Program-made: the position numbers and the translations under genes
Source: Terriglobia bacterium
GTDB taxonomy: Bacteria > Acidobacteriota > Terriglobia > JAIQFV01
Length of the DNA stretch: 64,000 nucleotides
Assembly: GCA_020073085.1 (NCBI GenBank)
Contig: JAIQFV010000001.1
Location: forward strand, 310,001-374,000
Direction: 5' to 3'
The notes under the pieces: generated by a model
Databases searched by the model: none
The model's input: the letters and a program-made list of their open reading frames with translations, nothing else
Told to the model about the DNA's origin: nothing
Shown: in pieces, positions 1 to 64,000 of the stretch
How positions within the stretch are numbered: the first letter of the stretch is position 1
How the letters are laid out: every line of letters begins with the position of its first letter

Positions 1-1
1 G

Positions 2-385
2 GATCTCCAGAAGGGCTTTGAGGCCGAACGTCTCGACGCGGAACTGATCAACGCCCTCCTGGAGGAGGCGAAACGGGCCGGCATCCCGCTGGATGAGGCG
101 ACCCTGGAGTTCGCGCTGCGTCGCAACATTGAAGCAGTAGCGGATCAGTTTCGAGGAAACCCGCTTGACCTCTCCCTCCTTCAGCAGTTTCACTCAGGAA
201 TTGAATTGGCACGCTCTTTGCCGTTTGAGGTCAGTCTGTGGTCCGCTCAAAATGTCTATTACGAGGCGATGCAGCGCTCTTTTCCGGAGTCGCGGGATAA
301 AGGTGATCTCGGTGAGGAGGATGCGAGAGCTTGGGTTGCTGAGTTCCTCGCTCTCGGTGAAAAGCTGGGATTCCGTACGGAGTGA
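2..385 (+). CDS. C-terminal part of a DUF3536-type (GH57-associated) protein, cut by the window edge
   Basis: The reading frame is open from base 2 to a TGA at 383-385 and gives 127 residues with no start in the window, so this is the tail of a gene entering from the left. The segment is helical and ends with a LPFEVSLWSAQNVYYEAM stretch, which resembles the LPF-x-(V/N)-LW-x-AQN-x-YY ending I associate with DUF3536, a domain found with glycoside hydrolase family 57-like proteins of polysaccharide metabolism. The family call rests on this short ending only. It is separated from the next gene by 363 nt. Confidence 0.6.
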   Translation, partial: DLQKGFEAERLDAELINALLEEAKRAGIPLDEATLEFALRRNIEAVADQFRGNPLDLSLLQQFHSGIELARSLPFEVSLWSAQNVYYEAMQRSFPESRDKGDLGEEDARAWVAEFLALGEKLGFRTE

Positions 386-748
386 CCCAAAGCGGCCCAT
401 CGACAAGCCGCTGTTTGGCCAGGCCCCCCAAAACATCACCATCCGATTCAACTCCCCTTTGACGGCTTTGTATCACAAGACGGGCCGCCTTTCACCTCTC
501 CACGTCATGACAAAAAACCTGTGTTCCCCTCCTGCGGTTAGGCCTAGCAGTTCAATTGCCGTCTCCGCACACCAGACAAAAAATTACTTCTTCCATTGAC
601 TTTTGACAACCTTTGACTGGACTCCGGACAGTATCTCTCCTAGCATTGGGCCACACTGTTTCTGAAAGACGTTCAGTTGTTTTGAGTCCAGAAAAGATAG
701 TGACTCGGCCCTTGAATTTATCGACAAACAATGTTGGGGGGAAGAGCA
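386..748. other. Intergenic stretch without a recognised gene
   Basis: These 363 nt lie between the DUF3536 gene and the next exported protein. The open frames across it (for example 165-599 on the plus strand) overlap the real upstream gene and have no coding character. Three TTGAC-like runs occur at about 599-620, but no matching -10 box at good spacing was found. No terminator was recognised. Confidence 0.5.
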
Positions 749-1285
749 ATGAAACGGCTGATCATCGGAATTACCTTATCCCTGGTCGCGAGCACATGGT
801 TTTTGGCTTCCCAGGAACACATCGCTTCAAAACCCTATTCGATGGTTCAGCGAGCTTATGGTGCCCTGACTGAGGCGATGGACCGGCTGCCCGCTCAGGC
901 GGCCACGTTGCGGCTTTGGCTCCCCATCACCTTTAGCCCGGTCGAAGGGAAGAATACCGTTCCCCCACCGAGTTCACCGTGCCCTTTTCGGACCGCTCAA
1001 AGGCCGTCCCATGGGAACCTCGGCATTCCTCCGACCGGCAGGAAGCCGCAAGGGTTCTCATTCATTGCCGACGTCACCCCTCGATTTCAACTGGATCCGG
1101 GTTTGAAGCAGCCTGGCGTGATTCCAGCCCGGCCATTGCTCGCAGGGACTTTTGGCGAAACAGAGCTTGAGACTTTCCTTCATCACGACTTCGTAACATC
1201 GGCTTCCCTTCTGGAAAACCGCCTCTGGCAGAACGATATCGCGGAAGAAAGCCCCGCCAATTGTCTTCGCACTCGAGATTTGTGA
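749..1285 (+). CDS. Hypothetical exported protein, possible decayed paralogue of the downstream transglutaminase-like protein
   Basis: The ATG at 749 follows a G-rich ribosome binding site (GGGGGGAAG) and opens a 178-residue frame; an ATG at 731 has no such site. Residues 1-20 form a signal peptide (MKRLIIGITLSLVASTWFL). Residues about 35-65 contain RLPAQAATLRLWLPI, which parallels DLPADSGTLKLWLPL in the next gene, and the two genes share the same ribosome-binding-site layout. After that point the similarity stops and no transglutaminase core (Cys-His-Asp) follows. I infer a truncated or frameshifted duplicate, but a genuine short protein cannot be excluded. Confidence 0.4.
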   Translation: MKRLIIGITLSLVASTWFLASQEHIASKPYSMVQRAYGALTEAMDRLPAQAATLRLWLPITFSPVEGKNTVPPPSSPCPFRTAQRPSHGNLGIPPTGRKPQGFSFIADVTPRFQLDPGLKQPGVIPARPLLAGTFGETELETFLHHDFVTSASLLENRLWQNDIAEESPANCLRTRDL

Positions 1286-1501
1286 TCTGCCATTTTCTCT
1301 GGGGTGAAAGGGATCCCCCTGGCCCAATCCCGAGAAACCCGAGGCGCTGGTGTATGCATCCCTCGTTTTGCTGGACTCCCGAAACCATGTTCGTGTAAGA
1401 TCACCTTCCTTCGAAATTCTAGCATGAACGCATTATGACGAACCCGATCCCCGGATCGGAATGTTAAAGCATCTCAACTCAAATTTGGGGGAGCATGAAC
1501 C

Positions 1502-2512
1502 ATGAAAAAAAGTGCGATTGCGGTGACGTTGATTGTCTTACTGGCGACATTCCTGCTTTGCATGGGGAGAGGTTTCACCTTGAGTTCCGTCACGCCGGCA
1601 CAACGGACCCTGGTTTTCACCTATTCAACGACGATCAAGGATCTGCCGGCAGACTCAGGTACCCTGAAACTTTGGCTCCCCCTTCCGGTCAGTGACGCGA
1701 ATCAGACTGTTTCTGACCTGAGCATCACGTCTCCCTACCCGTATCGAGTGCGCTCCGAACCCCGCTTCGGCAACTCGCTCCTCTTCGTGGAGGTCGACAA
1801 GCCGGCGAAGCCCTCTTTGAATGTTGAAGTCCGGTTCAAAGTCACCCGGAAAGAATATCGCAAGAACCTGGAGGGATGGACGAAAGAGCCGTCAGGTTCT
1901 TCGGGACGTGGCTTGCCGGATGCTGACAAGTATTTGAAGCCGGATGCGTTGGTCCCCATTTCCGGCAAAATCCGGGACCTGGCGCTCAAAGTGACTGAGG
2001 GGAAGAAGACTCCCCTGGAAAAAGTGCGTGCGATTTATGACTTTGTGACCTGGACCCTCAAATATGACAAGAGCGGAACCGGGTGGGGCCGTGGCGATGC
2101 CCTATACGCGTGTGATGCCAAACATGGAAACTGCACCGACTTTCATTCCCTCTTTATCGCCATGGCCCGGTCGGTCGGTATCCCCGCCAAGTTTGAGATC
2201 GGGTTTCCGATTCCCGAAAACCAAAAGTCCGGTGAGATTGCAGGGTACCATTGCTGGGCAGAATTCTATATCCAGGGGATCGGTTGGATTCCGGTGGACA
2301 GCTCCGAGGCAAGCAAAGACAAGGAGAAGGCGAACTATTTCTTCGGGACCCTGGATGTCAATCGCGTCCAATTCACCCAGGGAAGGGATCTCGAACTGGT
2401 TCCCCCTCAGGCCGGGAAACCACTCAACTATTTTGTTTATCCTTACGCCGAGGTGGACGGAAGGGAATTCTCGAAGATCGACCGGAAGTTCTCGTTCGAG
2501 GACGTCCAATAG
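1502..2512 (+). CDS. Secreted transglutaminase-like (papain-fold) protein
   Basis: A 336-residue protein beginning with a signal peptide (MKKSAIAVTLIVLLATFLLCMG), so it is exported or periplasmic. A beta-rich N-terminal domain (about residues 30-130) is followed by a Transglut_core domain with the expected triad: Cys in GNCTDFHSLF (about residue 205), His in GYHCWAEFY (about 247) and Asp in GWIPVDSSEA (about 264). Members of this family act as proteases or amidases on peptides; the substrate is unknown. The start is supported by GGGGGAG just upstream of the ATG. It converges on ftsZ, 68 nt away. Confidence 0.88.
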   Translation: MKKSAIAVTLIVLLATFLLCMGRGFTLSSVTPAQRTLVFTYSTTIKDLPADSGTLKLWLPLPVSDANQTVSDLSITSPYPYRVRSEPRFGNSLLFVEVDKPAKPSLNVEVRFKVTRKEYRKNLEGWTKEPSGSSGRGLPDADKYLKPDALVPISGKIRDLALKVTEGKKTPLEKVRAIYDFVTWTLKYDKSGTGWGRGDALYACDAKHGNCTDFHSLFIAMARSVGIPAKFEIGFPIPENQKSGEIAGYHCWAEFYIQGIGWIPVDSSEASKDKEKANYFFGTLDVNRVQFTQGRDLELVPPQAGKPLNYFVYPYAEVDGREFSKIDRKFSFEDVQ

Positions 2513-2580
2513 CAGCGGCCCTCGTGCGAAGCTGACCTCACATCCCCCCGTCAAAGTACCTGGAGGCTCCCGCCTTCACT

Positions 2581-3744
2581 TTACTGCGCCTTTCGGCGCA
2601 GGAAGGTGGGAACCTCAATGGGTATCCTTTCCTCCGGCCCGTTGGCCGGTCCCATGACCTCATTGTTCGATGGAGCGGTGGCTCCTGACGACCCGTTGCC
2701 GGGCCGGGGAATGCGGAGTTTCTTCAGCAACTCGCTGTTTTTCGACTTCTCGCGACCGGGATTTTCCGGGCCAAAGCCGGTGGCGATCACGGTGATCTTG
2801 ATGTTCTCATTCATGGAGTCATCGAGCACCGCCCCAAAAATGATATTTGCATCTTCATGGGCCGCCTTGAAAATGATGTTAGAAGCATCATGCACTTCGT
2901 GAAGCATGAGGTTGCTGGACCCGGTAATATTAATGAGGACGCCCTTGGCGCCATTGACGGACTGGTCCTCGAGCAGCGGAGACGAGATGGCCTTGGTGGC
3001 GGCTTCGGTGGCGCGGTTTTCGCCGGAGGCAATCCCGGTGCCCATCACCGCCATGCCCATGTCTTCCATGATCGCCTTGACGTCGGCAAAGTCGCGATTG
3101 ATGATTCCGGGAATGGTGATGATATCGGAGATCCCCTGGACGGCCTGGCGCAGTATATCGTCGGCGACCCGGAAAGCGTCAAACAGGGTGGTCCCCCGCT
3201 CCACGCACTGCAGCAGCCGTTCGTTGGGGATCGAGATCACGGTGTCGACGCAGTCGCGCAGCTCTTCCATTCCCTGTTCGGCCTGCCGCATCCGCTTCCG
3301 CCCTTCAAACAGGAAGGGCGAGGTGACCACTGCTACCGTCAGGGCTCCCAACTCTCCTCCCAGGGCTGCGATGATGGGGGCCGCCCCGGTGCCGGTTCCG
3401 CCCCCCAGACCCGAGGTCACGAAGATCATGTCTGCGCCTTCGAGGACCTCCAGGAGCTTGTCAGAATCCTCCAATGCCGCCTGGCGACCGATGACCGGGT
3501 TGGCGCCCGCACCCAACCCCTTGGTGAGTTTCTCCCCCAGTTGAATCTTGATGGGCGCCTTTGAAATCTTGAGCGCCTGAAGGTCCGTGTTGGCGACCAT
3601 GAATTCCACGCCTTCAATCTTGGCATCGATCATGCGATTGACGGCGTTGCCCCCACCGCCTCCCACACCGATGACCTTGATCTTGGCATGGTTCCGGGGG
3701 GAATCATTAAAAGCCAGACGAATGCCGTTTGCAGTTTCACTCAT
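2581..3744 (-). CDS. ftsZ: Cell division GTPase FtsZ
   Basis: Tubulin-like GTPase that forms the cytokinetic Z ring. The 387-residue product has the nucleotide-binding start [18 protein letters not shown] (21-38), the signature GGGTGTG (114-120), the catalytic T7 loop NRDFADVK (216-223) and a C-terminal peptide [11 protein letters not shown] that in other bacteria binds FtsA. I start at the ATG at 3744 because AAGGAG lies 11 nt before it and conserved sequence begins soon after; the frame stays open to 3816 but that part is not FtsZ-like. It is the last gene of the dcw operon, 143 nt after ftsA. No clear terminator follows. Confidence 0.97.
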
Positions 3745-3887
3745 GCTGTCATCCACTCCTTGCGTTGAATTTTGGCCTGAAATCGCGGTCCGTTGGAGCT
3801 GGGCCAGGCTGCGCATCCTGGAAGGCTGTAACGAAGTCTAGAAGATGAACTTACGCCCGCGATTTCGATTTTGCAAACAAAAAGAAC

Positions 3888-5117
3888 CTATTGAAAGATA
3901 TTTTTCAAACGCTCGACGGCACGCTCCATCAGGCCGGAGGCATGCCTTCCGCCCGCCTGTTTGGCCATGCGGATTCTGTTGCCGTAGCGAACCAACCCCA
4001 CGGTCGTGGCGAGGCTCGGGTTAATTACGGTGGCATTCAATCCATTCAGCCCTTCCGGCACACCCTGGCGCACCGGCAAATTCAAGATCTGCTCGGCCAG
4101 CTCCACCATCCCATGCAGCTTGGAGTTTCCGCCGGTGATGACGACTCCCGATCCCAGCTGCTTTTCGAGACCGGTGTTTCGAATCTCATCCCGCACATGG
4201 CTGAGGATCTCCTCCACCCGGGGCTGAACAATGTCGCACAGCAGCTTTCTCGGCACCGTGCGCGTTCGCCGGCTACCCACCCCCGACACTTCCACCTCGC
4301 GATCTTCGGTCACCAGCAGGGTCATCGCACAACCCTGTTCCTGCTTGAGCCGCTCGGCCTCCGGAATCGGAGTGCGCAACCCCACGGCCAGATCGCTGGT
4401 GATGTGTTCCCCGCCAATGGGCACGACCGAGGTGTGCCACACCGAGCCATGAAGAAAAATGGCAAGGTCTGTGGTCCCGCTCCCCATCGCCACCAGCGCT
4501 ACCCCCAATTCCTTCTCATCGTGCGCCAGGGTGGCTTCAGCGGCGGCCAGGGATTGCAGCACCGTTCCTTTCACAAAGGCGCCGGAGCGGTTCGCGGCGG
4601 TCACGACATTTTGTGCCGCCGTGACAGGACTCGTAATGATGTGCACGCTGACTTCAAGGCGGGTTCCCAGCATTCCCAGGGGATCGTCAATTCCATCCTG
4701 CTCGTCCACGATGAACTGTTGTCGAAGGACGTGGGTAATCTCGCGATCGGACGGCAAGGCGACGGCCTGGGCGGCCTCGAGCACGCGACGGATGTCTTCC
4801 CGGGTGATCTCCCGGTTTCGTCCCAGGACGGCGATGGCACCCTGGCTGTTCAGGCTCTTGATCTGCTTGCCGCCCAGGGACACATATACCGATTCCGCCT
4901 GGACCCCCGCCATCAATTCGGCTTCTTCGAGGGCCTTCTTGATGGATTGGACCGCCTCATCGAGTTTGACCACCACGCCCTGGCGAAGGCCCTTCGATTC
5001 GGCGTGGCCGAATCCTGCCACTTCCAGATGCCCATCCGTGGCGACCTCACAAATCAGGGCGCGGGTCTCTGTCGTGCCCACGTCTAATCCCACGATAAAT
5101 CGGTCGTCTTTGGTCAA
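3888..5117 (-). CDS. ftsA: Cell division protein FtsA
   Basis: Actin-like ATPase that tethers FtsZ filaments to the inner face of the membrane. The 409 residues show the phosphate-1 motif GLDVGTTETRALI near the N-terminus, a second phosphate loop GSGTTDLAIF in the middle, the adenosine motif VVITGGNSKLHGM towards the end, and a C-terminal amphipathic helix LMERAVERLKNIFQ that acts as the membrane anchor in the family. It lies between ftsQ (33 nt upstream) and ftsZ, the usual order in Gram-negative dcw clusters. Confidence 0.97.
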   Translation of the reverse strand: MTKDDRFIVGLDVGTTETRALICEVATDGHLEVAGFGHAESKGLRQGVVVKLDEAVQSIKKALEEAELMAGVQAESVYVSLGGKQIKSLNSQGAIAVLGRNREITREDIRRVLEAAQAVALPSDREITHVLRQQFIVDEQDGIDDPLGMLGTRLEVSVHIITSPVTAAQNVVTAANRSGAFVKGTVLQSLAAAEATLAHDEKELGVALVAMGSGTTDLAIFLHGSVWHTSVVPIGGEHITSDLAVGLRTPIPEAERLKQEQGCAMTLLVTEDREVEVSGVGSRRTRTVPRKLLCDIVQPRVEEILSHVRDEIRNTGLEKQLGSGVVITGGNSKLHGMVELAEQILNLPVRQGVPEGLNGLNATVINPSLATTVGLVRYGNRIRMAKQAGGRHASGLMERAVERLKNIFQ

Positions 5118-5150
5118 GGTCTTTTTCCCCGGGACCCGCTGCCTGGATCC

Positions 5151-6038
5151 CTATGTTGACGTCTTCGCCTTCGCTTCTTTGGAGCTCTCCTGACGCTTGA
5201 TGACGATCTGGTCCTTGAATCGCAAATCCACGGCGTCGATGTCGGGATAATCCTGCTTCAATTTCTTGATGTTTGCGAGATAAAGTTTAAACCGCGGCAG
5301 CAGGTTCTCTTTGCCCAGGTGAACGAGGATGGGATCGTTCTTGAGAATCACCCGGACGTCGTCCGGATCGGAGACATCCACTTCGGACAGGTCGGCGGAG
5401 TAACCTTCTCGCCCACTCTCGAGTTCCGCCAGCAAATCCATGTATCGGCTGATGCGAAGGCGATTGATGACGTGATCGTTGGCGGTGTTCTCACCCGTCA
5501 GACCGCGCACAATCGGAAAATCAAAATGTTGTTGGGTCTCCCTCGACGCACCCAGGGGTATCCCCTCCTTGTCGATGAGTTCCACCGCCCCCCCGATGAG
5601 CGCATAGCCCACCGGGACCCGTTCGGTAATGATGACCGAGAGCGAGGCCGGCCAGAACCGGAGGAAGACCACGGACTCCACCCAGGGAATCTGCATGAGG
5701 GCGCGAATTCGTTCGTTGTAATTGGCCCGGAAAATATTCTGTCCGATCAGGGGCGCCAGTTGTTGCATGACGGCGGCGTCGGAGAGGTTGCGCAGCCCCT
5801 TGACTTCCCGGATGCTGAGATCAAACTTCGGCGAGGTGGTGGCGTACTCGGCAAAGCGTCGGATGCTGATCCCCAATCCGATCAGAAGGACCAGCGCCAG
5901 GAAGATTTGCGAGAACAAGACCAGCTTGCTCGGCTCCACCTGCATCCGCTTGACCGATATAGCCCGTTGCCGCCGCAAGTACGGCGTCTCTTCGAAGGAG
6001 TCCCGTTCTTCATCCCGGTCAGTTTCCTTTTTTCCCAT
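5151..6038 (-). CDS. ftsQ: Cell division protein FtsQ/DivIB
   Basis: Bitopic divisome protein that links early and late division proteins. The 295 residues contain a charged cytoplasmic tail, a single membrane span (about residues 37-60, LVLFSQIFLALVLLIGLGI), a POTRA domain (about 75-145, starting FDLSIREVKGL) and the FtsQ beta domain after it. The position between murC and ftsA supports the call. The C-terminus is rich in Lys, Ser and Ala (SSKEAKAKTST) and has no recognised function. Confidence 0.93.
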   Translation of the reverse strand: MGKKETDRDEERDSFEETPYLRRQRAISVKRMQVEPSKLVLFSQIFLALVLLIGLGISIRRFAEYATTSPKFDLSIREVKGLRNLSDAAVMQQLAPLIGQNIFRANYNERIRALMQIPWVESVVFLRFWPASLSVIITERVPVGYALIGGAVELIDKEGIPLGASRETQQHFDFPIVRGLTGENTANDHVINRLRISRYMDLLAELESGREGYSADLSEVDVSDPDDVRVILKNDPILVHLGKENLLPRFKLYLANIKKLKQDYPDIDAVDLRFKDQIVIKRQESSKEAKAKTST

Positions 6039-6126
6039 GGACTTAACACTCCAGGACGAGCGGCCTGCTCGCCGTCAATGATTTCTTCCCTCTCCTCGTG
6101 ATTCTCTCCGTTCGGGGCGGATTGCG

Positions 6127-7533
6127 CTATACGCCGGCCTCCGAACGGGACACCTTGCCCTCCTGTTCGGTTAGCAGGCCAAGCAATTCGGCGCCGGCCG
6201 TCCCGATATTGCCCGCCCCCAGGGTCAAGACAACATCGCCCGCCCGGAGCCGGGGCAACAGATATGCCGCGATTTCTTCCACTCGGGAAACATAATGGAC
6301 CGACGCGCGGGATTCCTGCCGCATCCTTTCGGCCAGCGATCGTCCGCTGATGCCTTCGAGCGGCGATTCCGATGCGGGATAGATCTCGGTCAGAACCACT
6401 TCATCGGCCAGGTCGAACGCGTGGAGGAAATCGTCGAACAGAAACTTGGTCCGTGAATAACGATGGGGCTGAAAAACCACGATGGAGCGCCGGAATCCAC
6501 AGTGCTTCAGGGTGTCCAGGGTGGCCGTGATCTCGGTGGGATGATGGCCGTAATCGTCGATCACCGTGACCCCCTGGTGTTCCCCCTTCCATTCGAACCG
6601 GCGCTCTGTGCCGCGAAATTCCGCCAGCCCTCTTTGGATAGCCGGGAGCGGGGCATTCAGCTCCAGCCCCACCGCCACCGCAGCCATGGCATTCAGGATA
6701 TTGTGGGATCCCGGCACCCGAAGGTGGAATCTACCCAGCGCCTTCCCTTTTACATGAAGGTCGAATTCCGACTCGAATTTTCCCAGCGTCACCGCCCCCA
6801 CTCCCAGGTCGGCCGCTTCCGAGTGTCCATAGCCCACGACGCGCCGCTCCAGCCTCGGGAGGATCGCCCGCGTGGCGGGGTCATCCACGCAGGCAATCAC
6901 GCTCCCATAAAACGGCACTTTGTTGGCGAAGGAGACAAACGCCTCCTGGATATCGGCAAGATCGCGGTAGTGGTCCAGGTGTTCGCGATCAATGTTGGTG
7001 ATCACGGCGATGGTCGGATCGATTTTCAGGAATGACCGGTCGCTTTCGTCAGCTTCCACAACCATCCATTCGCCGGCTCCGAGGCGGGCGTTGATTCCCA
7101 GGGCATTCAAGCGTCCGCCGACAATGAGGGTCGGATCGAATTTTGCCTCGTTAAGCACTTCAGCCACCATGGATGTGGTGGTCGTCTTGCCATGCGCGCC
7201 CGCCACAGCAATCCCATACTTCAGCCGCATCAGTTCGGCCAACATCTCGGCGCGAGGGATCACCGGCCGCTGCAGGCGGCGAGCTTCAACCAGTTCCGGA
7301 TTCTGCGGAGGGACGGCTGAGGAAAATACGACGACCTGGGCCTCGTCGACATGGGCGGGATCGTGGCCCAAATAAATCTTGGCCCCCAGCTGGGACAGTC
7401 GTGCGGTCGCCGGCGACGATTTAAGATCCGAACCGGAGACGACATAGCCGAGATTCAGCAAGAGCTCGGCGATTCCGCTCATTCCAATCCCGCCGATCCC
7501 GACAAAATGAATTTTTTGAAATCGTTTAAACAC
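6127..7533 (-). CDS. murC: UDP-N-acetylmuramate--L-alanine ligase MurC
   Basis: Cytoplasmic ligase that adds L-alanine to UDP-MurNAc with ATP, the first step of the murein stem peptide. The 468-residue protein has the UDP-binding glycine loop FVGIGGIGMSGIAELL at the N-terminus, the ATP loop GAHGKTTTTSMVAEVL (about residues 113-128), EADESDRSF and NIDREHLDHY in the central domain, and DDYGHHPTEI near the start of the C-terminal domain. Together these distinguish MurC from the other Mur ligases in this cluster. It lies 54 nt after murG and 88 nt before ftsQ. Confidence 0.97.
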   Translation of the reverse strand: MFKRFQKIHFVGIGGIGMSGIAELLLNLGYVVSGSDLKSSPATARLSQLGAKIYLGHDPAHVDEAQVVVFSSAVPPQNPELVEARRLQRPVIPRAEMLAELMRLKYGIAVAGAHGKTTTTSMVAEVLNEAKFDPTLIVGGRLNALGINARLGAGEWMVVEADESDRSFLKIDPTIAVITNIDREHLDHYRDLADIQEAFVSFANKVPFYGSVIACVDDPATRAILPRLERRVVGYGHSEAADLGVGAVTLGKFESEFDLHVKGKALGRFHLRVPGSHNILNAMAAVAVGLELNAPLPAIQRGLAEFRGTERRFEWKGEHQGVTVIDDYGHHPTEITATLDTLKHCGFRRSIVVFQPHRYSRTKFLFDDFLHAFDLADEVVLTEIYPASESPLEGISGRSLAERMRQESRASVHYVSRVEEIAAYLLPRLRAGDVVLTLGAGNIGTAGAELLGLLTEQEGKVSRSEAGV

Positions 7534-7587
7534 ATTCCCTCAAGAAATCCGGGGATATTTTCCCGTGCGACAGCAGGACACGGCCAG

Positions 7588-8661
7588 TCAGGCCTTTGAT
7601 GCCAGGGCCTCCACAAGATCGGCGATCCGTGAGGCCGCGTCTGGGATGGAGAGTGAGGCGGCCGCCCGAGACATCTGCTCCTGTCTCTCCTTGTTCTCCA
7701 TGTGCAAGCGGATGACCAATGCCAATCGCTCCCCATTAAGAGAAGACTGGTTTATCACCACGGATGCACCGCGCCGGGCGAAGACCTCCGCGTTCTTGCG
7801 TTGGTGGTCGTCCGCTGCCGAAGGAAAAGGGATCAAGAGGGACGGCCTTCCCGTGGCCGCAATTTCGGCCAGGCACGATGCGCCGGAGCGGGCAATGATC
7901 CAGTGGGCACGGCTGAACTGGTTTGGCATATCGTCAAAAAAGGGTCGAACCTCTGCCGAGAACTGGTTCGCCCGGTAAGTCGTCTCAACCCACGCGGCGT
8001 CTTTTTCACCGGTCTGATGGATGAAGCGAATCCGGCGGCGCCATTCTGCCAGGTGTGGAAGCGCCTCCATCATGGCCGCATTAATCGCATGGGCGCCCTG
8101 ACTGCCTCCAAAAATCAACACCGTGAATTCCCCTTCGCGCGACGGGGGCCCCACCCGGAAGAACCCCTGCCGCACGGGATTGCCTGTTACCACCGCATTT
8201 CCGGGAAAATAGCGCAGCGATTCGGGAAAGTTCACCGCGGCCCTGGTCACAAAATACGCCAGCAGCCGGTTGGCAAGACCGGGAATCGCGTTCTGCTCCA
8301 GGATCATCCGGGGTCGTCCTTGCATGGTCGCTGCCACCACAACAGGTGCGGAAGCATATCCGCCAATCCCCACGACGACCTGGGGGGAAAACCGCTCGAC
8401 AATCTGCCCCGCCTTTTGAATACTCCGCGGCAAGCCGACGAGCGTCGACAATCTCGCCGAAGTCGCGATTCCTTTCAGGGCGCCTGCTGCCACGGCTTCG
8501 AAGGAATACCCGCGCTGCGGAATGATACGGGCTTCCAACCCGCGGTCCGAGCCGACAAACAACAGTCGGGTCGATCCACGCCGTCTCACCAGTTCTTCAG
8601 CAACCGCGACGGCGGGAAAAACATGCCCTCCCGTGCCTCCCCCCGCAAACAAGACATTCAT
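7588..8661 (-). CDS. murG: UDP-GlcNAc:lipid I N-acetylglucosaminyltransferase MurG
   Basis: GT-B glycosyltransferase on the cytoplasmic side of the membrane that converts lipid I to lipid II. The 357 residues begin with the acceptor loop FAGGGTGGHVFPAVAVAEEL, include the second glycine loop IFGGSQGAHAIN in the middle, and carry the UDP-GlcNAc site around IARSGASCLAEIAATGRPSLLIP with a following PFPSAADDHQRKNAEV stretch. Length and position between ftsW and murC are standard. Confidence 0.97.
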   Translation of the reverse strand: MNVLFAGGGTGGHVFPAVAVAEELVRRRGSTRLLFVGSDRGLEARIIPQRGYSFEAVAAGALKGIATSARLSTLVGLPRSIQKAGQIVERFSPQVVVGIGGYASAPVVVAATMQGRPRMILEQNAIPGLANRLLAYFVTRAAVNFPESLRYFPGNAVVTGNPVRQGFFRVGPPSREGEFTVLIFGGSQGAHAINAAMMEALPHLAEWRRRIRFIHQTGEKDAAWVETTYRANQFSAEVRPFFDDMPNQFSRAHWIIARSGASCLAEIAATGRPSLLIPFPSAADDHQRKNAEVFARRGASVVINQSSLNGERLALVIRLHMENKERQEQMSRAAASLSIPDAASRIADLVEALASKA

Positions 8662-8728
8662 ACGCTTCGGTCTGACCCACCCCGTTGAATTGCGGAGCTG
8701 AAGGGCCTTCCGAGACCCTCCCTCCGTC

Positions 8729-9820
8729 TCAGTCCGAGTGCTGTGACAGGTTCAACAAAACGCCAACGGCAAAGCAGTTGACGATCAGAGAAGAGCCTCC
8801 CGCACTCATAAAGGGCAGCGGGATTCCTTTCGTCGGGAGCAACCCGGTGACCACGCTGATATTGATCAATGCCTGGCAAGCGATCATCGCGGTCAGTCCC
8901 ACACCCAACAGCGTGCCAAAAGAATCCGGTGCGGCCAGCGAGGCCTTCAAGCCCCGCTTGAGGACCACCGCAAACAAGATGACGATCAGCACCGTTCCCC
9001 ACAAACCTAACTCCTCGCCCACCACCGAGAAGATGAAGTCATTTTGTGGTTCGGGGAGATAAAAGAGTTTCTGTTTTCCCTGTACCCAGCCCACCCCGCC
9101 GAGCCCCCCGCTTCCGATCGCGATGAGTGACTGGATGATCTGGAATCCTTTTCCCAACGGGTCCTTCCAGGGATCGATGAAGGTGGTAATGCGGTCGAAG
9201 CGATAGGCCACCCGATAGACCTCCCAGTAGAACACGGGGAGGGCGAGGATCGGAACGGCGGCGAACCACCTCCAGTCCACCCCGGCCACAAACAGGATCG
9301 CCGCGCAGATGAAGAAGCTGGCAATGGCCGTTCCAAAATCGGGTTCTTTAAGGACGAGGGCGACGGTCAGTCCCATGACCATCACCGCCGGCAAAAGCGT
9401 TCGCCGGATATCGTTCACCTGATGAAGACGGCTCTCCAGAAAGTAGGCGAAGAAAAAGATGAGGGCGAGCTTGGACATTTCCGAGGGCTGAAATGAAAAC
9501 AGGCCCAGCTTGATCCAGCGGTGAGTGTTATGCGAACGGTCCAGGAAGAACACCGCCACCAGCAGGATCTGGCACACAAACAGGAATGAGAAGACAAAGG
9601 TGGGATTGCGCCATTTCCGGTAGTCGCAGTTCATGGCGACAATCATGCACACCAGGCCTATCACAAGTCCCAGCGCCTGCTTCCCAAGGAAAATGTACGA
9701 CGACCCGTAAAGATCCATCGAGATGGTCGCAGAGGCGCTGTAGACCATGAGAAGGCCGTAAAAGATCAATCCGAAAGTAGCGGCAATCAAATATCGATCA
9801 AAGGTCAGTTTGCGAGCCAT
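8729..9820 (-). CDS. ftsW: Lipid II polymerase FtsW (SEDS family)
   Basis: Polytopic SEDS glycosyltransferase that polymerises lipid II at the septum together with FtsI. The 363 residues contain about ten hydrophobic segments. The periplasmic loop near residues 215-275 has the family features: a DPWKDPLGKGFQIIQSL region, then PEPQNDFIFSVVGEELG. The last span ends in GIPLPFMSAGGSSLIVN, a diagnostic SEDS motif. Genomic position between murD and murG favours FtsW over RodA. Confidence 0.96.
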   Translation of the reverse strand: MARKLTFDRYLIAATFGLIFYGLLMVYSASATISMDLYGSSYIFLGKQALGLVIGLVCMIVAMNCDYRKWRNPTFVFSFLFVCQILLVAVFFLDRSHNTHRWIKLGLFSFQPSEMSKLALIFFFAYFLESRLHQVNDIRRTLLPAVMVMGLTVALVLKEPDFGTAIASFFICAAILFVAGVDWRWFAAVPILALPVFYWEVYRVAYRFDRITTFIDPWKDPLGKGFQIIQSLIAIGSGGLGGVGWVQGKQKLFYLPEPQNDFIFSVVGEELGLWGTVLIVILFAVVLKRGLKASLAAPDSFGTLLGVGLTAMIACQALINISVVTGLLPTKGIPLPFMSAGGSSLIVNCFAVGVLLNLSQHSD

Positions 9821-9930
9821 GATGAAGACTTCCTCTGCGTTCTTTTTATCCAGCGTTTCTCTGGCCGGGCACGCCGGGTGGACGGCGGAGGACCAAGGTC
9901 AGCAACGTTAAGCACCCTCCGCGGGGCATT

Positions 9931-11361
9931 TCATACCGGCGCCGCTTTCCCCTTGAGCCCCCAGACCAGTTCCTTGAACACTCGCCCCCGGTGCTCATAG
10001 TTTTCAAATTGGTCAAAGCTGGCGCAAGCGGGGGCCAGCAGGACGACATCTCCGGGGACGGTCAGCGAAGGCGCCACTTCGACGGCGCGCTGCAAGGTCT
10101 CGCACCGCCGCATCGCGACCACCCCCTCCAGCTGTCTCTCAATCTTCCCCGTGGCAGCCCCGATCAGGAGAACCGATTTGACGCGTGATTTCAGTAACGG
10201 GGAGAGGACAGTATAGTCACTGCCCTTGTCTTTTCCTCCCAGGATCAACACCACGTTTCCCTCGAAGGCCTCCAGCGCTTTCCGGGTGGCGTCGACATTG
10301 GTGGCTTTGGAATCGTTGTAGTACTTGACTCCCTTCAATTCGGTCAGGAGCTCCAGGCGGTGCTCCACGCCGGGAAATTCGGAAATCGCGCGCGCCACAT
10401 TTCGAAAATCAGCGCCGAGGATGGCGGCCGCCGAGACGGCAGCCAGGCAGTTCTCGACGTTATGGGCGCCCAGCAAAGGGATCTCGTGGCGGTGGATCAC
10501 CGGAGTTCTGACACCCCCCTGGGCCACTTCGATTCGGTGGTCGCTATAGACCGTTCCTGCTTCGAGCAGGACCTGCTGTGAAAACCACCAGACGCGGGCC
10601 GGCAAGTCCTGGGCGAATCGGGCGGTAATAGGATCATCCCAATTCAACACCGCCCACTCGGCACGGGTCTGGTTTCGAAACAACGCACGCTTGAATGAGG
10701 CGTATTCCTCGAAGGAGGAGTACCGATCCAGGTGATCCGGCGTCACGTTCAGCACCACCCCGATAAAGGGGCGAAACGTCGGGATGGCTTCCAGTTGAAA
10801 ACTGCTGACCTCGGCGACAATGACAGATTCCTCCGTCGAGAGGGGAACGAGGGATGCCAGCGGCGTCCCGATGTTTCCTCCCACCAGGGTGTGAAATCCC
10901 GCAGCCCGTAACACGTCACCCACCAGGGCCGTCGTGGTGGTCTTTCCATTCGATCCCGTGATGGCCACGATCCGGCCCTGGAGAAAACGCGAGGCCAGTT
11001 CGAGTTCACTGATGATTTCGATTCCTTTTTTCCGGGCAGCCTCGAGGGGTTCAATCGAGAGGGGGACTCCGGGGCTCGCGACAATCAAGTCGGCCTTGAG
11101 AAATGTCTCAACGCGATGTCCTCCGAACTCAAATTCCACCTTGATCTCGCGGAGCGCCCCCGCCTCCTCTGAAAACGCCGCGCGCTCTCCGGAATCGGAG
11201 GCCGTAATCCGGGCGCCTCTTTCAGCGCAGAGCTTCGCCGCGGCCACCCCGCTGCGTTTCAACCCGACAATCAGCACGCGAGCTCCGCGCAGATCAGTCA
11301 CGCCGCCCGCGGCCTGCCTTTCCACAACCTCTGCCCGTGATGTGTTCCGGTTCTTCTTCAT
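9931..11361 (-). CDS. murD: UDP-N-acetylmuramoyl-L-alanine--D-glutamate ligase MurD
   Basis: Cytoplasmic ligase adding D-glutamate to UDP-MurNAc-L-Ala. The protein has an N-terminal Rossmann loop GARVLIVGLKRSGVAAAKL, the ATP loop ITGSNGKTTTTALVGDVL, a central VLNVTPDHLDRY motif, the LLGAHNVENCLAA stretch and the C-terminal YYNDSKATNVDA and LILGGKDKGSDY motifs typical of MurD. The frame is open to 11490, into mraY. I choose the ATG at 11361 (476 residues), which falls just outside mraY, but a start closer to the Rossmann loop is possible because no strong ribosome binding site is visible. Confidence 0.95.
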   Translation of the reverse strand: MKKNRNTSRAEVVERQAAGGVTDLRGARVLIVGLKRSGVAAAKLCAERGARITASDSGERAAFSEEAGALREIKVEFEFGGHRVETFLKADLIVASPGVPLSIEPLEAARKKGIEIISELELASRFLQGRIVAITGSNGKTTTTALVGDVLRAAGFHTLVGGNIGTPLASLVPLSTEESVIVAEVSSFQLEAIPTFRPFIGVVLNVTPDHLDRYSSFEEYASFKRALFRNQTRAEWAVLNWDDPITARFAQDLPARVWWFSQQVLLEAGTVYSDHRIEVAQGGVRTPVIHRHEIPLLGAHNVENCLAAVSAAAILGADFRNVARAISEFPGVEHRLELLTELKGVKYYNDSKATNVDATRKALEAFEGNVVLILGGKDKGSDYTVLSPLLKSRVKSVLLIGAATGKIERQLEGVVAMRRCETLQRAVEVAPSLTVPGDVVLLAPACASFDQFENYEHRGRVFKELVWGLKGKAAPV

Positions 11362-11402
11362 CTCGACATGCCTGGCCGTTCCTCGATGCCTCGGCTCGTT
11401 CT

Positions 11403-12533
11403 TCAGCGTAACTTCAGTGTCGTCAGACTGAACAATGCAAAAATCAAGGCGGCAATCCAGAAACGAATAATGACCTGTGGTTCCTTCCAACCGATCAACT
11501 CAAAGTGGTGGTGAATCGGCGCCATCCGGAATACCCTTTTTCCTGTCATCTTGAAATAGAGCACCTGAACCATCACCGAAAGGGCTTCGATAACAAAAAT
11601 CCCGCCGATGAAAAGCAGCAGGATTTCCTGCTTCACAATCACCGCCACCGTGCCAATCGCCCCCCCCAGGGCCAGCGACCCCACGTCCCCCATGAAAATG
11701 GAGGCGGGAAAACAGTTGTACCAGAGAAACCCCAGGGAGGCCCCGACCATGGCGCCGCAAAAGACCGTGATCTCACCCACCCTGGGGAGATTCTGGATAT
11801 CGAGGTATTCCGCGAACTTGGCATTCCCTGAGATATAAGTCAGGACGGTAAACGCCGAGGCGGCAATGACCACCGATCCAATCGCCAAACCATCCAGCCC
11901 ATCCGTGAGATTCACGGCGTTGGATGATCCCACCACCACCAAAACCACAAAAAGAACGAAAGGGAGATAGGCGAGTGGATGCAACCACCAAATCCTGAAC
12001 CAGCGATGCACGATCAGGTCCGGATTGAATTGCTTGAAGAACGGGACGATCAGGTTGGTGGAATACTGCTTTTCGGCCGTGAAGTAAAGCAACATCAGGG
12101 CCACGGCCAGCGCGACCAGCGTTTGCAGGAACAACTTTTGACGGCCGGTCAGGCCGAGAGATTTCTTATGGGAAACCTTGGCCAAATCGTCGAGGAACCC
12201 GATGAACGCAAAGGCGAGAGTGGCCAGCATCGCCATCCAGACGTAGCGGCTCTTCAAATCCGCCCACAAGAGGGTAGGCAGCAGGATGGAGACCACAATC
12301 AGGACTCCGCCCATCGTCGGCGTCCCCGCTTTTCCCAAATGGGATTGCGGGCCGTCATCCCGGATCTGCTGGCCAATCTGGAACTCACGGAGGCGGCGGA
12401 TCAACCACGGACCAAGCAGCAGGCTGAGGGCCAGCGCTGTCAGCGAGGCGTAGGCCGTGCGAAAGGTGATGTAACGGAAGACGCGGAAAGGCGTGAAGTA
12501 GTGCTGCAGTGAGGTAAAGAGCCAAAAAAGCAT
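11403..12533 (-). CDS. mraY: Phospho-MurNAc-pentapeptide transferase MraY
   Basis: Integral membrane enzyme that transfers phospho-MurNAc-pentapeptide to undecaprenyl phosphate to give lipid I. The 376-residue product starts MLFWLFTSLQHYFTPFRVF and shows the family motifs RDDGPQSHLGKAGTPTMGG near residue 70, the catalytic aspartate pair in IGFLDDLAKV, VNLTDGLDGLAIG, and NCFPASIFMGDVGSLALG, ending with the metal-binding APIHHHFE. The ATG at 12533 overlaps the murF stop as TAATG, which indicates translational coupling; this is why the longer frame to 12569 was not used. Confidence 0.97.
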   Translation of the reverse strand: MLFWLFTSLQHYFTPFRVFRYITFRTAYASLTALALSLLLGPWLIRRLREFQIGQQIRDDGPQSHLGKAGTPTMGGVLIVVSILLPTLLWADLKSRYVWMAMLATLAFAFIGFLDDLAKVSHKKSLGLTGRQKLFLQTLVALAVALMLLYFTAEKQYSTNLIVPFFKQFNPDLIVHRWFRIWWLHPLAYLPFVLFVVLVVVGSSNAVNLTDGLDGLAIGSVVIAASAFTVLTYISGNAKFAEYLDIQNLPRVGEITVFCGAMVGASLGFLWYNCFPASIFMGDVGSLALGGAIGTVAVIVKQEILLLFIGGIFVIEALSVMVQVLYFKMTGKRVFRMAPIHHHFELIGWKEPQVIIRFWIAALIFALFSLTTLKLR

Positions 12534-13978
12534 TAATGTGCTTTCACTGAAAATTTCTGGCGCAGACAATCCAGCGCCACATCCATTTTAACGCCTCGCG
12601 ACCCCTTCATTAAGACCAAATCTCCAGGCGCAACAATCTGGCACAGTTTCTCCCCTGCTTCCGCAGGAGTCCGATAGAAAAAAACGCTCCGTGCTGACAT
12701 GCCGGCTGCCTGGGCAGCGGAGGCCATCGCTTCGGCCTCTCCTTGAACGGCAATCAAAACGGCGATGCCGGCCTCCGCCATCGCCCGTCCACAGGCGGCA
12801 TGCAAGGCACCGGACTCGGTCCCCAACTCCAACATCTCCCCGGCGGCAACGATCTTACGCTTGAACCCTCCCGCGGCGGCCACGGCGGAAAGCACTTCAG
12901 CCATAGCCCGAGGGTTGGAATTGTAAGTGTCGTCGATGACGGTGAACCCCTCGGAAAATCTTAAGATCTCGCCGCGCATCCTGGCCGGAGTGACGAGTTC
13001 CAGTCGGCGTGCCGCGTCGACGAGCGGCATTCCCAACTGAACGGCGGCAGCGATGGCCGCCCCGGCGTTCCACACATTGTGTCTCCCCAGCAGACGCAAC
13101 CGGCAGGGAGCCCGGGCCCCCGAATCAAGCACCACATCGAATTCGGACCCATCAAGATTCGACATCCGGACATTCTCTATGCGCACATCAGCCTTCCGGT
13201 CCTGGCCGTAAGTGACGACTCGGGCCCGGGTGCAAGATGCAAAGCCGGAAACGCGAGGGTCGTCGGCATTGAGGATGGCCACCGCGTTGGCATCCAACTC
13301 TTCCACGAGTTCGCGTTTGGCCAGGGCGATCTCGTCGATGGAAGAAAAAAATTGCAGGTGCACCGGATTGACGTTTGTGATGACTCCCATGTTGGGGGCG
13401 GCGATTCGGGTGAGCGTGCGAATCTCTTCCCGGGCCGACATCGCCAGTTCGATGACCGCCACGTCCGCGCCGGCATCCACGCGGAGCAGTGTCAAGGGGA
13501 CCCCGTAAAGATTGTTGAGATTTCCTTCCGATTTGTGAACCGTGCGGGAGGCCCCGAGAAGGGTGGCACAAATCTCCTTGGTAGTGGTTTTCCCGGCGCT
13601 GCCGGTGATGGCGACCACGTGGCCTCCCCACCGACGGCGAGCGTGCATTGCAAGTTTCTGAAGAGCAGCGGTCGTGTCCGCGACGACGAGCCAATTCCGC
13701 CCGGAAATTTCCTTACCCTCACGCCCGCGCAGGAGGGGCGACTGTGCCCAATCCGCTGCCACGACCGCGCCACAGGCCCCTTTTTCAAAAGCGGTCGAAA
13801 TGAACGTGTGGCCGTCCAATCGTTCACCCCGGATGGCAAAGAACAGGTCGCCGGGCTTTAAGGTACGACTGTCAATGGAATAGCCGGAGGCGACGGTGTC
13901 CATTTCAAACGACTCTCCCGGGGCAGGTTCACCGACCGCAGCCAATGCCTCTGAGATATCGCGAAGGGTTAGTTGCAT
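12533..13978 (-). CDS. murF: UDP-MurNAc-tripeptide--D-alanyl-D-alanine ligase MurF
   Basis: Cytoplasmic ligase that completes the pentapeptide by adding D-Ala-D-Ala. The 481 residues contain the N-terminal substrate domain with GYSIDSRTLKPGDLFFAIRG, the ATP loop AITGSAGKTTTKEICATLL (about 150 residues in), NVNPVHLQFF, a LLGRHNVWNAGAAIAAA stretch and the C-terminal VIDDTYNSNPRAM motif that is typical of MurF. Its first 10 nt overlap the end of murE and its stop overlaps the mraY start, so murE-murF-mraY are probably coupled. Confidence 0.97.
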   Translation of the reverse strand: MQLTLRDISEALAAVGEPAPGESFEMDTVASGYSIDSRTLKPGDLFFAIRGERLDGHTFISTAFEKGACGAVVAADWAQSPLLRGREGKEISGRNWLVVADTTAALQKLAMHARRRWGGHVVAITGSAGKTTTKEICATLLGASRTVHKSEGNLNNLYGVPLTLLRVDAGADVAVIELAMSAREEIRTLTRIAAPNMGVITNVNPVHLQFFSSIDEIALAKRELVEELDANAVAILNADDPRVSGFASCTRARVVTYGQDRKADVRIENVRMSNLDGSEFDVVLDSGARAPCRLRLLGRHNVWNAGAAIAAAVQLGMPLVDAARRLELVTPARMRGEILRFSEGFTVIDDTYNSNPRAMAEVLSAVAAAGGFKRKIVAAGEMLELGTESGALHAACGRAMAEAGIAVLIAVQGEAEAMASAAQAAGMSARSVFFYRTPAEAGEKLCQIVAPGDLVLMKGSRGVKMDVALDCLRQKFSVKAH

Positions 13979-15459
13979 ACCGTCGATGAATAGCCCAGTC
14001 CAGATAGTATTTCGCGCGCGACTTCCCGGTCATCGAAATGAACCGTCCGGTCCGACAGGACCTGGTAGGTCTCATGCCCCTTGCCGGCCAGAACCACAAT
14101 ATCGCCCTCGCGGGCTTCTTCGAGGGCGCGTCGAATGGCGTCGCCCCGGTCGGGTTCGACCGCATACCGGTCGGTCGCTCTCTGAAGCCCCACCACAGCG
14201 TCCGCGATAATACGCAGCGGATCTTCACTCCGGGGATTGTCCGACGTCAGGACGGTAAAGTCACTGAGCCGTCCCGCGACTTCACCCATGAGCGGCCGCT
14301 TGGTGCGGTCCCGCTCTCCTCCACAGCCAAAGACCGTGATCACCCGGTGCTTGGTCAGGCCCCGTGCGGTGGTGATAACGTTCCGCAACGCGTCATCGGT
14401 ATGCGCGTAGTCGACCACCACCGTGAAGGGCTGGCCGCACTCGACCTTTTCAAACCGTCCCGGGACGGAACGCAGATTCCGAATTCCCTCTCGTATCGTT
14501 TCCATGTCAACCCCCATTGCGATCGAGCAGGCCACTGCCGCCAGGATGTTGTACACGTTCGGGGTTCCCGCAAGGGTCGACTCGATCGGGATCGACCCCT
14601 GCGGCGTCTGCGCTGTCAATCTCAATCCTTCAAAGGAAAACTCAATGGAACCGGCGCGGACATCAGCAGCCTGGCGCACGCCGTATGTGATCTTCTTTGT
14701 CGGCACTTCGGTGGCCAGCCGGACTCCATAGTCGTCATCCAGGTTGAGAACCGCCCACTCCGGGGGATCACTCTCTGTTCCAAAGAAAAGTTTCCGCTTG
14801 GCGTCAAAGTAGCGGTCCATCGTTTGATGGAAATCAAGATGGTCGCGTGTAAGATTGGTGAACACGGCAACGGCGAACCGGCAGCCATCCACCCGGTGCA
14901 TCTCCAGGGCATGAGAGGACACCTCCATGACGGCACGGCGGCATCCCTGATCGCGGACCTGAGCCAAAAATCCCTGTACGTCAATCGATTCGGGGGTGGT
15001 GTTCTTCGACGGGGTGGACCGGCCCCCCACCAGACTTTCAATCGTTCCGATTAAACCCGCGCATTGCTGTTGCGCTTGAAAGATCGAGTGCACTACATAG
15101 CTGGTTGTCGTTTTTCCGTTGGTCCCCGTGATACCCACCAACTGCAAGGCCCGGCTGGGATGGCCATGAAAAGCGGACGCCGCCAGAGCCATCGATTGCC
15201 GCGCATCGCGCACCCGGAGCAGACACACCTTCCCGGGACTCCAGTCCCCGACCGCGTCGGTGACCACCACGACAGCCCCCCGATCAATCGCCGCCTGCAC
15301 GAAACGGTTCCCATCCAGTCTCTCCCCTCGCAGCGCGAAAAAAAGAGATCCCCTCTCGACCTGGCGCGAATCACAGCAGATCTGCGATATCGGCACCGCA
15401 GTCGATCCGATAATCTCGGTTGGCCGCAGGGAGTCCAGGAGATCATGTAAGGACGTCAA
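13969..15459 (-). CDS. murE: UDP-MurNAc-L-Ala-D-Glu--meso-diaminopimelate ligase MurE
   Basis: Cytoplasmic ligase that adds the third residue of the stem peptide. The 496 residues show SQICCDSRQVERGSLFFAL near the N-terminus, the ATP loop GITGTNGKTTTSYVVHSIF, NLTRDHLDFH and the C-terminal VVDYAHTDDAL. The motif SDNPRSEDP contains the DNPR signature that in characterised MurE enzymes selects meso-diaminopimelate over lysine, so this organism should make Gram-negative-type A1-gamma murein. It overlaps murF by 10 nt and follows ftsI by 55 nt. Confidence 0.97.
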   Translation of the reverse strand: MTSLHDLLDSLRPTEIIGSTAVPISQICCDSRQVERGSLFFALRGERLDGNRFVQAAIDRGAVVVVTDAVGDWSPGKVCLLRVRDARQSMALAASAFHGHPSRALQLVGITGTNGKTTTSYVVHSIFQAQQQCAGLIGTIESLVGGRSTPSKNTTPESIDVQGFLAQVRDQGCRRAVMEVSSHALEMHRVDGCRFAVAVFTNLTRDHLDFHQTMDRYFDAKRKLFFGTESDPPEWAVLNLDDDYGVRLATEVPTKKITYGVRQAADVRAGSIEFSFEGLRLTAQTPQGSIPIESTLAGTPNVYNILAAVACSIAMGVDMETIREGIRNLRSVPGRFEKVECGQPFTVVVDYAHTDDALRNVITTARGLTKHRVITVFGCGGERDRTKRPLMGEVAGRLSDFTVLTSDNPRSEDPLRIIADAVVGLQRATDRYAVEPDRGDAIRRALEEAREGDIVVLAGKGHETYQVLSDRTVHFDDREVAREILSGLGYSSTVCN

Positions 15460-15514
15460 CCGCTTCGCTCACCTCCTTGAGCCCGTTCGAAAAGGCCAGG
15501 GGACCGGCCAAGGT

Positions 15515-17605
15515 TCACAGGGCGCCTTTTTCCGGTTTCCGGGCAAATTTGGCGACCACCCGGGAGTGGGGCGGGACCAGTGCTCCCGCCAGGGGATGCT
15601 GCTTGATGACAAACCCCGATCCCACCACGCCCAGTTCCAACCCCACTTGCTGACAATCAACCGCCGCTTCACGCAACGACTTGCCCAGGAGGCTGGGGAC
15701 GGGAATGGTGTTCACCCCGGCTCGGAACGATTGCTCTTCCTCGACCCGGGTCTCCCCCGTATTCCCGGAATCCGCAACGGGCCGGACTGAGTAGTTTGAC
15801 GGCACGACAGGCGCCGGGGTGGCCTGGACCTCGGCGGTCTCAGAAACCTCGTTGGGCTCAAAATCCATAATTTCCGCGCTGGCCACCGCGGGCGCGGTCT
15901 TTCTGGCAACATTCATCAGGGGCAACTCGGGGGGGATATTCAGGTACCTCAAGGTCTGCTCGGCGATTTCTTTCCACACGGGCGCCGCGACCTGGCCCCC
16001 CTGGTGGAGATACCCTTCCGGCGAATCCAGCACCACAATAATCGCCAGTTCAGGGTTATTCACCGGGGTAAATCCGGCGAAGGAGGCCACGTACTTGTTG
16101 TGGTAATAGCGGCCCGTCTGGGGATCGGTCTTCTGGGCTGTTCCTGTCTTCCCGGCAGCGGTATAGCCCTCCAGTTTGGCTTTTCGACCTGTCCCCTCCA
16201 GCACGACACCCTCCAGCATCTTCTTCATCATCACCGCCGTGCGTGCGCTGATGACCTGCTCGTACAGGGGTGTATTCGCGAACACCAGGTTTCCGCTGGA
16301 ATCGACGATCGATTTCGCAAGATAAGGCCGCACTGCCACCCCGTCGTTGGCGATTGTCGATACCGCGCGTAAGACCTGCAACGGGGTGACCCCCACTTCC
16401 TGCCCCATCGAAATGGCGCCCACCGAAATCTTCGACCATTGATTCGGATCGCGCGCAATGCCCCGGGCTTCGCCGGGGACATCGACGCCGGTGGGCGAAC
16501 CAAACCCGAAGGCACGGATGAATTTGTAGAGCCGCTGGTCACCCAGGCGCAGCCCCAGCTTGATGGCGCCCACATCGCTGGATTTCTCGATGACCTGGCT
16601 GACGGTCAGCGCTCCCAGCCGCTCATGATCGTGGATCGTATGGCCTGCCAGAACGATGGCCCCCATCTGACAGTCGATCACCTCTTCCGGCGTCGTCAGT
16701 CCTTCTTCCAGGGCGGCAGCCACGGTAATAATCTTGAATGTGGAGCCGGGCTCGTAAATGGATTGCACGGCACGGTTTTTCCAGGTATCGGGATTCGTGG
16801 CCTTGTAGCTGTTAGGATTGAAGTCGGGAGAATTTGCCAGGGAGAGGATTTCCCCGGTCCGGGGATTCATGACGATCGCGGTGCCCCCTTCGGAGTGGGT
16901 CGCCTCCATGGCTGCATCCAGTGCCTTCTGGGTGATGTACTGGATGTTCTCGTCAATAGTGAGGATCGTGTCATCGCCCGGGGACCGGCTGCTCTCCTTG
17001 CGGCCGTAACGTTGGCGCCGGGCGTCGACCAGCACAAAGAAGTGACCGGGCGCCCCCTTGATCTTGCTGTCATAGTAATGCTCAATCCCACCCAACCCCT
17101 CATTGTCGACCCCCACGTAGCCCAGGACCTGGGCCGCGAGTTCCCTTTTCGGATAAAACCGCTTGCTCTCCTTGATGAATTCCAGGCCTTTGAGGTTGAG
17201 GGCCCGAACGGCGTCCGCCTCCGGTTTCTCAAGCTTCCGTTTGATCCACACAAAGCCCCGGGTCGAATTGAGTTTCGATTCAATTTCACTGGTCTCCATA
17301 TGGAGGAGGCGGGCGAGGCTGTGCGCCACTGACTTGGGGTCTTTGATCTGGCTGCCCCATGCGGCCAGCGAGTCGACGTCGACGCTGATCGCCAGCTCAC
17401 GGTGCTGGCGGTCGTAAATTACACCCCGATGGGGAACGATGTTGACGATGTGCTGTTGTTGCCGGAGGGCCTTGTCCATCATCTCTCCATGCCGCACCAC
17501 CTGCAGGTCGAACAAGCGCACGAGAATCACAAAGGACCATAACAGGGCCACGATTCCGAGGATCAGTATTCTGGTCTGTGCGAGTTTTTTGAACTGAGAG
17601 GGCAT
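15515..17605 (-). CDS. ftsI: Septal penicillin-binding protein FtsI (class B PBP) with C-terminal PASTA domain
   Basis: Class B transpeptidase that cross-links septal murein. From the ATG at 17605 (a GTG at 17614 is the alternative) the 696 residues comprise a cytoplasmic tail, one membrane span (about 12-33), a PBP dimerisation domain (about 45-215) and a transpeptidase domain with the active-site serine in STFK (288-291), SSD at 342-344 and KTGT (486-489). A low-complexity linker (about 580-625) leads to one PASTA repeat (about 628-690, IPVPSLLGKSLREAAV). The middle catalytic motif is SxD instead of the usual SxN. FtsI proteins with PASTA tails are common outside proteobacteria. Confidence 0.95.
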   Translation of the reverse strand: MPSQFKKLAQTRILILGIVALLWSFVILVRLFDLQVVRHGEMMDKALRQQQHIVNIVPHRGVIYDRQHRELAISVDVDSLAAWGSQIKDPKSVAHSLARLLHMETSEIESKLNSTRGFVWIKRKLEKPEADAVRALNLKGLEFIKESKRFYPKRELAAQVLGYVGVDNEGLGGIEHYYDSKIKGAPGHFFVLVDARRQRYGRKESSRSPGDDTILTIDENIQYITQKALDAAMEATHSEGGTAIVMNPRTGEILSLANSPDFNPNSYKATNPDTWKNRAVQSIYEPGSTFKIITVAAALEEGLTTPEEVIDCQMGAIVLAGHTIHDHERLGALTVSQVIEKSSDVGAIKLGLRLGDQRLYKFIRAFGFGSPTGVDVPGEARGIARDPNQWSKISVGAISMGQEVGVTPLQVLRAVSTIANDGVAVRPYLAKSIVDSSGNLVFANTPLYEQVISARTAVMMKKMLEGVVLEGTGRKAKLEGYTAAGKTGTAQKTDPQTGRYYHNKYVASFAGFTPVNNPELAIIVVLDSPEGYLHQGGQVAAPVWKEIAEQTLRYLNIPPELPLMNVARKTAPAVASAEIMDFEPNEVSETAEVQATPAPVVPSNYSVRPVADSGNTGETRVEEEQSFRAGVNTIPVPSLLGKSLREAAVDCQQVGLELGVVGSGFVIKQHPLAGALVPPHSRVVAKFARKPEKGAL

Positions 17606-17671
17606 GAAGAGCACTCACGGATCTCAAGAGTCGTTCGAGGAAAGGCTTAACCATTGAAAAGGGTCCTGCCC

Positions 17672-18091
17672 TCATTCCACCCCGCGAGGTTTGGGGGGGA
17701 TTGTCGCCCCCGCGGAATGGACCTGCGCCATGACGGGCTGATCGCCGAGGGTATGAGTGGCATCCAGGACAATCGCTTGTTGCTGCAGCGGAAATGTCAT
17801 TCCCAGGTTGCCCCGCGCCAGGCTGTCAATCCGTCGCGGACTCCGAAGAGCCGCCCGCTCCACCAGGAGGAGATGGTTCTCCTGCTGAATCGAATCCGTT
17901 TCGGAACGCACCTGCTCGATGCGATAGCCGAACTGGCGGATTTCCACGCGCTCCCAGGCCTGAACCAGAAGTGCGATGACTACCACCGAAGCCACCAGCA
18001 GCCAGGATCCCAGCTCCAGGCTCATCCTTAAATCGATCGGTTTCCGGATTCGTGAGTTGTCTACAGGTTTGAGGTAAAAAACGTCGTTCAT
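17672..18091 (-). CDS. ftsL: Cell division protein FtsL
   Basis: Small bitopic divisome protein that forms a coiled coil with FtsB and FtsQ. The 139-residue product has an N-terminal cytoplasmic tail, a membrane span (about 28-45, GSWLLVASVVVIALLVQAW) and a heptad-type segment (about 46-85, VEIRQFGYRIEQVRSETDSI). The ATG at 18091 is chosen because AGGAG sits 8 nt upstream; the frame is open to 18118. Sequence identity in this family is low, so the call relies on topology and position between rsmH and ftsI. Confidence 0.82.
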   Translation of the reverse strand: MNDVFYLKPVDNSRIRKPIDLRMSLELGSWLLVASVVVIALLVQAWERVEIRQFGYRIEQVRSETDSIQQENHLLLVERAALRSPRRIDSLARGNLGMTFPLQQQAIVLDATHTLGDQPVMAQVHSAGATIPPKPRGVE

Positions 18092-18107
18092 GAAAAGCTC
18101 CTGAGAA

Positions 18108-19019
18108 TTATTTTTCAACCGCTGAATCTAAAGCCTGGCTGCTTCTCTCGGCAGCCCGCAACTTGGCGCTCCGGCTGCGCGGATTGATTCTTTTCTCGGT
18201 CTCCGAGGAGGTCACCACATGCGGGGTCAGAATCCGCGCCCAACCCTGTTTGTGCCACTCCCGGAACGCCTGCTTGACCGGCCGATCCTCGAGGGAGTGG
18301 AAGCTGATGATGACAGTGCGGCCCCCGGGAGGCAGCAGTGCGGGGATTTCGTTCAGAAAGCGAGACAGGGCGCTGAGCTCCTCGTTGACCGCAATGCGCA
18401 ACGCTTGAAACGTCCGGGTGGCCGGATGAATCCGCTGCCGCCGGCCGCCCCCAAAGCAACGCGCCACCACTTCCGCCAGCTGGGTGGTACTCGAGAGGGG
18501 GCGATGGGAGACAATGGCGCGGGCAATGCGCCGGGAATACCGCTCTTCCCCGTACCGATAAATCAGATCTGCCAGGACCGTTTCCGAGAAATGGTTGACG
18601 ACGTCCTCCGCCCGCAACGCCTGCCGTGCGTCCATTCGCATATCCAGGGGACCTTCGATCAGAAAACTGAAGCCACGCTCCGCCTGGTCCAGCTGCATGG
18701 ACGACATCCCGAGATCGGCGAGGATCCCGTCGACAAATCCTGTTCCCTGACCTTTTAGATATGTGCCCATTTCAGTAAAGTTGGAGTGGACTGCTTGAAA
18801 CCGTTCCCCGAACACCTTCAGTCGCCGGCAGGCAAGATCGAGAGCGGCCGCGTCGACGTCGAATCCGAAAACACGGGCGCGGGGATCAAGCTGGAGGAGG
18901 GCTTCGGCATGACCTCCCGCACCCAGGGTCGCATCAATGTAGGTTCCGCCTTCTCGCCAGTGTACATACTGCAAAACCTCTTCCACCAGGACGGGATGAT
19001 GAGGGGCTTCATCCACCAT
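18108..19019 (-). CDS. rsmH: 16S rRNA (cytosine1402-N4)-methyltransferase RsmH (MraW)
   Basis: SAM-dependent methyltransferase that modifies C1402 in the decoding centre of 16S rRNA. The 303 residues begin HHPVLVEEVLQYV and contain the SAM motif YIDATLGAGGHAEALL (about 23-38), GILADLGMSSMQLDQAERGFSF and the C-terminal FHSLEDRPVKQAF, all characteristic of the MraW family. Its ATG follows the mraZ TAG directly with no spacer, so translation is probably coupled. Confidence 0.97.
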   Translation of the reverse strand: MVDEAPHHPVLVEEVLQYVHWREGGTYIDATLGAGGHAEALLQLDPRARVFGFDVDAAALDLACRRLKVFGERFQAVHSNFTEMGTYLKGQGTGFVDGILADLGMSSMQLDQAERGFSFLIEGPLDMRMDARQALRAEDVVNHFSETVLADLIYRYGEERYSRRIARAIVSHRPLSSTTQLAEVVARCFGGGRRQRIHPATRTFQALRIAVNEELSALSRFLNEIPALLPPGGRTVIISFHSLEDRPVKQAFREWHKQGWARILTPHVVTSSETEKRINPRSRSAKLRAAERSSQALDSAVEK

Positions 19020-19460
19020 CTAAATTCCAAGCTCTTCGAGGATCTTCTCATCCTCTTCCGTCAACGGATTGCTCTTGATATCATTCATGAAGCGGTCGTT
19101 GTTCCACACGTCGAGGTAAAGCAACTGCCCCAGCACCGCCACATCCCCCTTCATCTGCGCTGCCTCACGCAGGGGGGCGGGAATGAGGACGCGGCCCTGG
19201 TTGTCCATCTCCACCCCCTGCCCGAAATAATTGGTGCGATTCAAGAATTTCTTTTTCGTGCGATGAAACGTGGAGAGACGCGCCAGCTTCTCTTCAATCT
19301 TGACCCACTCCGCCATGGGGTAAATGCGGACCGAGTCTCCGTTCGGACTGGTCACGTAGAATTCATTGGTGTAATCTTCCAGGAGGGCGTTGCGGAAGAC
19401 CGTCGGAATTTTCAGCCGCCCTTTTTCGTCGACAGTCGCCAGATAGTTGCCGCGGAGCAT
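19020..19460 (-). CDS. mraZ: Transcriptional regulator MraZ
   Basis: First gene of the dcw operon; a DNA-binding AbrB-like protein that represses its own operon in characterised species. The 146 residues start MLRGNYLATVDEKGRLKIP and contain two related SpoVT-AbrB motifs, the second at EMDNQGRVLIPAPLR. The ATG at 19460 is used; a TTG at 19472 would add four residues without support. Three GTGG-type boxes at 19536-19561 in the promoter region are the likely binding site. Confidence 0.96.
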   Translation of the reverse strand: MLRGNYLATVDEKGRLKIPTVFRNALLEDYTNEFYVTSPNGDSVRIYPMAEWVKIEEKLARLSTFHRTKKKFLNRTNYFGQGVEMDNQGRVLIPAPLREAAQMKGDVAVLGQLLYLDVWNNDRFMNDIKSNPLTEEDEKILEELGI

Positions 19461-19535
19461 GGGGATTTCCAAAAATCAATTAGAGGATTAAATTCGAGCA
19501 GGAAAGGCTTTAAACAACAATACTTGGCTAAAAAA

Positions 19536-19561
19536 GACTACTTTCTCCCACTTTTGACCAC
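19536..19561 (-). promoter_or_regulatory. MraZ operator: three boxes at 10-bp spacing
   Basis: Read on the minus strand, the boxes are GTGGTC (19561-19556), GTGGGA (19551-19546) and GTAGTC (19541-19536). Their starts are exactly 10 bp apart. Known MraZ operators are direct repeats of a TGGG-like core at one-helical-turn spacing in front of mraZ. The boxes cover the predicted transcription start, consistent with autorepression. Confidence 0.85.
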
Positions 19562-19564
19562 CAA

Positions 19565-19593
19565 AATATAGGTCCCTCTGCCCTTAATGTCAA
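19565..19593 (-). promoter_or_regulatory. Sigma-70 promoter of the mraZ/dcw operon
   Basis: Minus-strand -35 TTGACA (19593-19588) and -10 TATATT (19570-19565) are separated by exactly 17 nt. This is the best sigma-70 match seen in the window. The expected start at about 19558 gives a leader of about 98 nt before mraZ, with the MraZ boxes at the start site. Confidence 0.85.
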
Positions 19594-19949
19594 GGGAAAT
19601 CTGTAACTTGTGCCGGAAAAATGTCCTTGGAAATGTCTGGAAGGGCCCTTTTCACACCAGCCGTTGCATGGTGAGTGCCGGCCCATCCCACAATTTGCGG
19701 TTCTGGGACCATAAAGCGGCATGAAGCGCTTGGGAAGGCGCCGCCCCCAGGATCCTCGTGTTTGATCCTTCGGGAACGCGTGCTTGAACTGTGCGGGGAG
19801 ATTTGATAGATTCGCGATGCACGAACAAAGGCGGATTTATCCTTCAAACTTCTACCACGCGGATGAAAACTTTTTCTCTCACGATCGCTGCGCTCGCAGG
19901 CGCGGGGAGTCGACGCCTGTCTTCAGATCCCTCTCATTCCGGAAGGAGC
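19594..19949. other. Divergent intergenic region between the dcw promoter and the FecR-like gene
   Basis: This region separates the minus-strand mra promoter from the next plus-strand gene. Several in-frame starts for the downstream protein lie here (19791 and 19863), so part of it may be coding if the true start is upstream. I saw no further convincing promoter or RNA. Confidence 0.4.
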
Positions 19950-21062
19950 ATGAAAAATCCAGGATCAGGCAGGCGTCCCGTGGAATGGATGCGGTCTGCC
20001 GTCGGGTGGATGATGCTGGTCGCGTGGTGTGCCGTGCTTACGGCGCAGGCGGGCAGTCCGCCGCCGGCCATCGGCCGGCTGTTGAGCAGTGACCCGGTGT
20101 CCATCGAAGGGCGTGCGACCTGGACTTCTGGCAAAGAAGATCTCGAAGATCCGAGTCCACTCGTTTTCAGTGGAACCAAGATCACCATGCAGGCCGGTAT
20201 CGCTCTGCTGCAAATGGAGGATTCCGGCGGGGTGGCAGGCTTCTGCGGACGGACTTCGCTCTCCTTGATGAGATCGAAGAACACGATGCTCTACGCCATG
20301 AACTCCGGAACCATCAGTCTTGATCTTTCGTCCTCGACGACGGATCGGGTCTTGACTCCCGACCTCGCCGTGGAATGGAAACCCATCGCGGCGGGAAAGA
20401 AACAAGGCGTCGTAAGCGTCGACTCGCGGGGAGGATTGTGTGTTCAGAATTTTGCGGGGAGCGTGAAGATATTCGATCTGCTCAACGGTCAGTCCCTGGA
20501 TCTTCCGGCCGGTTCCTCGGTGCAATTGCAGTCGGGTCAGGCCCTCACGGCCCGGATTTCGAAAGACCTGGATTGTGGTTGTACGAAATCGGTTCCTCTA
20601 GGCGCTGCTGTCACGCCCCTCACGTCGGGCCAAGCCAACCCCGGGGCGCCGAGCCCGGAACCTGCCGCAGCACCGCCACCCATTCAAGCCGTTCCCACGC
20701 CGCAGAAGCCGCCTCCAGCGTCGGCCCCCGTCACGGTGCAGAGAGATCCTCCGCCCGCCAATATCAATCCCCCCCGGGCCGAGCGTACTGATCCTCATGA
20801 GCCTCGGGTGAGCCCGCCCGGTGCATCGCCCACTCCCGCAAGCCCGCCTCCTGCTCAAAACACTCCAAGCGCCCCGGAGGGCGCCGGAGCAAAGGCCCCG
20901 GCCGAGAATGCGCCGGTCGTGTCGGCCACCATGGCGGTTTCTGCCGAGAACTTGCCAAAGTCAGCAGGTCGAAAGACGTTCGGCCAAAAGGTCAAAAATT
21001 TTTTTAGAACCATCTTCTTCATGAAGAAGAAGGCCCCTGCTCCTGCCTCAGAGTCGAATTAA
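19950..21062 (+). CDS. Exported FecR-like protein with proline-rich linker and basic tail
   Basis: From the ATG at 19950, preceded closely by GGAAGGAG, the product has 370 residues. Residues about 14-36 (SAVGWMMLVAWCAVLTAQA) form a signal peptide or anchor. The following segment of about 140 residues is beta-rich and has the FecR-type progression GTKITMQAGIALLQMEDSGG then ..MNSGTISLDLSS. Residues about 230-335 are low-complexity Pro/Ala, and the C-terminus is basic with a hydrophobic patch (GQKVKNFFRTIFFMKKK). The FecR link is a weak similarity by eye; function is unknown. Upstream starts at 19791 or 19863 remain possible. Confidence 0.55.
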   Translation: MKNPGSGRRPVEWMRSAVGWMMLVAWCAVLTAQAGSPPPAIGRLLSSDPVSIEGRATWTSGKEDLEDPSPLVFSGTKITMQAGIALLQMEDSGGVAGFCGRTSLSLMRSKNTMLYAMNSGTISLDLSSSTTDRVLTPDLAVEWKPIAAGKKQGVVSVDSRGGLCVQNFAGSVKIFDLLNGQSLDLPAGSSVQLQSGQALTARISKDLDCGCTKSVPLGAAVTPLTSGQANPGAPSPEPAAAPPPIQAVPTPQKPPPASAPVTVQRDPPPANINPPRAERTDPHEPRVSPPGASPTPASPPPAQNTPSAPEGAGAKAPAENAPVVSATMAVSAENLPKSAGRKTFGQKVKNFFRTIFFMKKKAPAPASESN

Positions 21063-21097
21063 AGATCTACCCCGAACTCCTCATCCGTTCCACTTGC

Positions 21098-21685
21098 CTA
21101 CTTGCTGAAGTCGACCTTGGGAACTTCCTTCGCGCCTTCACTCGCCTTGAAGTAGTCGTTGTTGTAAGTGAAGCCGCTCATCGAAGCGAAAATGTTGTGA
21201 GGGAAAACCTGCAAGTAGGTGTTGTAATCCTGGATCGCCTCGTTGTACCGGCGCCGCTCCTGGGCGATGCGGTTCTCGGTTCCTTCCAACTGGGCCTGGA
21301 GACTCAAGAACTGTTGATCCGCCTTCAGGTTCGGATAGTTCTCGACCACCACCAGCAGCCGGCTCAGCGCCGTGTCCAACCGGCCGTTGGCGGCAATGGC
21401 TTCCTGCGGCGATCGCGCGCCTCCCAAAGCCGCGCGGGCCGCGGCAATATCATCGAATACTTTCTGCTCATGGGTGGCATAGCCCTTCACCGTGGCCACC
21501 AGGTTGGGAATCAAGTCGGCGCGACGCTGCATGACATTTTCCACCTGGGACCACTTTTGTCGCACGTCCTCGCGCTTTTGAACCAGGCTGTTGCGCACCG
21601 TGATGTACTGCCCTACCAGGATGATTCCCACCAGCCCCACGAACAACACGACCACCAGCAAACCAATCAAGAATTTTCTTCCCAT
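21098..21685 (-). CDS. lemA: LemA family membrane protein
   Basis: A 195-residue protein with an N-terminal membrane segment (about 5-27, FLIGLLVVVLFVGLVGIIL), then the family core NSLVQKREDVRQKWSQVENV and RRADLIPNLVATVKGYATHE, followed by a helical remainder. LemA proteins are widespread and functionally obscure; they are very often encoded beside TPM-domain proteins, as here (the TPM gene is two genes upstream on the same strand). The three minus-strand genes 23338-21098 probably form an operon. Confidence 0.93.
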   Translation of the reverse strand: MGRKFLIGLLVVVLFVGLVGIILVGQYITVRNSLVQKREDVRQKWSQVENVMQRRADLIPNLVATVKGYATHEQKVFDDIAAARAALGGARSPQEAIAANGRLDTALSRLLVVVENYPNLKADQQFLSLQAQLEGTENRIAQERRRYNEAIQDYNTYLQVFPHNIFASMSGFTYNNDYFKASEGAKEVPKVDFSK

Positions 21686-21715
21686 AAGAATCCTCCAAAC
21701 CGGTGTTTGTCGAAG

Positions 21716-22435
21716 CTAGGACGCGAGCGCATCGACGCGCTCGATGACTTTCCCGATCGCCTCGAAGTACTTCTCGAACAAGGGATCCACGTCCGGATCC
21801 TTGAGTTCCACATCTCCCCTTCGAAAGTCCAGAATCTTGAGGAAGGGGGTCGCCTCGAACTTGAATTCCTCGGCCGACAATTTAAAGATTTCATCCTTCC
21901 GAATCGATGTCGGGTGCCCCACCAGGTGCAAGGCGTGACGGAAAAGAACGGCGAACGACGAAATCGATTGGGACAGCAGATGCAGGGATTCCCGCCGATC
22001 TCCTTTCACCAGCACGTAGCGGCTGCGAAGATTCAAGAGCTTTCCGCGCAACTCGTGTTCACATTCCAGGCGCTGATGGGTGTGATCAATTTCGATCTCC
22101 TTCAAGGGGTCCTGCCCAAAAAGAACACGGTGGGCGTCCTTCATGTCACTGAACTCGATCGGAAATACATCGGCCGATTCTGCGAGTTCGTGGGCGGTGA
22201 AGAACAACGGAGGCGGATTGCCGGTCCGGTTCCACCACCGGGCAATCTCGCCCGCCCGGCCCACTTTATGAAAGGTGGAATTCTTGACCACAATGAGGAC
22301 ATTCAGGTCCGAGTGCTTCGCATGATACTCGTTGGAAGCGGCTGACCCGTACAGGATGACCGATTCCAGTTCGTCACCGAATGCCGCCTGAAGTCCCGCC
22401 ACCAGCTTGTCCAAGCTTTCCTGGTACGTCTCCAT
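21716..22435 (-). CDS. Nucleotidyltransferase-fold protein with an altered catalytic motif
   Basis: A 239-residue protein. The N-terminal 60 residues match the minimal nucleotidyltransferase fold: VILYGSAASNEYHAKHSDLNVLIVV. Active enzymes usually have SDxD at this point, whereas this protein has SDLN, so the second metal-binding aspartate is an asparagine. The helical C-terminal half resembles the accessory part seen in larger nucleotidyltransferase proteins. It lies between lemA and the TPM gene, which suggests a link to that pair. Catalytic activity is uncertain. Confidence 0.75.
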   Translation of the reverse strand: METYQESLDKLVAGLQAAFGDELESVILYGSAASNEYHAKHSDLNVLIVVKNSTFHKVGRAGEIARWWNRTGNPPPLFFTAHELAESADVFPIEFSDMKDAHRVLFGQDPLKEIEIDHTHQRLECEHELRGKLLNLRSRYVLVKGDRRESLHLLSQSISSFAVLFRHALHLVGHPTSIRKDEIFKLSAEEFKFEATPFLKILDFRRGDVELKDPDVDPLFEKYFEAIGKVIERVDALAS

Positions 22436-22540
22436 CTTTTGCTCCTCGATTCACGATTCACTGCGCTGCTGTGGTCCTCAAGGGAATCTGACGCGCTTAA
22501 CCCTGCAAGGAAAACGATGTCAGCCGGTTCCGTAGGATCA

Positions 22541-23338
22541 TTACCAGCCTCCGCCCGCGCCCCCGCCGCCGCTCATCCCTCCACCGAACCCGCCAAAACC
22601 ACCGCCACCGCCTGAAAATCCGCCTCCGCCCCAGGAGCTCCCTCCGCCGCCTCGACCGCTGCCGATCAAGAAAATCAGCCACCACGGAATAGAGGATCCG
22701 CTGCGAACCGCCGGTCGTCCCATGGCGGCGCGACCAATCGATTTGAGCAACCCGAACAAAATGAAAATCCCAAAAAGGACCCAGATCCCTACCCCCGAGC
22801 CCCCTCCCCGGCTGCGACGCGATCCCGAGCGGCGAGGTGGGACCTTTAAAGTCCCACCGACCGCCGAGGACAACATCTGCACGCCCGTAATCACGCCGCC
22901 ATCGTAATCTCCCTGCCGGAACCGGTCGCGAATGATGCGGTAGATTTCAGAGGCGGTGGCATCGGGAACTTTGTCTTCGAGGCCGTATCCCACCTCGATC
23001 CACATTTGTCGATCGTTCTTGGCGATCAGCAACAGGAGGCCGTTGTCCGTGCCCTTCTTTCCAATTCCCCACTGCGCAAAAAGATCGGTGGCATAGTCCT
23101 GGACGGCGCGGTCGCCGATCGAGGGGACTGTCACGACCGCGAGTTCAGTCCGCTGTTCCCGCTCGAGTTGTACCGCCAGCTGTTCGATCTGCTGCCGCGC
23201 CGTCGGACTCAGCATGTTGGCAAAATCACTGACATATCCCTGGGGCTTGAGCGGAATTTGCGCGGCGTGCTGTATGACAGGGACAAGAAGAGCGCCCGCA
23301 AGCAGCAATAAAATCGACAACCTCAAGATCCATTTCAT
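22541..23338 (-). CDS. TPM-domain (YgcG-like) membrane protein with glycine-rich tail
   Basis: The ATG at 23338 opens a 265-residue protein with a signal peptide (MKWILRLSILLLLAGALLV), a TPM domain (about 30-155: YVSDFANMLSPTARQQIE, then WGIGKKGTDNGLLLLIAKND and YGLEDKVPDATASEI), a membrane segment (about 182-203) and a tail made almost only of Gly with Ser and Phe. This is the classic YgcG architecture. TPM domains have been reported to act as phosphatases or in photosystem assembly, but the bacterial role is not settled. It is the first gene of the TPM-NTase-LemA set. Confidence 0.9.
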   Translation of the reverse strand: MKWILRLSILLLLAGALLVPVIQHAAQIPLKPQGYVSDFANMLSPTARQQIEQLAVQLEREQRTELAVVTVPSIGDRAVQDYATDLFAQWGIGKKGTDNGLLLLIAKNDRQMWIEVGYGLEDKVPDATASEIYRIIRDRFRQGDYDGGVITGVQMLSSAVGGTLKVPPRRSGSRRSRGGGSGVGIWVLFGIFILFGLLKSIGRAAMGRPAVRSGSSIPWWLIFLIGSGRGGGGSSWGGGGFSGGGGGFGGFGGGMSGGGGAGGGW

Positions 23339-23606
23339 GTCTTCGCTCGGCGCGAATTCAACCCGAGCTGTGCTTCCGGCATGGCCACCCCTGTGAATCC
23401 GGCCTGGCGGTTGGGTTCGAAATGAATGGGAGCACAACTTCAGAAATGAAACCAAATGGCCTCCTGGATGAAGTTCCTTCGTACCACAAAGTACGTAATC
23501 CGTCAAAACTGGTTTCGTTTTTCGGCGCGGGGACGATCTGGGAAGGCTTGAAACAGGATTAACAAGATTAACAAGATTAGTAACAATCGCGGGCCGCTCA
23601 CGTGGG

Positions 23607-23723
23607 GCAGGCGTCCTCGCCTGCCTCCTTGTAGCAAGGTGCTACACACTGTTAGGCAGGCGTCCCCGCCCGCCTCATTATGACCGAGTGCTACACATGT
23701 GTGGCAGGCGAGGACGCCTGCCC
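23607..23723. repeat. Three GGCAGGCG-type palindromes
   Basis: Hairpin-forming units lie at 23607-23626 (GGCAGGCG-TCCT-CGCCTGCC), 23656-23675 (a degenerate copy) and 23704-23723 (GGCAGGCG-AGGA-CGCCTGCC). They are linked by repeated TGCTACACA stretches. This is the appearance of REP or small MITE-like extragenic palindromes. They could also act as weak terminators for neighbouring transcripts. Confidence 0.75.
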
Positions 23724-23805
23724 CACAGCAAAGATCGGTCTCCTCAATGTACTTGACGCATGTGTGAATTACAGTGGGAATGTCGTTGCGGGGCACCTAC
23801 AAGGT

Positions 23806-24005
23806 GTGAGGAGATTGGTGAATACCCAGCTAATTCAGGTTGCTTCGTGAGTCGATCCCTACAGCACCCCGATTCATCGGGGTGGCAAAACCCCACCCAG
23901 ATCGAATCGCAGCCGTTTCAACGGCTTCATGAAAAGAAACCGATGAATCGGTTCAATGGCGAGGTGGGAATGATCTTAACACCCCGATAAATCGGGGTGC
24001 TTTTA
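23806..24005 (+). repeat. 200-nt structured repeat, copy 1
   Basis: This copy aligns without gaps to 25067-25266 (constant offset 1261) with most positions identical. It contains four hairpins: CACCCCGA-TTCA-TCGGGGTG, AGCCGT-TTCA-ACGGCT, ACCGAT-GA-ATCGGT and CACCCCGA-TAAA-TCGGGGTG, the last followed by CTTTT as in an intrinsic terminator. The 12-mer CCGATTCATCGG in hairpin 1 is the exact reverse complement of CCGATGAATCGG in hairpin 3. Confidence 0.85.
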
Positions 24006-24039
24006 GAAAAAATTCGTCGCGTTCTTTGCAGGAACAACG

Positions 24040-24231
24040 TCAGGATTTTGGGGGTCGCAGCTTTCTCCTTAGCAACCAACGCCAGTAAAGCACGTTCACG
24101 ACGAGACCGATCGACGCGAGTAGTAACTGCACCAGAATGCTATGACTGAGGGACGCCAATCCAAACCACCCCGCAATCAACCCGGTGGTTATAAAACCAT
24201 ATTTCAGCAACTCGACGCTATCTTTTCTCAT
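24040..24231 (-). CDS. Small hypothetical membrane protein
   Basis: From the ATG at 24231 the frame gives 63 residues with two hydrophobic stretches (about 11-27 and 30-48) and a strongly basic end (RRKLRPPKS), consistent with a small inner-membrane protein with the positive end in the cytoplasm. There is no strong ribosome binding site and the gene sits in a repeat-rich area, so it could be spurious or a remnant. I do not recognise a family. Confidence 0.35.
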   Translation of the reverse strand: MRKDSVELLKYGFITTGLIAGWFGLASLSHSILVQLLLASIGLVVNVLYWRWLLRRKLRPPKS

Positions 24232-24404
24232 TCGAGTCCCACGCAAACTTTGATACCAAAGCCCACAGACAAACTGCACCGTGCGAGTGATGTCCGCTCA
24301 ATGAAGGATCGGGTGGATCGGGGGTCAGACTGGGACATTGGACAATTCCGAAGCGGCCTGATCTATCAGCAATGTCGGTGCCTGGCACCAACGATTCCAA
24401 ACTT

Positions 24405-24731
24405 TCATCTTGTTTGCTTTCTCGCATCGGTCTTCCCTCTCCGGTAGTAGACGATCAACAGAATCAAACCTGATGCAAATACTACCGCCCCAGCCAGGAA
24501 AGCAGCTGTCGTCCACGAATAGGCAATCCAAGCGGTAAGCGCGGCTAGACCAATGAACCATGTTGCGCAAGCCCAGTCTTTTTTCTTAAAAAACGCAGCG
24601 TCAAAGAATCCGGACGCAAAGATTCCCGCCAGAATTACCACTCGCACGGCTGTGCCGTGATGCTCAAGAAGTGAATTCCAATCCAATCCGAGCCCTAATC
24701 GCGCGATCATGGCACATTCCTGCTTGTCCAT
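24405..24731 (-). CDS. Hypothetical membrane protein
   Basis: A 108-residue frame with three hydrophobic segments (about 30-43, 54-70 and 74-95) and a basic C-terminal tail (YYRRGKTDARKQTR). The amino-acid pattern looks like a real small membrane protein and the frame is not antisense to another gene. No family was recognised, no clear ribosome binding site was seen, and it is flanked by repeats and transposase debris. Confidence 0.4.
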   Translation of the reverse strand: MDKQECAMIARLGLGLDWNSLLEHHGTAVRVVILAGIFASGFFDAAFFKKKDWACATWFIGLAALTAWIAYSWTTAAFLAGAVVFASGLILLIVYYRRGKTDARKQTR

Positions 24732-24815
24732 CTTGAAGAATTCGGGTCAGGCACCGACAATCATTCTGAATAGATGTCGGTTCATATGGGTCCATGGTGA
24801 CTTTCAAATTTCCAT

Positions 24816-24893
24816 TCACGCACCGACATTCTCCTCGCGGGAAGGGACGTGATACCAATGTCCTTCCCCCTGAACGCGCCACGGCCTCGCCAT
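24816..24893 (-). pseudogene. Remnant of a REP-associated tyrosine transposase (RAYT, Y1_Tnp)
   Basis: The ATG at 24893 starts MARPWRVQGEGHWYHV, which matches the highly typical RAYT/IS200-like opening MARP-(L/W)-R-(I/V)-x3-G-x-x-YHV. After 25 codons the frame ends at a stop, so the HUH and Tyr catalytic residues are absent. It lies between the two 200-nt palindromic repeats. RAYT enzymes are known to mobilise REP palindromes, so it may be the relic of the enzyme that spread them; that link is inference. Confidence 0.7.
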
Positions 24894-25065
24894 ATAGACT
24901 TGAATGCAGGGGAAGGTTGGACCACTCGAACCGCTTACTTCACGAACCACATCCCCATTATAGCCGCTTTGCCCAGGAAGCGAGATGAAGAAATCATCTC
25001 GAGAACCATCCCCCGCTCCGGTGCAACCCTCAATTTTCGAATGTCGGTGCCTGACACCAACGAGT

Positions 25066-25265
25066 AGTGACGAGATTGGTGAGCACCCCCTTAAATCAGG
25101 TTGCTTCGAGAGTGGATCCCTACAGCACCCCGATTCATCGGGGTGGCAATGCGCCACCAAAATCGAATCACAGCCGTTTCAACGGCTTCATGAATAGGAA
25201 CCGATGAATCGGTTCAAGGGCGAGGTGGAAATACGCTTAACACCCCGATAAATCGGGGTGCTTTT
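25066..25265 (+). repeat. 200-nt structured repeat, copy 2
   Basis: Second copy of the repeat at 23806-24005, in the same orientation and without gaps. All four hairpins are kept, and the 12-nt self-complementary pair is unchanged. The substitutions I see lie mainly outside the hairpin stems. The copy ends in a terminator-like hairpin plus CTTTT at 25242-25265, upstream of ychF. A TGTCGGTGCCTGACACC fragment (25042-25058) precedes it. Confidence 0.85.
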
Positions 25266-25396
25266 GGAATCTCAAGTCAAACAGGGCTTGGCAGGAATGT
25301 TGAAATGGAGAATCGGGCAGCAGCCTGATTCATCAGCGCTTCGAATTGTGCTAAGATGCTTCCGCTTTTCCAGCCCTGATCCTACGGAGTCCTAAG

Positions 25397-26491
25397 TTGA
25401 AAACCGGCATTATTGGCTTTTCCCAGGTGGGCAAGACCACTTTGTTCAAGATCCTCACGCACGCCCGGGTCGAGACGTCCAAGTTTTCCGGGGGCCGCGC
25501 GGAAGCGCATCTAGGAATCGCGACGGTCGCGGACTCACGCCTCGAGAAACTGTCCCAGAAATACCAGCCCAAGCGAACCATTTTCGCGACCGTGGAATAT
25601 GTGGACGTCGCCGGGATTGTGAAGGGGGACCAGAAAAAGGAAAAAGAGGCCGCGTTCCTGGTGGACCTGCGCAATGTCGAAGCCCTGCTGCACGTGGTTC
25701 GTGGCTTCGACGACCCCGGTGTCTCCTTCTCTGAGGGTTCGATCGATCCGAAGCGCGATATCGAGAATCTGGAACTGGAACTGGTGCTGGCCGACCTCGG
25801 GATCGTGGAAAAGCGATGCGAGCGCCTGGAAAAAGATCTGAAGAAACTCAAGAATCCGGAGCTGGAACGCGAACAGGACATCCTGCGGCGCTGCAAGACG
25901 ACCCTCGAAGCCGGGACGCCGCTGCGCCATCTTGACTTCCCCGCGGAAGAGAAGAGACGCCTGCGCGGCTTCATGTTTCTTTCCGCCAAACCCATCCTGC
26001 ATTGCATCAACCTGGGCGACAACGACAGCGGCGTGATCGATGCGGCGCCCTCCCGGTTTGGCCTGGAGACGATCGCCCACCAGCCCAACACGGCGGTCAC
26101 GGCGGTCTGTGGAAAGATCGAATCGGAGTTAATTGAGCTCTCCCCTGAGGATCAACAGGTTTTTCTGGCGGATTTCGGCCTGAAAGAGTCGGGGCTGGAA
26201 CGCATCATTCACGCCACCTACCAGCTTTTGGATTTGATTTCCTTTTTCACCGTGGGTGAGGACGAGTGTCGTGCCTGGACGATCCCGCGCAACTCGACCG
26301 CCCTGGAAGCGGCCGGCGTCATCCACTCCGACATCCAGAAGAATTTCATCCGGGCCGAGGTCGTCAGCTATGAGGATCTCATGGCGTGCGGCAGCCTTCC
26401 CGCAGCGCGGGAGAAGGGGCTCTTAAGACTCGAAGGGAAAGAGCACGTCGTCCTCGACGGCGACATCGTCCATTTTCGCCACAGCGGTTGA
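25397..26491 (+). CDS. ychF: YchF-family (Obg-related) P-loop ATPase/GTPase
   Basis: A 364-residue protein starting at a TTG, with GGAG placed 7 nt upstream and the P-loop GFSQVGKTTLF beginning at residue 7, which fixes this start. It shows the switch region VEYVDVAGIVKGDQ, a coiled-coil insertion (about 120-170) and a C-terminal TGS-like domain (from about 275, DLISFFTVGEDECRAWTIP). YchF proteins bind ATP in preference to GTP and associate with ribosomes; the base-specificity motif here reads CINLGDND, not NVNE-like, so the protein is somewhat divergent. Confidence 0.9.
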   Translation: MKTGIIGFSQVGKTTLFKILTHARVETSKFSGGRAEAHLGIATVADSRLEKLSQKYQPKRTIFATVEYVDVAGIVKGDQKKEKEAAFLVDLRNVEALLHVVRGFDDPGVSFSEGSIDPKRDIENLELELVLADLGIVEKRCERLEKDLKKLKNPELEREQDILRRCKTTLEAGTPLRHLDFPAEEKRRLRGFMFLSAKPILHCINLGDNDSGVIDAAPSRFGLETIAHQPNTAVTAVCGKIESELIELSPEDQQVFLADFGLKESGLERIIHATYQLLDLISFFTVGEDECRAWTIPRNSTALEAAGVIHSDIQKNFIRAEVVSYEDLMACGSLPAAREKGLLRLEGKEHVVLDGDIVHFRHSG

Positions 26492-26545
26492 GGCCGGTCC
26501 CTCTCTTTCGAACGGCCTGTCGCTGCACCATACCTTCTGACCACC

Positions 26546-27280
26546 ATGGAACTCACTTTCAGCATCTTCGCTTACGGACTGGTCGCCGCCCTGGCCAATG
26601 TCTTCGGCGGCTTTCTCATTGTCCAGCGCGAATGGCACCGGGGTTTCCTGAAATATTTCATAGCGCTCGGATCCGGGTACATGCTGGCGGTTGCCACCTT
26701 GGAGATGATCCCTGAAAGCATCAACCGGATGCGTCCGCACGCCGCCCTCCTGATCCTCGGCGGTTATCTCATGGTCCATTTCTTCGAACACACCATCACT
26801 CCCCATTTTCACTTCGGAGAGGAAATTCACTCGCACGAGGTCATGAAGCCGGCCGTCGGCCTCTCTTCCCTGTTCGGACTGATCATCCACACCTTTTTCG
26901 ACGGCGTGTCGATCGCCTCGGGGTTCCTCATCTCGCGACCGCTGGGGCTGTTGATCTTCGTCGCCGTGCTGCTGCACAAGATTCCCGAAGGATTTACCGT
27001 GGCCTCCGTCATGCTCTCCTCCGGCAGAAGCAAGCGGTTTGCAATGATCGCGGCGATCTCGCTGGGCCTGTCAACCCTGCTGGGGGTGCTCTTGATGACG
27101 CTGACCCGGCATTGGGTGAATTACGGATTGCCGGTCACGGCGGGAGTGGCTTTGTATGTGGCGGCTTCCGACCTCATGCCCGAGGTGAACAAGGAACCGG
27201 GGTTTCGAATGGCCCTGGTGGTCTTTGCAGGAGTGATATTTTTCTCGTTTACGAAGTGGCTCTTAGAGGGCGGGCTCTAG
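26546..27280 (+). CDS. ZIP-family divalent metal transporter
   Basis: A 244-residue polytopic membrane protein with about eight hydrophobic segments. The two metal-binding helices typical of ZIP transporters are present: HTFFDGVSIASGF in helix 4 and HKIPEGFTVASVM in helix 5. A His-rich cytoplasmic loop (HTITPHFHFGEEIHSHE) lies before them. ZIP proteins move zinc, iron or manganese into the cytoplasm; the substrate here cannot be told. It follows ychF by 54 nt on the same strand. Confidence 0.9.
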   Translation: MELTFSIFAYGLVAALANVFGGFLIVQREWHRGFLKYFIALGSGYMLAVATLEMIPESINRMRPHAALLILGGYLMVHFFEHTITPHFHFGEEIHSHEVMKPAVGLSSLFGLIIHTFFDGVSIASGFLISRPLGLLIFVAVLLHKIPEGFTVASVMLSSGRSKRFAMIAAISLGLSTLLGVLLMTLTRHWVNYGLPVTAGVALYVAASDLMPEVNKEPGFRMALVVFAGVIFFSFTKWLLEGGL

Positions 27281-27423
27281 GTGAAGAATAGAGTTTAGAA
27301 GAATCCCGAACGAATTGTCGCAGGAAGTCAAATCCCAATCCCAAATCCGCATTCCGAAATCCGCAATCAAAAATCCCCAAGCGTCGTCATTCCCCCTGAA
27401 ATCCTTGCTCTCAAGGCTTAAGC

Positions 27424-27888
27424 TCAATCCTTCTTCCCGGAGTCGTTGCGCGCTCCCGTGGTCTTTGATTCCACGGAGCGTATGAAGTTCACCAAATTCC
27501 AGCGAACCTCCTCGGGCAGATCGTCGAACTTGGGCATCGCATCCTTGCCCCGCGTGATGAAATCAAACACTTCCTTGTCGGTGAGTCTTCCCACCTTGCT
27601 TGGATCGGTCAAATTGGCGGGCTTGGGATGCAACATGGTTGCCATCTCACCGCTGCCATCCGCCTTCTCTCCGTGGCATATCTCACACTTGTCCTGAAAC
27701 GCCCTTTTCCCGGCATCGATGGATTTAGGGGTCGGCTTGACCGGATTTCCCGCACTCCGCTCCCCTGCCGCCTTCTGATCTGAACCTTCTCGAACACTCT
27801 CACCCCGATGGCCAAAGGAGGAGAACCCCAGGAACACAATGCTGAATCCTGCAAGGAGGAAAATTCCTATCCACCGACCCTTTCTCAT
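27424..27888 (-). CDS. Exported monohaem c-type cytochrome
   Basis: A 154-residue protein with an N-terminal signal or anchor (MRKGRWIGIFLLAGFSIVFLG), a low-complexity linker, one haem site CEICH (about residue 69) and a distal Met candidate in AMPKFDDLP (about residue 118). This is the class I small cytochrome c pattern. The redox partner is unknown. It lies 49 nt upstream of nothing recognisable on its strand and converges with the ZIP gene. Confidence 0.9.
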   Translation of the reverse strand: MRKGRWIGIFLLAGFSIVFLGFSSFGHRGESVREGSDQKAAGERSAGNPVKPTPKSIDAGKRAFQDKCEICHGEKADGSGEMATMLHPKPANLTDPSKVGRLTDKEVFDFITRGKDAMPKFDDLPEEVRWNLVNFIRSVESKTTGARNDSGKKD

Positions 27889-27937
27889 CTGATCTCATCT
27901 CCGGAAAGACAATTAAATGGCATGTCGAGACAAGCCT

Positions 27938-28231
27938 TCATTTGACTTCAAAGTCAACGGAGCAAACCTTCTCGTTAATGCGTCGTGATTCCTCCACCAG
28001 GGTGACATGTTCGGGATGCGCAGAGTAAACCTCCAAAGCCGCTCGATCGGCGAAGGTGAAGACGATGGCGACATCAAACGATCGTTGCATGTGCATTACG
28101 TCTTCCCCCACTTCCGCGGAGGCGATTCCGGGGACTCGCTCAGGGAGGGCTCGAAGCATGTGCAGGAAGTTCTGTCGCCGCTCCGGAGGGGTCTCTGTCT
28201 TATACTTGAAAAATACGATGTGGCGTAACAT
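27938..28231 (-). CDS. Dabb (stress-responsive alpha-beta barrel) domain protein
   Basis: From the ATG at 28231 (GAGG about 9 nt upstream) the product has 97 residues and begins MLRHIVFFKYKTETPPERRQ, the standard Dabb opening. The core continues SFDVAIVFTFADRAALEVYSAHPEH and ends VCSVDFEVK. Dabb proteins are small dimeric ferredoxin-like barrels; some are enzymes in polyketide or degradation pathways and many are unassigned. The frame is open to 28288 but the extra residues have no support. Confidence 0.88.
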   Translation of the reverse strand: MLRHIVFFKYKTETPPERRQNFLHMLRALPERVPGIASAEVGEDVMHMQRSFDVAIVFTFADRAALEVYSAHPEHVTLVEESRRINEKVCSVDFEVK

Positions 28232-28709
28232 GACGATAACCTCGCTCTTGGTCGGCCTTCCCGTTTCCCATGTCTGGCCAACTCCCAACGGTCGAAATCA
28301 CGAAATCACTGGAGAAGTTGCATGTAAGAAATTCACCTTGAGTTCGGGGTACGAGCCACACCTTGACGCTCCGGGGTTACTTTGCTTCATCGGTTTGGCG
28401 GTTCCCAGTGCCCGGTCGTACAGTGCTGCAACAGGGTGAAAAGTAAGAACGAGACGCAAGCTAACATGCCTCTTTATAGCATCGCAAGCACATTTCTCTA
28501 TTCACGGGGCCTGAAACAGCGGTAATTGCCAATGCCCATCGAACGATCCCCTAGACGGTCGTGATCCAATGCAGAGTCTAGCCTCAAAGGTGCAACACTT
28601 GTCAATGACTCATGATATCTATATTGGATGAAATAACCATTTATATTGTATCATTTATCACCTTATCAGGCAGAGGTCTGCAATCAAGTGTTGCATCCTG
28701 TGGTATAAT
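28232..28709. other. Upstream region of the sigma-54 activator gene
   Basis: This 478-nt region separates the divergent Dabb gene from the activator. The right half is AT-rich and carries an exact inverted repeat described separately. A TATAAT hexamer at 28704-28709 abuts the GTG start, which is too close to serve that start unless translation begins further downstream. A further TGCAACA half-site lies at 28427-28433. Confidence 0.5.
28591..28695. promoter_or_regulatory. Inverted TGCAACACTTG / CAAGTGTTGCA arms upstream of the activator gene
   Basis: TGCAACACTTG at 28591-28601 is perfectly mirrored by CAAGTGTTGCA at 28685-28695. The TGCAACA/TGTTGCA cores equal the half-sites in the enhancer-like palindromes at 30164-30201 and 45270-45293, so I read these as probable autoregulatory binding sites of the activator encoded next door. 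This is inference from motif sharing. Confidence 0.6.
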
Positions 28710-30149
28710 GTGAACACGATTAGTCGGAATTCGGTCCAATTGGGGACTCAGCAGGGGACAGGCGACGAGCCATTGAGCGAAAGCGAATTAATTCAAATCA
28801 GCGAAGGGTTGATTGTTCAATCCCGCGAGTATTGGGACCATGCCGACACGCTGGGGGCGATCCTCAACAATATCAGCGACGGTGTGATGACCTACGACGC
28901 CGACTTCAGGATCACCCGATTCAATCGGGCAGCTGAGGAGATTACCGGTTACTCGGCTGAGGAAGCCATTGGGCAGACCTGCCGCCATATCTTTCGTTGC
29001 ACCGCGTGCGATCCTTCGTGTGGCATGTTTACGACGGTGCAGAATCAAATCCCCGAAAAGGACACCGAGGTTCGCCTGGAGCGCAAGAATGGGGAGATTC
29101 GCATCGCTCGTGTGAGCACAGCCATCCTTCGCGACACCGGCGACCGCATTGCGGGGATCGTGGTCACCTTCCGCGATATCAGCGAGCTGATGACCCTGAA
29201 GAAGGAGCTCATCGGGCGATATCAATTCCACAGCATCATCGGGAAGAGTCACCGCATGCAGGAGACGTTTGCCCTCATTGAAGATGTGGGGGAATCCGAC
29301 GCCACGGTATTAGTTCTCGGAGAGAGTGGAACCGGCAAGGAACTGATTGCCCGCGCCATCCATCATCAGAGCCGCCGTTCTCAGTTTCCCTTTGTAAAAG
29401 TCAACTGTTCCGCCCTGGCGGAAACCCTGCTTGAGAGTGAGCTCTTCGGCCATGTGAAGGGGGCCTTCACAGGCGCCTACCGGGACAAGATCGGGCGTTT
29501 CGAACTCGCGCAGCAGGGATCTATTTTTCTCGATGAAATCGGGGACATCTCGCCGAACATCCAGTTGAAGCTTTTGCGGATTTTGCAGGAGCGTGAAGTG
29601 GAGAGGGTCGGGGATTCCAAGGTCATCACGGTGGATGTCCGCATCATTGCCGCCACCAACCGGAACCTGCGACAGTTGGTGGACGAGTTCAAGTTCCGGG
29701 AAGATCTGTTTTACCGGCTCAATGTCATTCCGGTTTCGATCCCGCCGCTGCGCGAACGAAAGGAAGACATCCCGTTGCTCCTCGATCATTTTATCTCCCA
29801 ATTCAACGAAGAGACGGGAAAGAACATCGCGGGAATTACCAAAGAGGCGCTCAATATCATGATGGACTTTGACTGGCCCGGGAATATCCGCCAGCTCGAG
29901 AATGCCGTGGAGCATGCCTTTGTGAAGACCCACGGCCGATCCATTGAACCGGTCTCTCTGCCTATTGAGATCTGCCTGGGCTCGAAGCACTTTCAAGTCT
30001 CCCAGCAGGGGGCGATGGACGAACGTGAGAAGCTCATCGCCGCATTGCAACAGGCAGGCTGGAACAAGGCAAAGGCCAGTCGGGAGCTCGGAATCGACCG
30101 CGTCACCTTGTGGCGTAAGATGAAGAAATTTAATATCTCTGCACCTTAA
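28710..30149 (+). CDS. Sigma-54-dependent transcriptional activator with cysteine-rich PAS sensor
   Basis: A 479-residue bacterial enhancer-binding protein. A PAS domain (about 45-165) contains four cysteines in CRHIFRCTACDPSC (C91, C97, C100, C104). The AAA+ domain has Walker A GESGTGKE (204-211), the sigma-54 contact loop GAFTGA (251-256), Walker B IFLDEIGD and the arginine-containing FREDLFYRLNV. A Fis-type helix-turn-helix closes the protein (GWNKAKASRELGIDRVTLWRKM). There is no receiver domain, so the signal probably enters through PAS. The GTG start has no visible ribosome binding site, and a start up to about 20 codons downstream is possible. It heads the cluster it probably controls. 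Confidence 0.93.
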   Translation: MNTISRNSVQLGTQQGTGDEPLSESELIQISEGLIVQSREYWDHADTLGAILNNISDGVMTYDADFRITRFNRAAEEITGYSAEEAIGQTCRHIFRCTACDPSCGMFTTVQNQIPEKDTEVRLERKNGEIRIARVSTAILRDTGDRIAGIVVTFRDISELMTLKKELIGRYQFHSIIGKSHRMQETFALIEDVGESDATVLVLGESGTGKELIARAIHHQSRRSQFPFVKVNCSALAETLLESELFGHVKGAFTGAYRDKIGRFELAQQGSIFLDEIGDISPNIQLKLLRILQEREVERVGDSKVITVDVRIIAATNRNLRQLVDEFKFREDLFYRLNVIPVSIPPLRERKEDIPLLLDHFISQFNEETGKNIAGITKEALNIMMDFDWPGNIRQLENAVEHAFVKTHGRSIEPVSLPIEICLGSKHFQVSQQGAMDEREKLIAALQQAGWNKAKASRELGIDRVTLWRKMKKFNISAP

Positions 30150-30163
30150 TTTTCACAAAAAAC

Positions 30164-30201
30164 TGCAACAAAAACCCGCAACATTTGCGTTGCATGCAAC
30201 A
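30164..30201. promoter_or_regulatory. Enhancer-like sites (UAS) for the sigma-54 activator
   Basis: TGCAACA (30164-30170), GCAACA (30178-30183) and the perfect 12-bp palindrome GTTGCATGCAAC (30189-30200) are clustered. The palindrome centre is about 114 bp upstream of the -24 GG at 30308-30309, a normal distance for enhancer-binding proteins acting by DNA looping. The same palindrome type recurs at 45270-45283. Confidence 0.65.
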
Positions 30202-30304
30202 AAAATCCCAATCAGACCTTTCCACCGCGTGTTTCAAGAGGTCTTCACCTCGCTGTAACTAAACGATTTCCCGCTTTTCTTCCAACCGCCGGTTCATGCC
30301 CTCG

Positions 30305-30321
30305 TTTGGAAAATCAATTGC
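30305..30321 (+). promoter_or_regulatory. Candidate sigma-54 (-24/-12) promoter of the MerR-headed cluster
   Basis: TTTGGAAAATCAATTGC has GG at 30308-30309 and GC at 30320-30321 separated by exactly 10 nt, as required for sigma-54, and keeps the TTGG and TTGC parts of the consensus while lacking the CAC after GG. It is 14/17 identical to the candidate at 45399-45415, and both lie downstream of the same palindrome type. Confidence 0.65.
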
Positions 30322-30467
30322 CCAATAACAGGTTAGGGAGAGACAAGGCGAACTCTCTATCCCCGAGCGAGTCCAGAGGCATGAATATGGTGCAGGTTTG
30401 ACCCAAGCCCAGGCGAGGCGGTATTCGCTACTAGAAATGCGAGCAGCCGAGAAGAAAGGAACCAAAT

Positions 30468-30974
30468 ATGGCAAGTGTGGCACCTACCAACAATTTGATC
30501 AAGATCGGGGCCCTGGCCAGAAATGCGCATGTCTCTTTGAGAACCCTTCGATATTACGAGGAGATCGGGCTGATCGCTCCCGCTTCCCATAGCAAAGGGG
30601 GGCATCGGCTGTACTCAGGGGATGATGTCAAAAAACTGGAAGTCATTAACTATCTGAAGTCACTCCCGCTCTCCCTGGACGAAATTAAGGAGATCTTCAC
30701 CGTCAAGAGGAACGCGCCCGCGCGCGAGAAAAAAGAACAGGTTGCCGTGCTTACGAAGTTGCTGGAGTCCAAATTGGGAGCCGTCAACGGCAGGATCCGG
30801 GAATTGACGGAGGTCAAGGATGAACTGGCCGGGATGGTCGACATTCTCCGTGAATGTGCCCGATGCGAAGGAAAACCTCTGCTGGAAGCGGAATCCTGTA
30901 GTGACTGCGCAGCCATTGAGCGTCATGGTCACGCGCCCTTAATGATGTCTGTTTTTCTGGAACGAGGCGCCTAA
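30468..30974 (+). CDS. MerR-family transcriptional regulator
   Basis: A 168-residue protein preceded by AAAGGA. The N-terminal winged helix-turn-helix is typical of MerR (LIKIGALARNAHVSLRTLRYYEEIGLIAPA), followed by the dimerisation coiled coil (about 85-130). The C-terminal tail contains a cysteine pair CARC and a second pair CSDC in a short acidic segment, then HGH. Such cysteines may bind metal or sense redox state; the ligand is unknown. It heads the cluster and its stop is 3 nt from the uspA ATG, so the two are co-transcribed. Confidence 0.93.
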   Translation: MASVAPTNNLIKIGALARNAHVSLRTLRYYEEIGLIAPASHSKGGHRLYSGDDVKKLEVINYLKSLPLSLDEIKEIFTVKRNAPAREKKEQVAVLTKLLESKLGAVNGRIRELTEVKDELAGMVDILRECARCEGKPLLEAESCSDCAAIERHGHAPLMMSVFLERGA

Positions 30975-30977
30975 CAA

Positions 30978-31517
30978 ATGCTAAAGAAGATTTCTCCCGA
31001 GGTCGTATTGGACGCTCCCACTCCAAAGAACCCGATGTCAGGCTTCCTGATCCAGAAGATCCTGTTCCCGACGGACTTTTCAAATTACGCCAATTATGCC
31101 CTCAAGTATGCGATCTCGTTGGCGACGCATTTCAATGCCACCCTCTATGTCCTCCATGTGAATGTCCTGCTGGCGCAGAATTATCCGCCCGAGGTGTACC
31201 ACGGGATGGACGCGGACTACATCGCTTATTTGAAACATTGCGCCAAGGAGAGTCTGCAGAAGGTGGTTCCGGCTGATGTCAAAGCCCAGATCCGGGTCGA
31301 GGAAATCCTGGAGAAGGGGGTCCCTTACCAGGAGATTGTCCGGAAGGCGCAGGCCCTGGGGGTTGACCTCATTGTGATGTCCACGCGCGGCCGGACAGGG
31401 CTTGACCATACCCTCACGGGTTCGACGACAGAGCGTGTAGTTTCGCTGGCCCCGTGTCCGGTGCTTTCCATCAAGTATCCTGAATTCGAGTTTTCCAAGC
31501 CGAAAGCCGCTGAATAG
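30978..31517 (+). CDS. Universal stress protein (UspA family)
   Basis: A 179-residue single-domain Usp. The domain begins IQKILFPTDFSNYANYAL and contains LYVLHVNV and the ATP-binding signature GVDLIVMSTRGRTGLDHTLTGSTTERVV with the G-2x-G-9x-G(S/T) pattern, so it is probably an ATP-binding Usp. The first 19 residues may be an extension; an in-frame ATG at 31035 is the alternative start. UspA proteins in this setting are linked to starvation, energy stress or low oxygen in other bacteria. Confidence 0.92.
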   Translation: MLKKISPEVVLDAPTPKNPMSGFLIQKILFPTDFSNYANYALKYAISLATHFNATLYVLHVNVLLAQNYPPEVYHGMDADYIAYLKHCAKESLQKVVPADVKAQIRVEEILEKGVPYQEIVRKAQALGVDLIVMSTRGRTGLDHTLTGSTTERVVSLAPCPVLSIKYPEFEFSKPKAAE

Positions 31518-31664
31518 CGTGGAGGAGGCCGGCCGGAAAGTTAATACCTTTTGAGTTCATGTGAAAAAAGTTACAACAGTAGGGTCGTTCTTCCCCAAAG
31601 GGGAGACGAGAGCGGGATGCAGGTCTGAAGGAAAATTGATTTTGACATCGACGGGAGAAGCACC

Positions 31665-32798
31665 ATGATCATCGGATTTGTTAAAGAGCCGACCCAGGTG
31701 GAGCGGCGTGTCGCTCTGATTCCTTCCAATGTCCGGGCGCTAATTGAAGAAGGCCACTCGGTTTACTTTGAACGCGGGGCGGGGGAAGGAAGTCATTTCA
31801 ATGATGAAGAGTATGTCAATGCGGGGGCGAAGATCGCCTTCTCGCACGACGAAGTATTGACCCGGACGGAGCTGCTCCTGAAGGTCTCCGCTCCGACGCT
31901 GGATGAACTGCAGTCGATGCGGCGGGACAAAACCGTCCTGGCGTTTTTCCATCTCGCCGTGGCGGGAAGGCCGCTCTTTGAAGAGCTCTTGAAGAAAGAG
32001 ATCACGGCCATCGGCTACGAGGTCATTGAGACCCTGGACGGTCAGCTGCCCGTCCTGCTCCCGATCAGCGAAATAGCGGGCCAGATGTCGGTGTTTATCT
32101 CCGCTCATCTGCTGGAATCCCACAACAACGGGCGGGGCGTGCTGCTCGGCGGGGCCCCGGGAATTCCTCCGGCCTCGGTGGTGATCCTGGGGGCGGGTCA
32201 AGTCGGGACCTGGGCGGCCCAGACCGCCGTCGCGAACGGCGCCCATGTGATGGTCCTCGATTCGGATGTCAACAAGCTTCGCCGATTAATGTCACGGCTG
32301 GGAAATCGCGTCGTCACCGCGGTCGCCGATACCTACAATATCGAGCGCGCGGTGCGTCACGCGGATGTTCTGATTGGCGCGGTCCTGATTCACGGCGGGA
32401 AGACCCCCCACGTAGTCACTCAGAAGATGGTTGAAACCATGAAACCGGGCAGCGTCATTATTGACGTGTCCATCGACCAGGGTGGGAGCATTGAAACCAG
32501 CCGCCCGACGACGCTGGCGCAGCCGACCTTCGTTCACAAGGATGTGATTCATTACTGCTGTCCGAACCTGACCGCGAACATCGCCCGCACGGCCTCGATC
32601 GCGCTCTCCAACGCCAGCCTGCCGTATGTGCGCGAGATTGCCGCCCTCGGCACGGAAGAGGCGGTCCGCAAGCACCTCGACCTGGCTCGAGGCGTGTTTA
32701 CTTATCGGGGTCACTGTACGCGCGAACAAATCGCCGAGATCTTTGATGTCAAATACGAACCCCTCGACACCCTCACCTCCGCTTATATCTGGTCCTAA
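31665..32798 (+). CDS. ald: Alanine dehydrogenase
   Basis: A 377-residue member of the alanine dehydrogenase/transhydrogenase family, which interconverts pyruvate, ammonium and NADH with L-alanine. The N-terminal substrate domain starts MIIGFVKEPTQVERRVALIP and has GHSVYFERGAGEGSHFNDEEY; the NAD-binding fold shows VVILGAGQVGTWAAQTAVANGA and VMVLDSD. The region normally reading HYCVANMPGAVPRTS is HYCCPNLTANIARTAS, so this is a divergent member and another imino-acid substrate is possible. The start follows GGGAGAAGC. It lies 147 nt after uspA in the same direction. Confidence 0.88.
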   Translation: MIIGFVKEPTQVERRVALIPSNVRALIEEGHSVYFERGAGEGSHFNDEEYVNAGAKIAFSHDEVLTRTELLLKVSAPTLDELQSMRRDKTVLAFFHLAVAGRPLFEELLKKEITAIGYEVIETLDGQLPVLLPISEIAGQMSVFISAHLLESHNNGRGVLLGGAPGIPPASVVILGAGQVGTWAAQTAVANGAHVMVLDSDVNKLRRLMSRLGNRVVTAVADTYNIERAVRHADVLIGAVLIHGGKTPHVVTQKMVETMKPGSVIIDVSIDQGGSIETSRPTTLAQPTFVHKDVIHYCCPNLTANIARTASIALSNASLPYVREIAALGTEEAVRKHLDLARGVFTYRGHCTREQIAEIFDVKYEPLDTLTSAYIWS

Positions 32799-32861
32799 GG
32801 AGGGCGACGAGGAATCCACAATGTGTATATAACCTTCATAAAGGATCGACGTGAGACTGTG

Positions 32862-34190
32862 ATGATCTGGATCAGCAATTATAAGCAGAAGTTGATGAGT
32901 GCTGAGCAGGCCCTCGATGTCGTGAAATCGAACGACCGGGTCTACATCCATCCCGGGTGTGCCGAGCCGGAGGTTCTGGTCGAGGCCCTGATCGCGCGTG
33001 CGCCCAGCCTGCAAAACGTGGAAGTCGTCCATTTGCTGACCATGGGCAATGCCGACTACATCAAGCCGGAGATGGAAGGGCATTTCCGCCACAACGCCAT
33101 GTTTGTGGGAGGAAATGTCCGCAAGGCCGTCAATGAAGGGCGCGCCGATTACACGCCGATTTTCCTGAGCGAGATCGAGGACCTTTTCCTGAGCGGAGCG
33201 CTTCCCATCGATGTGGCCCTGATTCAGGTCTCTCCGCCGGATGAACACGGATTCTGCAGTTTCGGCGTGGGTGTCGACACCACCCTCACCGCCTGCCAGG
33301 TCGCGAAAACGGTCATCGCCCATGTGAATGACCAGATGCCGCGCACGCTGGGGGATTCGTTCATTCATGTGCACAAGATTGACCGCATTGTGGAATGTTC
33401 GCGTCCCGTGCTGGAAATCAAGCGGGTTGAAACGAGCGAACTCCACTGCGCCATCGGCCGGCATGCGGCAAGTCTGGTCGAGGACGGCTCGACGCTGCAG
33501 CTCGGCATCGGCGGGATACCGGATGCGGTGCTTTCCTTTCTTCGAACGAAGAAGGACCTGGGCCTTCACAGCGAAATGTTCTCCGACGGCGTGGCCGAGC
33601 TGGTGGAGATGGGCGTGGTCAACAGCGAGCGGAAGACGCTGCATCCCGGCAAGATTATTGCGGGATTCCTGCTGGGAACCAAGCGCGTCTTCGATTTCGT
33701 GGACAACAATCCGCTTTTCGAATTCCACCCGACCAAGTACGTGAATGATCCTTTCATCATCGCGCAGAACGAGAAGATGGTGGCCATTAACTCGGCCATC
33801 CAGGTGGATCTGACGGGACAGGTCAGTGCCGACTCGATCGGTCATTCGATTTACAGCGGCATTGGGGGACAGGTGGACTTCATTCGCGGGGCCGCGCGAT
33901 CCAAAGGGGGCAAGCCGATCATCGCTCTCCCGGCGACGGCAAAAGACGGCGCCGTCTCGCGAATCGTTCCCCGGCTGGACCCTGGCGCGGGGGTGGTGAC
34001 CTCCCGCGGGGATGTGCACTACGTGGTCACCGAATTCGGGGTCGCTTCCCTTCACGGAAAGACCATCCGGCAGCGTTGCCTGGCGCTGATCGACATCGCC
34101 GATCCCCGGTTCCGTGATGATTTGATGGAGTTCGCCTTCACTCAAAAATGGTTGCCCCTGCAGGTGCGGGTGCCCGCCGAGATCTCCTGA
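32862..34190 (+). CDS. Acetyl-CoA hydrolase/4-hydroxybutyrate-type CoA-transferase
   Basis: A 442-residue family I CoA-transferase. Visible features are SNDRVYIHPGCAEPEVLVEAL at the N-terminus, LQLGIGGIPDAVLSFL, HSEMFSDGVAELVEMGVV (region of the catalytic glutamate) and INSAIQVDLTGQVSADSIG towards the C-terminus. Relatives move CoA between acetate, butyrate, 4-hydroxybutyrate or succinate, or hydrolyse acetyl-CoA. Beside a 2-oxoacid:ferredoxin oxidoreductase it would fit recovery of CoA or energy from acyl-CoA. The ATG at 32862 is chosen because conserved sequence starts there; the frame extends to 32823. Confidence 0.9.
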   Translation: MIWISNYKQKLMSAEQALDVVKSNDRVYIHPGCAEPEVLVEALIARAPSLQNVEVVHLLTMGNADYIKPEMEGHFRHNAMFVGGNVRKAVNEGRADYTPIFLSEIEDLFLSGALPIDVALIQVSPPDEHGFCSFGVGVDTTLTACQVAKTVIAHVNDQMPRTLGDSFIHVHKIDRIVECSRPVLEIKRVETSELHCAIGRHAASLVEDGSTLQLGIGGIPDAVLSFLRTKKDLGLHSEMFSDGVAELVEMGVVNSERKTLHPGKIIAGFLLGTKRVFDFVDNNPLFEFHPTKYVNDPFIIAQNEKMVAINSAIQVDLTGQVSADSIGHSIYSGIGGQVDFIRGAARSKGGKPIIALPATAKDGAVSRIVPRLDPGAGVVTSRGDVHYVVTEFGVASLHGKTIRQRCLALIDIADPRFRDDLMEFAFTQKWLPLQVRVPAEIS

Positions 34191-34261
34191 TCGGGCCGCG
34201 GCTTCCTGCGACAGTCTGAAAGGCCGGTAAGAAACCAATACTGCTCAGAGAGGAATTTCGG

Positions 34262-34522
34262 ATGCCGAATCCACCGCGTGGAAAGATTGACATTACCCAG
34301 GACGAGTGCAAGGGGTGCGCCGTTTGTGTTGACGCCTGTCCCCCGAAGGTCATCCAGCTTTCGACCGCTCTCAATGTTCAGGGGTATCACCCCGCCCAGT
34401 ATCTGGGGGACGGGTGCACGGGATGTGGTATTTGCTTTTATGTCTGCCCCGAGCCCGGGGCCATCACCGTCTACAGATGGCAGGATGAAGAACCCAAGCC
34501 GAAGCAGGACCGTGCGGCATAG
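34262..34522 (+). CDS. 2[4Fe-4S] ferredoxin subunit of the 2-oxoacid oxidoreductase
   Basis: An 86-residue protein with two cluster motifs, [14 protein letters not shown] and [14 protein letters not shown], separated by an insertion of about 25 residues. This corresponds to the delta subunit of KOR/VOR-type enzymes, which passes electrons from the TPP enzyme to external ferredoxin. It follows the CoA-transferase by 71 nt with AGAGGA before the ATG and precedes vorB by 116 nt. Confidence 0.92.
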
Positions 34523-34638
34523 CACAGCGGCCCGGGCGAGGCGGACCCATCCAACGACATTTGGTAAGACCAGTTTCAATCAACCTTTAGAGCGAAAACA
34601 ACTTTCGGGATCAAAACCACCAAAGCGGACAAATAATC

Positions 34639-35739
34639 ATGAGCAAAGAGCTAATTAAGGGAAATGAAGCCATCGTGAAGGGTGCGATTCTCGCGGGCTG
34701 TCGCGCCTATTTCGGGTATCCCATCACGCCTGCCAGTGAGATTGCGGAAGCGGCCGCCTACTACTTTCCTTTGGTGGGAGGCACTTTTCTTCAAGCCGAA
34801 AGTGAAGTGGCCTCGATCAACATGATCTATGGCGCCTCTTCGGCCGGGCTGCGCTGTATGACCGGCTCCTCCGGCCCAGGGGTGAGCCTGATGCAGGAAG
34901 GGATCTCCTACCTGGCCGGGTCGGAACTCCCTTGTGTGATCGCCGATATCATGCGGGGAGGCCCGGGGCTGGGAAACATTGGTCCGGAACAGGGCGACTA
35001 CAACCAGATGGTTAAAGGAGGAGGCCACGGCAACTATCACAACATCGTGCTTGCCCCCAATTCGGCCCAGGAGATGTGCGATTTAACCATGCTGGCTTTT
35101 GAGCTGGCCGACAAGTACCGCAACCCCGCCGTGGTGCTGGCCGATGGCTACATCGGACAAATGATGGAACCGGTGGATTTTCCAGAGACCGCCCAAGAGG
35201 CGCCGGTGAAGGATTGGGCTGCGCGAGGGGACGCGGCAACCCGAAAGAACGTGATCACGTCGATTTATCTCTCGCATGAGGCGCTCGAGCAGCATGAACT
35301 GCGTCTGGCCGCAAAGTATCGCAAGATCCGGGAAAACGAGGTCCGGTATGAGGCCTATCAAGTGAACGATGCTGAAATTGTGCTGGTCGGTTATGGCATC
35401 GTCTCGCGGGTGCTGCGATCGGCCGTCGACATGGCCCGCCATTATGGTATCCGGGCAGGCTTGTTCCGCCCCATCACGCTCTTCCCTTTCCCCACCCCGC
35501 AACTGGCTGAGATTTCCCTGTCGACGGAGCGTTTTTTGACCGTGGAATTGAGTGATGGACAGCTGGTGGACGACGTGCGACTGGCGATCTCGCGGCGTCA
35601 CCCCTGCGACTTTTACAGCCGCATGGGAGGGTGTGTTCCCTCCACCGAGGAAGTCTTCGAAGTCATTAAGTCGACCATCTCCCACCCTGCCGAGTGCAAT
35701 GAGGCGATGGCCGTCCCGATGGGCCTGCACGCTGTTTAG
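34639..35739 (+). CDS. vorB: 2-oxoacid:ferredoxin oxidoreductase alpha subunit (VorB/KorA type)
   Basis: A 366-residue alpha subunit with the N-terminal pyrimidine-binding domain ([31 protein letters not shown]), [27 protein letters not shown] and a transketolase C-terminal domain from about residue 245. The enzyme class oxidatively decarboxylates 2-oxoacids to acyl-CoA with reduction of ferredoxin, or works in reverse. The subfamily looks like 2-oxoisovalerate or 2-oxoglutarate oxidoreductase; the neighbouring branched-chain aminotransferase favours the former. Confidence 0.93.
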
Positions 35740-35802
35740 CGAGGTCCTGCAAGAAATGAGTAACCGAACATTTACCTTCTAACGAAAACGGAGCCAAAAA
35801 GA

Positions 35803-37470
35803 ATGTACACGATTGTCCAACAACGAGCCGATTCTATCTACGACCTGTTCGAGCGCAAGGATGGCGACCCGCATGTCACCCACTACTGCCCCGGGTGCGG
35901 GCATGGCGTCATTCACAAAATGATCGCAGAATGTCTTGACGACCTGGGGGTACAGGACCGGACGATCCTGGTCAGCCCGGTCGGATGCTCCGTTTTCGCC
36001 TACTATTATTTTGATGTGGGGAACGTGCAGGCCCCGCACGGGCGAGCTCCCGCTGTGGCCACAGGCATCAAGCGCTCCCGCCCGGGCTCCATTGTTCTCA
36101 GTTACCAGGGCGATGGGGACCTTGCGGCCATCGGTGGCAACGAAATCCTGCATGCCGCGAACCGGGGAGAAGGCATTACGGTGTTCTTCGTCAACAACGC
36201 CATCTATGGAATGACCGGCGGGCAAATGGCCCCCACGTCCCTGCTCGGTCAGAAGACGACCACCTCTCCCTTCGGGCGAACGGTTCAAAACGAGGGGTAC
36301 CCCATGCGGGTTTGTGAGTTGCTGGCCTCGCTTGAGGCGCCCGTTTACCTCGAACGGACCGCCATTTTCGACAGCAAGAACAACATGCGCACGCGCAAGG
36401 CGATCCGCAAGGCCATCCAGAACCAGATTGACGGCCTGGGCTTTTCGCTGGTGGAAATCCTTTCCCCCTGTCCGACCATCTGGAAGATGACCCCGCAGGA
36501 ATCGCGAAAGTGGCTGAACGAGAATATGATCCCCTACTTTAAGCTGGGCGTGTACCGCGACAAGACGGCGCCGCCGGCGAAAACAGCTGAAACTTTGCAG
36601 GCTGCGTCGGGTAGCTTGAGCGCAGCTTCGGAGGCGGGCCAGACCCCGGCACCCAAGGTGCCGGCCGGCAATGCTGTGGAGCCGAGCTCCCCGCCTCCTG
36701 TCTCTTTCCCGCGGGCCCCGAGAAAAGAGGTGCCTCTCGTCGAGGTTCCCTCCATCCTCGGGATCCGGGCCACTGAACGGCCGGGAGAGACCAGCGGCAG
36801 TGCCGCGCTGCTGGGAAACTACAACGAACGCTCCCGCTTTTATGAGTCGACGGGCTCGCCGGCCACGCCGCGGACGGAAGCCGGCTCTTTCCCGCCCGCC
36901 GTTCCGGAAAAATATCAGAATCCCCAGATCAAGATTGCGGGATTCGGAGGCCAGGGAGTGCTTCTCCTTGGCGAGGTCTTGGCTGAGAGTGGAATGCTAA
37001 GTGGGTATCGGGTCTCTTGGCTTCCCTCGTATGGACCAGAAATGCGGGGTGGCACAGCACATTGCCACGTCCGTCTCTCACAACACGAGATTGGATCGCC
37101 GCTGGTGTCTCGTCCCACCATACTCCTTTCTCTCAACAAACCTTCCTTATTGAAATTCCTGCCGGAAGCGACGCCTGGCGCACTGGTCATCTACAATTCA
37201 TCGTTGATCGATGAGCCGCCAGTGAGAGACGATATCGAAACGGTCCCGCTCTCAGCCACGGAAATTGCTGAGAAAATCGGCTCCCCCAAGGTCACCAATA
37301 TGGTCATGATTGGGGGCTTGATGGCCCGAACGCATCTGCTCTCCAAGGAAACGGTGTTTGCGGCGATCGACGCGCTGGTGAAAAATCAAAAACTGATTGA
37401 AATGAACCGCCGCGCCATTGAAGCAGGCATGCAGGCCGTTCAGGAGATGGAGGCGATCCTTCAGGTCTGA
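35803..37470 (+). CDS. Fused beta-gamma subunit of 2-oxoacid:ferredoxin oxidoreductase (VorA-VorC)
   Basis: A 555-residue fusion. Residues about 1-255 are the TPP-binding beta subunit, with HYCPGCGHGVIHKMI, GCSVFAYYYF and the Mg/TPP motif GDGDLAAIGGNEI. Residues about 256-365 are a low-complexity Ala/Pro/Ser linker. Residues about 370-555 are the gamma subunit, beginning IKIAGFGGQGVLLLGEVL and containing SYGPEMRGGTAHCHVRLS. In most bacteria beta and gamma are separate genes. The frame is continuous with no sign of a sequencing join. ACGGAG precedes the ATG, 64 nt after vorB. Confidence 0.94.
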   Translation: MYTIVQQRADSIYDLFERKDGDPHVTHYCPGCGHGVIHKMIAECLDDLGVQDRTILVSPVGCSVFAYYYFDVGNVQAPHGRAPAVATGIKRSRPGSIVLSYQGDGDLAAIGGNEILHAANRGEGITVFFVNNAIYGMTGGQMAPTSLLGQKTTTSPFGRTVQNEGYPMRVCELLASLEAPVYLERTAIFDSKNNMRTRKAIRKAIQNQIDGLGFSLVEILSPCPTIWKMTPQESRKWLNENMIPYFKLGVYRDKTAPPAKTAETLQAASGSLSAASEAGQTPAPKVPAGNAVEPSSPPPVSFPRAPRKEVPLVEVPSILGIRATERPGETSGSAALLGNYNERSRFYESTGSPATPRTEAGSFPPAVPEKYQNPQIKIAGFGGQGVLLLGEVLAESGMLSGYRVSWLPSYGPEMRGGTAHCHVRLSQHEIGSPLVSRPTILLSLNKPSLLKFLPEATPGALVIYNSSLIDEPPVRDDIETVPLSATEIAEKIGSPKVTNMVMIGGLMARTHLLSKETVFAAIDALVKNQKLIEMNRRAIEAGMQAVQEMEAILQV

Positions 37471-37670
37471 AGGATCCGGGCTGCCGGCGATCAGTCCTGG
37501 TTCGAATTGGCACGAAAACGCAGTAACGGTGGTAAGGGGCTTAGTTGTTGGGCTTTCTACGGTTGTCAGTCCGGCTTCTGCCGGGGGTGCGGGAGTCCCG
37601 TCCCCGGGGCTCCGCGCAGAACCTCATATGAAGTAAACCATTCCAATTTCTAAAGGAGCGAGAAAACCTC

Positions 37671-37928
37671 ATGGCCTTAATGATTACGAACGACTGCATC
37701 TCCTGCGGCGCTTGCGAACCGCCTTGTCCGAATCAGGCAATCTCCCAGGATGGGATCTACGTTATCAACTCGGACCGGTGCACGGAGTGCGTTGGGTTCT
37801 TTGATGAGCCCCAATGTGTTCCGCTGTGTCCGGTCGAGTGCATTGTGCTGAATCCTGACGTGCATGAAACCCCGGAGCAACTGTTGGCCAAGAAGGAGCG
37901 GTTGCACGCGGGCGAGGCCGTCCAGTAG
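37671..37928 (+). CDS. YfhL-type 2[4Fe-4S] ferredoxin
   Basis: An 85-residue ferredoxin with NDCISCGACEPPCPNQAI and a second site CTECVGFFDEPQCVPLCPVE in which an insertion separates the second and third cysteines. This spacing is typical of the YfhL/Alv-type group, whose clusters have very low potential. It is a likely electron carrier for the preceding oxidoreductase. AAAGGAG stands before the ATG. The 200-nt gap from the fusion gene contains no obvious promoter. Confidence 0.93.
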   Translation: MALMITNDCISCGACEPPCPNQAISQDGIYVINSDRCTECVGFFDEPQCVPLCPVECIVLNPDVHETPEQLLAKKERLHAGEAVQ

Positions 37929-38122
37929 AGCGCCCGTGAACTGAAACTGTTCGATCCGATGGACCCGCGGGTGCGCTGTGGGACTTCCTGAATGCCGTGA
38001 TTCTTCCCGGTGTCTTTGAGAGCAACCCGATCAGAGGCCGGACCAGTGAGTGCTGCCGCTTAGCTCCGCAGACCGCCCGCGCATTTTCCCAACGAAGGAT
38101 CATCCCCAAGGAGGAAGCTTCC

Positions 38123-39085
38123 ATGATTCCGCATCCCGAAATCGGAAACGTAATGGTCTTTTTTAAGGGCGAATTCGTCCCCCTCGAGAACGCAAAAGTT
38201 AGTATCCTCACTCAGGCGCTCCACTATGGGACGGCGGTGTTTGAAGGCATTCGGGGGTACTGGGATGCCGAGAGCGAAGACATCTATCTCTTTCGCCTGC
38301 GAGAGCATTACGAGCGCATGAAGCGCAATTGCAACCTGCTCAAGATCAAGCTGCCGTTGTCGGTCAACGAGATGTGTGATTTCAGCGTCGAACTGGTGCA
38401 GCGCAACAAATTCACTGAAAACGTCTACATCCGCCCGCTGGCCTACAAGTCCACCCGGAGCATCGGGGTGCGGCTGGCCACGGATGACGATTTCTTCATT
38501 GTGGCGGTGCCTTTCGGGGACTATCTCGACACCCAGCGCGGGCTCAGCGTCTGCACCTCCTCGTGGCGACGCACCGAGGACAACGCCATCCCGTGCCGGG
38601 GAAAGATCTCCGGCGGTTATGTCAACTGCGCCCTGGCGGCCGACGAAGCTCACTCCAGCGGCTTTGATGAAGCCGTGATGTTGAGCGAGAGCGGCCATGT
38701 CAGCGAGGGTCCGGGCTTCAATATCTTCATGGTGCGCAATCACAAACTGGTGACCCCGGGAGAAACCGAGAACATCCTGGAGGGCATCACGCGCGACTCC
38801 GTGATCCGCCTGGCCGAGGAAGAGCTGCATCTTCCAGTGGAGGTCCGCAAGATTGACCGCAGTGAGCTCTATGTGTGTGACGAACTGTTTTTCTGCGGGA
38901 CCGCTGCACAGATCGCCTCCATCACCTCCGTCGACCGGCGGATGGTCGGAACCGGGGAAATCGGAATGGTGACCCGGGAAGTTCAAAAGTTGTATAATGC
39001 GGTGGTGGTCAACAAATTTCCGAAGTATGCCGAATGGTGTACTCCAGCCTATCGGTACCAGCGTGCCGAGATCGGGATCAGATAA
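38123..39085 (+). CDS. ilvE: Branched-chain amino acid aminotransferase
   Basis: A 320-residue class IV PLP aminotransferase that interconverts Val, Leu and Ile with their 2-oxoacids using glutamate/2-oxoglutarate. It begins NVMVFFKGEFVPLENAKVS and has HYGTAVFEGIRGYW, the PLP lysine in GKISGGYVNCALA and EGPGFNIFMV. The ATG at 38123 is fixed by AAGGAGG 8 nt upstream; the frame extends to 37997 without support. Its products are the natural substrates of a VOR-type oxidoreductase, matching the upstream genes. Confidence 0.95.
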   Translation: MIPHPEIGNVMVFFKGEFVPLENAKVSILTQALHYGTAVFEGIRGYWDAESEDIYLFRLREHYERMKRNCNLLKIKLPLSVNEMCDFSVELVQRNKFTENVYIRPLAYKSTRSIGVRLATDDDFFIVAVPFGDYLDTQRGLSVCTSSWRRTEDNAIPCRGKISGGYVNCALAADEAHSSGFDEAVMLSESGHVSEGPGFNIFMVRNHKLVTPGETENILEGITRDSVIRLAEEELHLPVEVRKIDRSELYVCDELFFCGTAAQIASITSVDRRMVGTGEIGMVTREVQKLYNAVVVNKFPKYAEWCTPAYRYQRAEIGIR

Positions 39086-39210
39086 GTCGGGAATCATAAA
39101 ACGTGACGGCGGTCCGCTTTTCACCGGCGGGCCGCCGCCATCGGCCGAGTTACACTCTCATCGAACGATCGATCCACTCACACCTTAAACCCTTAAACGA
39201 GGAAAAAGTT

Positions 39211-40524
39211 ATGGGCAAAGAGACTCTCACCATTACGGACAACCGGACGGGGAAGACCTACGAAATCCCGATCCAGCACGACACCATCAAGGCGCTCGAC
39301 CTGCGGCAGATTAAAGTCAAACCTGAGGAGTTCGGGATGATGACTTACGATCCGGCCTTTATGAACACGGCCTCCTGCAAGAGCCGGATCACGTTTATTG
39401 ACGGGGACAAGGGCATCTTGCGGTACCGCGGCTATCCGATCGAGCAACTCGCGGAAAAATCCACCTACGTGGAAACCGCCTACCTGCTCATCCATGGGGA
39501 ATTGCCGACCAAAGAGCAACTGGAAGATTGGACGTTCCAGATCAACCACCACACCATTATTCACGAAAACATCAAGAAATTCATGGACGGCTTCCATTAC
39601 GACGCCAACCCCATGGGGATGCTGGTGGGTACGGTCGGCGCCCTTTCCACTTTTTACAAGGACGCCAAGGATATCCATGATCCCGAGAATCGAAAGAAGC
39701 AGATCTACCGGCTGATCGGCAAGATGATTACCCTGTCCGCCTTTGCCTTCCGGCATTCCAAGGGGATGCCCTACGCCTATCCCGACAACGAGCTCAGCTA
39801 TCCCGGCAACTTTCTGAACATGCTGTGGAAGATGACGGAGCCGAAGTTCAAGCCGCATCCGGTGCTGGAACGCGCCCTGGATGTGCTGTTCATCCTGCAC
39901 GCCGACCATGAGCAGAATTGCAGTACCAGCGCCATGCGCGGCGTCGGAAGCTCGCACGTCGATCCCTTTTCAGCCGTCGCGGCGGCAGCGGCGGCGCTGT
40001 ACGGTCCGCTCCACGGCGGCGCCAATGCGGAAGTGCTCTATATGCTGGACGAGATCGGAACCAAGGAGAACATCCCCGCGTTTATCAAGAGCGTCAAGGA
40101 AGGCAAAGGAAAACTGATGGGATTCGGCCATCGCGTCTACAAGAATTTTGACCCTCGTGCCAAAATCATCAAGAAACTCGCCGAGGAAGTCTTTGCCGTG
40201 ACGGGCCGCAATCCAAAGCTCGATATCGCCATGGAACTGGAACGCATCGCCCTGAATGATGAATACTTCATCCAGCGCAAACTCTATGCGAACGTGGATT
40301 TCTACTCGGGTTTGATCTACCAGGCCATGGACTTCCCGATCGATATGTTCCCGGTGCTCTTTGCCATTGGACGCACCTCAGGTTGGATCGCGCAGTGGCA
40401 GGAGATGTTGACGGATCCGGAGCAGAAGATCGCCCGTCCGCGACAAGTTTACCTGGGTTACGAGAGCCGCGATTATCAGCCCCTGGAGGAACGTTCAAAC
40501 GTCGCGGTCAAGACCGCCGTGTAA
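39211..40524 (+). CDS. gltA: Citrate synthase
   Basis: A 437-residue type II-like citrate synthase condensing acetyl-CoA and oxaloacetate. The catalytic residues are visible: His in YGPLHGGANAEVL, His in GFGHRVYKNFDPRAKI and Asp in NVDFYSGLIYQ. HADHEQNCSTSAMRGVGSS is also typical. The start at 39211 follows GAGGAAA; the frame runs to 39103 but that part is not conserved. A GC-rich hairpin (GCCCCGG at 40531-40537 with CCGGGGC at 40554-40560) follows the stop but lacks a T-run. Confidence 0.96.
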   Translation: MGKETLTITDNRTGKTYEIPIQHDTIKALDLRQIKVKPEEFGMMTYDPAFMNTASCKSRITFIDGDKGILRYRGYPIEQLAEKSTYVETAYLLIHGELPTKEQLEDWTFQINHHTIIHENIKKFMDGFHYDANPMGMLVGTVGALSTFYKDAKDIHDPENRKKQIYRLIGKMITLSAFAFRHSKGMPYAYPDNELSYPGNFLNMLWKMTEPKFKPHPVLERALDVLFILHADHEQNCSTSAMRGVGSSHVDPFSAVAAAAAALYGPLHGGANAEVLYMLDEIGTKENIPAFIKSVKEGKGKLMGFGHRVYKNFDPRAKIIKKLAEEVFAVTGRNPKLDIAMELERIALNDEYFIQRKLYANVDFYSGLIYQAMDFPIDMFPVLFAIGRTSGWIAQWQEMLTDPEQKIARPRQVYLGYESRDYQPLEERSNVAVKTAV

Positions 40525-40683
40525 GGGGGTGCCCCGGTCCGGACGGGCGATCGCCGGGGCCGCTTCCCACCAGAGGGGCGAGTTTCAGAGGGGACCGATC
40601 CCGGTTCCGCTGAGAGTACGGAGCGAAGAGGACAAAAAACTGGATACCATTTCATCTCTGCAGACCAGAGGAAGGGGTGATTT

Positions 40684-41163
40684 ATGTCCATCACAAATCG
40701 TCTGAAGGAGTACCTCGAGGCAAACGGGGTATCTTACACCCACTGCACGCACCGGCTGGCCTATACGGCCCAGGGAGTCGCTGCGGCACAACACGTCAAG
40801 GGACGCGAGATGGCGAAGACCGTCATCTTGCGGACCGCAGATAAGTTTTTGATGGCGGTACTGCCTGCCTCTCACAAGGTGGACATCGCCGCCCTCGAAC
40901 ATGCGCTCCCGTTTGAACACGTCTCGCTGGCCACGGAATCAGACTTTGCCGTCCTTTTTCCGGACTGTGAGGTCGGGGCGATGGCTCCCTTTGGCAACCT
41001 GTATGGGCTGCCGGTTTTCGTGGACACTCAACTGACACGCGACACCGAAATCGTGTTCAATGCCGGGACGCATACGGACACGATCCGGATGGGCTACGCC
41101 GATTTCGACCGGCTGGTCCAGCCGACTGTTCTCTCTTTGACTCACCAACTGGTCCCGGCATGA
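40684..41163 (+). CDS. YbaK/ProX-like aminoacyl-tRNA deacylase domain protein
   Basis: A 159-residue single YbaK domain. Family features include YTHCTHRLAYTAQGVAAAQHV, the conserved lysine in MAKTVILRT and VGAMAPFGNLYGLPVFVD. Such proteins hydrolyse mischarged tRNAs (for example Cys-tRNAPro), but many free-standing members are uncharacterised. It lies between citrate synthase and a cytochrome c in the same direction, with no obvious functional link. Confidence 0.9.
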   Translation: MSITNRLKEYLEANGVSYTHCTHRLAYTAQGVAAAQHVKGREMAKTVILRTADKFLMAVLPASHKVDIAALEHALPFEHVSLATESDFAVLFPDCEVGAMAPFGNLYGLPVFVDTQLTRDTEIVFNAGTHTDTIRMGYADFDRLVQPTVLSLTHQLVPA

Positions 41164-41279
41164 TGTCACTGTGGAACAACTCGGCGCGCCCGTGTTCCCC
41201 GACCTGTCCTCCCTGCCTGCGAGCGCCAGGATCAATGGTTTGCCATGACGAGAAGAGGCATTACGGGAAAGGAGTCTTT

Positions 41280-41714
41280 ATGAAGAAGCTCGCTTTGAAC
41301 GCTCTCATCCTTCCGCTTTGCCTGGGCCTATGGGGCGTCGCGTGGACGGCAGCCCAAACCAAGAAAGAGGTGACAGTCAAGACAGAAGCCACAACGGAAC
41401 TGGAGCGCGGCAAGAAGCTCTTCGAAACGAATTGCGCTTCCTGTCACGGCAAGGATGGCAAGGGAAGCGGGCCGGTCGCAGTGGCGATGAAGGCCCCCCC
41501 GACTGATCTGTCTCAAATCGCCAAAAAGAACCAGGGAAAATTCGACGAAGTCCATGTCATGGCCTTCGTGGATGGCGAGAAAGCCATTTCCGCTCATGGG
41601 ACCAGGGAAATGCCCGTGTGGGGGACGCGATTTCGACGCAGCAAAGGATCGATGGAGTCCTCGTTGAACATTTACGTCTTGATGAAGTATATCGAGTCGC
41701 TGCAGGAAAAATGA
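41280..41714 (+). CDS. Exported monohaem c-type cytochrome
   Basis: A 144-residue protein from the ATG at 41280 with a signal peptide (LALNALILPLCLGLWGVAWTAA), one haem motif CASCHG (about residue 49) and a Met ligand candidate in REMPVWGTRF (about 110). The order CxxCH, then Pro-rich, then MPxWG is common in small periplasmic electron carriers. The frame begins upstream at 41160 but only the 41280 start gives a signal peptide. Confidence 0.9.
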   Translation: MKKLALNALILPLCLGLWGVAWTAAQTKKEVTVKTEATTELERGKKLFETNCASCHGKDGKGSGPVAVAMKAPPTDLSQIAKKNQGKFDEVHVMAFVDGEKAISAHGTREMPVWGTRFRRSKGSMESSLNIYVLMKYIESLQEK

Positions 41715-41940
41715 GGGCCTCGAATCGCCGTGTCCATTTTTGCGGGAATCCGCACGCGTAAGGGGGCATGGTTGAGGGAGTCAGGGACGAGCCGGGCTTG
41801 TTCCTCAAGGGAGCATTGAAAAGGATGGTGCAGTGTTGTTACAATAGGGCAGCATGATTTGCTACAACCGATTTGGAGGGTGCCTCATGGATGCCCCCTA
41901 AGTGCCGAATACGTCTTCAAGCGCCAAGAAAGGAGACGTT

Positions 41941-42516
41941 ATGGTTCCGATGTCTTCCCGCCCGGGTCGCCGCGGTCGACTTCACGGCGTTCCCAAGGTT
42001 CAAACCCAAACGGCGGCTGTCCCCCTGCATTCCCCCGGCTCGCAACCTTCGCCGCGTTCCTATCGCATTGATGACGGGTTAGTCGCCCGCGATGTGCACA
42101 CGGCAGGAGAAGCTGTCTGCAGGCAATGCAAGGCGGTTTATCATGGCAAGCGTTGGAGCTACCCGCCCCGGCCGCTGACCCGGTTTAAACAGCTCCCCCG
42201 CGTCGAGTGTCCGGGTTGTCGATTGGAACGCGAGGGGAAAGTGGGTGGCATCGTGAGTCTTTCGGGCGACTTCTTGCCGGGCCATGAGGAAAATATCCTG
42301 TCGCAAATACTCCGCATTGCCCAGCGCGAACGGCAGCGGAATCCGCTGGCCCGCTTGCTGAAGTTCGAGCGCATTGGAGGGGGGCTTTCTGTCTTTACCA
42401 CTCACCGCACGCTCGCTGTCCTGTTGGGAAAGGGCCTGCACCACGCGAACCGCGGGTCGCTCAAAATTCATTGGACCGATCATGACCCCCTCCGCGTGGA
42501 GTGGTCCCGAACGTGA
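41941..42516 (+). CDS. BCAM0308-type zinc-ribbon protein
   Basis: A 191-residue protein from the ATG at 41941, which has AAAGGAG 5 nt upstream. After a basic N-terminus there are two cysteine pairs (CRQC and CPGC) about 40 residues apart, forming a zinc ribbon, then VGGIVSLSGDFLPGHEENI, a helical part and VFTTHRTLAVLLGKGLHHA..GSLKIHW near the end. This agrees with the family named after Burkholderia BCAM0308, reported among low-oxygen-responsive genes, and weakly recalls NMD3-like ribbons. Molecular function is unknown. Confidence 0.75.
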   Translation: MVPMSSRPGRRGRLHGVPKVQTQTAAVPLHSPGSQPSPRSYRIDDGLVARDVHTAGEAVCRQCKAVYHGKRWSYPPRPLTRFKQLPRVECPGCRLEREGKVGGIVSLSGDFLPGHEENILSQILRIAQRERQRNPLARLLKFERIGGGLSVFTTHRTLAVLLGKGLHHANRGSLKIHWTDHDPLRVEWSRT

Positions 42517-42743
42517 AAATCACCCCGCGGCGCATGCGAGGCTCCAGGGTATTCCAAACGGCAGACCCCGCCTGCATTAAGAGCTTCTGAGGAGGACCGC
42601 GCAGTTCGAACCACCGCGCCCGGAGGCTTGAGCCATCCCCTGAACAACGGAACTCCCGGTTCAGGAGTGCGGGGGTTCGTCCCTTTTCAGACAAGACCCA
42701 GTCGTGACCCGTTTTTTCTTCCTACCTACCGAGAGGAGCCGTT

Positions 42744-45029
42744 ATGACCATCCGAAGACAAGATGCACTTAATTACCACGCCTTGGGGCGTCGCGGGAAA
42801 ATCGAAGTGACGCCCAGCAAGCCCTGTCGAACCGCGTTTGATCTCTCCCTGGCTTACACGCCGGGCGTGGCAGAGCCCTGCCGTGAGATCGAAAAAGACA
42901 TCGAGAACGTCTATCGCTATACCGCCAAGGGAAACCTCGTGGCGGTGGTTTCCAACGGCACCGCGGTCTTGGGCCTGGGTGATATCGGGGCGGCCGCCGG
43001 CAAGCCGGTCATGGAAGGGAAAGGGGTCCTCTTCAAGCGTTTCGCCGACATTGACGTCTTTGACTTAGAACTGGATACCCATGATCCTGACGAGATTATC
43101 CGCACCGTTCAACTCCTGGAACCGACCTTTGGCGGCATCAACCTGGAGGATATCAAGGCCCCCGACTGTTTCTACATCGAGGAAACCCTGAAGAAAACGA
43201 TGAAAATCCCCGTGTTTCATGACGATCAGCACGGCACCGCCATCATTTCGGGCGCTGCGCTCATCAATGCCGTCGAGCTCGTGGGAAAGGACATCTCCAA
43301 GGTCCGGGTCGTGTTCAATGGTGCCGGCGCGGCGGGCATCGCCTGTGCCGAACATTACGTCCGTCTGGGAGTGAAGCGTGAAAATGTCACTCTCTGCGAT
43401 TCGAATGGCGTCATTTACAAAGGCCGCGAGAAAGGAATGAACCCGTACAAGCAGCGGTTTGCACAGGACATTTCTTTAAGAACGCTGGCGGACGCCATGA
43501 AAGACGCCGACGTATTCTGCGGAGTGTCGGTCGCCAATTGCGTGACGAAGGACATGGTGCGGTCGATGAATGTCAATCCGATTGTCTTTGCGATGGCCAA
43601 CCCCGACCCCGAAATCACCTATGAGGACGCCAAGGCGGCGCGGAATGACGTCATCATGGCCACCGGCCGAAGCGACTATCCCAACCAGGTGAACAATGTG
43701 CTGGGATTCCCGTTCATCTTTCGCGGCGCCCTGGACGTCCGGGCGACAGCCATCAATGAGGAGATGAAAATAGCCGCGACTCTCGCCCTCGCCTCACTGG
43801 CGAAACAGGATGTCCCCGATACCGTCGTTCGGGCTTATGGAGGAGAACGATTCAAATTCGGCCGGGACTATATCATCCCCAAGCCGTTTGACAGCCGCGT
43901 GTTGATCTGGGAAGCCTCCGCCGTGGCGAAAGCAGCCATGGATAGTGGCGTGGCCCGCGAGCCGGTGAACCTGGACGAATATAAGGAAAAACTGGAACTC
44001 CGCTTGGGAAAGTCCCGAGAACTGATCCGTCACGTTGTCCACAAGGCCCGGAAGGATCCGAAACGAATCGTGTTTCCGGAAGGCGACCATGAGAGAATTC
44101 TGCGGGCCTCCCAAATCCTGATCGACGAGAAAATCGCGAAGCCTATTCTGCTCGGAAGCATCGAGAAGATTACCCAGACCATAAAGGAATTGGACCTGAC
44201 TCTGAAGGGCGCGCAAATCATCGAACCCACTCAATCGCCTCTCTTTGGAAAATATGCCAATGAGTTTTATCAGTTGCGACGGCGCAAGGGCGTCACGCTG
44301 GGCGAGGCCCATGAAATCATGCTGAACCGCAACTACTTCGGGGCCATGATGGTCCATTTCAACGATGCCGACGGGCTGATTTCAGGGATGACGCAGCATT
44401 ATCCCGATACCATCCGGCCGGCGCTCCAGATCCTGAAGACACGGAGCGGCTCCCATCGGGTTTCAGGCCTCTATGTCCTCATGACCAAGCAGGAAACCTT
44501 CTTTTTCGCGGACACCACCGTCAACATCGATCCCACTCCGGATGAACTCGCAGAGATCGCAATGAGCAGCGCCGAGGTCGCCCGGAGCTTCGATATTGAG
44601 CCCCGCATCGCCATGCTTTCATTCTCGAACTTTGGCTCCACCAAACACCCCCTCACCGAGAAAGTGCGTGTGGCCACCGAGATTGTGAAGCAGTTGATGC
44701 CGGAGTTGATGATCGACGGGGAAATGCAGGCGGACACGGCCGTGGTGCCTGAAATCATCAACGAAACCTATCCCTTCTCGACACTTAAGGGCGGGGCAAA
44801 TGTCCTGATCTTCCCCGACCTTCAGTCCGGGAACATCGCGTACAAGTTGATGATGCGCATCGGAGGGGCGGAGGCCATTGGGCCCATCCTCATGGGTATC
44901 GGCCGGCCCGTCCATGTCCTGCAGCGTGGCGCGGAGGTCACTGAGGTCGTCAATATGGCGGCAATCGCCGTCGTCGACGCTCAGTTGTATGAATTCCACC
45001 ACCAGGAGGTTGTTGGAGCAACCCGTTGA
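42744..45029 (+). CDS. maeB: NADP-dependent malic enzyme with C-terminal phosphotransacetylase domain
   Basis: A 761-residue MaeB-type fusion. Residues about 1-430 are the malic enzyme, converting malate to pyruvate, CO2 and NAD(P)[47 protein letters not shown] and [13 protein letters not shown]. Residues about 430-761 are a PTA-like domain ([47 protein letters not shown]), which in characterised MaeB proteins is regulatory, responding to acetyl-CoA, and not catalytic. It is the last gene of the co-directional metabolic cluster. Confidence 0.96.
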
Positions 45030-45269
45030 AGGTGTTTTGTCGGAATTTCTCTGTCTGAGTGCGGAGGGCTGAAAGGTCGGGCTTTGCCGGTGCCCAGGAT
45101 AAGCTGATCCCCCCGCTGCCGGTGGTTTCAATTCAGCCCTCTCCAAGATCCCAGTGGTCTAACCAAGCGCTGCCCTGTCTTGAACATTACCCTGACCTCT
45201 TTGGAATAATTTACAGCTTCGAAGGTATCTCCGGCCCCCTTGGTCCTCACAGCAAGTCTCACGGGAATG

Positions 45270-45293
45270 TGTTGCGTGCAACAGTTTTGTTGC
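45270..45293. promoter_or_regulatory. Enhancer-like palindrome (UAS), second site
   Basis: TGTTGCGTGCAACA (45270-45283) is a 6-2-6 palindrome, followed by a further half-site TGTTGC at 45288-45293. The centre is about 126 bp upstream of the -24 GG at 45402-45403. The core equals the palindrome at 30189-30200 and the arms next to the activator gene. Confidence 0.65.
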
Positions 45294-45398
45294 GACAAGT
45301 TTTATCCATTGTGTTTCAAGCCAAGAATCATTCCCATTCTTTCATGGTTCTAATTTAAACAATTTAAATGAGATATACTTGAACAAGAAATCCATAAG

Positions 45399-45415
45399 TT
45401 TGGCAAGTCAATTGT
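45399..45415 (+). promoter_or_regulatory. Candidate sigma-54 (-24/-12) promoter, second site
   Basis: TTTGGCAAGTCAATTGT has GG at 45402-45403 and GT at 45414-45415 with 10 nt between, and matches TTGGCA and TTG of the sigma-54 consensus. It differs from the 30305-30321 element at only three positions. The first downstream coding gene is the TPR protein at 45903. Confidence 0.65.
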
Positions 45416-45902
45416 ATATTCTCTTTATGCATCCCGGCCCCTAGTACAGCATAAACCCAGTGGTTTTAGATGATCTTTGACAACTGAAGTGAAGCCAATC
45501 CAAAAGCCGAACGCGAGTTCTTCAATCCGCAGGAGTGGCGGTACCGTCTTCAAAAAAGTAATTACCGCCTAATTTCTGGAACTGATCAGACCAATTCCAA
45601 AAACACCTGCAAACGCCCGCACACATCGAGGTAAATTGCCGATGTGAACAACCTACCTTTTATGGCGTGCCGCCTCATTCTTGCGGATCGAAGAACTTAC
45701 GACTACCTCCTGCACGGACAGGGTTTCACCTCCTGTTGAGTGGAAGATCACACGGCCTACGGACGCCCTCGGGTCAATGATCTTTGCGTGTTCTGGGTTG
45801 CTCTTTTCAATTACACACCTCTTTCCATAACGTGGTCTCCATCCGAGTCGTGTGCCTCCTGGTTTTTCCTGGAATGGGGGGGCAGACCTTAAGGAGGCTC
45901 TC

Positions 45903-46895
45903 ATGCTCAGCAGGCTTTTATTGTGGGCCGGGTTGAGTCTAACGATTGGACCGGCAGACGTCTGCGCGGACCAAGGCCCGCGCTTGAACCACCAGCCATC
46001 AGATTCCCCACTCGCCCTCCCAAGTCCGGAGGGAGGTCAAGCCCAACTCCCCGCGGCACTTCTCTCCCCCCAATCACGCCCTGCTGCCTCCGAAGTGCTG
46101 TTGAAAGGAATGATCCGGCCGCTGAGTCGACCCAAGACAGATGGAATTCTGGTAGCTCAGATGTCTCATCGCGGTCCCCTGGGACCGGTCGGGATTTCGA
46201 ATCGGCGCTCATCATTGGACCCCGAGTTCGAAACGTTGACTCATGCTCGCACCACCACTCCGAGCCGTGCTTCTTCTACCGGCACCCTTTTTGCTCAGGC
46301 CATCCCCAAGGAGGCCGAGGCCCAATACAAGAAGGCGACAGAACTCCTCAAGAAAGAAAAAAACGTCGAGGCCATCCAGGTTCTCCATCAGGCCCTTGAT
46401 CTCTATCCTGATTATTTTCTCGCCCTTCAAGCCCTGGGAGTCGTCTACGTCAGGGAAGGTCAATTTGAGGCGGCGCTGAAAACCTTGTCGCACGCCATCC
46501 AGGTCAACCCAAAATCGGACGTCTCCTTTCTATCCATAGGGATCGCACAGCTGAATCTCAACCGAATGGAAGAAAGCATTCAGTCTCTTCGACAATCCAC
46601 GGCACTCAATCCCCGATCTTCCAACGGCTACCTCATTCTCGGTTATGCCCTCATCAAGAGCGGTCATGCCCATGAGGCGGAGGATCCCCTCCAACTTGCA
46701 TTTCGTTTCGGAGGGGGCCGGGTGATCGAGTCGCAACTGTATCTCGCTAACGCCTACGAAAAGACTGGACGGTTTCACGACGCGGCCAACGCTCTCCAGC
46801 TCTATCTCAAACATGCCCCCAAGGGGACTGACAAGGTGAAGATCGAAACCATGATTGAAAGGTTGCAAAAGAAATCAGCGGAATCCGACAAGTGA
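45903..46895 (+). CDS. Exported tetratricopeptide repeat protein
   Basis: From the ATG at 45903, with AAGGAGG 7 nt upstream, the product has 330 residues. It has an N-terminal signal peptide (MLSRLLLWAGLSLTIG), a low-complexity region to about residue 150, then about four to five TPR units (from AEAQYKKATELLKKEKNVEAI to FHDAANALQLYLKHAPKG). TPR arrays mediate protein-protein contacts; no enzymatic domain is visible. It is the first coding gene after the second sigma-54-type promoter, so it may belong to the same regulon. Confidence 0.88.
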   Translation: MLSRLLLWAGLSLTIGPADVCADQGPRLNHQPSDSPLALPSPEGGQAQLPAALLSPQSRPAASEVLLKGMIRPLSRPKTDGILVAQMSHRGPLGPVGISNRRSSLDPEFETLTHARTTTPSRASSTGTLFAQAIPKEAEAQYKKATELLKKEKNVEAIQVLHQALDLYPDYFLALQALGVVYVREGQFEAALKTLSHAIQVNPKSDVSFLSIGIAQLNLNRMEESIQSLRQSTALNPRSSNGYLILGYALIKSGHAHEAEDPLQLAFRFGGGRVIESQLYLANAYEKTGRFHDAANALQLYLKHAPKGTDKVKIETMIERLQKKSAESDK

Positions 46896-47201
46896 TATCT
46901 CCAGAGATCCAGTGTTGGGATCCAGGGGCTGCTCCCCTTCCCGTTCCCCCGGGGGGCGGCCCGATTCATATTCTCTCCCTTCTGAAATGGACGTCCGTCC
47001 CTGTGACTTTAGTCATCGTTTCCATCATTGAAAACTTATAAGATCTTCCGGACAGTCAGAGATCCTCCTAGCCAATGGAGAAAGACCCGGCGACCTTGTT
47101 TGACCTCACGGGTAAACCCTGATCTCGAGGCAGCCCTGACTGACCAGCTTGACCGGCGGTAGAAGGACGACGGCAAGAATCAAACTCAGATCGGAGACTC
47201 C
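46896..47201 (+). other. Upstream region of the hemerythrin gene
   Basis: This 306-nt gap has no gene. It carries the perfect palindrome TGACTTTAGTCA at 47004-47015. No convincing -35/-10 pair was found, although a TTATAAG run occurs at 47036-47042. Confidence 0.45.
47004..47015. promoter_or_regulatory. TGAC-N4-GTCA palindrome upstream of the hemerythrin gene
   Basis: TGACTTTAGTCA has the half-site geometry of Crp/Fnr/Dnr-family operators (TTGA-N6-TCAA or TTGAC-N4-GTCAA). It lies about 187 nt before the hemerythrin ATG. A single 12-bp palindrome can arise by chance, so this is a suggestion only. Confidence 0.3.
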
Positions 47202-47687
47202 ATGACCACCCAAATCAAGGCCCATGCCACCGAGGAGCTGCGGCACGAGCACCAGTCCGTGCTCCAGTTGTTGAATGAGATGAACCGCGTACTGGATTCG
47301 GCAGACCTCTCTGTGACAGTTTCCTGGAAGCCGTTTTTCGAGGATGCATTAAAGTACTTCAAGAAGGATGTCGCCACTCACTTCAAGAAGGAAGAGGACG
47401 CCCTCTTTCCCGCCTTGGAAAGGTACATTGGCCGGGAAGGCGGGCCGATTGCCGTCATGCTGAACGAGCACCAACAGCACAACGCCCTCCTCGTGAAACT
47501 CAATGAAGCGGTGGCCGCGGGCGACCTGCCCGGGCTCCGTTCAGTGTGGGAGAATTTCAATCCCCTGTTGACCATGCATATCGTCAAGGAGGATTCGGTG
47601 CTGTTCCCGATGGCGGAACACATGCTCACCGAAGAGGAATGGAGCAGAGTGGGCCGCAGGATGGAGGAGCTCAACAAAGCACATTAA
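47202..47687 (+). CDS. Hemerythrin-like (HHE) domain protein
   Basis: A 161-residue four-helix-bundle protein. Potential di-iron ligands are visible as H-x-x-x-H/E patterns: ELRHEHQSVLQLL (about 13-25), VATHFKKEEDALFPAL, LNEHQQHNALLV and TMHIVKEDSVLFPMAEHML. Hemerythrin-like proteins bind O2 or NO, or protect iron-sulphur centres. Nearby ferredoxins, a ferredoxin oxidoreductase and the sigma-54 elements suggest a role at low oxygen, but this is inference from context. Confidence 0.92.
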   Translation: MTTQIKAHATEELRHEHQSVLQLLNEMNRVLDSADLSVTVSWKPFFEDALKYFKKDVATHFKKEEDALFPALERYIGREGGPIAVMLNEHQQHNALLVKLNEAVAAGDLPGLRSVWENFNPLLTMHIVKEDSVLFPMAEHMLTEEEWSRVGRRMEELNKAH

Positions 47688-47862
47688 GGAAACCCGATAG
47701 GCAGGAAAACAAGAAATCAAATGCGGAAATGGAAGCCAGGGGCGCAAATAGATGTGGCCCTGATCTGACTCCCGCCGATCCCCTCCGGCGTTGCCAAGCG
47801 CCTTGTCGACCTCTGACTTCCTCGGCGTGAGGGCTTAATTTGGTATCGCCAGAAGTCAAATG

Positions 47863-47950
47863 TGGTGCGGGGGAAGGGACTTGAACCCTCACGCCCTTTT
47901 GGGGCTTGAGATTTTAAGTCTCATGCGTCTGCCGATTCCGCCACCCCCGC
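47863..47950 (-). tRNA. tRNA-Leu (anticodon UAA)
   Basis: On the minus strand the acceptor stem GCGGGGG pairs with CCCCCGC, followed by A and an encoded CCA (47863-47865). The anticodon stem TGAGA/TCTCA encloses the loop CTTAAAA, giving anticodon TAA (Leu). A long variable arm is present, as expected for a class II tRNA, and the T arm reads GAGGGTTCAAGTCCCTT. Length is 88 nt including CCA. Confidence 0.97.
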
Positions 47951-48329
47951 GTCCGTCACTGAGGCAAGAATATACTCGCAGGGTGCGGAAAAAGGCAAAT
48001 AAATGCCCCTCATCTCCCTCCGTTCTCGGCGAAGAGCGGATTGAAAGCAAGACCCTATTTCGGACGAGCCGGAACCAAACCCGGGTTTTATTAGGAAGCC
48101 AGGAACACAGGAGGATCAGTTATTGAGGGAAGGCCCGCCGGGAGGGAGCCTCAGATTCTCTTTAGATTGGGGCCTTCAACTTCCTATATTCCTGGTCTCC
48201 TAATGATGAATTCTCTTGCCCTCGTCGGGACAAATTCTGCTGATCAGTCACTTCTCGCATTCCCCATTTTTTCCCGAAACAGCGATTCCCCCTTTGAGGT
48301 TTCTTGGAGACCCCATCGTCGCCACAGGA
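47951..48329. other. Gene-free region between tRNA-Leu and nrdJ
   Basis: About 380 nt. It contains the tRNA promoter near the tRNA end. The rest shows no supported coding frame, no repeat also seen elsewhere and no clear terminator for nrdJ. Confidence 0.5.
47969..47998 (-). promoter_or_regulatory. Probable promoter of tRNA-Leu
   Basis: Minus-strand -35 TTGCCT (47998-47993) and -10 TATATT (47974-47969) are separated by 18 nt. The -10 lies 19 nt before the mature 5' end, a short leader typical of tRNA genes. Confidence 0.55.
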
Positions 48330-50231
48330 CTAGACCTGGCAGACGGTATAACCGCAAACGCGGCAGTGAAGGCAGCCGCTGGAATGCTCAATGGGACCGC
48401 CGCACTCCCCGCAGATTTCATTCGCCAATTCTGCGCGTTCCGTTTCCCCCCACCCTGAGATGACCGTTGCTTCGCGTTGTGTGATCGACTTGAGCTCGAA
48501 TTGAACTGCGGGCTTCCGGAGCACCTGGTGCCGCTTGCTGGTGTCACGGAAGATGGTAATTCCCTTACAGCCCATTTCATGGGCCAGCCGGTACACTTCC
48601 GCCACATCCTCAACGCTCGCGCTCGCCCGGAGGTTCACCGTCTTGCTGACGGCGCTGTCGGTGAATTGCTGAAAAGTCGCTTGCATGCGAACGTGGTCAG
48701 AGGGGGCGATGTCATGCGCCGTTTTGAAAATCTTTTTCACGTCTTCGGGAATTGCGAAGGCGTGTCTCCCATCATTCCCCAGGTCCGCGATCGAACCCTG
48801 CTCGGCGAGGGCTTCCATCAAGCGTTCAGAGAAGAATCCACGATCCCGCGCGACGGCGGCAAAGGCCGGGTGGATCTCGACGGCGCGCTCCTCGCCCAGA
48901 ATGTTCCGGAAGTAGGAGAGCGCGAAAAGGGGCTCGATCCCACTGGAGCAATCCGCAATCAGGCTTAGAGTCCCGGTCGGTGCAATGGTGGTGACCGTGG
49001 CGTTGCGGAGCCGCTCTCCTCCGGCCACGTCATAACGGGAGCCTCTGAAATTGGGAAAGACCCCGCGCTGTTCCGCCAGCTCGCACGAGGCCTCGCGGGC
49101 CTCCCGTTGCAGGGTTGACATCACGTGCTCGCCGAACTTCCGGGCATCCATCGAATCATAAGCGATCCCCATCTGGATCAAAACATCCGCAAAGCCCATC
49201 AGGCCGAGGCCGATCTTCCGATTGCCATGCGTGATTTCCGCCGTTTTCTCCAGGGGGTATTGATTGGCCTCAATCACGTCATCGAGGAAACGTACCGCCC
49301 AGCGGACCGTTTCCTGAAATTTTTCCAGGTCGAACCTGCCGTCCATCATATGCGCGGCCAAATTGATGGAGCCGAGGTTGCATGATTCGTATGGGAGCAG
49401 GGGCTGCTCTCCGCACGGATTGGTCGCCTCGATCGCCCCCTTGTGCGCGGTGGGGTTGTCGCGGTTGATCCGGTCCAGAAACACCAACCCGGGATCGCCC
49501 GTCGCCCAGGCCAGTTCGGTGACCTTCTCAAAGAGCTCGCGCGCATGCATCGACCCCTGCGGCTTGCCAGTCCGGGGATTGACCAGTTCAAACGAATCAT
49601 CCTTTTTGAGCCGATCCATGAAGTCGTCTGTGACGGCAACGGAGAGGTTGAAGTTATTGAGAGATTCGTCATTTGACTTGCTGGTGACAAACTCCATGAT
49701 GTCGGGGTGATCGTAACGGAGCACGGCCATATTGGCGCCGGCGCGCGCTCCCCCGAGTCGGTTGATCTCGGTAGAGTAGTTGTACAGCCGCATGAAGGAA
49801 ACGGGCCCGGAAGAGATGCCCCGGGTCGAGGCCACGTCATCATTGCGCGGCCGCAACCGGGAGAAAGAAAAACCGGTACCACCCCCGCTTTTCTGAATAA
49901 GCGCCGCGTCCCGGAGAGTCGAGTAAATCGATTCCATCGAGTCCTCGATCGGCAGAACAAAACATCCCGAGAGCTGGCCGAGCGGTGTTCCGGCGTTCCT
50001 CAAGGTGGGGGAATTGGGCAAGAACTCCAGCGTGGCCATCATGTCGAAAAACTTCTGCTCAACCTCTTCTAAAGAAAGCGCCCCCTTGTAATGGGCTTCG
50101 GATTGAGACACGGCTTGAGCAACCCGGCGGAACAGCTCCTCCACGGTCTCGCAGACTTTCCCTTCGGGGTCGCGCCTGAGATAACGCTTCTCGAACACCA
50201 TCTGAGCATTGGAGGTGAGATTCATACCCAT
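48330..50231 (-). CDS. nrdJ: Adenosylcobalamin-dependent ribonucleotide reductase (class II)
   Basis: A 633-residue class II RNR that makes deoxyribonucleotides using coenzyme B12. Core motifs are LSGCFVLPIEDSME (first active-site Cys), NPCGEQPLLPYESCNLGS (radical Cys and Glu), TIAPTGTLSLIADCSSG and KTVNLR. The C-terminal tail carries a zinc ribbon CGECGGPIEHSSGCLHC followed by CGYTVC, as in many NrdJ proteins. Because B12 replaces an oxygen-dependent cofactor, the enzyme works with or without oxygen. No cobalamin riboswitch was found in the 147 nt upstream. Confidence 0.95.
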   Translation of the reverse strand: MGMNLTSNAQMVFEKRYLRRDPEGKVCETVEELFRRVAQAVSQSEAHYKGALSLEEVEQKFFDMMATLEFLPNSPTLRNAGTPLGQLSGCFVLPIEDSMESIYSTLRDAALIQKSGGGTGFSFSRLRPRNDDVASTRGISSGPVSFMRLYNYSTEINRLGGARAGANMAVLRYDHPDIMEFVTSKSNDESLNNFNLSVAVTDDFMDRLKKDDSFELVNPRTGKPQGSMHARELFEKVTELAWATGDPGLVFLDRINRDNPTAHKGAIEATNPCGEQPLLPYESCNLGSINLAAHMMDGRFDLEKFQETVRWAVRFLDDVIEANQYPLEKTAEITHGNRKIGLGLMGFADVLIQMGIAYDSMDARKFGEHVMSTLQREAREASCELAEQRGVFPNFRGSRYDVAGGERLRNATVTTIAPTGTLSLIADCSSGIEPLFALSYFRNILGEERAVEIHPAFAAVARDRGFFSERLMEALAEQGSIADLGNDGRHAFAIPEDVKKIFKTAHDIAPSDHVRMQATFQQFTDSAVSKTVNLRASASVEDVAEVYRLAHEMGCKGITIFRDTSKRHQVLRKPAVQFELKSITQREATVISGWGETERAELANEICGECGGPIEHSSGCLHCRVCGYTVCQV

Positions 50232-50378
50232 AATCTACCAGAAGAAAAAGCGAACATAAAGCGAAAACTGAACCACATGCCCTTGCCTCTCATCGCACGG
50301 GAGGCTTCCGCAAACCGCCTCCGGGTCCAGCCCGCCGGAGGGCTTGAAACATAAGTATTATCCCCATTCATCTTGCGC

Positions 50379-51281
50379 TTAGCGATCAAAAAACTCCAGG
50401 ATGGCCGGGGTGATGTCGGCCAGGGACCGTACCCTTCTGGCAAAAAACTGAGCGTCGCGCCCGAAGGCCAACAACGGGACGGGATTTCGGGTGTGCGACT
50501 TCGTCGCGGGATCCTCCAGGTTTCCATGATCGCTGGTCACCAGCAAAGTGTGGGATTGAAAATCAAATCGAGCACACACCCCCGTCAATAAGCGATCGAG
50601 TTTGTACACTTCGATCAACGCGCGATCGAAACTCTTTCGGTGCCCCACCAGATCGCTCAGAAAATATTCGTAAAAGGTAAAGTCGTGGCGGAGGGAGATC
50701 TTGACAAGGATTTCACCCGCCTGCTCTGGAGTCCGCACCTCCAGGGAAAACCCCCGCGCATTCAAATAGGAATTCGTGAATTCCTGGTACAACGCCCCCC
50801 CCGAGGCCACCGCGGCGATGTCATTCAAGGGGATCCCGGCGGCGGTCACCGACGCTGTGGAAACGGAAACGTAATGTCTCGCCAGCGGCGATGTGAAAAA
50901 CTCCGGTTGATACGCATTGGCGAAGGTGGCATCCAACCCTTTTTTCTTGAGCTTCACAAAAACTGATTCCCGCGAGAGCAATTCCCGCAGTTCGCGGTTG
51001 GGGAAGCCGTTCAGATGTCGGCCAAGCAACCGGGCGGCATTCACGCCGGAGAGGATAGAGGCCTGACCAGTCGCGCTCTGCGGGAGCCCGCCTACCCCCA
51101 GGGTGGCGTCAATCGCCTTCCCGTATCCCGCAAACTCCCGAAAAATCGTGCGGCGTCGAAATGAAAAGAACCTTGAAGGGAGGAACTGAAAAGGGTTCAG
51201 GCGCCTGGCTCTTTGCGCCAAACCCACTCCGTCGAAGAAGACAAATAATATTTTTCTCTGTGGTGGCTTTAAACGGGGCAC
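50379..51281 (-). CDS. Alkaline phosphatase/iPGM-superfamily metalloenzyme
   Basis: A 300-residue protein starting at GTG. Metal-binding motifs of the superfamily are present: ILFVFFDGVGL at the N-terminus, GLPQSATGQASILSGVNAA with the candidate Ser/Thr nucleophile, and VTSDHGNLED followed by SHTRNPVPLLAFG near the C-terminus, which closely resembles the end of cofactor-independent phosphoglycerate mutase. It lacks the length and inserted domain of true iPGM (about 510 residues), so the substrate is unknown. It lies just after the hppA terminator and needs its own promoter or read-through. Confidence 0.78.
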   Translation of the reverse strand: MPRLKPPQRKILFVFFDGVGLAQRARRLNPFQFLPSRFFSFRRRTIFREFAGYGKAIDATLGVGGLPQSATGQASILSGVNAARLLGRHLNGFPNRELRELLSRESVFVKLKKKGLDATFANAYQPEFFTSPLARHYVSVSTASVTAAGIPLNDIAAVASGGALYQEFTNSYLNARGFSLEVRTPEQAGEILVKISLRHDFTFYEYFLSDLVGHRKSFDRALIEVYKLDRLLTGVCARFDFQSHTLLVTSDHGNLEDPATKSHTRNPVPLLAFGRDAQFFARRVRSLADITPAILEFFDR

Positions 51282-51292
51282 GGGTCACACAT

Positions 51293-51332
51293 CAAAAGAA
51301 AAGCGGCGACCCAACCGTCTCTGGATCGCCGC
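51293..51332 (-). terminator. Intrinsic terminator downstream of hppA
   Basis: On the minus strand GCGGCGA (51332-51326) pairs with TCGCCGC (51309-51303) and is followed directly by TTTTCTTTT. It begins 17 nt after the hppA stop. Confidence 0.8.
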
Positions 51333-51348
51333 CCGGATCTTCAGAAAA

Positions 51349-53556
51349 CTATCTAATGAACAGGGGAGCCAGAACCAGCGTGATGGTGGAAAGCAGCTTG
51401 ATCAGCACGTGGAGGGACGGCCCGGCCGTGTCTTTAAAGGGATCGCCGACCGTATCTCCGACGACAGCCGCCTTGTGAGGGTCGGATTTCTTCCCCACCA
51501 CCTTGCCGTCCACCGTAAACAGGCCCGATTCAATAAACTTCTTGGCATTGTCCCACGCGCCGCCGCTGTTGTTCAGGAACAGGGCCATCAGGATTCCAGC
51601 AATTGTGCCCACCATGAGCAGGGCTGCAACGGACTCGGCCGCAATCGTTTTGTCCTGGGCCGTGATAAACATGCGGAATAGTACTCCGACGGCAACAGGC
51701 ATCCCGACCGCCACCAGTCCGGGAGCGATCATCTGCTTGAGGGCCCCGCGCGTCACGATGTCAACACAACGGGCATAATCGGGTTTCTCCGTCCCCTCCA
51801 TGATCCCGGGCTTCTCTTTAAACTGGGTCCGGACCTCCGCGATGACGGATTGTGCTGCCCGCCCCACTGCTTTTATCGCGAGGGCGGAGAAGAAGAACAC
51901 CAACATGGCTCCCAGCAGGCCTCCGACAAAAACCGCGGGCTTGGCAATGTCGACCCGGTGAAAAAGTGTTTCTCCTTCAGAGCCCAGGTAAAGGCGCACT
52001 TCGTCCATGTAAGCGGAAAACAGCAGGAAGGCTGCCAGCGCCGCCGATCCAATGGCATAACCCTTTGTGAGGGCCTTGGTCGTATTGCCGACAGCGTCCA
52101 GACGATCTGTCTTCTTGCGAATCTCTTCGGGTTGCTTGGACATTTCCACGATTCCGCCGGCGTTATCGGTGATCGGCCCGAAAGTGTCCATCGCCAAAAT
52201 GTATGCCGCGGAGCCCAGCATCCCCATGGTGGCGACGGCGGTTCCAAACAGCCCTCCGTTCGGGACGGCCCATTCCCCCAAATGATAGGAGGCGAGGATG
52301 GCAATCGATATCGTAATCACGGGCAAAAGGACGCACTCCATCCCTACCGAGATTCCGGAAATAATATTGGTGGCTGGCCCGGTGATGGAGGCATTGGCAA
52401 TCTCCTGAACGGGCCGATACCGGTATTCGGTGTAATACTGGGTGATCCAAACAAAAGCCCACGAGGTCAGCACCCCAATCACCCCGCAGATGAAAAACTT
52501 CCACCAGGCATCGGGATCATTCGAGCTGGAGAGCAACCACTTCGTGGCCCCAAAAAACGCGACGATCACCAGCGTGGCTGTGACCGCATAACCCCGGTTC
52601 AACGCGGACATCGGATCCTGGCCCTGTTCCTTGGTTTTGACGATCAAGATTCCGATGATGGAGGCAATCAAGCCGAAAGCGCGGGCAACCAGGGGGAACA
52701 TCATTACCCCGACGATGCCATACGCGAAAGGCATATTCATCCTTTGCGCCGACGCCGCCAGGGTCGCACCCAGGATCATTGCCCCAATGTTTTCGGCTGC
52801 CGTGGACTCAAACAGGTCAGCCCCTCGACCGGCGCAGTCGCCCACATTGTCTCCGACCAGGTCGGCAATTACCGCCGGGTTGCGGGGATCATCTTCCGGG
52901 ATCCCTGCTTCCACCTTCCCCACCAGGTCCGCACCGACATCGGCGGCCTTGGTGTAAATGCCTCCGCCCAGCTGTGCGAATAAGGCAACAAAAGAGGCGC
53001 CAAAACCATATCCCACGATCAGCAAAGGAATCTTTTCCTTGGCAACCTCGGGCGCAAAGGTGCTGACCAGCCAGTACAAGCCTCCCACGCCGAACAGCGA
53101 CATGGCCACGACAAACAGGCCGGACACCGCGCCTCCCCGCAACGCGATCTGGAGGGCCTTGTTCAGCGAAGACCGTGCGGCCGACGCCGAGCGGACATTG
53201 GAGCGAATCGAAACCCACATCCCGACATACCCCGCAAAGACGGAGCAGGCCGCCCCGAGCAGAAAGGAGAGCGTGATCCAGAACGCGAGTCCCGTCGACG
53301 TCGCCACAGGATCGAAACTGTGATGTGATCGGATAAACGCGTATAGAACAAAGATGACCACAGCCAACACGACTGCCAGCAGCACAATCGTGCCGTTTTG
53401 ACGACGCAAGAATGCCTCCGCACCTTCCTTGATGGCATTGGAAATGACTTGCATTTCCTTCGGCCCTTGATCCTGGCTCAAGACCCAACGGGCCAGCAGG
53501 ACAGCCACCAACAAAGACAAGAGACTAATCCCAATAACGATCGGCAGAAAGACCAT
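51349..53556 (-). CDS. hppA: Membrane-bound proton-translocating pyrophosphatase
   Basis: A 735-residue integral membrane protein with about 16 hydrophobic segments that couples PPi hydrolysis to ion pumping. Substrate-binding motifs are present: YTKAADVGADLVGKVEAGIP, DDPRNPAVIADLVGDNVGDC, DTFGPITDNAGGI and the C-terminal GDTVGDPFKDTAGPSL. The segment GNTTKALTKGYAIGSA has Lys where K+-dependent enzymes have Ala, so by the established rule this is a K+-independent enzyme, a class that pumps H+. It can recover energy from biosynthetic PPi, useful under energy limitation. Confidence 0.97.
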   Translation of the reverse strand: MVFLPIVIGISLLSLLVAVLLARWVLSQDQGPKEMQVISNAIKEGAEAFLRRQNGTIVLLAVVLAVVIFVLYAFIRSHHSFDPVATSTGLAFWITLSFLLGAACSVFAGYVGMWVSIRSNVRSASAARSSLNKALQIALRGGAVSGLFVVAMSLFGVGGLYWLVSTFAPEVAKEKIPLLIVGYGFGASFVALFAQLGGGIYTKAADVGADLVGKVEAGIPEDDPRNPAVIADLVGDNVGDCAGRGADLFESTAAENIGAMILGATLAASAQRMNMPFAYGIVGVMMFPLVARAFGLIASIIGILIVKTKEQGQDPMSALNRGYAVTATLVIVAFFGATKWLLSSSNDPDAWWKFFICGVIGVLTSWAFVWITQYYTEYRYRPVQEIANASITGPATNIISGISVGMECVLLPVITISIAILASYHLGEWAVPNGGLFGTAVATMGMLGSAAYILAMDTFGPITDNAGGIVEMSKQPEEIRKKTDRLDAVGNTTKALTKGYAIGSAALAAFLLFSAYMDEVRLYLGSEGETLFHRVDIAKPAVFVGGLLGAMLVFFFSALAIKAVGRAAQSVIAEVRTQFKEKPGIMEGTEKPDYARCVDIVTRGALKQMIAPGLVAVGMPVAVGVLFRMFITAQDKTIAAESVAALLMVGTIAGILMALFLNNSGGAWDNAKKFIESGLFTVDGKVVGKKSDPHKAAVVGDTVGDPFKDTAGPSLHVLIKLLSTITLVLAPLFIR

Positions 53557-53707
53557 ACGTGATCCTCCAGATTGTCTTACATCGAGGGGTTAGGGGCGCA
53601 CGAGAATCCCCGCACGCTGGGATCATTTGAATCGCGAGTGCAAATTTGAGTCCTGAAATGAAGCGAAGATAATGCGAAGTGCTCTCAGACCAATGAAGCG
53701 ACCTGAG

Positions 53708-53736
53708 TATATATCACAACTATTTTATTTGCGCAA
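53708..53736 (-). promoter_or_regulatory. Candidate sigma-70 promoter of hppA
   Basis: Minus-strand -35 TTGCGC (53736-53731) and -10 TATATA (53713-53708) are separated by 17 nt. The predicted leader is about 145 nt. Confidence 0.5.
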
Positions 53737-53778
53737 TTCGCGCCCCCCTTTCTGCTGCTGTGGACAGGCCCGGCTTCC

Positions 53779-53807
53779 TTGCTATTTCAATTTCCCGGTG
53801 ATATGAT
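53779..53807 (+). promoter_or_regulatory. Candidate sigma-70 promoter of the ytxH-like gene
   Basis: Plus-strand -35 TTGCTA (53779-53784) and -10 TATGAT (53802-53807) are separated by 17 nt. The leader to the ATG at 53887 would be about 73 nt. Confidence 0.5.
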
Positions 53808-53886
53808 GGCAGAGAATCGATAATTGTGAGTACTATAGCGCCACCGTGTTTTCAATCTAATGGATTATTGACGCTGGAGGTTTCTT

Positions 53887-54186
53887 ATGGGAGAGAATAA
53901 CGACACAGGCAGCAAGGTTCTTTTCTTTGTGGTAGGAGCGGGAATTGGCGCCGTCATTGCGCTTCTCTTCGCTCCCCGGTCAGGCAAAGAGACGCGCGAA
54001 CTCCTCGCCCAGAAGGCCGTTGAGGGGAGAGAGTACTTGACCTCGACTGCCAGAAACGTTCAGGATAAGACCCAAGAGGTTCTCGACCAGACCAAGGAGA
54101 CGCTGACCCAGAAAAAATCACAGATTTCAGCGGCCCTCGAAGCCGGCAAACAAGCCTATCGCGACGAAAAATCCAAAGCGAATTAA
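53887..54186 (+). CDS. YtxH-domain protein
   Basis: A 99-residue protein with a glycine-rich membrane segment (VLFFVVGAGIGAVIALLFAPRSGKETRELL), which is the YtxH signature, followed by a charged helical region rich in Lys, Gln and Thr (about 40-99) that probably forms a coiled coil. YtxH proteins are small stress-associated membrane proteins of unknown mechanism. GGAGG precedes the ATG. The next gene encodes another small coiled-coil membrane protein, so the two may act together. Confidence 0.9.
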   Translation: MGENNDTGSKVLFFVVGAGIGAVIALLFAPRSGKETRELLAQKAVEGREYLTSTARNVQDKTQEVLDQTKETLTQKKSQISAALEAGKQAYRDEKSKAN

Positions 54187-54362
54187 TGATCGCCATGATT
54201 TTAGTGGATTTTATAACCTTGTTTGGAGTGGATCGGTTTCGAACTCGGGACGCAATAATCTTGACACCCGCGCGAGTCTTTTGCGGGCGTAGTTGTGGGG
54301 ATTCACAGCGTATCTATCACCCGGATGGAGCCTAGCGCTCGATCTTTTCCTGGAGGCTTGCT

Positions 54363-54881
54363 GTGTCGAATGACATTGGTCTCGTGCTGGTGATCGTTGT
54401 TTCGGTGGCGATCCTTGTCCAGGTGGGCATCCTCTACGGCATCTTTCAAGCGATGAGTCGCCTCAACCAACAGGTGACGACCGCGCGGGAGGCTTTTGAC
54501 CGCTCCAAGGATCCGTTGATGGGCGATATCAAGGTCCTGCTCAACCAATCGATCGAACTGGTCAGCAATTTGAACCGGATTTCGGGGGATTTCTCGAAGA
54601 TCTCCTCCGCCGCACGGGATCAGGTGGAGAAGGTGGATTTCCTGGTCTCTGAAACGACGGATTTGGCGCGGAATCAAGTGCGCCGGCTGGATGTCATCGT
54701 CACCGACGCCATCGACCATATCGAGCGCACCACCAAGGTGGTTCAAACCAATATCCTCGGCCCGGTTCGAGAAGTTTCAGCCGTGATCAAGGGGATAAAA
54801 ATGGGATTGGAATTCCTGGCGTCCAAGCGCCAGCCGGCTCAGGTGGACAAGGCGACGCAGGACGAAGCCATGTTCATCTGA
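54363..54881 (+). CDS. Single-span coiled-coil membrane protein (DUF948-like)
   Basis: A 172-residue protein starting at GTG with GGAGG 7-8 nt upstream. Residues about 6-28 form a membrane helix (IGLVLVIVVSVAILVQVGILYGIF); the remainder is a long amphipathic helical region with LLNQSIELVSNLNRI and RDQVEKVDFLVSE heptads. The layout and the YtxH neighbour resemble the YtxG (DUF948)/YtxH gene pair of Firmicutes. The function is unknown. A strong terminator follows. Confidence 0.75.
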   Translation: MSNDIGLVLVIVVSVAILVQVGILYGIFQAMSRLNQQVTTAREAFDRSKDPLMGDIKVLLNQSIELVSNLNRISGDFSKISSAARDQVEKVDFLVSETTDLARNQVRRLDVIVTDAIDHIERTTKVVQTNILGPVREVSAVIKGIKMGLEFLASKRQPAQVDKATQDEAMFI

Positions 54882-54935
54882 TCTGAGGAGAGCCCGCCCA
54901 GGAATGGGATTGTTGTCTGGAAATTGAAGATTTGG

Positions 54936-54968
54936 AAACGGGCCGGGGATTCACCCGGCCCGTTTTCT
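54936..54968 (+). terminator. Strong intrinsic terminator between convergent genes
   Basis: A 12-bp stem, AAACGGGCCGGG (54936-54947) with CCCGGCCCGTTT (54954-54965), encloses a 6-nt loop and continues into TTTTCTTGT on the plus strand. It ends the ytxH-side transcript. The minus-strand tail is weaker but may also serve mnmA. Confidence 0.9.
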
Positions 54969-54999
54969 TGTAGAGGTTCGAGACATTCTGCGTCGCGGG

Positions 55000-56154
55000 C
55001 TAATTCAGCGCCTTTCCGATCCATCCTCCACCCACCACCAGATCGCCCTCGTAGAAAACGCAAGCCTGTCCCGGCGTAATAGCGCGCTGCGGCTCGTTGA
55101 AGGTCATCACAACACTTCCGTCGCCGGAGTTTGAGACCACCCCTTCAGCCGGCTCATGGCGGTTGCGAATCTTCGCGGAGACCGAACGCGGCCCCTTCAA
55201 CACGTCCAGGGAAATCCAGTTCACATCGCACACCCGTGCCCGGCGATGCATCAGTTCTGCATCGTCTCCGACCACGACGCGGCGGGTCACGGGATCGATG
55301 GAAATGACGTACAAAGGACGTCCCAGGGCTACCCCCAGGCCCTTGCGCTGACCCACGGTGAAATGATGAACACCCCGGTGGCGGCCCAACACGGTGCCAT
55401 CGCGGAGCGTGATCTCTCCCGCCAACCCGTTATCGTCCCGCGGGACCGAACCCGAGTCTGCGTCATTCCCGGCCGTGATCTCGGCTCGATAAGCCTCGAT
55501 GAAATCAGAGTACGCCCCGCCGGGCACGAAACAGATTTCCTGGCTTTCGGGCTTTTCGTGGGTCGGCAGATTCCGGGAGGCGGCAATTTCCCGGACGACT
55601 GGTTTCGTCAGGTGGCCGAGGGGAAACTCGGTCTGAGAGAGTTGCTCCTGGGTCATTCCAAAAAGGAAGTAGGACTGGTCCTTGCTGGTATCGACCCCCT
55701 TCAACAATTCATGGCGGCCACTTGCCCGGTTGTATCGAACCCTCGCGTAATGCCCCGTGGCCAACCGGTCGGCTCCAATCTGGAGGGCCCGGGTTCGGAG
55801 CAAGTCGAACTTGAACACATTGTTACATTCCACGCAGGGAATGGGTGTCCTTCCCTGGAAATACTCCCCGATGAACGGCTTCACGACCCGGGCCTCGAAC
55901 TGTTCCCCGAAATTGATTACGTAGAAGGGGAACCCGAGGTACTCGGCCACGCGCCTCGCATCATGCAGGTCGTCCAGTGAACAGCAGTGTCCCGAGGACT
56001 GAATGCCCGCCCGGGCCTTCAATTCAGGGAGTCGTTCCTGATCCCAGAGCTGCATGGAGAGCCCCACGACGTCATGTCCGGCGTCCAGCAGCAACGCGGC
56101 CGCAGTCGATGAATCCACTCCGCCACTCATAGCAACGGCTATTCTCTTGGTCAT
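55000..56154 (-). CDS. mnmA: tRNA-specific 2-thiouridylase MnmA
   Basis: A 384-residue PP-loop enzyme that installs 2-thiouridine at U34 of tRNAs for Lys, Glu and Gln. It starts MTKRIAVAMSGGVDSSTAAAL (PP-loop SGGVDSS) and has the catalytic cysteines in PIPCVECNNVFKF and SQEICFVPGG, plus TGHYARV and the C-terminal FTVGQRKGLGVALG and PGQACVFYEGDLVVGGG. An unusual HCCSLDD stretch near residue 57 is seen in several non-enterobacterial MnmA proteins. It is a single gene with the accessory island starting upstream of it. Confidence 0.96.
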   Translation of the reverse strand: MTKRIAVAMSGGVDSSTAAALLLDAGHDVVGLSMQLWDQERLPELKARAGIQSSGHCCSLDDLHDARRVAEYLGFPFYVINFGEQFEARVVKPFIGEYFQGRTPIPCVECNNVFKFDLLRTRALQIGADRLATGHYARVRYNRASGRHELLKGVDTSKDQSYFLFGMTQEQLSQTEFPLGHLTKPVVREIAASRNLPTHEKPESQEICFVPGGAYSDFIEAYRAEITAGNDADSGSVPRDDNGLAGEITLRDGTVLGRHRGVHHFTVGQRKGLGVALGRPLYVISIDPVTRRVVVGDDAELMHRRARVCDVNWISLDVLKGPRSVSAKIRNRHEPAEGVVSNSGDGSVVMTFNEPQRAITPGQACVFYEGDLVVGGGWIGKALN

Positions 56155-56310
56155 AAACGCGCCATCTTAGCAGATTCGGAACCCAAATCAAACTTCCGGA
56201 GCCTCGGCGGGGGTGGCGCACACATCGCAAAGAGCACAATGTATGCGACACCAGGGAAGCACTGATCAGTCCAGTGTACCAATCCGCCCACATATTATTC
56301 CATTCCTCGA

Positions 56311-57075
56311 GAAGATAGACGCCCCGATTGATTGGCGTTAGACTTGATTAATGGAATTTGAATGGGATCTGAAGAAAGCGACCACGAACCTTCGAAAACA
56401 ACGGAAGCTTATAAAGAAGAAATCTAGGACGCGGATGCAGAGCGACCTTCGCTCTGAATATGATTTGAAGAAGCTGCTCAAGGGCGGTGTCCGCGGGAAG
56501 TACGCAAGACTTTACGAAACTGGCGCCAACGTCGTCTTACTCGACCACGATGTCTTCAAGGCGTTTCCTAATGAGCAGGCGGTCAACGAAGCGTTGCGTT
56601 TGGTGGTTAAGTTAACAAAGATTCCAAATAGCAGATGGTCCGGCGCTGCAAAGGCACACTGATTCGGAGCGAAAAAGAGGAGAAAAGGGGGGCAGCTTTT
56701 TGCAATCGCGAGTTGATCCTTGACCTTTTGAAGAGGTCGGTCTCGTTTCGACTCGATTTCCATTTGAAGAGCTCTGACACGCCCTTTTCCTTTAATACCC
56801 CCAACGCCAGTTGGGAGATCGTTCAAGCCCATCCTCCAAAACAAAATCACCGTGCCTTCTGAAGCAGCGTCGTCACTCCATTGCCGGGGATCAGTGGCTT
56901 TTTCTAAGTCCAGCATAGGCAAGCAAGGAGAGTTCTCAGCCCCCCCCATCAGGAAAAGGTGGTCTTTGAACGATCCACCAGCTACCGCTGGTGGGATTTT
57001 CGAGTCGAACTTGGTCTGTGGGTAGGTTGAAACTGAATCATCCACCACCTGCCGGTGGGGGGACTAGACTTCTGG
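56311..57075 (+). repeat. Large direct repeat, copy A (deleted toxin-antitoxin block)
   Basis: This block aligns in the same orientation with 62110-63074. Shared parts include the leader GAAGATAGACGCC..CGATTGATT, the brnT start, the whole antitoxin-like gene and about 400 nt of downstream sequence with CCGGTGG palindromes. Copy A lacks 198 nt of the brnT interior that copy B keeps. The two copies enclose about 5 kb of accessory genes. Confidence 0.85.
56351..56662 (+). pseudogene. In-frame deletion fusion of a BrnT-like toxin start and an antitoxin-like protein
   Basis: The 103-residue frame begins MEFEWDLKKATTNLRK, the opening of a BrnT toxin, then joins directly to KKKSRTRMQSDLRSEYDLKKLL, the start region of the antitoxin-like protein found complete at 62408-62659. 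Compared with copy B, 198 nt (66 codons) are missing, so the frame is kept, and the antitoxin ATG has become ATA. The rest (GGVRGKYARLY..NVVLLDHDVFKAFPNEQAVNEAL) is intact. Toxin activity must be lost; antitoxin-like function could persist as a fusion. Confidence 0.75.
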
Positions 57076-57484
57076 CATTAGGGTTGATTCGCGGCCTAAT
57101 CCGAAGGGAAAGGAATAGAGTCCTGAAGACCGCCTCTGACCCGGGGTGCCGCAGGCATGTCTTCTGTACATGCCTGCGTCTGCCAGAGTCCTGAAGACCG
57201 CGGCTGGTCGTGGCCCTTGGGGGATTTGCCGGTGGCCTCGCCGGGGAGAGTAGAGGCGTCATGGATCACTCTTCGCAGACATGCACAAAACGCATGTCTG
57301 CGGCACCCGCATACCGATTCATTGGTCCGACGGAATGTCTTGACATAGCAACAATCCTGGACTTGAATTGCGGATAGTGAGGTGAAAGTACGAACAATAT
57401 AGGAAAGCAGAATACCTCTCCCCGCGACATTGTCGAAGCTTCAATGATGGACGCTTTGTGTATCTCAATTGGAGGACATTCCAC
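56663..57484. other. Gene-free tail of repeat copy A and adjoining palindromes
   Basis: About 820 nt. The first part is repeat copy A with palindromes such as CCACCAG-CTACCG-CTGGTGG. The second part has two GCAGRCATG palindromes (57151-57301). The long minus-strand frame 56512-57048 overlaps the fusion gene and encodes a PPAVAGGS-type repeat translation, so it is not taken as a gene. Confidence 0.5.
57151..57301. repeat. Two GCAGRCATG palindromes
   Basis: GCAGGCATG (57151-57159) pairs with CATGCCTGC (57169-57177), and GCAGACATG (57275-57283) pairs with CATGTCTGC (57293-57301). The units are similar in size and spacing and look like extragenic palindromes. A GTCCTGAAGACCGC direct repeat lies near 57120 and 57189. 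Confidence 0.6.
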
Positions 57485-57778
57485 ATGAACCAATCAAGTT
57501 TCCGCAGTGCTGGCCAAATCATCAACTTGATACATTGGCCTATATCAAAACTCCTTGGCGTTATCGTTGCTTTTGGTGCGCTACTCTTTTCACCGAAGGA
57601 ATGGGTGGATTTTCTACTTGATAATCCTCGCGTGCCGACTCTTCTCAATCCTTGGTTGGGGTTGATATTTGTCTTGGCGTCCTCATTCTTCGTAACTTAT
57701 TTCATGGTTCGGTTCCTTTCAAAAATCAGAAGTTGGTGCAAGAAGAAAGAAGTATTTGCAGATGTGGACGCTCAGTAG
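57485..57778 (+). CDS. Small membrane protein resembling superinfection-exclusion protein B
   Basis: The ATG at 57485 follows GGAGG by 9 nt. The 97-residue product has two membrane segments, KLLGVIVAFGALLFSP (about 23-38) and LLNPWLGLIFVLASSFFVTYF (about 52-72), joined by KEWVDFLLDNPRVPT, and a basic tail (KIRSWCKKKE). The pattern hydrophobic segment-FSPxxW-short helix-PWxG-hydrophobic segment resembles the N-terminal part of SieB-type proteins, which block superinfecting phage. The match is by eye only. Confidence 0.5.
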   Translation: MNQSSFRSAGQIINLIHWPISKLLGVIVAFGALLFSPKEWVDFLLDNPRVPTLLNPWLGLIFVLASSFFVTYFMVRFLSKIRSWCKKKEVFADVDAQ

Positions 57779-57802
57779 GTCAAGGAAATAACCAGGCCCA
57801 AT

Positions 57803-57839
57803 AACTCAACAAGGTGACTCGTTGATTGTTGAGACCAGG
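57803..57839. repeat. 42-nt palindromic repeat, partial copy 1
   Basis: This copy reads AACTCAACAAGGTGACTCG followed by TTGATTGTTGAGACCAGG. It lacks the GGTCTCA left arm of the copies at 58079 and 59730 but keeps the CAACAA/TTGTTG inner arms. A 74-codon frame (57822-58046) overlaps it and is not taken as a gene. Confidence 0.6.
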
Positions 57840-58078
57840 CATCAACAACTATATCTTGCCAGCGGCGAGGCATTTCTCGATTATTCTGTAGGATCGGCTG
57901 TCCTCTTGCACTTCGCTGCCAAGGCCATTGACGATCTGCGCCGGTTTTACCACCAATACCTTTATACGCATTTCGCGCGGGGCTCGATCCTCCTGCTCCC
58001 CGAAACTCGCGACCGGTTCAGGGCAAAGGTGCCTAGGAAGCGATGAGTTCTCAGAAAATAAAGCGGCGAAAGGGGGAG

Positions 58079-58119
58079 GTCTCAAAATTTAACAAGCTGA
58101 GTCGTTGATTGTTGAGACC
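58079..58119. repeat. 42-nt palindromic repeat, copy 2
   Basis: GGTCTCA at the left and TTGTTGAGACC at the right form the outer arms, with AACAAGCTGAGTCG inside. The same unit recurs at 59730-59771. Confidence 0.7.
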
Positions 58120-58150
58120 GGGCACCAACGAATCTCTGTCGACCATTCGT

Positions 58151-58717
58151 CTAATCGCAGAGCGACATGTCCACAAACTTTCCCCAGATAACCACAGTAT
58201 CCGATGTGGTCAATGTTACTTCCGGCATGCCCCCTTCCTTCGTTGTAGCTTCTGGAGAAAACAAAGGCTTTTCAATGTTTGTAATGGTTGAAACAACGAG
58301 ATATTTCGTGAACCACGCCAGAGGTAACTTTCTTGCGCTTTCGTACTGCTCATCACTTAACTCAACAACTAGAAAAAAAGGGGGAGGATCATATGGGTCT
58401 GAGAAGACTGCCCAATAGGAAGCGGAGCGATAGAATACGTCTTCCAAATAAACAGTGAAGACGCACGGGCGGCCATCCCTCCGATTTAAAGCTTTCTGCA
58501 AGTCGATCGTAAGGGAAGGCCAAGTAATGTCTTTATGCCAATCTATGACGGCATTGTATTTTTGATTGAAGTAGGAAAGTTTCTCGGCTATCTTGCGATT
58601 CTTCTCTTTGTCGGATATCTTCGTTTCCGGCTTACTACAACCAGTAATCGTAATTAGGCAAACGAGACAAAACAGCGAAATGCAAATCAGGTGCATCTTG
58701 GCGCTTTTTCTTTGCAC
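58151..58717 (-). CDS. Hypothetical lipoprotein
   Basis: A 188-residue protein from a GTG with AAGGAGG 7 nt upstream. A hydrophobic stretch (LICISLFCLVCLI) leads to the lipobox ITGC, giving a lipid-anchored Cys at about residue 27, then a Lys/Glu-rich linker and a mixed alpha-beta domain. I recognise no family. It lies 12 nt after the OB-fold gene on the same strand, so the two are probably an operon with both products at the cell envelope. Confidence 0.65.
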   Translation of the reverse strand: MQRKSAKMHLICISLFCLVCLITITGCSKPETKISDKEKNRKIAEKLSYFNQKYNAVIDWHKDITWPSLTIDLQKALNRRDGRPCVFTVYLEDVFYRSASYWAVFSDPYDPPPFFLVVELSDEQYESARKLPLAWFTKYLVVSTITNIEKPLFSPEATTKEGGMPEVTLTTSDTVVIWGKFVDMSLCD

Positions 58718-58729
58718 CGGCGTTCCTCC

Positions 58730-59122
58730 TTAAAATATATATGGCCACCGCCCGATGTGCTTCGCCTCAATTTCATTCAAAAACGTATACCGTCCGACTC
58801 TCGAGACTTTTCTATAGAGTCCCCTTATCACCACCTCTTGCCCCTCCTTCAGTTTCTTATATCCCCTTGAATAGATTCTTATCCTGAGCTCTCTATCAGT
58901 GAGCACAAAAACAGTGTATTCATTGCCGAACCGCGAAGTGCGTTGCTGGTAGCCAACAACCTTTCCTCTGACAAAGACAATCTCGTGGTCATAACGATCG
59001 GGATTTGCAATTATATCTGGGATACTAGCCTTCTTCTCGATTACATAAACGGTGAGAAGTATTAGGGCTATCGCTATGACAGCCCCAACCATTCCAATCC
59101 ACTTTTTCCGTAGCAATCGCAT
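58730..59122 (-). CDS. Membrane-anchored OB-fold-like protein
   Basis: The ATG at 59122 has GAGG about 9 nt upstream. The 130 residues start with a basic tail and a membrane helix (IGMVGAVIAIALILLTVYVI), then a beta-rich domain: HEIVFVRGKVVGYQQRTSRF, EYTVFVLTD, LRIRIYSRGYKKLKEGQEVVIRGLYRKV. The pattern of a strand with RGKV and a later G-x-x-V-x-I-x-G is typical of OB-fold (tRNA_anti-like) domains exported to the periplasm. No partner besides the adjacent lipoprotein is evident. Confidence 0.55.
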   Translation of the reverse strand: MRLLRKKWIGMVGAVIAIALILLTVYVIEKKASIPDIIANPDRYDHEIVFVRGKVVGYQQRTSRFGNEYTVFVLTDRELRIRIYSRGYKKLKEGQEVVIRGLYRKVSRVGRYTFLNEIEAKHIGRWPYIF

Positions 59123-59229
59123 GCATGTTACCTCGCTCGTGGAATGGGGCAACGGTGCGCTACCCTCTCAAATGCAATCACTGAAAGTGTATGCATGAGG
59201 GAGGAACAAATGAGAATGCCTATTTTTGC

Positions 59230-59637
59230 CTATCCAGCATCGCTGTCAAATCCGAATCGTTGGCCATTCTCATCAAGGGGCACAATATGCGGGATGGGAA
59301 GGCCTGTTTTCTTCCGGACTTGGTCAAGCGTGTGCTCTTTTACGCGGCGGCCACAAAATAGATCGAGCAACCATTTCGTGGCATGCAACTCTCCTCGCAA
59401 ATATTCCGCTTGTGGACTATCGGTCGCGCCCATGTCCTTTTCATTTAACTCCTTAACCAGCCATTCCAAATGCTGTGAAACAATCCGCACTGCAGAGACA
59501 GAATTTTCGAGCATGACCCTGATCATCCCGGCTCGGGTTCTCCTTTCGAAGTTGGCCAAGCGATCCAGCTGATCAAGCACAAGCCGACTGATCCGGAATG
59601 AAACAACTTCGCTTGATTCATCCTGATGCTTTGCCAT
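59230..59637 (-). CDS. Ribbon-helix-helix DNA-binding protein
   Basis: A 135-residue protein. The N-terminal 45 residues (VVSFRISRLVLDQLDRLANFERRTRAGMIRVMLEN) fit a ribbon-helix-helix fold of the MetJ/Arc/CopG type. The rest is helical with no recognised domain. There is no adjacent toxin gene, so it may be an orphan antitoxin or a local regulator in the island. It lies directly left of the IS element. Confidence 0.6.
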   Translation of the reverse strand: MAKHQDESSEVVSFRISRLVLDQLDRLANFERRTRAGMIRVMLENSVSAVRIVSQHLEWLVKELNEKDMGATDSPQAEYLRGELHATKWLLDLFCGRRVKEHTLDQVRKKTGLPIPHIVPLDENGQRFGFDSDAG

Positions 59638-59729
59638 GAAGGGAGTGTAGTTAAAAAAACTACGAGAGTCAAGTGTTTTGCTATCACACCACAGGGATTG
59701 GCAGGGTGGCGCATATTGGAGAGCGAAAG

Positions 59730-59771
59730 GGTCTCAAAATTCAACAAGCTGACTCGTAGATTGTTGAGACC
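59730..59771. repeat. 42-nt palindromic repeat, copy 3
   Basis: GGTCTCA-AAATTCAACAA on the left and TTGTTGAGACC on the right enclose GCTGACTCGTAGA. It lies 20 nt left of the IS element end and is nearly identical to 58079-58119. Confidence 0.7.
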
Positions 59772-59791
59772 AGGGACAATTATTGACTCAT

Positions 59792-60875
59792 GATTAAGTA
59801 ATGTCCTATACTCCGGGTTGGAGGTGTGCGATGAGACCTGCTGGAAGCCCGGAGGAATTGCAGCGGCGCCGGGAGCGAGCGGTGGCTCTGCTGCATCAGG
59901 GGTATCCACCCGTTGAGGTCGCCGAGCGGGTGGGCGTTGACCGGCGCAGCGTCCGGCGCTGGAAAGCGGCGGTCCGAGCGCGCGGCCGCCAGGCGCTGCG
60001 GGCCCGGCCGGTCCCGGGCCGACCTCACAAATTGAACGCGCAGTCGATCGAATGGCTGCAGCAAGACTTGCTGGAGGGGGCTCAGGCGGCCGGCTTTCCC
60101 ACGGATCTGTGGACCTGTCCGCGCATCGCGGCCCTGATTCAATCGCGCTTCGGTGTGCATTACGAGATCTCCGGGGTGTGGCGTTTGTTGCGCGCCCTGG
60201 GATGGAGTCCCCAAAAACCGGAACGCCGCGCCGTGGAGCGCGACGCACGAGCCATCCGGCGCTGGATCAAAAAGGACTGGCCCCGCATTAAAAAAAAGCC
60301 CACCGGCTGAAGGCGCATCTGGTGTTCCTGGATGAAACCGGTTTTCTGATGGCCCCCCGGGTGTGCCGCACCTGGGCTCCCCGCAGTCACACTCCCGTGT
60401 TCTATCAACGCGGCGGTTCCTATCAGAAGGTCTCTTGTATCGGCGCGCTGGTGGTGCCTCCCGGTCGCCATTCCCTCCACTTCTACTTTCGCTTGCATCC
60501 CGACCACAACATCAACACCGATCGAGCCCTCGGCTTTCTCACCCAACTGCTCCGCCAATTGCAGGGCAATCTCCTGGTCATCTGGGACGGCGCGGGTCCC
60601 CATCTGGCCCGAAAGGTGGAAGCCTTCCTGTATCGTCATCTCCGCCTCTACCTGGAATATCTCCCTCCCTGCGCCCCCGAACTCAATCCCGTCGAATACG
60701 TCTGGAGTTATCTCAAAAAAAATCCCCTGGCCCACTGTCCGGCGACCACTCTGAGCAGTTTGACCGACACCGCTCGCCGTTCCGGCCAATCCCTACAACG
60801 CCAACCCCGACTCCTGCGCTCCTTCCTGAAGCACAGTTCTCTTTTTTTACGTCTTAAATAGGACATTACTTAATC
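59792..60875 (+). mobile_element. IS630-family insertion sequence, apparently intact
   Basis: The ends GATTAAGTAATGTCCTAT (59792-59809) and ATAGGACATTACTTAATC (60858-60875) are perfect 18-bp inverted repeats, 1084 nt end to end. TA dinucleotides inside each end fit the TA target preference of IS630/Tc1 elements, in which case the mobile unit may be about 59796-60871. The two transposase frames are joined by an A8 slippery run, and the DDE residues are all present. This looks like a recent, potentially active insertion. Confidence 0.92.
59831..60861 (+). CDS. IS630-family transposase made by -1 frameshift (orfA-orfB)
   Basis: OrfA (ATG 59831, GGAGG upstream, stop at 60308-60310, 159 residues) is the DNA-binding part with two helix-turn-helix segments (YPPVEVAERVGVDRRSVRRW). 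OrfB lies in the -1 frame, continues from AAAAAAAA at 60290-60297 and ends at 60861 inside the right inverted repeat. A -1 slip there gives RIKKKAHRLKAHLVFLDETGF, the usual continuous IS630 sequence. Catalytic residues are in FLDETGF, VIWDGAGPH and APELNPVEYVW. Programmed frameshifting at A-runs is known in this family; a sequencing error in a homopolymer is the alternative. Confidence 0.9.
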
Positions 60876-60893
60876 AATTACCAATAATTCATC

Positions 60894-60977
60894 TGTGGAT
60901 TTCAGGATCGGGTTGAAAAGGATGCAGCGCTCAAGACAATGCTCACTGCCGCAAATGCAAAGCTTGTTGATTTGTGA
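60894..60977 (+). pseudogene. Short C-terminal gene fragment right of the IS element
   Basis: A frame ending at TGA 60975-60977 reads KDAALKTMLTAANAKLVDL, which looks like a natural protein end and distantly recalls the last helices of NADAR (YbiA-type) proteins. There is no start, and the frame is closed within a few codons on its left, next to the IS end. I read it as debris of a gene broken before or by the insertion; the family suggestion is weak. Confidence 0.3.
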
Positions 60978-61134
60978 GACTTGGCACCATGGTTGAAGAT
61001 TATCTTGGTCTCCGATAACTGACTGCCCGAACTTGATAATTCATCAAAGATGGGTTGTCGAAGAGAAAGAGATGACAGGCGACTGCGGCCAAAGATCAAA
61101 GCGCGCGGATTTTGTACAGGTATAATATTGGGTT

Positions 61135-62010
61135 ATGAGCCAAATCGTTTATTTCGTCGGAGCGGGTCTGACAAAATCGTTGCAGCAGAATTCCCCTGTC
61201 CCTTTGCTCAATGATTTCATTTCAGTTATGGCTGATTATTTGACCGAGAGTGATGTTATCCGTGTGGCTCTTGCCGATTTCGAATGTGATGACTTGTTTG
61301 AATGGAGATGCGATGAATGGAAAGATACAGCTCAAAGCATTTTGGATTGCGATGGATCCGTTCCAAAGGATCTCCTGAGGAAGTTTCAAGGAATTATGAA
61401 ATCGCGCCCTTCTGAAAACATCGAGATGCTCTTGGGGAGGGGGTTTGAAAAGCACGCAACACCTTATAACAGTTCGGCTATGCGGTTCTGTTTTGCAATT
61501 AACGATGTATTTAGTCGAATAGGGTGGAATGTCAATTTACCGCCGCTGGAACAGTTTTTGCGCAAACAGCTTAAGCTGTCCGGCGGCAGGCACACTTTTA
61601 TTAGCTTCAACTACGATCTCGTGCTCGACCGCTGCATTCGGGAGTATACAAAGGGTGACTGGCAACCATCTGATGGTTATGGTTTCAAAATAGAAAGATC
61701 ATTCAACCAGAACGAGGGTGAGGTCCACATGAAACAGTTCGACGGGGATGGAGGTTCATTTTCTTCCTTTCCGCTACGTGATTTGGTCCTCAGGTCAAGC
61801 CCCAAATGCCCGGTTAAGCTCTTAAAGCCTCATGGGTCATTGAATTGGTTGATAAGCTATAATTGGAAGGGTCTGACCCGAAAATTGTTCATAGCGGGGG
61901 CTGGTTGCACACGGTGGGTTGCTTGGGGGAAACAACGGTTGCTATTCTCTCATGTCTTGCTTCCGCCCACAAAGGGAAGGAATGGCAAGATCTCCGCAAT
62001 CCCGATTTGA
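61135..62010 (+). CDS. SIR2-like (SIR2_2) protein, possibly C-terminally altered
   Basis: A 291-residue protein with the NAD-binding start IVYFVGAGLTKSL (residues 4-16), FISFNYDLVLDRCI (about 157-170) and LLKPHGSLNWLISY (about 231-244), the order expected for SIR2_2 domains. Such domains often act as NAD hydrolases in anti-phage systems. The final 45 residues after NWKGL do not look conserved, and another frame (61863-62117) shows plausible coding sequence, so the end may be frameshifted or replaced. A TATAAT at 61121-61126, 8 nt before the ATG and without a ribosome binding site, suggests a leaderless transcript. Confidence 0.7.
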   Translation: MSQIVYFVGAGLTKSLQQNSPVPLLNDFISVMADYLTESDVIRVALADFECDDLFEWRCDEWKDTAQSILDCDGSVPKDLLRKFQGIMKSRPSENIEMLLGRGFEKHATPYNSSAMRFCFAINDVFSRIGWNVNLPPLEQFLRKQLKLSGGRHTFISFNYDLVLDRCIREYTKGDWQPSDGYGFKIERSFNQNEGEVHMKQFDGDGGSFSSFPLRDLVLRSSPKCPVKLLKPHGSLNWLISYNWKGLTRKLFIAGAGCTRWVAWGKQRLLFSHVLLPPTKGRNGKISAIPI

Positions 62011-62149
62011 AGAGGCACCTCCGCATTTTTTTCATTCGCGATCTTCAGCTAACCCCCGCGCTGGCGCTCGCCCGTCAGCAATTGCAGAATGCGGAGACCC
62101 TCGCGATTAGAAGATAGACGCCTCGATTGATTGGGGTTAGACTCAATTA

Positions 62150-62424
62150 ATGGAATTTGAATGGGACCTAAAAAAGGCAGCCACGAACCTTCGACGGCAT
62201 AAGATTTCCTTCGAAGAAGCGGCCACTGTGTTCGGTGATCCCCTCAGCATTACCTTTCAAAATCCTGACCACTCATCGGAGGAGAATCGATATCTCACCA
62301 TTGGGCCTAATACCGCCTCCGACGTTTGATCGTATCTCATACAGAACGAGAAAACAGGATTCGAATCATTGGCGCTCGCGAGCTCACAAGGGGAGAGAGG
62401 GAAGCCTATGAAGAAGAAATCTAG
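62150..62424 (+). pseudogene. BrnT-family toxin gene with a frameshift
   Basis: The ATG at 62150 opens MEFEWDLKKAATNLRRHKISFEEAATVFGDP, a textbook BrnT N-terminus, continuing to NRYLTIG. The frame then ends at TGA 62327-62329, but a neighbouring frame from 62311 reads YRLRRLIVSHTERENRIRIIGARELTRGEREAYEEEI and stops at 62422-62424, the typical BrnT C-terminus. A one-base change near 62304-62310 therefore breaks the toxin. BrnT is a RelE-like ribonuclease. Its end overlaps the next gene by 17 nt, the usual toxin-antitoxin coupling. Confidence 0.88.
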
Positions 62425-62659
62425 GAGGGGGATTCAGGGCGACCTTCGCCCTGAATATGATTTGAAGAGGCTGCTCAAAGGCGGTGTCCGCGGGAAGTAC
62501 GCGAGACTGTACCGGACCGGCGCCAACGTTGTCTTACTTGACCACGATGTCTCCAAAGCGTTCCCTAATGAGCAGGCTGTCAACGAGGCATTGCGTTTGG
62601 TGATTAAGTTAACAAAGATTCCAAATAGCACAAAGTCCAGCGCTGCAAAGGCACACTGA
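62408..62659 (+). CDS. Antitoxin-like small protein linked to brnT
   Basis: An 83-residue protein from the ATG at 62408, overlapping the brnT end. It reads MKKKSRRGIQGDLRPEYDLKRLLKGGVRGKY then NVVLLDHDVSKAFPNEQAVNEALRLVIKL. It is not a BrnA-type ribbon-helix-helix by eye. It belongs to a common type of small proteins with (D/E)LRPEYD, GVRGKY and FP-x-(E/S)-x-x-VNEALR motifs, which I believe are partners of such toxins. It is intact although the toxin is broken, and a second version survives as a fusion at 56351-56662. Confidence 0.7.
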   Translation: MKKKSRRGIQGDLRPEYDLKRLLKGGVRGKYARLYRTGANVVLLDHDVSKAFPNEQAVNEALRLVIKLTKIPNSTKSSAAKAH

Positions 62660-63350
62660 TTAGGAGCGAAAAAGAGGAGAAAAGGGGGGCAGCTTTTTGC
62701 AATCGCGAGTTGATCCTTGACGTCTTGAAGGGGTCGTTCTCGTTCCTACTCGCTTGCCATTTGAAGAGATCTGACACGCCCTTTTCCTTTGATCCCCCCA
62801 ACGGGAGTTGGGGGATGATTCAGGTACTCCCTCTAAAACAATACCCCGCGCTCTCCGGACTAGCTTCGTTGCTCCACCGCTACGGATCAGGGGCTTTCTT
62901 GAGTCGACCGCAGGCAAGCAGTGGGAGTTGTGAGTCCCCCCTTTACCAAAAGGCAGTAGCTGAATGATCCACTCCGCCGAGGCGGACTGGTGGGATTTTC
63001 AAGTCGAACTTGGTCTGTGGGTAGGTTGGAACTGAATGATCCATCACCTGCCGGTGGTGGGATTAGAGGTCTGGGCGGGGGTGGCGCACACATCGCGTCT
63101 TTGCGGTATGTGCGATGGCGGGTCAATGGCCTTTGGAGCCTGAAAAGGAGCATCCCTCCAAAAAAATCGCGTTCAGTCGCCACAAAGACTATAGATCAAC
63201 TATGCCCTCCCTCGCCAGATTCTCGATACAAGATTTTACAGCCTCGATCGGTACGGGCCAGCAATTGCAGTTGACAGGCCGCGGTCGACAGGGTAATAAA
63301 TGAGTTCTCAAAATAGATTCAACCATCAAAAAACAAGGAGAATTCGATCC
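62660..63350. other. Gene-free tail of repeat copy B
   Basis: About 690 nt with no supported gene. It includes the non-coding part of copy B, the palindromes TCCGCC-GA-GGCGGA and CACCTGCCGGTGGTGG, and a GCGCACACATCGC motif. The frames here on both strands are made of repeat sequence. Confidence 0.5.
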
Positions 63351-63890
63351 ATGACCGATCGCGCTCGCTTCTTGAAAATCCTGGGTTGTCTGACACTGGG
63401 TCTTTTCCTGGCGATCCCCTTCCTATCAGCCCAGCCTCCCGCTGGACCCAATCGAGGAGTTGCAAACCTGACCCTTGACGGAAAGACGATTTCCATCAAC
63501 TACGGCCGACCCGCCCTGAAAGGCCGCGATCTCTCCAACTCCGTCGCGGTGGGAACGGTGTGGCGCTTCGGGATGAACGAGGCCACCGTCCTCAAGACCG
63601 ATGCGGACCTTTACACCTGCTGCGGCGTGTTGAAGGCGGGTTCCTACAGCTTGTGGGCAAAAAAGGTCGGGGAAAATAAATGGGAATTGATTTTCAATTC
63701 TCAGACCGGCCAGTGGGGAACCGACCATGATCCGCTTAAAGATCTGATCTCGGTCCCCATGAAGGTGGAGACCTCCAAGGACAGTGCCGAACAGGTCACT
63801 ATCACGCTGGTCAAGACGGCCAAAGGCGGGGAAATTCGGTGTGCCTGGGGCACACAGCTCCTCGCTGCTGAATTCAGCAATAAACCATAA
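63351..63890 (+). CDS. DUF2911 family exported protein
   Basis: A 179-residue protein with AAGGAG 10 nt before the ATG at 63351. It has a signal peptide (LKILGCLTLGLFLAIPFLSA, cleavage near AQP) and the DUF2911 core: ISINYGRPALKGRDL, TVWRFGMNEATVLKTDADL, LKAGSYSLWAKK, WELIFNSQTGQWGTDHD and a C-terminal IRCAWGTQLLAAEF. The family is common in Bacteroidota and Acidobacteriota and has no assigned function. It lies just outside the island. Confidence 0.92.
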   Translation: MTDRARFLKILGCLTLGLFLAIPFLSAQPPAGPNRGVANLTLDGKTISINYGRPALKGRDLSNSVAVGTVWRFGMNEATVLKTDADLYTCCGVLKAGSYSLWAKKVGENKWELIFNSQTGQWGTDHDPLKDLISVPMKVETSKDSAEQVTITLVKTAKGGEIRCAWGTQLLAAEFSNKP

Positions 63891-63925
63891 CTCCGGCCCT
63901 GGACGAGTATGAACTGAATCAAGGC

Positions 63926-63949
63926 CCGCGGCGGGTGTGACCGCCGCGG
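63926..63949 (+). terminator. Terminator-like hairpin after the DUF2911 gene
   Basis: CCGCGGCGG (63926-63934) pairs perfectly with CCGCCGCGG (63941-63949) across a 6-nt loop, 36 nt after the stop. The following sequence has only scattered T residues, so it is either a weak terminator or a simple palindrome. Confidence 0.45.
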
Positions 63950-64000
63950 CGTCTCATTCAATCTTCAAGCGGAGACCTCTCCGGCAACGACCTGCGGCTG

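Follow-up and report, generated by a model that had tools for sequence, protein, structure and literature searches.

Four-hairpin repeats in a Terriglobia genome are probably gene-less relatives of a Y1 transposase element

In insertion sequences of the IS200/IS605 family, IS608 included, the left and right hairpins have the same orientation on one strand. It is not settled how insertion sequences gave rise to REP sequences. A 2018 survey divided the Y1 proteins into classes; there subclass 1.2 is described as having a low copy number, as occurring mostly in Cyanobacteria and Bacteroidetes and as “generally” having no terminal IS200 structures, its entry in the table shows no REP, and it is left without a substrate (PMC6006769). 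Class 3 of the same survey contains acidobacterial Y1 genes with several atypical hairpins beside them, which in Solibacter have about 600 dispersed copies (PMC6006769). TIRtrons carry a Y1 gene (TIRYT) between inverted repeats, some of them self-complementary and some repeated in the genome; they are reported from Acidobacteria (Koribacter), with GGGGWSAS as the usual motif (PMC3733652), and TIRYTs have been assigned mostly to subclass 2.1 and otherwise to 2.2 and 2.5 (PMC6006769). For REPs, the GTAG foot is described as taking part in the choice of the cut site (PMC8266576).

The repeats described here lie in the window, by which we mean the whole stretch of 64,000 nucleotides that was analysed. 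The initial annotation had proposed two gapless copies of a 200-nt repeat in which four hairpins are kept. Both points are borne out: 177/200 positions match within that span, the repeat extends to 231 nt with 87% identity (31 differences, gapless), and each copy has the four hairpins, at the same offsets. The features are as follows.

23778..24008, + strand: copy 1, long (231-nt) form of the element, from sequence comparison
23778..23862, + strand: left extension of copy 1, outside the H1-H4 core, with a decayed H1-like palindrome
23863..23884, + strand: H1, left outer hairpin of copy 1, AGCACCCCGAT-TC-ATCGGGGTG, outside foot CTACAG
23909..23928, + strand: H2, left inner hairpin of copy 1, AGCCGTT-TC-AACGGCT
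23929..23936, + strand: H2-H3 spacer of copy 1, the position taken by the transposase gene in the element on contig C30
23937..23954, + strand: H3, right inner hairpin of copy 1, AAACCGAT-GA-ATCGGTT, also AACCGAT-GA-ATCGGTT
23979..24001, + strand: H4, right outer hairpin of copy 1, ACACCCCGAT-AA-ATCGGGGTGCT, also CACCCCGAT-AA-ATCGGGGTG, inverted relative to H1
25039..25269, + strand: copy 2, long form of the element, from sequence comparison
25124..25145, + strand: H1 of copy 2
25170..25189, + strand: H2 of copy 2
25198..25215, + strand: H3 of copy 2
25240..25262, + strand: H4 of copy 2, about 135 nt 5′ of the start (25397) of a YchF-type GTPase ORF

The outer hairpins H1/H4 and the inner hairpins H2/H3 are nested inverted pairs of imperfect palindromes. 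The two copies differ at only 2/83 hairpin positions as against 11/56 spacer positions (Fisher p = 0.00085), so the hairpins are largely spared, and the left extension of copy 1 recurs in copy 2 and, in part, in a third full-length copy on a different contig (C10:185125-185322). The spacing of the window copies, 1261 nt in the same orientation, is what a chance local duplication of 231 nt would give, one that carried palindromes along without any mobility. We regard this as extremely unlikely in view of the third full-length copy on another contig, the shorter kin at many places and the sparing of the hairpins; for the family as a whole it is refuted, but one window copy could still have arisen by direct duplication of the other.

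When the window repeat was used as a DNA query against the Acidobacteriota genome it comes from (5.79 Mb, 68 contigs), 60 matches were obtained, and a 20-nt terminal palindrome, CACCCSGATNNATCSGGGTG, occurs at 54 sites, compared with none for a control pattern; the repeat is thus not confined to a pair. In its directed form the terminal pattern was found in 2/81 genomes, at 50 sites in the genome of the window and at seven in a genome of the same genus. The window together with 20 fetched stretches holds 17 complete H1-H2-H3-H4 units, all in this order, with H1-H2 spacers of 22-25 nt and H3-H4 spacers of 22-27 nt; the H2-H3 spacer varies from 8 to 75 nt and reaches 447 nt in one unit. In the stretches viewed, three of the 54 sites with the terminal pattern (C2:198317, C28:27507 and C7:43361) have no inner hairpins, and they probably do not belong to the family. 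Sequence to the left of H1 is common to the three long copies, and what moves or is duplicated is therefore not in every case H1-H4. The units L057, L060 and L063, which form one subfamily, also seem alike beyond H4, a hint of a larger duplicated or co-mobilised stretch.

The unit with the 447-nt spacer explains what these repeats most probably are. It lies on contig C30 (L050:2939-3517), where the same four hairpins keep their order and surround an ORF of 150 aa (L050:3020-3472) that sits exactly between H2 and H3. The product of this ORF, C30 TnpA (G000:C30:37019-37468), scores 85 bits on Pfam Y1_Tnp (cut-off 23) and 67.9 on NCBIfam transpos_IS200 (cut-off 55), and a profile of its family matches the solved structures of IS608 and other Y1 transposases. 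By these matches, C30 TnpA is an HUH/Y1 transposase of IS200/IS605 type. It carries the motifs EHVH and YINNQDEHH; the HUH motif reads EHVH in C30 TnpA versus DHVH or DHIH in the other aligned relatives, and W95, Q96, Y115, Q119, H122 and H123 are invariant in an alignment of ten proteins. H3 encodes the last residues of the protein, ETDESV. Several gene-less units and additional H1-like palindromes in tandem surround the gene, of which the genome holds one close copy, and no tnpB was seen beside it.

The ends of this gene-bearing unit are common to the gene-less units of the same genome, as expected of MITEs. Because the C30 unit has tnpA between the same hairpins, the window copies are most likely non-autonomous derivatives. 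We are confident, judging from sequence comparison, that they are REPIN/MITE-like units of a Y1 transposase element of the IS200/IS605 superfamily that lack tnpA. The suggestion of a MITE-like mobile unit, one of two readings offered in the initial annotation, is thereby well supported, both by the many copies and by the seemingly autonomous version whose transposase lies between H2 and H3. We also considered other Y1 genes as partner: the genome has 19 Y1_Tnp matches, and among the seven whose flanks were viewed (two of them at contig ends, with a single flank), only that at C30:37034 carries the stems of the window family.

A mechanism of the following kind would account for the family. The ancestor would have been an H1-H2-tnpA-H3-H4 element, represented by the one copy on C30, and the gene-less units would have arisen from it through loss of tnpA between H2 and H3. 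Where the DNA becomes single-stranded, for example at a replication fork, the hairpins could fold, and the C30 HUH/Y1 transposase may bind them in a strand-specific manner. A short YAG foot outside the outer hairpin may serve as a guide for TnpA, which would cut and then move the H1-H4 unit in trans, possibly to the present day. YAG is found at 12/17 left and 10/17 right feet of the complete units, the remainder having another base before AG.

The arms of the units were compared for compensatory change, and selection on structure, the second reading in the initial annotation, is supported in part, for the left arm: among 24 left arms, H1 shows a compensatory C-G to G-C change in six and H2 an A-U to G-C change in four. 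The left arms contain 10 double-change cells, compared with a shuffled mean of 2.1, a figure that ignores kinship and reflects few independent events. The left-arm alignment misplaces H2 in a few rows, and H2 pairing is therefore slightly undercounted. The right arms (H3/H4) show no compensatory change.

It had also been proposed that the RNA could switch between local hairpins and a long-range helix, with H1 pairing with H3 or opening it, and that a terminator-like H4 would thereby come under alternative control. The window copies lend themselves to such a reading: H1 CCGATTCATCGG and H3 CCGATGAATCGG are, as had been noted, exact reverse complements in both; the repeats fold strongly as RNA on both strands (z -7.4 to -9.2 relative to shuffles); and four T directly follow H4. 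Across the 17 units, however, the H1/H3 complement is exact in only six, and in four the H1 stem has changed to CGGAT..ATCCG, a compensatory change that keeps H1 and breaks the pairing with H3. In the minimum-energy RNA structures predicted for the window copies, H1 pairs with H4, not H3. The four-T run behind the last hairpin is present in only 4/17 units, the window copies among them, and is thus not a conserved feature. Both ORFs next to copy 2, the minus-strand one at 24405-24731 and that for the YchF-type GTPase at 25397, have it on their upstream side, and a terminator there would be without clear use. At the gathering threshold, no Rfam family besides a tRNA was found in the window, and the same hairpins form the borders of a transposase gene. 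A chance origin of the H1/H3 complement was considered and dropped: the exact complement arises because H1 and H3, as parts of nested inverted pairs, share a stem core in opposite orientation. A structured RNA switch with its terminator-like end is thus highly unlikely, and we do not accept it as the main explanation, given the comparison of copies, the H1-H4 folds and the scarcity of T-runs. The window repeats most likely are selfish mobile DNA, although units transcribed by chance may act at the RNA level.

Like REPINs and BIMEs, the family consists of inverted palindrome pairs in many dispersed copies (54 palindromes, 17 units), and the units cluster around a Y1 gene. An ordinary REP/BIME family of a RAYT (class 2 TnpA-REP), with nothing special about it, would have these properties, and the YAG foot recalls the GTAG foot reported for REPs (PMC8266576). 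The partner protein makes this unlikely: C30 TnpA reaches 29 bits on REP_Tyr_transpos (cut-off 80), yet passes transpos_IS200, and its Y motif is Y---Q--HH instead of the Y..NP of class 2. Moreover, there are four nested hairpins of two kinds instead of two of one kind, and the feet of the 17 units vary and are mostly not GTAG, REPINs and BIMEs being expected to have GTAG (or GTGG). The units nevertheless resemble the REP/BIME/REPIN systems with RAYTs and REPtrons in their inverted pairs, clusters at a Y1 gene, dispersal and short 5′ foot (PMC6006769; PMC8266576); they differ in transposase subclass, in a YAG foot where REPs have a strict GTAG, in their two nested kinds of hairpin and in having the gene inside a unit that also exists without it. 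Given the part that GTAG is described as playing in cut-site choice (PMC8266576), the YAG foot is suggestive.

Comparison with the other systems places the transposase more closely. The C30 element shares with IS200/IS605 (subclass 1.1; IS608, ISDra2) an HUH/Y1 protein that scores over the curated cut-off, a short core protein, hairpins near the ends and kinship to IS608. In contrast to these elements, it has two hairpins per side instead of one and no tnpB seen beside the gene, and its ends are inverted copies: H1/H4 and H2/H3 lie in opposite, not in the same, orientation. TIRtrons also have a Y1 gene between inverted repeats and also occur in Acidobacteria, but their subclass differs (PMC3733652; PMC6006769), and GGGGWSAS was not seen in the aligned arms of the four-hairpin units. 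TnpA-Y1 class 3 is alike in its acidobacterial Y1 gene, several hairpins and dispersed copies, and differs in its Y motif (Y----Q), its foot (CnGA) and a longer protein (PMC6006769). With subclass 1.2 as described there, C30 TnpA has in common Y---Q--HH, W-Q, a length of about 150 aa and a low copy number (PMC6006769). It bears the subclass 1.2 signature and, judged by signature, length and W-Q motif, appears to belong to that subclass.

Homologs of C30 TnpA with 30-45% identity occur in 22/80 related genomes at E <= 1e-20 (23/81 including its own). We fetched 110 loci, comprising 30 of the 49 matches in related genomes and the best 80 of 578 candidate stretches across bacterial species. Six of the 110 (L088, L097, L120, L125, L140 and L173), in which no single frame holds HUH plus the Y---Q--H/R pattern, and 12 of the remaining 104, which do not have full flanks, were left out; 92 loci were analysed, with at least one counted twice, as L071 and L128 appear to be one place. 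The closest relative of C30 TnpA among the best 80 of 578 is 62% identical and comes from a genome labelled Bacteroidetes (L108). Its H2, H3 and H4 have the same letters as on C30, and the H3-encoded ETDESV is again near the C-terminus, which suggests that transposase and hairpins travel together.

At 40/92 of these Y---Q--H/R tnpA loci, a shared stem of at least 7 bp flanks the gene on both sides, compared with 0-4 of 89-92 for mixed flanks and 0-2 of 55-84 at shifted places of the same loci. Two hairpins of at least 6 bp per side were found at 33/92 loci, versus 0-2 of 55-84 at shifted places. The remaining 52/92, many of them from Bacteroidetes, have no shared stem at the 7-bp threshold. 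The feet could be compared at 33 of the 40 shared-stem loci (hairpins within 130 nt, readable feet): YAG stands directly outside the outer hairpin at 22/33 on the left and, reverse complemented, at 24/33 on the right, compared with 1/33 and 2/33, respectively, on the inner side of the hairpins. Among the loci with YAG feet on both sides are ones from Terriglobia/Terriglobus, Verrucomicrobia, Bacteroidetes (Salinimicrobium), Calditrichaceae, Zixibacteria and Planctomycetota. In the genomes that contain L111 (Verrucomicrobia) and L108 (Bacteroidetes), the terminal pattern was found at only three places each, on a single contig, indicating that large expansion is not general.

Genes of this kind have paired terminal hairpins in several phyla (40/92 loci), and one has dozens of gene-less relatives, in contrast to the description of subclass 1.2 in the survey (PMC6006769). 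We consider it rather more probable than otherwise that subclass 1.2 constitutes a class of single-strand mobile element of its own, present in at least six phyla, with YAG-footed inverted palindromes, often in a nested four-hairpin arrangement, with one hairpin sequence per TnpA and with gene-less derivatives able to spread. No paper in the open-licence literature searched links a subclass 1.2 TnpA to paired terminal hairpins or to four-hairpin repeats. As far as we have seen, the kind of mobile element is known, and the nested four-hairpin architecture and its tie to a subclass thought to have no substrate are new. If true, this would bridge insertion sequences and REP systems, with an IS-like transposase and REPIN-like ends. 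If the pairing of transposase and hairpins holds, it would offer small transposases with defined DNA substrates, whose binding, cutting and movement could be tested directly, and a transposase could be named for many of the unexplained palindromic repeats between genes in Acidobacteriota, Verrucomicrobiota and other groups. Good folding alone is no ground for annotating such repeats as RNA switches or terminators.

Comparison with a sister species of the same genus suggests that the units are mobile. A unit there (L102) matches L057, L060 and L063 from H1 to 8-12 nt past H4, with unmatched flanks. The sister species is without window positions 23790-25323, which contain both copies and two small ORFs, and has about 170 nt there instead; it is also without the element at the place of L052. 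Copies have therefore been gained or lost since the divergence of the two species, and the absences may be due to loss in the sister species. No clean empty site, readable junction or target-site rule was found at either place of absence, where the intergenic DNA is too diverged. Units are common to three orthologous places (L058/L100, L065/L101 and L053/L103), and flank identity of about 84-87% indicates that some insertions are old. The best match to C30 TnpA in the sister species has 45% identity in one part of the protein and 40% across most of its length, and no close partner gene was thus found there.

The genome of the window encodes other Y---Q--HH transposases: L107 and L033 (G000:C25:32839), L034 (G000:C1:593209) and L050:6258-6722. 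Those on C25 and C1 are flanked by hairpin families of their own, different from the one described here. At L050:8219-9430, a Y1 transposase of 203 aa (61.8 bits on REP_Tyr_transpos, below the cut-off of 80) lies amid repeated GGGACAGACACC / GGTGTCAGTCCC palindromes, which form a further REP-like family.

The two small ORFs between the window copies (24040-24279, and 24405-24731 on the minus strand) are missing in the sister species along with the copies. A cargo role was considered for them; the second, of 108 aa, has just two weak partial matches in 40 relatives, which give no explanation. Other palindromic repeats lie close by. One, GGCAGGCGAGGACGCCTGCCCCAC, occurs in both orientations at 23602-23728, and a repeat of the same kind stands at the orthologous position in the sister species (C70). 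A second, GAATGTCGGTGCCTGACACC, also in both orientations, is found at 24371-24394, 24741-24762 and 25040-25063, one copy being at the left edge of copy 2.
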